Positions 1-21,974 of a DNA stretch of 21,974 bases are shown here, piece by piece. Every line of letters begins with the position of its first letter. Within the stretch, counting starts at the first letter, position 1. This stretch comes from Cochliopodium minus (taxonomy: Eukaryota > Discosea > Himatismenida > Cochliopodiidae). The stretch spans positions 1 through 21,974 of the forward strand of contig JAMYWO010000465.1 of assembly GCA_024220525.1 (NCBI GenBank). The letters run 5' to 3'. The notes under the pieces are model-generated. The model did no database searches. It was not told the DNA's origin and worked only from the letters and a program-made list of their open reading frames with translations. A program made the translations under genes and the position numbers.

Positions 1-342
1 TTAGCTCTTGTGGCTCTCATTTTAATCATCAGGATTTACTTCAAAACACCTTATTTCCATTTTGATTTCATCATTTTTAATTTATCTTTTGCATTCTTTA
101 CTTTCTATGGCTTTTTGTTTGACATCACTACATTGATGAGTATGCTGGAAATTGTTGAATTTGGAAATTCAATCACAAACAACAAGAAAATGGAATTTGC
201 TTTCAACATCTTGAACATTGTTGTTGATGGTCTTTTGTTCTTTATGGTTGTCATAATCTTGTTTTACTACATTTATCACTTCTGCCAAGTAAAAAAGTAT
301 GAAAATAAGGAATTAAATGAACAAACCCATTTGACCAATTAA
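1..342 (+). CDS. C-terminal part of a multi-pass membrane protein, 5'-truncated by the window edge
   Basis: The frame is open from base 1, which is inside the gene, and ends at TAA 340-342, giving 113 residues. It contains about three hydrophobic segments: residues 1-11, roughly 20-40, and roughly 73-93 (rich in V, L, F, I and Y). A short charged tail follows (KKYENKEL...). The shape is that of the last membrane helices and cytoplasmic tail of a polytopic membrane protein. I do not recognise the family. A possible donor (CAA|GTAAAA at 289) could pair with the acceptor at 460 and give a slightly different C-terminus that stops at once, so the unspliced end is preferred. The gene is convergent with the large fusion gene at 756-5679. 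Confidence 0.55.
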   Translation, partial: LALVALILIIRIYFKTPYFHFDFIIFNLSFAFFTFYGFLFDITTLMSMLEIVEFGNSITNNKKMEFAFNILNIVVDGLLFFMVVIILFYYIYHFCQVKKYENKELNEQTHLTN

Positions 343-755
343 ATTTGGAAAGATTCTCATCTGTTGACCCATATTGACATATCTTTTTTTTATTTTGAAT
401 TTCGATGAGATTTCATCCCTTTGATCTTTTTTTTTTAATAAACTCTCATTTTATTTATAGGTGATGCTTTGAGTGTAACCAAACAGTGGTTAGCGAAGAG
501 GATTTTCATTTCTCAAACTGTGGAATCCAGCTTAAGTGTAAAGATTGTAAACAAATTTTGGACAGGGGGTTAGGTTAATTGGTAACCTCAAAACATCTTT
601 TTTATGTTTCGGAAAGTTTTTGTATATTTAAAATATTCTATTAAAATGTTTAAATTTTGTTCTATTTTGGATAATTTTCAATTAAATTTTAAAGTGAATG
701 AAGGGGAGCTTGTATTGACCTTTTTTGAAGCTTGTTTGTTTCAAGAAAGGTGAAA
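343..755 (+). pseudogene. 3' gap with an orphan TRAF-type zinc-finger fragment (465-575)
   Basis: Between the two convergent genes, the + strand frame from 465 to a TAA at 573-575 reads as a compact zinc finger: CFEC, then H and C spaced as HFSNC, then KCKDC. This is the C-x2-C / H-x3-C / C-x2-C layout of TRAF-type fingers. A TTTATAG acceptor ends at 460, but a TGA at 462-464 lies directly in frame before the first Cys and no ATG starts the fragment. It is most likely a decayed exon or a relic. An alternative is a real terminal exon reached by an unusual splice. The rest of the gap is AT-rich with no other recognisable feature. Confidence 0.35.
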
Positions 756-3700
756 TTAATCAGATTGTTGGTAGAACAGAACTTTTGCAGTTTTTGAGTT
801 AAAACTTTCTTGAGAAGCAACCTTGATTGGTTTGTTATCTTTGGTAAGTAATTGCTCGTGGAATTCTTCCCAAATAGACTTATCTTTCCTCAAAGATTTT
901 GAGCAAGAAAACACACTTTTTTTTTCTTCGCAAATGAAAGAAAACAAATGGTATTTTTTGTTGTTGTTGGAAATTTCTAAGGGGATAGTCACTTTATCAT
1001 GTTGTGGGAAAAGAATGAGGAGAATTTTGGGAAATTCAATGATCTCTTTGGTTTTGGTGATGATGGTATCTCTTCCACATTGTTCGCAATAATCTTTGTT
1101 TTCAATTGGTTGCTGAAAATCTTCAAGATCAATTAAATCTGTATCCAAACAAAGCAAAGAGAAATCAGAGATTATTGGTTCTGGTGAATGTAGATTTGAA
1201 CATTTTGAGGAAACCTTTCAAAAAAGTAATAATTTTTTTTTTGTTTATTGAATTTGAAGGGTCTAGTTAGTTACCTTTAACTTTCCTTTCCAAGGGACGA
1301 TGTCAAGTTCATTCTCAAAGATTTTAAGAAGCCAACTTAAAAACTCTTCGGACCCATACTCTTTTCCCACTTCAAAGTTACTTCCAAGGTAAACACGTTT
1401 GGAGAATTGTAAGATTTGTGAGTTGAACTTTCTTATATTTTTAGTTGTGTAAGTTTTCTTTTGTTTTAGTTCCCTAAAAGATATTCCGTCAAATGCTTTC
1501 ATTACTTTGAGTTTTTCCAAGTCATTTTTGGTGTTATCTTTTTCACACTGCAAAAAAATTTCAAATCTTCTTTTTTCTATTGTACTCAATTCTTCAAAAG
1601 TGAACTTTGGAAATTTGCAATATTCCTTGTAACAACATAATTCTCCACTTCCTTTAAAGTGATGTTTGCAGATTGAGTTTTCGGCCAAATAATCATTAAT
1701 TTCATCGATTTTTTTCAGGCTAAATTTATGAGAGAAATGATGAAATTCAATCTTGTGATTGTTTTTGCAGAATTCATTTGAACATTTCAAGAAAAAGTGA
1801 CTCCAGCAAATCTCTTCTCCTATCATTTGAAACACCCTAAAGAAAATCATCTTGAGAACCTGATGTTTAACAACAAAGGGAATGGCCTTATATTTTACGT
1901 AAATTGAGCCAACAAATGCTTTAAAACAGTCAAGAGAAGAAGAGATTTTCTGCTTGGTAGAAATGGTTTTGTGTTTATTCCAAGATTCTTTAAATTTCTC
2001 ATCTTTTTCAAGAATGTTGATCATTTCAAAAGTAGAATTGAGAGATGCATTGATGAAAGAAGTGGATCCAAAATTCAAGACCCATTTATAATCAACAAAA
2101 TTATTGATCAAGTTGTTGTATTTTTTGTACCACCTTTCAATCAGATTGAAATCAACAATATGAGGTGCTAAGAGTTTGGTCAAGTTTTGAATGATTTCAT
2201 CAATATTAGGTCTTTTTGAAGCTTCTTCTGATAACATTTTTTCGATAAGAGCAAGCCACATATACTTGTTGTTTTCGGGCAAAATCTTTTTGGTGTCATA
2301 ATTCAATAATTTGGAAAAAATGGAGAAAGGCATCTGCATCGTGCAAACGATTTTCTTTGAAATGAGCTCTAGCAAAACAACACCAAGTGAAAAGATGTCT
2401 ATTTTTTCGGTTTTGGGTTTCCCGTTATGAAATTCAGGAGCCATGTACTTTTTAGTTCCTACATAAGTTTCCGTTGTCAAATCCATAGGTTTTGTGGTAC
2501 CAAAGTCTCCCAATTTGGCATGGATTGAGCTTTTATCGATAAACACCAAGATATTGTCCGGTTTGATGTCTCTGTGTAAAATGTTTCTGTCATGAAGATA
2601 TTTCAATCCACTGCAGATATCTGATCCAAGGCTGACTGATGTTTTATAAGTATAGTATTGATTATTGTTAATGTAATCAGTCAAATTGCAAGTTGCCCTT
2701 TCTAATTTTTTTTAAAAAAAAAAAGAATTTTTGAAATGGAAGGATAAATAAAAAATGAATATGAGATAGATACCCAAAATGATCAAAATATCAAAATCTT
2801 GAGATTGAGATTTTTGTACGTGAAAATCAAAATATTTTACGATAAAAGGAGAATCGCAATTTTTGAGATTTTCAATTTCCTTGTAAATCAAAGAATAGGT
2901 ATCTGATCTTTCCTTTGAAATCCCTTCGATTTTTGGGACTTTGGCAACTTTTTGACCCTTGTAGTCGATTTCATAAACATCGCCAAAAGATCCTGATTTA
3001 ATTATATTTTCTTTGGTGAGAGGAAAGCAGTGAGAAGATAGTTTGTATTCGAAAAACTTTTTTGTGAGCATTTCAAAGCACTTATTGTTATTTCTCAAAT
3101 GACCTTCTAAAGATTCGATTTGACTTCCTTTTAAAAGATCATTCTTAAAATTATCGATCGTTTTTCTGAGATTTTGAACTTGAATCTCAATTTGTTCAAG
3201 AAGATTCTTTTTGATTTTTTGGGAGACGGAATTGACATTGGAGAGTTGTTTTTCAAGACTTTTGATCAAGTTTTTTATTCTATCAGATGTGAACTCTTTT
3301 TGCAGATCTTCTCTTTTTTTGGAAGAAATGGCAGTTTTAAGAGGGTAATAAAATAAGTAGCCAAAGAAGGAAATAGGGATGATACCCAAAATCCAAATAG
3401 GTGACACAGCCACCTTTGCAAATCCATTCTCCATTTTGTTTGTGAACTTTACAAAGGTATTCTTGAATGCAGATTCCAAAATATCTCCTGTATTTATGAA
3501 AATGAGTTTTTCTCTGATTTCTTTCTTTATATCTGATTCATCATCCAAAATATCTTCAAATTTTAACGAATCCTTGAAATTTTTGGCCAAAAGATCCAGT
3601 GATCCATTTAGAGCAACCTTTTCTTTTGGGTTGAAGTTAATTTCCTGAAGGTATTCTTCGATTCTATTCTGCAGAAAGTTCTTCAGCTTTTTTTCTAATG

Positions 3701-5679
3701 TCGATTTCTTGTTTTCGTCAGTTTCCGTTTCTTTTTCAGCTTCAAAGATAAGTTCGATCGTAGCAACCATTGCCTTATGATGAAACTTGTTAATCATTTC
3801 TAGTTTCCTAAATTGAAAAATTTTTGAGTTTTGATTTAAATTTATTTTGATATAAAATTTTTTTTTTTTACAGATCATCTTTTTGTAATTTATATGTTCC
3901 GAGTTTTATTTCTAGATGTTTAGAAAACTTCTCTGTCTCCAAATATTCCCTGATTTTTTTGATCCTCTTTTGAAAATTTTTGTGAAGAATCTCATCAATC
4001 TTATCGTTGATCAAATCTTCCCTCAAAAATTTTTCGATCTTCTCCAACATATTTTTCTGTTTGTCAAAAAAATCCCTGTTAGAGTATTTCTTGGACTGTA
4101 CTAATTCTTTTTTTATTGATTGAGATAAATCAAGGAGAAGATCAACATTTCTTTGTAACTTGAAGTTGAATCCCTTTTCGAAGAAAGGAAGAAGCTTCTT
4201 GTTGAGCATCTCGTAATCACTGTTAACAATCCCTTGGAAGATTTTGGATGCAGAGCGAAGATTTGAAACACCAAAGTTTCTTTTGATATCAAAATCATCG
4301 AAAATACTTTTAATTTTGTCTTTGATGGTGGTAATGATGGATGCTCTGAACTCTTCTCCTCTTAAATCCCTTTAAAAAATTGATCAGTAAACTTTTTTTT
4401 TTTGATGAAAAATTAAACATTACAAATGTGTAACCAAAATGAAGATTTGAGAAGAGGATATAAAAAAATGTTCCATTTCTTTGAGAAAATTAACTCCGTT
4501 TATGTTGATCAAAGTGATCGCATTAACAGTAAAAAAACAGATCATTCCCTCTTTGAGATGTGAACAAAGTTTCTCATCTACTTTGAAAATGTCATTCATT
4601 CCAGGCGAGTCAATGAACATGATATTGTGTTCTAGAATATTAATAGGAATAGAGATTTCGACTTTACCCTGAATTTTTTTTTTTTCGTTATCCGTGTGAT
4701 CTTTAATTGAGATTGCTTCTTCTAGAAACTTGCCCAAATTTTTTATGTCATCGGTGCTCATCTTCCCAATGTCCCCATTTAATTGTATTGGACCAAACAT
4801 CTTTGGTTCTTTATCTATCAATGAAGAGACAACTTTTAGTTGCTTGTCATAGTAAACGTGAGTCAAAGTGTTTGTGCAAGGAATATCACTTGATGGAAGG
4901 AGGTTGTGGTTCATGATAACATTAAGAAGTAAAGATTTCCCTTCAAACAAAACAAATAAAGCTTTGCAAATTAACAAAGAAGAAATTATTAAATTACCAC
5001 TGTTTGTGTCCCCAGCTACCATGATTCGAAAATAATCATTTAAATATTCTTTAATATATTCAAATTTTTTTTTTATGTTGGGTGTATCTAGCTTTGGAAT
5101 CTCTTTGAATACATTAAGAAGTGAATCATGCAATATCTTCTCGAGGATATTCTTTTCTTGGCTATACTTCTCTAATGCTATTTTGATTGTCTTCACAGAA
5201 TCCCTATTTATCTTCAATGATTTTAAATGAGGGAGAATTATCAAGATTTTTCCTATGGATAGTTCCATTTCAATCAATTCTTCTTCTTCTAAAATCAATA
5301 TTTGTTCCTCTGTATACTTTCCATATTCTATCATTTGGCTATAAATTTTTTCCTTTTGTTTCTTGCATTTATATGTGAAGGACAATTTATTCACCCAATT
5401 GCATACTTCTTTATATTTTACTTTCTTTATCTCTTGATTATTATTTGTATTATTTTCTATCAAGCTCTCAATTTTTTTTATTTTATCCATAATTAGGATT
5501 ATATACTCGTTTTTGATTCCCATTCTTTCCAGATGATCCCTTCTCAGCGAATAGAATTGCTTGGCTTCAAAAATTTCATTATCGATCAATTTTTCATATA
5601 TTAATTTCTTCTCCATCTCTCCAATATCTAACGTTTCCAACAAATCATAAATATTTGGGAACTTTAATTTTGAGTTCAT
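756..5679 (-). CDS. SAM-SAM-dynamin-like GTPase-membrane hairpin-protein kinase-pseudo-USP fusion protein, 1538 aa
   Basis: Exons in transcription order: 5679-4998, 4940-4424, 4369-3872, 3807-2774, 2701-1275, 1214-756; the five introns are 54-72 nt. Two SAM domains lie at about residues 8-72 and 93-155. The GTPase follows: P-loop GDTNSGKS 223-230, switch I Thr250, DSPG 338-341, G4-like THLD 398-401. Long helices (401-690), a hydrophobic hairpin (698-725) and a coiled coil (727-800) recall mitofusin/BDLP-type dynamin-like proteins. The protein kinase has GSFGDVY 838-844, Lys855, HRD 953-955, DFG 976-978 and APE 998-1000, so it looks active. A USP fold follows: Cys-box GSTSF 1122-1126 with Ser1125 where the catalytic Cys belongs, EEFL 1362-1365 for the QQDAHEFL region, CEQC 1429-1432, and an ending VLFYQQ. 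Introns interrupt the P-loop, the G4 motif, the kinase and the USP, and one exon each spans hairpin-to-kinase and kinase-to-USP, so it is one gene. The start is the first ATG after an A-rich leader. Known of the families: SAM oligomerises and dynamin-like GTPases remodel membranes. Inferred: a membrane-bound signalling scaffold. Confidence 0.85.
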
Positions 5680-6006
5680 TTTTATTTATTTTAATTTAAT
5701 CAACAATTTTATAATTTTTCAATTTTAATTATTCTCAACATTAATTTAAAAAATCAAAAAGAAAATGAAAAATTAAATCGATGTCCAAATGGAAGGGATG
5801 AAGTTTTAAATATTTCTTTTTCATTTTTTCTTAATTCTTTCTTATTTTAACCTTCAATTTATAACAATAGACCTTTATAGTATTTAATTATTGAAGGTAT
5901 TGTAATTGAAATAAGAAACAATTAATCATTGATTTTTAAGATTTCATTTCTGAAACTGATCTGAAAAAGCTTAAAAATTTTAAAAAAAAAAAAAAATTGA
6001 AAAAAA
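5680..6006. promoter_or_regulatory. Divergent promoter gap between the GTPase-kinase fusion and the Sel1-MYND gene
   Basis: This 327-bp gap separates two outward-facing starts and must carry both promoters. It is almost wholly A/T, with homopolymer runs; a run of more than ten A's sits just before the + strand ATG and an A/T-only leader precedes the - strand ATG. No discrete motif could be assigned. Confidence 0.5.
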
Positions 6007-7263
6007 ATGCATTCAAACGATAATAATAAAGTGGATTCAACAAATAATGATAAAGAAGAATCTATTGAATTATTAAAACAGGGAAGACTATTCCTCTCGG
6101 AGAAGAATTCAGAGAAAGGCTTGGAATATTTGTTGAAAGCAGGTGAGAAGGGTAACATGGAAGCATATACCACCTTGGGATGCATCTATCTGTTAGGACA
6201 AGATCAGATCAAGAAAGATGAGAAGAAGAGCATCGAATATTTCGAATTGGCAGTGAAGGGAGGTGATAATGAAGCGGCATATAATTTGGGATGTTTACAT
6301 ATGGAATCTAATAATATCACAAAGGTATAAAATTCAGATTTAATATCAATATCAACAATTGATTTAATATCAATATCCAATTATATATAAATATAAAAGT
6401 TGTTTATTATATATAACATTAATTCAAAGAATATGATTACAATTATCAGCATCAAAATTTATCTAAATATATCAAATCAATATGTTTCATTGGAATACAG
6501 CATTATTGAAATTGCTTTGAATATGATATTTCTCGAATTAAATTTATTTGGTTTGAAACAAAATGGAATAATGCTAAAACTGGATTATAAGATTAGCCTT
6601 CACTAAAATTAATTTTTAATTTGCTGTATAATAATAATAATATTAACTGAATCGAATCACAAACAAAAAATTATTTAATTTATTTAATTTATTAAAACTT
6701 TCATTTATTGAATATTTTTTCAATTAATTGTAAATGTTTATTGAACTTTTACAATATTTTTAGGGATTGGAATACCTTCATAAAGCTTCTGAAGGGGGTT
6801 TGGATCATGCCAACTTTAAACTTGGAAGATATTACTACTTTGAAAAGGGAGTAGAAAACATCAAAAAAGGTTTAAAAATATTTAATATTTTAAATTTTTT
6901 TTTGATTTGAAATTTTTTTGATTTGAAATTTTTTTAATTTGAAATTTTTTTAATTTGAAATTTTTTTAATTTGAAATTTTTAATTTTTTATTTTTTTTAT
7001 TTTATTTTTTTATTTTTTTCAATTTTTTATTTTTTTTATTTTATTTTTTATATTTTAGCAATACACCACTTGGAAATCGTTGCCAAGAAGGAATGCAAGG
7101 AAGACCACCAAAAAAAATTTCCTCTCAGAGCCAACATCGTGTTGGGAATCATCTACGGTACCGAAAAGGAATACAAAGACTTTAAAAAGGCTGCTCATCA
7201 CCTCGAAATCGCAACTTTGGGTAAAAATTTAATTTACTTATTTTTATTTTATTTTTATTTTTA

Positions 7264-7294
<31 letters not shown>

Positions 7295-8221
7295 TTTTGA
7301 TTTTTGTTTTTGATTTTTTTTGATTTTTTTTTATTTTTTTTGTTTTTTTTTTTGACCTTTTTTTTTCAATTATTTTATTTTGTTACATTCTTTTTTTTTT
7401 TCTTTTTAGATAATGAAAAGAAACTCGAAAAATCTGAAGCTTTGATGGGTCTGGGGATGATTTACTACAAAGGAGGACATGGTACAAAAATAAAAAAGTC
7501 AAGAACTTTACATTTCTTTCAAATAATTTCTTTTTTTATTTTTTATTTTTTGAATTTTTTTTCATTTTTATTTTTTTGTTTATTTTTTTTCATTTTTTGA
7601 TTTTTTAGGAATTGAAAAAGACACCCAAAAAGCGAAATCTTTTTTCCAACAGTCCGTCAATCTTGGCTGCGAGGACGCCAAACATTTGTACGAGTATCTC
7701 TTGAGAAACCCTAACGACGATGAGTTCCTCGAGCAGTATCTTCACCAAAAAATTTTGAATCAAAGTGACGAAGATAAAAGTAAAGACAATTTTTTAACAT
7801 TTTTATTTTTTATTTTTTTATTTTTAATTTTTTTCTTTTTTTTTTCATTTTTTATCTTTAATTTTTTATTTTGAATTTTTAATTTATTTTTTATTTTCTT
7901 ATTTTTAATTTTTATTTTTTTTTTTTTTCATTTTTAATTTCTAATTTTTAAGTGTTCATTTTTTAATTGATTTTATTTTTTATTTTCTTATTTACTTTAT
8001 TTTTTTTTTTAAAAAAAAGTTTTGAATTCTTGTTCTAATTGTAAGTCTAAAGAAAACCTTAAAGTCTGTTCCAGATGCAAAATAGTAAAATATTGTTCAA
8101 GGTGAACCACATTCTTTTTATTTAATTCTTTTTAATTCATTTTAATGTTTTTTTTTTTTGGTGTCTTAGGGAGTGTCAAGTATCTCATTGGAAAATACAC
8201 AAGACCAATTGCAAGAATTGA
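6007..8221 (+). CDS. Sel1-repeat protein with C-terminal MYND zinc finger, 320 aa
   Basis: Exons: 6007-6324, 6764-6869, 7059-7220, 7410-7481, 7609-7779, 8020-8101, 8170-8221 (TGA 8219-8221). About six Sel1-like TPR repeats fill residues 15-250, shown by recurrent A..LG.IY and KKA..(H/F)(L/F) patterns. The MYND finger is at 281-318: CSNC, CSRC, YCSREC, HW...H and a final C. Sel1 arrays are protein-binding solenoids and MYND fingers bind proline-rich peptides, so an adaptor role, perhaps in protein quality control or chromatin, is likely but not shown. The start follows a long A-run. Introns 2 to 5 are all phase 1, so the three exons between them are symmetric. Introns are T-rich and of 68-439 nt, longer than in the neighbours, and two carry simple or tandem repeats. 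The gene is divergent from the GTPase-kinase gene. Confidence 0.88.
6325..6763 (+). other. Long first intron of the Sel1-MYND gene (439 nt)
   Basis: Donor AAG|GTATAA and acceptor TTTTTAG|GGA join ITK to GLEYL in phase 0 and restore a Sel1 repeat across the junction. A chance 207-nt frame (6400-6606) lies inside, low in complexity and without homology that I recognise. Two near-copies of a GATTTAATATCAATATC-like word occur at about 6338-6377. Nothing else stands out. Confidence 0.7.
6904..6980 (+). repeat. 16-bp tandem repeat in intron 2 of the Sel1-MYND gene
   Basis: The unit (G/A)ATTTGAAATTTTTTT occurs four times exactly in register (6904, 6920, 6936, 6952) and partly a fifth time from 6968. 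The first two copies begin with G and the later ones with A, which fits stepwise expansion with one early substitution. It lies wholly within the intron. Confidence 0.85.
7226..7300 (+). repeat. TTTTTA-type microsatellite in intron 3 of the Sel1-MYND gene
   Basis: About ten copies of a 5-6 nt TTTTA/TTTTTA unit run through the intron just after the donor at 7221. This is simple-sequence expansion in a non-coding position. Confidence 0.8.
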
Positions 8222-8865
8222 ATATAATTAAATAACGATAAAAATAAATAAAAAAAATTTTCATCAAATACCATCAGTGAATTTCACAAATTCGATTTTA
8301 ATCCTTTTGAGGAATAATGGTATAATTTTGTTTTATTCCATATGCAAACTTAATTTTTTAATTCACATATACTGTTAAATTTATTATTAATCACGATCAC
8401 ATTCCACGTTGACACATCTTATAACATGGATTGGTTGACATCTTGTGGATCATCAATATAAATTTATTATTTAATAAAAGAATCAAAATTTTTACAAGGG
8501 ATTGATGATAATGAAATAGAGTGAGTAATCTCGATTTTCATGATATCTCTTGGTTATTCTTCAAAAATTTTCTTTTTTTATTCCCTTGTGATCTTTTCTT
8601 TATTTTTTCCTCAATTTTATAATAGGAATTTCTTCTAAAATAATTCTTTTACCAACGATAAAAAACAACACAGCTCGTTAACACTCTCTTATACTGTTAC
8701 CGCGTTCCGTTGTTAACATTTAAAGACTTCGGTTGTCTTCGGTTGTAAATGTCCACTAGATCCATTCTAATGTACGTAACGAATCGAAAAATATTCTTTT
8801 TTTTCTATTATTATCAAATTTTTACATAAAACAAAAATGTTTTTATTTGTTAAAAGTGAATTTTT
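8222..8865. other. Convergent 3' gap with a GC-richer patch and small hairpin/tandem repeat
   Basis: This 644-bp gap lies between the 3' ends of the Sel1-MYND and ankyrin genes. AATAAA-like signals occur just after 8221. Bases 8690-8790 are noticeably less AT-rich than the surroundings. A 10-bp word CTTCGGTTGT is repeated back to back (8727-8736, 8737-8746), and ACATTTA/TAAATGT arms (8716-8722, 8746-8752) flank it, so the patch could fold. No tRNA-like or protein-coding signature was found. Confidence 0.5.
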
Positions 8866-11023
8866 TTAATTCAAAAGCAATTTTTGGTAAGCAGTGTTGA
8901 CGTCGATGTGGCAGCCTTTCTTAGGAAGCAAAACGAATCTATTCAAGCTGTTTTGATGCCAGCTCTTGATCCTCTTGATGATGTTGACATTTTCAGGCAA
9001 GGCAATGACTGTGAAAGAAAAAAATTTTAGTAAAAAAATTTTTTGAAAAATACTTTTAAGAAATTAAAAAAAATATTTTTTTATTCTTTTTTTACATTTT
9101 TGTTGATCCACTTGTTCAATGATCATCATAGATTCAGCATATTGACCCAAATTCATGGCAGTACAAGCGAGATAAGTCAATTCAGGGACGGTAGTGGTAT
9201 TATCTACCTCGACTACAGTACGGGAACCGTTCTTGAGGTAAATGGTAGATTTCTTTTTGATGTGGTACTTGACGGTTGTGCCCAGATCGTTTAAGTACTC
9301 TTCCAAAGTGTCGTTTTCCTTGTGGTACTCTGAAATATAGTTCAAATATCCGTTGGCTACATTGTCGTCCTCGATATAATCGAATGGATGAAAACCTATG
9401 AGTGGTAAAATTAATATGAAATTAAATAAAATAAATTAAACAAAGTAATGAGAACATTTTTATTGAAAAAAAAATTAAATTAAAATTTTTTCATTAAAAA
9501 AAAATACCTAGATTGTCGGAAATTTGATGGTTAGCACCACAACGTATCATGTGCTCGAGAATTTCTTTGGACAAAGAATACTCACAACCGACATGAAAAG
9601 AAGTCTTTCCCTTACGATCAGGGATATTAGCCTGAAAAAAAAAATTAATTTTTAAAATATAAAAATTATTTCAAAATTAAATTCGTAAATAAAAAAATTT
9701 TTTTCAAAAAAAAAACCAACCTTCGCGCCATTCTGTAGGAGAACCCTCACAACATTCTCATTTTTATTTCTACAGGCCATATGAAGAACAGTCTCGCAAA
9801 GATTCTTTTCGAGGACGTTGGCGTTGATCTTGTGTTCAACGAGGAGCTTTCTCACGATCTCCTCATCTCCTTTTAGGACCGCTGCGATGAGGGTTTTGTT
9901 TCCCTTGGCGTAGTACCTTTGCGCGGAGTCTGTTTTTTTCGATGCTTCTTCCGATTGAGCCAAATCCTCTGTTTTTCAAAATAAAATTTAAAAAAAAATA
10001 TAAATAAAAATGAAAATAAAAAAAAGTTTAAAAAATTTGAAATTTGAAACAAAAAATTTGAAATAAAAAATAAAAAATAAAGAAAATAAAAAATAAAGAA
10101 AGAAAACATTGGAAAATTTTTTTTTATTTTTTTACCAAGCAAAGTAATCAACTCTATTTTTTTCTTTTCTTCCTTTCTTTTTACTTCCAACTCGATATCT
10201 AACTCATCCGTCAAGTTTCCCATTATCCTATCGAATTCGTCTGAACTATCGTCTCCAGGGATGTACACATCGTCCTCATAATGGAGTCCCTTCCCCTTCT
10301 CTTCGCCCACTTCATCAAATTCTTCAAGCTGTCCATTTATTGAAAAATAAAAATTAATTGATAATAAATGATAATGGATGCATGGAAAATTAAAGGAGTA
10401 TTAAAGGATTGATGTTGAACAAAAATTCTTGATCAAGAATTACTTTAGATTTATATATATAATTAATCTTTCATTGAAAAATATGATAGAAGCTTTTAAT
10501 CAACATACAATGATAAATTAATCAATGTCATCTTGATTCAAATTATTTGGCCTTTCTGAAATTGAATTTATAACATGATATTAAATTATTGATCAACGGT
10601 ACCCAAATTATCATATTCTCAATTTGTATATGTACCTTTTGTTGATTTAAATTGATCCTATTATCGATCATTCAAGAATAAAAATTTTGATTGTAAATTA
10701 TTCTCAAGATGTAACTTATTGAATCAAATTAATATATAATCTGAGAAATTTAGTCTGTTTGAAATATTATTTATATTCTTTTATATAGATAAAGGAGTAA
10801 GTACTTGTACTTTACATATTGAATTTAAACTTACATAAACAAAATTCTTCTCATATGTCCCTGTATGTCTGTCTATCACCCTTTGTTTCTTTTGGATATA
10901 TTCTTCAGGATTCATTATCCTTTTATCCAATTTAGATTTGATCTCAAAGATTTCCTCCAACATTTCTCTATCCCCTATCCTACTTTTATCCTCCATTTCT
11001 ATTGTATCTTTAGCATTATACAT
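8866..11023 (-). CDS. Ankyrin-repeat protein with SHOCT-like N-terminus and C-terminal ubiquitin-like/RA-like domain, 398 aa
   Basis: Exons in transcription order: 11023-10835, 10328-10136, 9968-9721, 9631-9508, 9395-9096, 9008-8866 (TAA). Residues 21-52 form a short helical hairpin (EIFEIKSKLD...NPEEYIQKKQ) resembling a SHOCT motif. An acidic, probably disordered stretch follows (about 64-125). Ankyrin repeats span about 146-260, with clear signs: TLIAAVLKGDEEIV, TVLHMACRNKN, VVRVLLQNGA, KTSFHVG, CGANHQI. Residues 300-382 read as a ubiquitin-fold domain of RA or FERM-N type (TIYLKNGSRTVVEVD, VPELTYLAC, FVLLPK), a fold that often binds Ras-family GTPases. The first intron is unusually long (506 nt) and joins NFVY to LEEFDE in phase 0; the others are 87-167 nt. 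Likely a cytosolic adaptor. The ankyrin call is strong, the C-terminal domain moderate and the SHOCT likeness weak. Confidence 0.82.
10329..10834 (-). other. Long 506-nt first intron of the ankyrin gene
   Basis: The donor TAT|GTAAGT is close to the metazoan consensus and the acceptor is GGACAG|CTT. The interior has no open frame but contains an 18-bp perfect palindrome (10424-10441) and a GATCAACGGTACCC patch near 10590. It is more than three times longer than most introns in the window and could hold a regulatory element. Confidence 0.6.
10424..10441. repeat. 18-bp perfect palindrome
   Basis: AATTCTTGATCAAGAATT equals its own reverse complement over its full length. It sits within the long first intron of the ankyrin gene. 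Such a site could bind a dimeric protein, or it could be chance in AT-rich sequence. Confidence 0.9.
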
Positions 11024-11245
11024 TTTAATTTTTTTTGATTAAAGAAGAAAGTTAAATTATCGATGTAAATTATATAGTCTTCATATTCACCATTAGAAGT
11101 TTCTTATACAACTTCAACAGGAAAATAATTATCTTTTAAAGTGGAAAAAAAAGGTTACAATTTCATCAAGTCCCTATTTGTATGATCGATAAATCAATAA
11201 ATTTTTGGCGCTTTTATTTTAAATAAAAAAAAATAAATAAAAAAA
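11024..11245. promoter_or_regulatory. Divergent promoter gap between the ankyrin and VID27-like genes
   Basis: The 222-bp gap lies between two outward-facing ATGs, both preceded by A/T-only leaders (AATAAAAAAA before the + start). A short TTTTTGGCGCTTT patch at about 11204-11216 contains a GGCGC core, unusual in this AT-rich DNA and similar in form to an E2F-type site, but one copy proves little. Confidence 0.5.
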
Positions 11246-12594
11246 ATGGATTTACCAAAACCAAACTTTTATGCATCAATTGATTTGACTGGAGATAATA
11301 TAGCAGCAGTATCCAAAGATGATACTGTAAACTTCTACAAGCCAGAGGGGATAGTGAAAGGATATCAAACAAAATTCAATGATGGGAAGTCATTCACACC
11401 AAACAAGGTAAAAATGGATTCGATTATTTAAATTAAAATCAAAGAATAAGGCGTATATGAACCGAATAATTTATAAATTTAAAAATGTGGGAAAAATAAC
11501 GATTTTCTTTAATTTTTTTTATTCACAACTAATTCGATAGCTCCTGTTCCAAGATAATTCATCCAAGATGTTATTCCTTACACCAAACAAAAGAAACATG
11601 ATGGTGGACTACGATGTGGAGACAGGGACGAACATAGGAGAATTGCAGCTGAAATTCGATTCGACCTCAGATAGCATCAACATAGATGACGTGACACCAG
11701 TCAAATTGTACGATCAAATCAAGTCAAACTCTGTGCATAAGTTGGTTGGAGTATCTAAGAGATCATTAATGAATATCAATTGGGATACAAGAGAAAAACA
11801 AAAGAATGGAGAGATGCTCATCACCCCTGAAGAAAGAAAATCAATCACAAAGAGAAATCATCAATATACCAAGATAGTCACCACCAAGGAAGGACATGTG
11901 GCAGTGGGTGATATGGATGGAAGCGTATCGCTGTTCACCAATCCCAGCGAGGGCAACTGGAAGATAGCCAAGACCAAATTCACTCAGCTGAGTGATCCTG
12001 TGTTGGCAATTGATGTCAGTGGAAATGGAGAATGGGTCATCTGGACCACTAAAGGTAAAATTACTTAACGAAATAAAGAATTATAAAGATAAAATATTAA
12101 AAAAAATTTGAAATTTCAATTTATTCAAATGTATTTTAAATTTCAAAGAATATATTGCTTTGGTTCAAACTGAATGGAAAGACGAAGAAGGTATTCCTTA
12201 TTCCGGCTTTGAGAAGTCCATGCAAACCAAGTACAGAAACCCTGCATTGATCTTGCAGCTCTCAGAAGAGGAGAGAAAAAGGTACGACATCAAAGAGATT
12301 AACTTTACACCTGCATGTTTCGACAACGGTACCATCATAGACAACAATCTCATCACAGAAGAATTGATCGCTACTTCCACTGGAAAATACACAATTTATT
12401 GGAAAATGAGACACGTAACTTTGGATTACAAGAAGGGCAGATATTCTATGGATGAGAGTTGTGCCAGAAAGGCTTTTATTAGGGAGCACAAGAAGGAAGT
12501 TTTGGTGCAGAAATTTGAGTACAAAACTAACAAAGGTGGAGACAACTTAGTGTCTGCTTTGAGCGATGATTTGGAGAGATTCAATATCAATTAA
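11246..12594 (+). CDS. VID27-family protein (C-terminal propeller domain only), 373 aa
   Basis: Exons: 11246-11407, 11541-12054, 12149-12594 (TAA), with introns of 133 and 94 nt. The product matches the conserved VID27 C-terminal domain along its length. Signs include MLFLTPNKRNMMVDYDVETG (a structural strand and MD/ETG turn), VGVSKRSLMNIN, FTQLSDPVLAIDVSGNGEWV followed by TTKEYIALVQT, and a basic C-terminal segment IFW-like (TIYWKMRHV). The family is named for yeast Vid27, linked to vacuolar import and degradation, and its plant relatives are CYPRO4-like; the biochemical role is unclear. Full-length members are usually longer, with an N-terminal PH-like region that is absent here. The ATG follows an A-rich leader, so the short form looks genuine and not truncated. 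It is divergent from the ankyrin gene and convergent with the cathepsin gene. Confidence 0.85.
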
Positions 12595-12762
12595 CACCAC
12601 AAAATTTTTTCAAACAAATTAAATTTTTTTGAAAAAATAAAAAAGATTATTCAATATGTTGCTCACATAAGTAATTCTAAAAGTTTATGTCATTGTAAAA
12701 ATGGTAAAAGAAAAAAAATGGATTGAAAATCTTTTATTAAAGAAAATTGAGAACAAATTTCC

Positions 12763-14207
12763 TTAAACCTTTGCAATGGTGACTTCATCAGCAACACCAC
12801 AGAGATTTTTGTTTCTTTCAACTTGTAAGTATCCACCTTGACCCCAAGATGCACCCCAAGAGTTTCTGATCCACCAAAAGTTAGTTCCATCAGAAGCAGT
12901 ACCATAACCAGTGATTTGGACGCAGTGATCGAGGTTTTGACCACAGTTGCTCTTGATGATACCTCCGGTGTAGTATTGCCAGCTGGATGCATCAACACAG
13001 ATGGAAAGAGGAGCAGTGGAGTAACTAAAAAAGAAAAATAAGATTGAATTCGTGAATGTTTTTGTTTAGATGGAAATTTCAAAAGAATTTTTTTTTCAGA
13101 TTTTTTTTTTTACAGAACATTTTGCATTTGGGTTTCGTTCTTGGTGGTAGTTGCATAGGACCATGAGGAGATAGATGCAGCAATCAAGCTAGATTTGAAT
13201 TGGCAAGTTTGATCAACAGCTTCATAAGGATCTTGATAGAAAAAGAAATAATATTAATAATAGAAAGGTATAAGGTTAAAATATCAAATGAGTGAGTATA
13301 AATTAAATGTTTGCTTATGATTTATAATTTAAAATATTTTTACAGTTTGCTTCAGTTTCCAATCCTCCTGCAGAGATGACATATTCATAAGCAGTAACGC
13401 TATAAAAAAAGGTTATAATTAAAAATTGAAAATTCAAAAAAGAAAATGAGATTTACGTATCTCCACCATCACATCCATCATCAGTGGTATCACAATCGAC
13501 GATTTGTTGTTCAGACAAGATTTGTTTGGTCTTTCCAGCCAAGATCCATACAGATTCGACTTCTTGGGTAGTGGAAAATGCCCAACTATAATTTGAAAGA
13601 AAAGAATTAGGTATTCAAATTTCTTTTTTTCGAAAATTCTTTGGAATTTTTTTTTTGAACATTAAAGATTCTGAAGAAAATTTTTTACCAAGATCCACAT
13701 TGTCCTTGATTTTTAACTGGAGTAACTGGGTTAGGGGATTGATTTCTCCAATCATAGTTTGCAGGGATATCCTTTACTTTTTCAGGATCAACTTGGAATA
13801 CTGTTCCTTGGGATTTATCAGATTGTTGGAATTTCTTCATCAAAAACATATGTTTGAATCTTTTGATTGCATTACAATATAAATATTATAAAAATAATAA
13901 CAAATTCGTATTTTATTACTCAGATGGGGAAAGATCAGTGAATTGATTTGCTCCATAAGATGCTCCATTGAAACTGTTGAGCTTTCTAATGGTCTTCATG
14001 TTGTTAAGAAAGATTCCGAATCTTTTGTTTTGTTCTTCTTTGGATTTATAATTTCTATTGAAATCTTTCTATAGAATTAGATTCTATTAGTTAGTTACAA
14101 ATAATTGATTTAGAAGAATATACCATATATTTGAAGAATAAATCTTTATCGGTTGCTGCAGAGCATACAAATACAAGGCAAAATACAAGTAAAATTGTCT
14201 TCATCAT
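12763..14207 (-). CDS. Secreted cathepsin L-like papain-family cysteine protease (C1A), 322 aa
   Basis: Exons in transcription order: 14207-14124, 14068-13920, 13859-13689, 13585-13457, 13399-13344, 13231-13114, 13024-12763 (TAA). A signal peptide covers residues 1-18 (hydrophobic, ending CSAA). The I29 inhibitor propeptide spans about 22-80 (KRFGIFLNNM, NQFTDLSPSEF). The mature enzyme starts near residue 110 (IPANYDWR). The oxyanion Gln129 lies in QGQCGSCW, the catalytic Cys is 135, the His is 269 (LDHCVQITGYG) and the Asn is 290 (WWIRNSWG), so it should be active as a lysosomal or secreted endopeptidase. The zymogen length is typical. The catalytic Cys codon is split by an intron (TG|T). 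Two in-frame ATGs open the gene (14207 and 14204); either works as the start. Clustered introns are 55-112 nt. Confidence 0.95.
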
Positions 14208-14601
14208 TTGAAATGAGTTTTTTTTTTATTTTTATATATTTATATATTTTAAAATGAAAATTCTTTAGAGAATTGAGTCAAAAATAATGTTATTGATTGA
14301 TCCAAGATATTCTCTCTTTTATCTATTATATTCATTTAATCAAATTATTCATATAATCTGGACCTAATATTTTTAACACTATAAAAAAGTCATTCATCTC
14401 TATATATATATCTTCAAATTATTTTTCCTTACGGTATTGGTTTTTGTTTAAATGATAAATAATTTAAACTTGATTATAATGAAAGGAAATGAATGAAATC
14501 AAAGAAAAATATGTCAAATAATTCAATTGATAAATCAACAAGTTTCAATTTTTTTTTTTAATTTGTGTCAATTATTTTTGACAATTAAAAAAATAAAAAA
14601 A
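14208..14601. promoter_or_regulatory. Divergent promoter gap between the cathepsin and PSI-domain genes
   Basis: This 394-bp AT-rich gap separates two outward-facing signal-peptide genes, so co-regulation is possible. It includes T-rich and TATATA-rich tracts (about 14231-14249 and 14401-14412) that could serve as core promoters. No other discrete motif is recognised. Confidence 0.45.
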
Positions 14602-15272
14602 ATGGCTATGAAATACTTTCTTTTGATAGTCGTTATAATGATAGGACAAAGTCTATCAATCGACCCAGGTAAATATATACATCACTTATTTGTAAAATTT
14701 GATATATTATGATCATACTTTCTAGAAAATGATCCTTGCAATAAATACAGTCAAGGATGTGATATTTGTGCAGATTATATTGGATGTAATTGGTGTGTAA
14801 ATGTCACCACAAATGGAACAGTAGGAATATGCGTTCAAAATTATAATGGAATAAGCAATGATTGTCAATATGTAGTAAATGCGAGAAATTACTGTCCATT
14901 ATGTAACTCTAAAAACAATTTAAAATTCTAACTGCTCAAATTTTTATTTATTCAAAAGTGAACAATTTGACACCAGTAAAAGATAAGTTTGGACAAAAAT
15001 CAATCACAACCTTTAGTAGACAAGTGGGAGCATTGATCACTTTAGTATTTTTGTTTTTTATACTCGTATGCTTCACCTTCCTCTTCTGTCCTGCAAATTG
15101 CGGATCCTATCCAGTGTGGTGCTTCGCATGTATATTCGGGAAACTTAATGATAAGATCTGGGGTGTCACAGAAGAGCATTTTGATGACGATTTTGACTCC
15201 TTAAGAATCACAAATAACATTGGAGTTGATCCTAAAAAATTTAAACAAGATCAAAAAATTAATATAAATTAA
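14602..15272 (+). CDS. Small type I membrane protein with a PSI-like cysteine-rich ectodomain, 185 aa
   Basis: Exons: 14602-14668, 14726-14902, 14959-15272 (TAA), with introns of 57 and 56 nt. A signal peptide (MKYFLLIVVIMIGQSLS) covers about residues 1-19. A PSI-type (plexin-semaphorin-integrin) cysteine cluster follows (CNKYSQGCDICADYIGCNWC, then GICVQ, DCQ and YCP). NVT and NGT are potential N-glycosylation sites. A transmembrane helix lies near residues 105-125. It is followed by a short Cys-rich juxtamembrane stretch (NCGSYPVWCFACIFG) and an acidic cytoplasmic tail (EEHFDDDFDS). The start is the ATG after an A-run, not the upstream in-frame ATG at 14527, because only the former places the signal peptide at the N-terminus. 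The function is unknown; a cell-surface or endosomal receptor-like protein is an inference. Confidence 0.8.
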
Positions 15273-15408
15273 ATATTATTTCAATTAAAAGAATATTATT
15301 GTATCAATTGATTGATAATTTCCAAATTATTTAAGAAGCCTATCATAGAAATGACAATCCCAAAAAAAAACATTAAAAACATTAAATTTGTTTGTATAAA
15401 TAATTTAA

Positions 15409-16784
15409 TCAAAAATAAGTCAACATAAATTCGTAAATGAGCAAAGCAGAGGAGTGCTTGATGAATGCCCTTAACTAAAAATACAAAAAACAATTAAAAA
15501 GCAATTAAATTAAAAAGATGGAACATGTTAAATGAATTCTTACAACACAAGCCCGGTAACCCTTGACGAACACTAACATACCACCATCCTTTGCAAGCAG
15601 AGAAGATGTCTCAAAAATTTTATTGTACTCTCCATTAGGGCCTCCTTGCTGAATCCTTGTCTTGACAACATCAAGAGGATAAATGGCAGTCCAAGAAACA
15701 ATTCCAGCAATTCCTTGGAAAAAATAAGGTTTTTTACATCTTAAAAAATTATTATTTAAATAATTTTTTTTTTACCTCCACTCAAAAATATTGGAAATAT
15801 TTTGTCTCTGAATCTGGATTTATCAATATTGTAAAAGGGGTGTTTGTGAATGAGTAAATGTTTTAAATATTCGTAAGTAGTAAAATAAACACAAGTCCCT
15901 GTAAAATTTAAAATAAAAATAAAAAAAATTAATTAATAATAATAAAAAAAAAAAAAATAAAAAAAATATATTTATTATGTTTGTGACCTATTGTGTCTCT
16001 GTATAGTGAAGGAACAATCCCCTTGTAAAGTTTTGTAAAGCCATTATTATACATTTTTTTCAAACAGTCATAAGTGTTTGAATACCTCTCACTGTTAACT
16101 TGAAGTCTAAAATTTTTTTTACATTTTTTATTAAAGTTAATGATTTTTTTTTTCATAAATTTTTACTGTATTTTTGTATTTTCTAATGGGAGAAATGATA
16201 TGGTTGGTAAGATGGTTGATGTAGCTCCTGATACAGCCACATAGTAATAGTTAATGATTTTTCCATGGTTCTCTCCATCTAAATATCTCAACATTGAACC
16301 GTATGACTATGATAAAAAAAATTTTAAGAGGAGATAAAAATTTTTTATGAGAGGAGATTAATTTTTTTGATATATTTATTACTCCAAACATTAATGCCCC
16401 AAATATTGTTGATGTCAACATTGGTGGGATGATCCCATAGAATAATGATTTTGTTCCTTTTTCAATGATTGATTTTGATTCATTTAAAAAATCACAAAAA
16501 AAAATAAAAAATTTATTTGAAGCATTATCTTGTTTATTTTGTCAATCAAAACTATTCTGATTCATTTTTTATTATGAATCTTTTTTTTTACCTTCTTGTA
16601 TCACCATCTTGTTTGCACAATCGAACATATTTTTGTACAGATAGGGATTTATCTGCATTCTCGCCTTGATTGTATCGAATGGATGTGATAATAATGTAGA
16701 GGAGATGCTAGAGAAGATTCCAGAGAAAAAATTGGAAAAGAAATTCTTTTGATCTTTTGGCTTGTGGATCTTATTTTCCAACAT
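15409..16784 (-). CDS. Mitochondrial carrier family (SLC25) transporter, 294 aa
   Basis: Exons in transcription order: 16784-16592, 16456-16383, 16306-16167, 16106-15988, 15898-15776, 15713-15544, 15474-15409 (TGA). The three carrier repeats each keep their P-x-[DE]-x-x-[KR] signature: PFDTIKAR from residue 35, PLENTKIQ from 129, PLDVVKTR from 229. Glycine-rich matrix-loop motifs follow (LYKGIVPSLYRD, FVKGYRACVLRAF), and the protein ends YEFMLTYF as is usual. Carriers exchange metabolites across the inner mitochondrial membrane by alternating access. The length is typical. The substrate cannot be read from the sequence; an amino-acid or carnitine-type carrier is possible. The intact carrier implies a mitochondrion or a related organelle. 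The first helix starts about 14 residues in, with no long targeting presequence, which is normal for carriers. Confidence 0.92.
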
Positions 16785-16932
16785 TTTTTTTTATTTTTAT
16801 AAAATCAAAATTTTTCGAAAAATTATGATTTACAGATGGTATTCATGATACAATGTTTTTCAAAATTTACTTTAATTCACCAAATCCTTTTCTTGTGGTA
16901 AATTTTGGATTTACAAAAATTAATAAAATAAA
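16785..16932. promoter_or_regulatory. Short divergent promoter gap between the carrier and Arp-SH3 genes
   Basis: Only 148 bp separate the two start codons, so both promoters must be compressed here or overlap 5' ends. The gap is A/T-rich, with CAATG-like and TTTACAGATGG words near 16840-16860 and no clear TATA box. Confidence 0.5.
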
Positions 16933-19900
16933 ATGAATGATAATAGCACATTTATTTTCGATATAGGATCAGATTCAATCAAATTTGGGTATGCCAACTC
17001 AATTCCCTCGATGGAGAAAAATATCCTAGGAAAGATGGATTCGTAAAAAAAATATAAAAAGTTTTTTCCAGTAATTTTAAAGAACAATGCCAATAAATTG
17101 ATAGGAATAACATATCAGTAGGGATGGATAAAGAATATAGTATAAAATTTTATATCATGTTATTTTTGGATTAAATTTTATTATTTTCCTTCAATTTAAA
17201 TGAACTGAAAAGTATATTATGGGAATGAAGCATGGAAGAGATATTCGATGTTATCAATCAAATATCTGATGGATAAGAACAAAATTATCGATTTTAACAA
17301 TTTAGAGAAGGTGAATTATTATGAATAGAAATCAAATAAGATATTTATTCAATTTGTCTGTGAAATTTTATTTTTTTATTTTCATATGTTTTTAATAGTC
17401 CATCGAAAACATTCTCAACACAAAATACGGATCAAACATCATCGAAGATAACAAGATCATATTGACGGACAATCTCTACAACGAATGGAAACAAAAGGAG
17501 AAGATGGCGAACATCTTTTTCGAAACTTTCGACGTGAAAGAAATGATCATAGCGCCTTCACCACTGTTGTCATTATATTCCACATCACTAAAATCTGGAA
17601 TAGTTATAGACAGTGGTAAATAAAACAATTTTTTTTTTTTTGAATTCAATTGTTATTTTTTTTCATTTCTACAAAGGTCATGGCTCAACCCACGTATTTC
17701 CGGTGGTTGATGGTGACTTTTTTGTTCTATGTGATTTAAAGAACTTTAATCATTATTTTACAAAGGAAAAAAGACAAAACTAGAAAGGTGAACTTAATAA
17801 TCATTTTTTTTTAAAAAAACACAAGAATTTTTTATCTTTAAAATTTATGAGGAAGAATTAAATAATAGCTCCAACAATTTTTTTAAAATATTATTTTAAA
17901 TCAAAATTCATTAAAAATAGCATAAAAACATTGAGTTTGGGAGGAAGTGAGATAATGGAGCAAATGAAACTTTTGTTATCTCTTCCTAATAACAAACTGG
18001 CTTGTGAAGCAAAAGAAAAACTTTGCGAGTTCTCGTTAAATGGATCCTTTGGAGATTCTAACATAGATACATTCGTTCTTCCTGATCAGTAAGAAATTAT
18101 TTTATAAGAAATTTAAATTTATTTTATTTCTGCAATAATGAATGAAATTTTTACTTTTATTTAGTTCTACTATATCGGTCAAGGAAGAAAGGTATAGAGC
18201 TACTGAGGTTCTTTTCGAGCCCATTACCACAGGATCCAGCGAGAAAGGCTTGCACACCTTTTTCTTTGACTGTTTGGGAGGCTACGAAAAAACTGACTTC
18301 CACAAAATCCTCTCCAAAAACGTTGTTTTGACAGGTGGTTCTTCTCTTATTCCCAAATTCAAAGAAAGACTCTTATATGAATTTTCAAAGAAGAAATTTA
18401 CACCCACCATAACTACCACCAATGTAAAAAAAAATTTTCAATACTTGTTATTTTTATGAAATTTTTTGTTATTTTTATTTTTATTTTTATTTGTAAATAA
18501 TTATAAATAATTTTAGGATGGAAGATATTCTAGTTTCAAAGGCGCCAGTGTGATATCCAGTGTTTGGGGAGATGAGTTTTGGATCAAAAAGTACGACTAT
18601 GAGGAAGAGGGAGAACAGTCTATCTTCAAAAAATCTCCGCTAGACGACTCTTCTCTCAAAACTAACTCTTCTTTCTGTGAGTCTTCTGGTGAAGTTAGAT
18701 TTGACCAAATAGAAAGAGTTGTTGGGTTGCATGGTAAATAATTATAGAATAAAAACATTCTAATTAGTATTTTATTTTATTTTTAATAATTAAAGATTAC
18801 AACACCCAAGAACCCACCAAAATCTCTTTTAAAAAAGTAAACCTTTTAAAATATTTTTTTTCCCATTCATCTGATTAATTAACAAAAAATAATTAGGGGG
18901 AAGTTTTGTTTGTCATAGACAAATGTTTCAAAGGTAGATTTTTATTTATATTTTTTTTATTTAAATTTAATTAATTAAATATCTTAGAATGGTGGAAAGC
19001 TTGTGACGAAAAAAAGACTCGTGTTGGATTGGTCCCTTCCACATTTGTTAAATCGATCACCCCACTCAAACTCCAGATAGAAGCGAATAGCGACTTGGAA
19101 ATCTCGAAGAAAGAAATTTCCCGCCTCACAAAAAAGATAGAGCAGTCCCAAAAGAAACTGACAGAAGCTTTGCAGAAGGAAAAGAAACACGAAAACGAGG
19201 TCAAAAATTTGGAAAAGGTGATCAAGGAGAAAAACAACCATCTCAAGCTTTTGGATCAACAAATCAAAGAAAAGACGAAGAAACTCGAAAAAAAACTGAA
19301 AAAAGAAAAGGAATTACTCGAAAAGAAGGAGAAAGAGAAAAGTAGTAAAGAAAGCCCCAAGGAAGTCACAAAAGAAAGTCCTGTAGAGTCGAAGGGAGAA
19401 AAGGTTGTTGAAAACAAACCGGTTGATTCTGATAACACCCAAATTGATAATAACACCAACACTACCAAGCATGTTTCTTTTAAGGAGAATAAAGGAGAGA
19501 ATGAACTTTTGGCGAGTACTAAAAATCAGTTGCAACTTGAAATTGATGAAAAAAACAATTCCATCTCTAATTTAAATCTGTCAATTTTTTTTTAATTTTT
19601 GTTTTTTTCAAATTTTTATTTTTATTTTTTTTAAATTTTTTTATTTTAATAATTTTTATTTTTTCACTTTTAAAGGGAGGCCAAAAAACTGCAAAAAGAA
19701 ATCGAAAATTATAAAAAAATTCTTGAAAGAAAGGAGAAAAGAGCCTCCATTTTGCCCAAGAGGGAGGAGATCGAAAAAGAGCTCGAGATCGGACTTCCTA
19801 ACAGCGAAACTGTCTATGTCGTCAAAGAAATATCCGACGTGGAGAAGGTCAAGCGTGAGTTTTTCTTTTCCATCGGTTTGGAGCTTAAAATGGATCTGAT

Positions 19901-20096
19901 CAAGAAGGGCATCTTCATCAACATTGATCTTAACGACATTTACGAGAAAATGATTGACGTCCCTTATTCTGGTTGGTATAATCATTTGCAACGTAAACAT
20001 TTTTTATTTTTTATTTTTATATTTTTGTTTTTTTTATGTTCGCCTAACAATAAAATTTCTATAGAAAATTTCCAAAACCATATTGAAAAGAAATGA
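16933..20096 (+). CDS. Actin-related protein fused to an SH3 domain and a long coiled coil, 720 aa
   Basis: Fourteen exons: 16933-17042, 17105-17139, 17231-17310, 17399-17615, 17677-17712, 17766-17787, 17921-18088, 18165-18423, 18517-18733, 18796-18836, 18897-18933, 18988-19579, 19676-19992, 20065-20096 (TGA). The actin fold fills residues 1 to about 355. Phosphate-1 loop: DIGSDSIKFGYA, from residue 10. Phosphate-2 loop: VIDSGHGSTHVFPV (DSG 146-148). Also seen are IKTLSLGGSE, ERYRATEVLFEP, adenosine motif VVLTGG (about 276-281), GASVIS, and an EYEE.G-like end. At 377-429 an SH3 domain follows: VVGLHDYNTQEP, ISFKKGEVLFV, EWWKA and GLVPSTFVK. A Lys/Glu-rich coiled coil with a Ser/Pro-rich linker fills 440-640. 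The C-terminal stretch (about 650-720) is unknown. Exon 9 carries both the actin end and the SH3 start, so the join is real. The product may nucleate or cap actin-like filaments, with the SH3 recruiting proline-rich partners; this is inferred. The small exons 2, 5 and 6 are least certain. Confidence 0.82.
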
Positions 20097-20328
20097 TAAT
20101 TTTGCCATTTATATTGATATCTCTTGTCTAATTAAAATAATTGTGTGAATATGAAAAAATTTTTAGTGTCAGGAAATTTAATTTAAAGTAAAAAAATCAA
20201 ATGTTTATATTTAAAAATCACGAAACAATAAAGATAAAAGATATAAACTTCCAAGGTGCTATGAACTTTTTTATATTGATTTTATTAAAAAAAACAAATT
20301 TTTGACACTATTTTTAAATATTGTCAAC

Positions 20329-21133
20329 CAGGCCTCCCCAAAACTAATCGACTATTTCCATAATTTTAATCAATAGATTAATATTTTAATCGAAAAAACT
20401 AATTTAATTTAATTGAAATAATCAAGAATAATATTGCAATAATCAAGAATAATATTGCGATTATCGAATAATAATATTATATATGGCGGTTATTTCATAA
20501 GGAAAATTAATTTTCATAATTATGCGAATCACCACTGTATGTAAATATCAATTGTATAAGAAGATATCTCCAATTTAGAGATGGATGAATGATTTTTTTT
20601 AAAATTTTTTATATATCGTCTCTATTTGGTAATATGCATTTATTTTTTTCATACAAATTTATTATTGAAAAATAAAAAAAAAATGATACTATATATTTGG
20701 ATACTTGCTGCAAAATGGACCAAATAATGATAATCTGATAATACATCTAATAATGAAATGAAAATTATATTTAACGATTTTAATTAAATATAACGATATA
20801 AATTATATTTAACGATATAAATTATAATATTCATATTCGTTCTATAATCCATTATTCCTATTGGGAAGGTTATACATCATCAACTATGGGAAGCAGACAA
20901 TACTTTGGAATTTGAAAAAAAAAAATGAAAATTAAAGAATTAAAACAAACTTTTTACAGGATAATTTATTCTAATTTTTCCAATACAAAACTAGTTAACT
21001 TAATATTAATTAAATAATAATCTGTTTCAATACAAATAATCGAAAATAATCTCTTAGCAACAATACAAACTATAATAATAATTATAATATAATTTATCTT
21101 AGATAATTAGTATACTAATTTTGGGGAGGCCTG
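20329..21133. mobile_element. Putative non-autonomous DNA transposon (MITE-like) with 15-bp terminal inverted repeats
   Basis: CAGGCCTCCCCAAAA at 20329-20343 is exactly inverted at 21119-21133, and the two face each other across 805 bp. This GC-rich word stands out sharply in AT-rich DNA, and termini beginning with CAG are common among cut-and-paste transposons. The interior is AT-rich and encodes nothing. No target-site duplication is visible (left flank ends GTCAAC, right flank begins ATAAAT), so the boundaries are uncertain and an old copy or chance pairing remains possible. Confidence 0.45.
20417..20458 (+). repeat. Tandem duplication of a 21-bp unit
   Basis: Two exact adjacent copies of AATAATCAAGAATAATATTGC, at 20417-20437 and 20438-20458, lie just inside the left end of the putative inverted-repeat element. 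Confidence 0.85.
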
Positions 21134-21191
21134 ATAAATGATGGAAGTAATGTTAGTTAAAGCTCAATATATTTATCATAGAAGGAGCAAA

Positions 21192-21235
21192 TGATAATCT
21201 TTGTGGCTTCAAGTGATAATCTTTGTGTATTCAAG
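21192..21235 (+). repeat. Tandem duplication of a 22-bp unit
   Basis: Two adjacent copies share TGATAATCTTTGTG and end in TTCAAG (21192-21213, 21214-21235), differing at two positions in between. They lie outside the inverted-repeat element and beside the 3' end of the doubtful short ORF. Confidence 0.8.
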
Positions 21236-21241
21236 TGGATC

Positions 21242-21460
21242 TTAGTTGCAGATACTACACATAGATTCAAAAGAAATTACTGTCAACTTAAGTTGGTGTG
21301 ATGTTAATTGAGACAGTAACCTTGGTCTTTGTCCAAAATCAGCAGTATCAACAGAATTTGTAGCAATAGCAGTACTTGTATCAATATTTGGTTGATTTTT
21401 TGGGATAATACTTTGAGATAGAATTTGGCGGAGAAAATTTATTAAATTGTTGGATAACAA
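21242..21460 (-). other. Doubtful 72-residue open frame, less AT-rich than its surroundings
   Basis: The frame is open from a TTG codon at 21460, preceded in frame by a TGA, to its stop at 21242. Its composition (QRPRLLSQLTSHQLKL, STAIATNSVDTADFG) is more balanced than the flanks, which hints at a coding exon or a fragment of one, perhaps from a mobile element. No ATG begins it and no family is recognised. Confidence 0.25.
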
Positions 21461-21974
21461 ATTTCAATAATTCTCAATTTCAAAATTTTTTTAAAAAAAA
21501 TCAATAATTTTCAATTTTTTCTATACAAATGTTAAATTATTTAGATAAATAATTTGAGTCAATTGTAAACTCTACTTTCCTACTTTATGTTATAAATATA
21601 TTATTTTTAATTGGTTATAGAAAAATTAATTATTTTGTTGAAAAATATTCATATATGGTTGAACAAGTATTCTTGAAAGAAAAACATTATTAATTTATAA
21701 CATTTTTATTGTTTATTTTTGGATTAAATATTTTTAAAGTAAATATAATTTATTGGGAAATAAAATAATTTTGAATTCAAAACACATCAGATTTTGATTG
21801 AAATTTTCCCAATAAAAAATTTCCTCTTTCCCAAGAAAATTATAATTATAAATTTGTGATATTTTTTTTATTATTGTTGATTTTATCAATAAAATAAATT
21901 TATATTTATCTGTTGATAAAGTTGATTAATTTTGGGTATCAATCTCACTCCTCCATTTTTTAATCGATTTTTTA

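Follow-up and report, generated by a model that had tools for sequence, protein, structure and literature searches.

Layout of a predicted six-exon gene

The window, by which we mean the whole stretch of 21,974 nt of Cochliopodium minus DNA that was analysed, has a base composition of 72% A+T. On its minus strand, from position 5679 to 756, six exons and five short GT-AG introns are predicted to give a single, stop-ended frame of 4,617 nt whose spliced product is an uninterrupted protein of 1,538 aa. In the direction of the gene, the features are:

4998..5679, minus: exon 1, with a likely SAM-like domain 1 (about aa 8-78), perhaps a weaker SAM-like domain 2 (about aa 88-152), a linker and the GTPase start to GDTNSG (frame, SAM profile, structure comparison of the first domain)
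4941..4997, minus: intron 1, 57 nt, within the P-loop (GT-AG; GDTNSGKS when spliced)
4424..4940, minus: exon 2, GTPase body with the remainder of G1, G3 DSPG (aa 338-341) and the start of G4 (Pfam, PDB matches)
4370..4423, minus: intron 2, 54 nt, within the G4 motif (GT-AG; THLD when spliced)
3872..4369, minus: exon 3, GTPase end and helical stalk (frame; alignment of the stalk to those of C278, marginal by shuffles)
3808..3871, minus: intron 3, 64 nt, in the stalk (GT-AG; order as in C278)
2774..3807, minus: exon 4, stalk, hydrophobic segment, second helical segment and kinase N-lobe (Kyte-Doolittle, Pfam)
3425-3339, minus: hydrophobic segment of exon 4, about aa 694-722 (Kyte-Doolittle)
3014, minus: start of the kinase N-lobe in exon 4, aa 831 (Pfam Pkinase, E 0.00095 with exon 4 alone)
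2702..2773, minus: intron 4, 72 nt, separating the kinase lobes (GT-AG; Pkinase match unbroken across it)
1275..2701, minus: exon 5, kinase C-lobe (to aa 1082, position 2187) and a possible USP-like N-half (Pkinase, E 1.6e-33 with exon 5 alone)
1215..1274, minus: intron 5, 60 nt (GT-AG; stop on read-through)
756..1214, minus: exon 6, likely USP-like C-half with CEQC (aa 1429-1432), then the stop codon (genome-specific USP profiles)

The GC content of the exons was 28-33%, against 11-22% in the introns. Reading through without splicing met a stop in four of the five introns, and the exception, intron 1, is stop-free yet would disrupt the P-loop. Consistent with the original prediction, the six predicted exons and five introns lie as placed, with GT-AG ends and an open frame, and the introns proposed to interrupt the P-loop, the G4 motif and the kinase do so, with junction 1 joining GDTNSG to KS, junction 2 joining THL to D and junction 4 rebuilding the kinase, which Pfam reports as one uninterrupted Pkinase match spanning the junction. 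Junction 3 lies within the stalk and draws its support from the collinear order at C278. A gene-model or assembly artefact, whether two to three neighbouring genes or a contig misjoin, finds its opening at this comparison-backed junction; it is nevertheless highly improbable, given that exon 4 links the hydrophobic segment to the kinase, exon 5 the kinase to the tail and exon 1 the SAM-like parts to G1, that junctions 1, 2 and 4 are domain-internal, and that C278 shows the same order. The encoding of GTPase, hydrophobic segment and kinase by a single gene is supported at the level of sequence. Of the five domain types originally placed in this gene, the GTPase and the kinase were upheld by Pfam and the membrane hairpin was seen as a single hydrophobic stretch, whilst the SAM-like and USP-like parts, which fail Pfam, are less secure.

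GTPase, hydrophobic segment and kinase

Pfam analysis of the spliced protein placed Dynamin_N at aa 219-383 (E 2.3e-15, 57.5 bits against a cut-off of 27), a match also obtained with exon 2 alone (E 2.1e-12), and the best PDB sequence matches of the GTPase were BDLP (2j68, 5.3e-8) and Fzo1 (9kff, 3.5e-6). By sequence, and with a Dynamin_N match far beyond chance, the domain is a dynamin/mitofusin-type GTPase. The G1 (GDTNSGKS), G3 (DSPG) and G4-like (THLD) motifs are all present, with H replacing the usual K in G4. The stalk is weak when taken alone, the score to one of the C278 tandem copies (C278A) being reached by 1/200 shuffles and that to the other (C278B) by 16/200. Following it is a hydrophobic stretch of approximately 25 residues (aa 694-718) with a central Pro, exceeding 1.6 on the Kyte-Doolittle scale in 19-residue windows starting at aa 694-700. 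The membrane hairpin originally described here is seen as one hydrophobic stretch, not as two clear passes. The corresponding segment of C278A is also single, whilst C278B has no window above 1.6 although the segment aligns, and a [SA]P[IV]W[IV] motif at this segment is common to the window gene and C278. With mitofusin/Fzo1 and BDLP the window protein shares a GTPase domain of the dynamin family, after which come a helical region and a hydrophobic segment; it differs from them in the SAM-like domain or domains ahead of the GTPase, in its THLD form of G4, and in the kinase and tail added beyond the second helical region.

The Pkinase match covers aa 831-1082 (E 1e-42, 146 bits against a cut-off of 31.7) and includes the G-loop (GSFGDVY), the Lys motif (KVAKVPK), HRDIKPDN, DFG and MAPE. 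Again far beyond chance, this region is by sequence a protein kinase domain with its catalytic residues. LRRK2 and other ROCO proteins likewise combine a GTPase with a protein kinase in a single polypeptide, and their self-association is proposed to control the kinase. The GTPase of the window protein, in contrast, is dynamin-type rather than Ras-like Roc and is accompanied by a hydrophobic segment; neither Roc nor COR was reported by Pfam in the spliced protein up to E 1, where Dynamin_N and MMR_HSR1 were. The nearest working analogy would be an LRRK2 built upon a mitofusin/BDLP-type membrane GTPase.

SAM-like and USP-like end regions

Both ends of the protein were scored with genome-specific SAM and USP profiles against 500 like-for-like shuffles of each scored piece. 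SAM-like 1 scored 13.4 bits (best of its own shuffles, 8.5) and SAM-like 2 scored 11.3 bits (best, 9.7), so that the first beat 500/500 shuffles and the second 500/500 by whole score and 499/500 by best stretch. The pairwise score between the two pieces was reached by 1/300 shuffles. Structural comparison with VIA-align covered the first domain, the second having been modelled at pLDDT <50; a model with a mean pLDDT of 46, compared over residues 4-79, gave a Z of 7.8 to Sla1 SHD2, itself a SAM domain, and 7.7, 6.7 and 5.6 to three SAM domains. Foldseek with this model returned no match at E <= 0.001, the top row being Sla1 SHD2 at E 3.9. The SAM profile did not stand out by whole score within the full-length protein, Pfam reported no SAM in the spliced protein (SAM_2 at E 8.9 being the best on single pieces), and phmmer found no PDB relative of the SAM-like part up to E 10. 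From the profile scores and the model, a SAM-like domain likely precedes the GTPase, and perhaps, from its profile scores, a second does as well.

Within the tail, exon 6 scored 10.2 and 15.8 bits with two USP profiles, against 7.0 and 10.7 for the best of 500 shuffles, none of which reached the observed scores; its pairwise score of 67 to the USP at C49 was reached by 1/500. For the exon-5 half, shuffles reached the whole score in 338/500 and 68/500 cases, the best stretch in 5/500 and 1/500, and the pairwise score to the C49 USP (61) in 12/500. The tail as a whole was matched by 15/100 shuffles with one USP profile and 0/100 with a wider one. By whole score, the USP profile did not stand out within the full-length protein; Pfam did not report UCH, phmmer found no PDB relative of the tail up to E 10, and the AF2 model of the exon-5 part (pLDDT 40) was too poor for structure search. 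In pairwise comparisons of the tail with eight USP frames of the genome, shuffles reached the score for seven (C49, 4/200), and C20 alone passed (85, 0/200). The alignment to the C20 USP is sensible near CEQC but places the window GSTSF off that USP's Cys box. The Ser in NFGSTSFIN (exon 5) aligns with the box of C49, which is itself Ser, in an alignment reached by 12/500 shuffles; the catalytic His appears by eye to be missing. As no Cys box was recognized in the tail, USP activity is unlikely. A USP-like tail that follows the kinase and has lost its catalytic residues is plausible, and the USP label rests mainly on exon 6, with the apparent Cys-to-Ser change depending on a weak alignment.

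This end had been described as a pseudo-USP guiding the kinase through ubiquitin. The USP assignment draws mainly on exon 6, which beats 500/500 shuffles; the exon-5 half scores at shuffle level by whole score, the Cys-to-Ser change is drawn from a weak alignment, and the guiding role was not supported as stated. The tail finds its best USP matches elsewhere in this genome, at C20 (L055) and C49 (L056), of which the C49 USP has, like the window gene, Ser at the Cys place (NFGASSF). At both loci, however, UCH is followed by Peptidase_C48 farther along the same strand, and no kinase or GTPase was seen. If the window alignment is right, the replaced catalytic Cys and His would resemble those of pseudo-USPs such as USP39, as described in an excerpt of one source (PMC10919355), from which the window USP-like part differs in being joined to a GTPase-kinase and too divergent for Pfam UCH. 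Excerpts of this and a second source indicate that some USPs called dead turned out to be active, or may be (PMC10919355, PMC12037411).

It is possible, if rather unlikely, that both end labels are wrong and that the product is a dynamin-like GTPase-kinase whose helical N-terminus is undefined and whose tail contains Cys. Such a reading would fit the failure of both parts in Pfam, the lack of phmmer relatives in the PDB up to E 10, the modest whole scores of both profiles within the full-length protein and the shuffle-level exon-5 half. It is opposed by SAM-like 1 and exon 6 each beating 500/500 of their own shuffles, by the mutual similarity of the two SAM-like pieces (reached by 1/300 shuffles), and by the four best structural rows of SAM-like 1, all SAM domains (three by title, with Sla1 SHD2 as the fourth).

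Related genes and proposed mechanism

Within the same genome, C278 carries GTPase, stalk and kinase open frames collinear with the window gene, in tandem copies (C278A and C278B), whilst C174, a probable relative, has a GTPase and then a kinase in the same order. With the collinear genes of C278 and the probable one of C174, the GTPase-kinase core forms a small family, and the combination does not stand alone as first proposed, its core recurring in C278 and probably C174. Identity to the window GTPase was 22-26% across four relatives, and matches of the window kinase included the kinases of C278, C145 and C155. C193 was not counted as a relative, its kinase match after the GTPase reaching only E 0.019, and at L053 the kinase matches are opposite in strand to the GTPase. 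The search with the USP-like tail matched the window gene only, with none found at C278 or C174. At C299, the second N-terminal segment resembles SAM-like 1 in pairwise comparison (62, best shuffle 55, 0/300), but with the SAM profile the N-terminal segments of C299 gave no match, scoring 3.5 and 1.3 bits, and in the N-termini of C174 and C278B neither SAM-like domain was matched beyond shuffles (best case 12/300). At C232, kinase and USP matches were observed on one strand approximately 4 kb apart. A scan of viral contigs returned two 59-residue GTPase matches at 27% identity (L058, L059).

Two functional alternatives for the gene are each unlikely. Its product could serve as a receptor in cell-autonomous defence, where a GTPase of the GBP/IRG kind would coat microbe-holding vacuoles, signal through its own kinase and belong to a small, fast-diverging family, as the few, divergent copies (22-26% identity), the C278 tandem copies and the variable end domains might suggest. 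Divergence might also reflect old age, however, and among eight open frames scanned in the window, five had families (Sel1, ankyrin, VID27, papain-like and actin), none of them defence. Equally improbable is a role in organelle quality control, in which a single chain would stand in for mitofusin, PINK1 and USP30, with tether, kinase and ubiquitin reader on the same organelle membrane. USP30 reportedly counteracts Parkin mitophagy. That BDLP and Fzo1 lead the PDB matches to the GTPase, and that kinase and USP-like parts lie within one predicted chain, are consistent with such a module, as is the phosphorylation of MFN2 by PINK1 described in an excerpt of one source (PMC6533591); a USP label that is plausible at best, a catalytic site that looks dead and the lack of a tail match at C278 and C174 argue against it.

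Our preferred reading, tentative and somewhat short of probable, is that the product of this single gene is a receptor-like kinase that attaches to a membrane and assembles with itself, so that assembly would cluster the kinase and the USP-like tail would act as a recognition module. GTP-driven dimerization of the GTPase heads, aided by SAM contacts, would gather chains on a membrane, where clustered kinases would phosphorylate one another and substrates nearby; by binding a partner, ubiquitin or a ubiquitin-like protein, the tail might set the place or the target of phosphorylation, and GTP hydrolysis would reset the assembly. The clustering logic follows the known behaviour of dynamin-family GTPases, SAM domains and LRRK2. 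Supporting this mechanism are the spliced frame with its domain-internal junctions, Dynamin_N and Pkinase matches above their Pfam cut-offs, the PDB matches to BDLP and Fzo1, the presence of the GTPase and kinase motifs, the profile support for the SAM-like parts and exon 6, the order in C278 and C174 and the motif shared with C278 at the hydrophobic segment, whilst the H for K in G4, the lone hydrophobic stretch and its C278B counterpart below 1.6, the Pfam failure of the end parts, the shuffle-level exon-5 half, its poor AF2 model and the C20 alignment that misses the Cys box oppose it. The single-gene layout of GTPase, hydrophobic segment and kinase makes the earlier description of a self-assembling membrane platform with a kinase a fair one.

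Among the titles and abstract openings listed in literature searches for dynamin-kinase, SAM-dynamin and kinome-dynamin combinations, none described such a fusion, and the GTPase-kinase-USP-like combination apparently has no earlier description within the literature searched. An excerpt of a review of Dictyostelium dynamins includes a mitofusin-like protein whose function is not known, with no mention of a kinase fusion (PMC8565484). At its most speculative, and improbably as it stands, the protein would be a GTP-switched, ubiquitin-reading membrane kinase, with one chain doing the work that other systems divide between a mitofusin-like tether, a kinase at the membrane and a partner that handles ubiquitin. 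Within a family of dynamin-kinase fusions that seems to be undescribed, it would be the most elaborate member seen. Fusion of a dynamin-type GTPase to a kinase would let assembly or membrane remodelling be tested directly as phosphorylation output, with the C278 and C174 relatives providing simpler versions for comparison. Ultimately, this natural fusion hints at cooperation on one membrane between GTPase and kinase activities, and perhaps ubiquitin binding, of the kind that has been proposed for mitofusin, PINK1 and USP30.

Gene structure and the GTPase-kinase core

The window gene was predicted as a single spliced frame of six exons.

Exons of the window gene (spliced frame)
5679-4998, minus strand, exon 1
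4940-4424, minus strand, exon 2
4369-3872, minus strand, exon 3
3807-2774, minus strand, exon 4
2701-1275, minus strand, exon 5
1214-756, minus strand, exon 6

The predicted spliced gene comprises 4,617 nt (1,538 aa) with its sole stop at the end and its ATG at 5679, in a frame that opens no earlier than 5685. All five introns are GT-AG (57, 54, 64, 72 and 60 nt), with a GC content of 11-22% against 28-33% for the exons; in an unspliced reading a stop is met in four of the five, and reading through intron 1 would lose the P-loop. As originally predicted, introns interrupt functional motifs or domains, with junctions 1, 2, 4 and 5 falling within the P-loop, G4, the kinase and the post-kinase tail, respectively, and junction 3 within the stalk.

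Pfam analysis of the spliced protein placed Dynamin_N at residues 219-383 (2.3e-15) and Pkinase at 831-1082 (1.3e-42), both over cut-off, as were MMR_HSR1 across the P-loop and PK_Tyr_Ser-Thr in the same region as Pkinase; AAA_lid_1 was a sub-cut-off match. GTPase motifs (GDTNSGKS, DSPG and THLD) and kinase motifs including the catalytic residues (GSFGDVY, KVAKVPK, HRDIKPDN, DFG and MAPE) were found, and the top PDB matches to the N-terminal 838 residues were BDLP 2j68 (5.3e-8) and yeast Fzo1 (3.5e-6). Kyte-Doolittle windows above 1.6 occurred at residues 694-718, in the stalk-kinase interval, and 1011-1031, within the kinase. On sequence grounds, the GTPase and kinase are secure domains of the predicted protein.

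Families were found for five of the eight open frames scanned among the window neighbours (6004-19592).

Neighbouring open frames assigned to a family (open-frame family scan)
6004-6327, plus strand, Sel1 repeats
9655-9975, minus strand, ankyrin repeats
11541-12065, plus strand, VID27-like
12766-13065, minus strand, papain-like protease piece
18142-18456, plus strand, actin-like piece

The SAM-like and USP-like ends

Five domain types had been proposed to lie in one gene; the single frame, Dynamin_N and Pkinase bear this out for the GTPase and kinase, whereas SAM and UCH are without Pfam support, the best SAM match being SAM_2 at E 8.9 and neither Pfam UCH nor a PDB sequence search returning anything for the tail. 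A profile built from 38 SAM sequences, drawn from 20 genomic regions (L029-L048) that contain part of the genome's 79 SAM matches, gave 13.4 bits for the first SAM-like domain and 11.3 for the second, against maxima of 8.5 and 9.7 among 500 same-piece shuffles, with the best single stretch reached by 0/500 and 1/500, respectively. Over the first 210 residues, no shuffle of 500 reached the whole score and one reached the best stretch; for the full-length protein the whole score was at shuffle level. Compared pairwise, the two pieces scored 52 (reached by 1/300 shuffles). A single-sequence AF2 model of the SAM-like part (mean pLDDT 46; 50-72 over residues 11-70) yielded no significant Foldseek match. 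When 27 chains were aligned to it by VIA-align, Sla1 SHD2, a SAM fold, ranked top (Z 7.8), followed by the SAM domains of an Eph receptor (1b0x, 7.7), ASK3 (6.7) and PHC3 (5.6), with the remainder at Z <=4.2; values below 8 possibly reflect just a common arrangement. The first domain is likely, and the second plausibly, SAM-like.

For the tail, USP profiles were built from open frames of 17 loci (L012-L028; L012 and L017 overlap), the narrower from 26 pieces leaving out L021, L024 and L025 and the wider from 29 pieces including them; the window does not figure in the genome's list of 83 UCH matches. Exon 6 scored 10.2 and 15.8 bits with the narrower and wider profiles (top of 500 shuffles, 7.0 and 10.7), covering positions 147-304 of 305 in the wider. 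The exon-5 part did not stand out, its whole score being reached by 338/500 and 68/500 shuffles and its best stretch by 5/500 and 1/500, and the whole tail stood out with the wider profile only (15/100 and 0/100 shuffles reaching). Pairwise against the USP on contig C49, exon 5 scored 61 (12/500 shuffles; VLNFGSTSFINA aligned to VLNFGASSFLSS) and exon 6 scored 67 (1/500); the whole tail scored 85 against the USP on contig C20 (0/200), in an alignment that is sensible near CEQC and does not extend to the GSTSF box. No GHY-like His region was seen in the tail by eye. Since exon 6 exceeds its shuffles, exon 5 does not stand out and the C20 alignment does not include GSTSF, a USP-like end is likely for its C-half, whereas both its N-half and the Cys-to-Ser change that depends on it are plausible only.

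The C49 USP itself has Ser at the Cys place. At both C20 (L055:2069-5115; UCH 1.4e-21, Peptidase_C48 2.3e-29) and C49 (L056:381-2963, minus; UCH 5.1e-12, Peptidase_C48 9.2e-33), the USP frame is followed by a same-strand Ulp1-type peptidase frame, so each locus may be one gene handling ubiquitin and SUMO. Protein kinase and USP matches also lie on one strand, about 4 kb apart, on C232 (L057, C232:54500-62500).

Relatives within the genome

Dynamin_N gave 13 matches at 12 places, and same-strand kinase pieces 3' of the GTPase were sought in the surroundings of the 11 outside the window. Such pieces follow the GTPase at three of the 12 (the window, C278 and C174); at seven (C128, C2, C86, C16, C152, C20 and C48) a same-strand kinase was absent within the region examined. 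Contig C278 holds two tandem genes. In C278B, open frames encode first the GTPase and stalk, then an aligned [SA]P[IV]W[IV] segment and finally the kinase, a single frame spanning from past that segment into the kinase N-lobe; the contig stops within C278A, leaving only stalk to kinase visible. The window kinase scored 284 and 153 against the C278 kinases (shuffles <=74 and <=63; 0/200 each), and the stalks just marginally exceeded shuffles. The hydrophobic segment is present in C278A, whilst the joined C278B sequence has no Kyte-Doolittle window above 1.6. By eye, DLG replaces DFG in both C278 kinases (L008, C278:5500-12861) and C278B has no recognisable glycine loop, so the latter may be a pseudokinase.

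On C174, a stretch of about 2.4 kb contains GTPase and then kinase pieces on the same strand; as no single open frame joining them was found, one gene is probable there, no more. Its kinase (L051:4063-4762) reads, by eye, HND where HRD is expected. C299 carries two N-terminal segments and a GTPase before the contig ends, the second segment matching the first SAM-like domain of the window protein (62; 0/300 shuffles) and the first segment giving no match to it. C193 has a GTPase, with a kinase not proven; a SAM-like open frame there (L007:1699-1977; SAM_2 7.6e-5) lies on the opposite strand, beside NTPase-like frames identified by eye.

A search of the genome with the tail matched the window gene alone. 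Of the proposed combination, the GTPase-kinase core recurs on C278 and probably C174. GTPase-kinase chains, dynamin-like tethers and pseudo-USPs are each already known singly, and LRRK2, like the window protein, has GTPase and kinase in one chain. No description was found, in the literature searched (which does not extend to domain-architecture databases), of a small gene family that joins a dynamin-family GTPase to a kinase, with SAM-like and USP-like ends added in the window gene.

Possible mode of action

Pseudo-DUBs are described in a review (PMC10919355) as allosteric activators or scaffolds, with the caution that USP52, and perhaps USP39, is active although the usual triad is lacking; activity is likewise reported for USP53 and USP54 (PMC12037411). 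Given these active enzymes, a catalytically dead tail is a prediction. A possible role in organelle quality control is suggested by the phosphorylation of MFN2 by PINK1 (PMC6533591). With parts and order as read from the sequence, GTP-driven pairing of dynamin-like heads, together with SAM contacts, would collect chains on a membrane, where the collected kinases could activate in trans and the tail would select ubiquitin, a ubiquitin-like protein or a partner.

Follow-up and report, generated by a model that had tools for sequence, protein, structure and literature searches.

Actins and actin-related proteins (Arps) are mostly single-domain proteins, probably because their surfaces are occupied by neighbours; the dynactin subunit Arp1, for instance, is a single-domain protein. 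Among the described exceptions, filactin combines filamin repeats with a conventional actin, and POTE-actin is a young fusion of conventional actin that, to our knowledge, lacks an SH3 domain. The locus described here lies in a 21,974-nucleotide stretch of Cochliopodium minus DNA (the window), which corresponds to one contig (C450) of a 44.65 Mb assembly in 598 contigs. It appears to encode a divergent actin-like head followed by an SH3 domain, by a coiled coil and finally by a C-terminal tail domain that recurs elsewhere in the same genome.

Comparison with these systems shows partial likeness in each case. In the part of its description that was available, filactin of Dictyostelium carries an actin domain in a longer protein with a long N-terminal extension (PMC2441452). 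The window gene resembles it in having an actin domain inside a longer protein and in coming from an amoeba that has many actins, but the available part of that description gives an actin highly similar to conventional actin behind an N-terminal extension (PMC2441452), whereas the head studied here is divergent and its SH3 domain, coil and tail are C-terminal. A Pfam scan of the 742-aa window protein at 0.01 reported only Actin and SH3-type models, with no filamin repeats. POTE-actin of primates is likewise an actin fused to other parts, but the source, as far as it was available, assigns it to the POTE ankyrin domain family, unlike the window gene (PMC8292509). Drosophila Arp53D, like our head, is a divergent Arp outside the canonical classes, and an extra N-terminal tail confers its localization; this extension is short and N-terminal, whereas that of the window gene is C-terminal, and the main text of the source mentions no SH3 domain (all from the available part of PMC8291977). 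The best match in the protein database, P0003 of Anaeramoeba ignava (2.6e-29), is also a multi-domain divergent protist actin, but it appears by eye to consist of two tandem actin folds, with only PF00022 listed and no SH3 domain.

Structure of the predicted fusion gene

The gene spans 16933-20096 on the forward strand, where 13 exons form a single open frame of 742 aa from ATG to TGA. All 12 introns are GT-AG, 54-138 nt long and 14% GC, compared with 36% in the exons, and a genome search with the window protein indicated that the gene is present as a single copy in the assembly. Exons 1-3 (16933-17042, 17105-17139 and 17213-17310, forward strand) were modelled by enumerating chains of at most three introns with GT or GC donors and AG acceptors. 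This yielded 489 open chains, 108 of them with GT-AG introns only, and the one that scored as most similar to the actin of this genome was a GT-AG chain. The three exons encode the start of the actin fold, within the Pfam Actin match at residues 3-370, including the first phosphate loop DIGSDSIKFG, a D-loop-like ISVGM and YYGNEA; the same chain also yields the D-loop-like segment ISVGMDKEYIYYGNEAW, aligned with VMVGMGQKDSYVGDEAQ in the genome's own actin. Another candidate for exon 2, at 17062-17117 (FFPVILKNN...), had produced clashing phases that suggested a pseudogene, an idea that was dropped because the enumeration gave an all-GT-AG chain with clear actin similarity in its place.

From exon 4 onward, the chain was built from splice sites and phases. 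Exons 4-7 (17399-17615, 17677-17730, 17869-18088 and 18165-18423, forward strand) supply the remainder of the actin core, including the TGG motif and the second phosphate loop, DSGHGSTH. Splicing between exons 5 and 6 (17713-17920) is ambiguous: among 785 enumerated chains, ranked by their likeness to this genome's actin, the adopted one (donor 17731, acceptor 17868) scored 171.5 and was joint third, and the top two (179.0 and 176.5) include a small in-frame exon ending at 17787. With the top chain, in which this is a 14-nt micro-exon, the protein would be 15 residues shorter. The insertion at this junction is uncertain because such higher-scoring in-frame chains exist.

A protein derived from a Trinity transcript, P0019, provided a point of comparison for splicing. 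Its three largest exon matches to a gene on contig C202 were 99.5%, 100% and 97% identical, and owing to this near-identity we assigned it to the same species. When mapped to the genome, P0019 defined three GT-AG introns of 53, 77 and 240 nt with 5-11% GC; these transcript-backed introns resemble in kind those of the fusion model. No Rfam match and no tRNA was found in the window.

The passage from actin to SH3 takes place within exon 8 (18517-18733, forward strand), which reads YSSFKGASVISSVW...WIKKYDYEEEG at the end of the actin fold, continues through some 30 aa of linker and reaches the first SH3 strand with VVGLHD. The exon is open throughout and contains no ATG. The preliminary description had reported that the actin part runs unbroken into the first SH3 strand in this exon, and we found no in-frame stop; the exon and the three introns that follow it (18734-18795, 18837-18896 and 18934-18987) were recovered identically in our 13-exon model. 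That description had also named a start codon ahead of the SH3 region as an observation that would speak against a fusion. The 742-aa frame has no in-frame ATG at residues 205-698, and when the frames of exons 8, 9, 10 and 11 were walked upstream, all four hit a stop before any ATG, so that an SH3 gene with its own AUG start is ruled out in this frame. If intron 18734-18795 stayed in the transcript, the frame would close after GLHGK, and an Arp-only product made in this way is possible. The sequence contains an open fusion frame of actin, SH3, coil and tail, and we infer that the gene is expressed.

The actin-like head

The Pfam Actin model (PF00022) matched residues 3-370 at 3.8e-53, with 181 bits against a cut-off of 27 and coverage of profile positions 3-408 of 410. 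This match, together with both phosphate loops and the TGG motif, bears out the description of the head as a full but divergent actin fold. At 24 positions examined, the head was identical to actin in 11 (D11, G13, S14, K18, D154, G156, G158, H161, K213, E214 and G302); the changes included N12 to I, G15 to D, Q137 to S, D157 to H and V159 to S. A check of the nucleotide-binding residues therefore gave a mixed picture, in which the main phosphate-loop residues are kept and N12, G15, Q137, D157 and V159 are altered. In actin, Gln137 and His161 position the catalytic water. Judged from these residues, the head could plausibly bind ATP and would not be expected to hydrolyse it fast, because the catalytic-water residue Gln137 is replaced by Ser.

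A PDB sequence search with part of the head plus the SH3 domain (374 aa) ranked dynactin Arp1 (PDB 5adx) at the top with 121.7 bits, compared with 105.5 for the best actin (among the best 60 of 357 matches), but the tree described below leaves the head and Arp1 ungrouped. NCBIfam gave only two matches to the head-SH3 part, both far under cut-off. We then placed the head in a tree of 29 sequences built on profile columns. Its branch, at 1.49 substitutions per site, was the second longest of the 29, exceeded by that of another locus, L042 (1.64), and it adjoined an Arp4-like clade (77% support) holding P0010, which is named brg1-associated factor b, and L034. The head did not group with the Arp1, Arp2-like or Arp3-like rows and fell outside the conventional-actin clade, although the AU test rejected no alternative (Arp1, 0.333; Arp2-like, 0.322; Arp3-like, 0.406) and by itself leaves a grouping with conventional actin unrejected (0.121). 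Its position outside the actin clade in the tree and the change of Q137 to S both set the head apart from conventional actin. Phylogenetic placement among the Arp families, which had been proposed as a check, thus identified a divergent Arp and assigned it to no class; judged by its sequence, the head is a divergent, unplaced Arp. Its long branch fits relaxed constraint equally well as new function.

The SH3 domain and the coiled coil

The SH3 domain (residues 402-451) is encoded at 18727-19052 on the forward strand by exons 8-11, interrupted by the three introns that follow exon 8. Its identification from motifs such as GLHDY and WW was confirmed by Pfam SH3_1 (PF00018), which matched at 2.8e-11 with 43.3 bits against a cut-off of 22.9; two variant SH3 models in Pfam matched the same residues, and the top match of the domain alone in the PDB was GRB2 (1.8e-10). 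SH3 domains have an aromatic and proline peptide surface. By reading, this surface is represented here by the ALYDY-type GLHDY, by WW and by PSTFV, with the first Tyr changed to His and the last to Phe. Binding of the SH3 domain to proline-rich partners is plausible from the SH3 match; naming formin, WASP or myosin as these partners is speculation.

Downstream of the SH3 domain, the preliminary description had seen a charged coiled coil of roughly 200 residues. A coiled coil is present, but it falls into two pieces separated by a stretch without heptad pattern. Coil A (residues 461-555; 19080-19364, forward strand) is 56% charged and has strong heptad periodicity, with a score of 182.7 against a shuffled mean of 44.5 that none of 1000 shuffles reached. 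The region that follows (19365-19826, forward strand, with an intron at 19580-19675) contains a linker at residues 556-610, where the heptad signal is absent (p 0.719), and the shorter coil B, tested at residues 611-660, where it is modest (p 0.045). Dimerization through the coil is plausible on the basis of this periodicity.

A recurring C-terminal tail domain

The C-terminal domain (residues 678-742) is encoded at 19827-20096 on the forward strand by exons 12-13, with an intron at 19993-20064 and the stop codon TGA at 20094-20096. It had been called an unknown domain, and it does lack a known family: Pfam assigned none to it or to the tail frame on C183, and a PDB profile search with the tail gave PYST1 at 0.088 as its sole match. 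However, it is not unique to this protein, as it recurs ten times elsewhere in the genome. When the genome was searched with the window protein, the last 65 or so residues matched C183 (4.2e-6) and C384 (6.2e-4), the only places at E of 0.001 or below. Searches started from the pieces on C183 and C384 gave the ten places, namely C183, C384, two on C29, two on C78, C46, C202, C217 and C4, each at 0.0034 or below; all except C183 and C384 were thus reached through those two and not from the window protein. Weaker matches on C160 (0.12 and 0.08), C2 (0.98) and C148 (0.65) were left uncounted. In an alignment of ten rows including the window, with the two C78 copies as one row, F13, L18 and K21 were invariant, and the window protein carries this F, L, K pattern at its C-terminus after a coil.

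The contexts of the tail were determined by reading upstream exons and scanning them with Pfam, with joins made by order and strand. On C4, the tail lies behind a Kinesin motor (6.7e-44), an FHA domain (4.6e-5) and a PH domain (1.9e-5), and the C217 tail is 51% identical to that of C4, with its far upstream part masked. One C29 copy lies behind a RhoGAP domain (1.5e-19) and a coil, with an intervening PH domain seen by eye only and unreported by Pfam. Tails on C183 (PH, 1.1e-8), at one C78 copy (PH, 2.1e-6) and on C46 (PH_3, 1.8e-9) follow a PH domain and a coil. No neighbouring domain was identified upstream of the other C29 copy, the other C78 copy or C384 by exon reading and Pfam. The C202 tail is preceded by a coil. 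P0019, which bears this tail, starts inside a 970-aa frame that is putatively a single gene; Pfam found no match in the frame, and its N-terminal part may resemble the CC1 box of dynein adaptors, a likeness that we leave out of the evidence on the tail.

A protein search with ten joined tail pieces returned four proteins, P0019-P0022, among the best-sharing 8000 candidates scored. In their best matches, to C183, C4 or C202, P0020-P0022 reached 57-84% identity, a level from which we take them to come from relatives. Within those 8000 candidates, the tail domain looks lineage-restricted. The new observation is its recurrence behind kinesin, RhoGAP and PH genes of the same genome; its role is suggested by this association, and it could alternatively be a coiled-coil cap.

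Search for related fusions

To look for orthologs and sister fusions, we searched a protein database with residues 1-385 (the actin-SH3 part) of a 661-aa piece. This gave 16 matches among 6933 candidates, none with Actin and SH3 together among its listed Pfam domains. A tail query with the 661-aa piece was dominated by coiled-coil words and returned two SH3 proteins and no fusion. The protein search took in proteins of at least about 363 aa, and multi-exon genes in unannotated contigs were outside its reach. A fusion transcript was absent among the database matches, though P0019 from the same species was present; this absence is weak evidence against expression because proteins below about 363 aa lay outside the search.

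In the genome itself, there were 83 exon-level actin matches and 103 SH3 places, and from the former we conclude that divergent Arps are common in this genome, as judged by sequence. By eye, no second actin was seen to be followed on the same strand by an SH3 domain in the next few kb, in a survey that misses intron-split SH3 domains such as the window's own, and in ten further divergent actin loci, inspected by eye in frames of at least 55 aa, no fused SH3 domain was seen (at L035 most of the sequence is masked, and L040 runs off the end of its contig). No description of an Arp-SH3 fusion was found in the literature searched, among the matches listed (e.g., the best 20 of 186). This is in agreement with the earlier statement that no such fusion has been characterized, as are the protein database matches. 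Within those literature matches the Arp-SH3 combination is new, and fusions of actin to other parts were already known.

Discussion

We tentatively favour, at somewhat less than even confidence, a reading in which the protein is an actin-fold-headed adaptor that joins proline-rich partners to membrane or motor cargo. The head, as a divergent Arp, would probably bind nucleotide as a fold-stabilizing ligand and hydrolyse it poorly, and would probably contact actin or a different Arp at the end of a filament without forming filaments of its own. The C-terminus of actin is located at the barbed-end face and its D-loop at the pointed-end face. The head seems more likely to bind or cap filament ends than to be a polymer subunit, because the chain that continues from the C-terminus would hinder addition at the barbed face while the D-loop could dock; this proposal for the head draws on the known structure of actin. 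The SH3 domain would recruit proline-rich partners, the coiled coil may pair two heads into a dimer, and the tail would deliver the protein to membrane or motor cargo served by the kinesin-FHA-PH, RhoGAP and PH-coil proteins, with which we infer a shared docking from the common domain. A more specific version, which we consider rather improbable, is a dimeric, actin-headed cargo adaptor in which the Arp engages actin as a head instead of serving as a subunit of a filament or complex, whose SH3 domain recruits assembly factors and whose tail shares the cargo recognition of kinesin, RhoGAP and PH proteins, so that actin ends would be joined to microtubule-borne membranes.

The strongest rival to the adaptor with a working head is a relic head on an ordinary SH3 adaptor, in which a lineage-specific fusion has left the actin fold relaxed, non-functional or merely structural and the working parts are the SH3 domain, the coil and the tail. 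The long branch of the head, the Ser at the catalytic Gln137 position, the lack of a close relative among the 16 database matches and the many exon-level actin matches, which suggest that loose actin evolution is common here, all agree with such a history. A relic would, however, be expected to lose the fold match, the loop residues and the open frame; the head keeps a full-length match and its main phosphate-loop residues, and the frame is open across the actin exons, leaving us to regard the relic as unlikely. That the locus is really two neighbouring genes, one for an Arp and one for an SH3 coiled-coil protein, which were misjoined by the model or are made separately via alternative ends, appears highly unlikely: the stop created by retention of the intron after exon 8 and the lack of a fusion transcript among the database proteins would suit it, but exon 8 is common to both halves, the SH3 reading meets a stop before any upstream ATG, and the modelled junctions are in phase.

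The identity of the head invites two further explanations. It might be a true canonical Arp, an Arp1/dynactin-like or Arp2/3-like subunit with an added tail and a function in a complex for filaments or nucleation, as could be argued from dynactin Arp1 as top PDB match of the partial head and from the tail domain that also sits behind a kinesin motor. The tree nevertheless puts the head beside the Arp4-like clade and apart from the Arp1, Arp2-like and Arp3-like rows, the AU test, which rejects none of them, leaves membership unsupported but not refuted, and the genome already has genes that we take to be Arp2-like (L006) and Arp3-like (L041), all of which makes a canonical subunit improbable. 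The weak grouping with the clade of P0010 and L034 could instead mean that the head is a nuclear, Arp4-like actin relative of the chromatin type to which an adaptor has been fused. Long-branch attraction is a likely source of that grouping, the AU test separates nothing, and an SH3 domain together with a tail seen behind kinesin, RhoGAP and PH domains suggests the cytoplasm; we give a nuclear Arp very little credence.

If the adaptor reading is correct, the actin fold would be usable as a recognition head, and the protein may represent a natural linker from actin to microtubules. The recurring tail, for its part, offers a testable family without Pfam or PDB match, which might serve this lineage as a common code for cargo or membranes.

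Recurrence of the C-terminal domain

The domain of about 65 residues that forms the C-terminus of the Arp-SH3 protein was found again, placed after coiled coils, at other loci of the Cochliopodium minus assembly: L070 on contig C4, L064 on C29, L029 on C183, L066 on C78, L067 on C46 and L068 on C202. The domains preceding this recurring tail were kinesin-FHA-PH, RhoGAP or PH; searches with the tail itself returned no Pfam match and no convincing PDB match. The minus-strand frame at L068 is 970 aa long, and P0019, a transcript-derived protein of the same species, begins within it. This frame includes RLAGEFGNALLETNSRL, which we presume to be reminiscent of the dynein-adaptor CC1 box.

Genomic neighborhood

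A mitochondrial carrier gene, with its first exon at 16575-16790 (minus strand; Mito_carr, 2.5e-11), is divergently oriented to the Arp-SH3 gene across a gap of roughly 150 bp, and more carrier-like frames, read by eye, reach down to about 15930. The window also carries a Sel1-repeat gene (6001-6327, plus strand), an ankyrin-repeat gene (9655-9975, minus), a VID27-like gene (11541-12591, plus) and a papain-type cysteine protease (12766-13065, minus). Near its start, a protein kinase (Pkinase, 1266-2711, profile match 1e-33; second piece, 2715-3905, 0.0011) adjoins a Dynamin_N GTPase (4423-5685, 1.1e-12) on the same minus strand, and this region (1266-5685) looks like a dynamin-kinase gene.

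Actin family

The Anaeramoeba ignava database protein P0003 (767 aa) is annotated as 'actin-7-related', yet its sequence reads as two tandem actin folds. In C. minus, searching the whole 44.65-Mb assembly gave 83 actin matches, counted at exon level, and 103 SH3 matches. Judged by sequence, the actin family of this amoeba is expanded and divergent.
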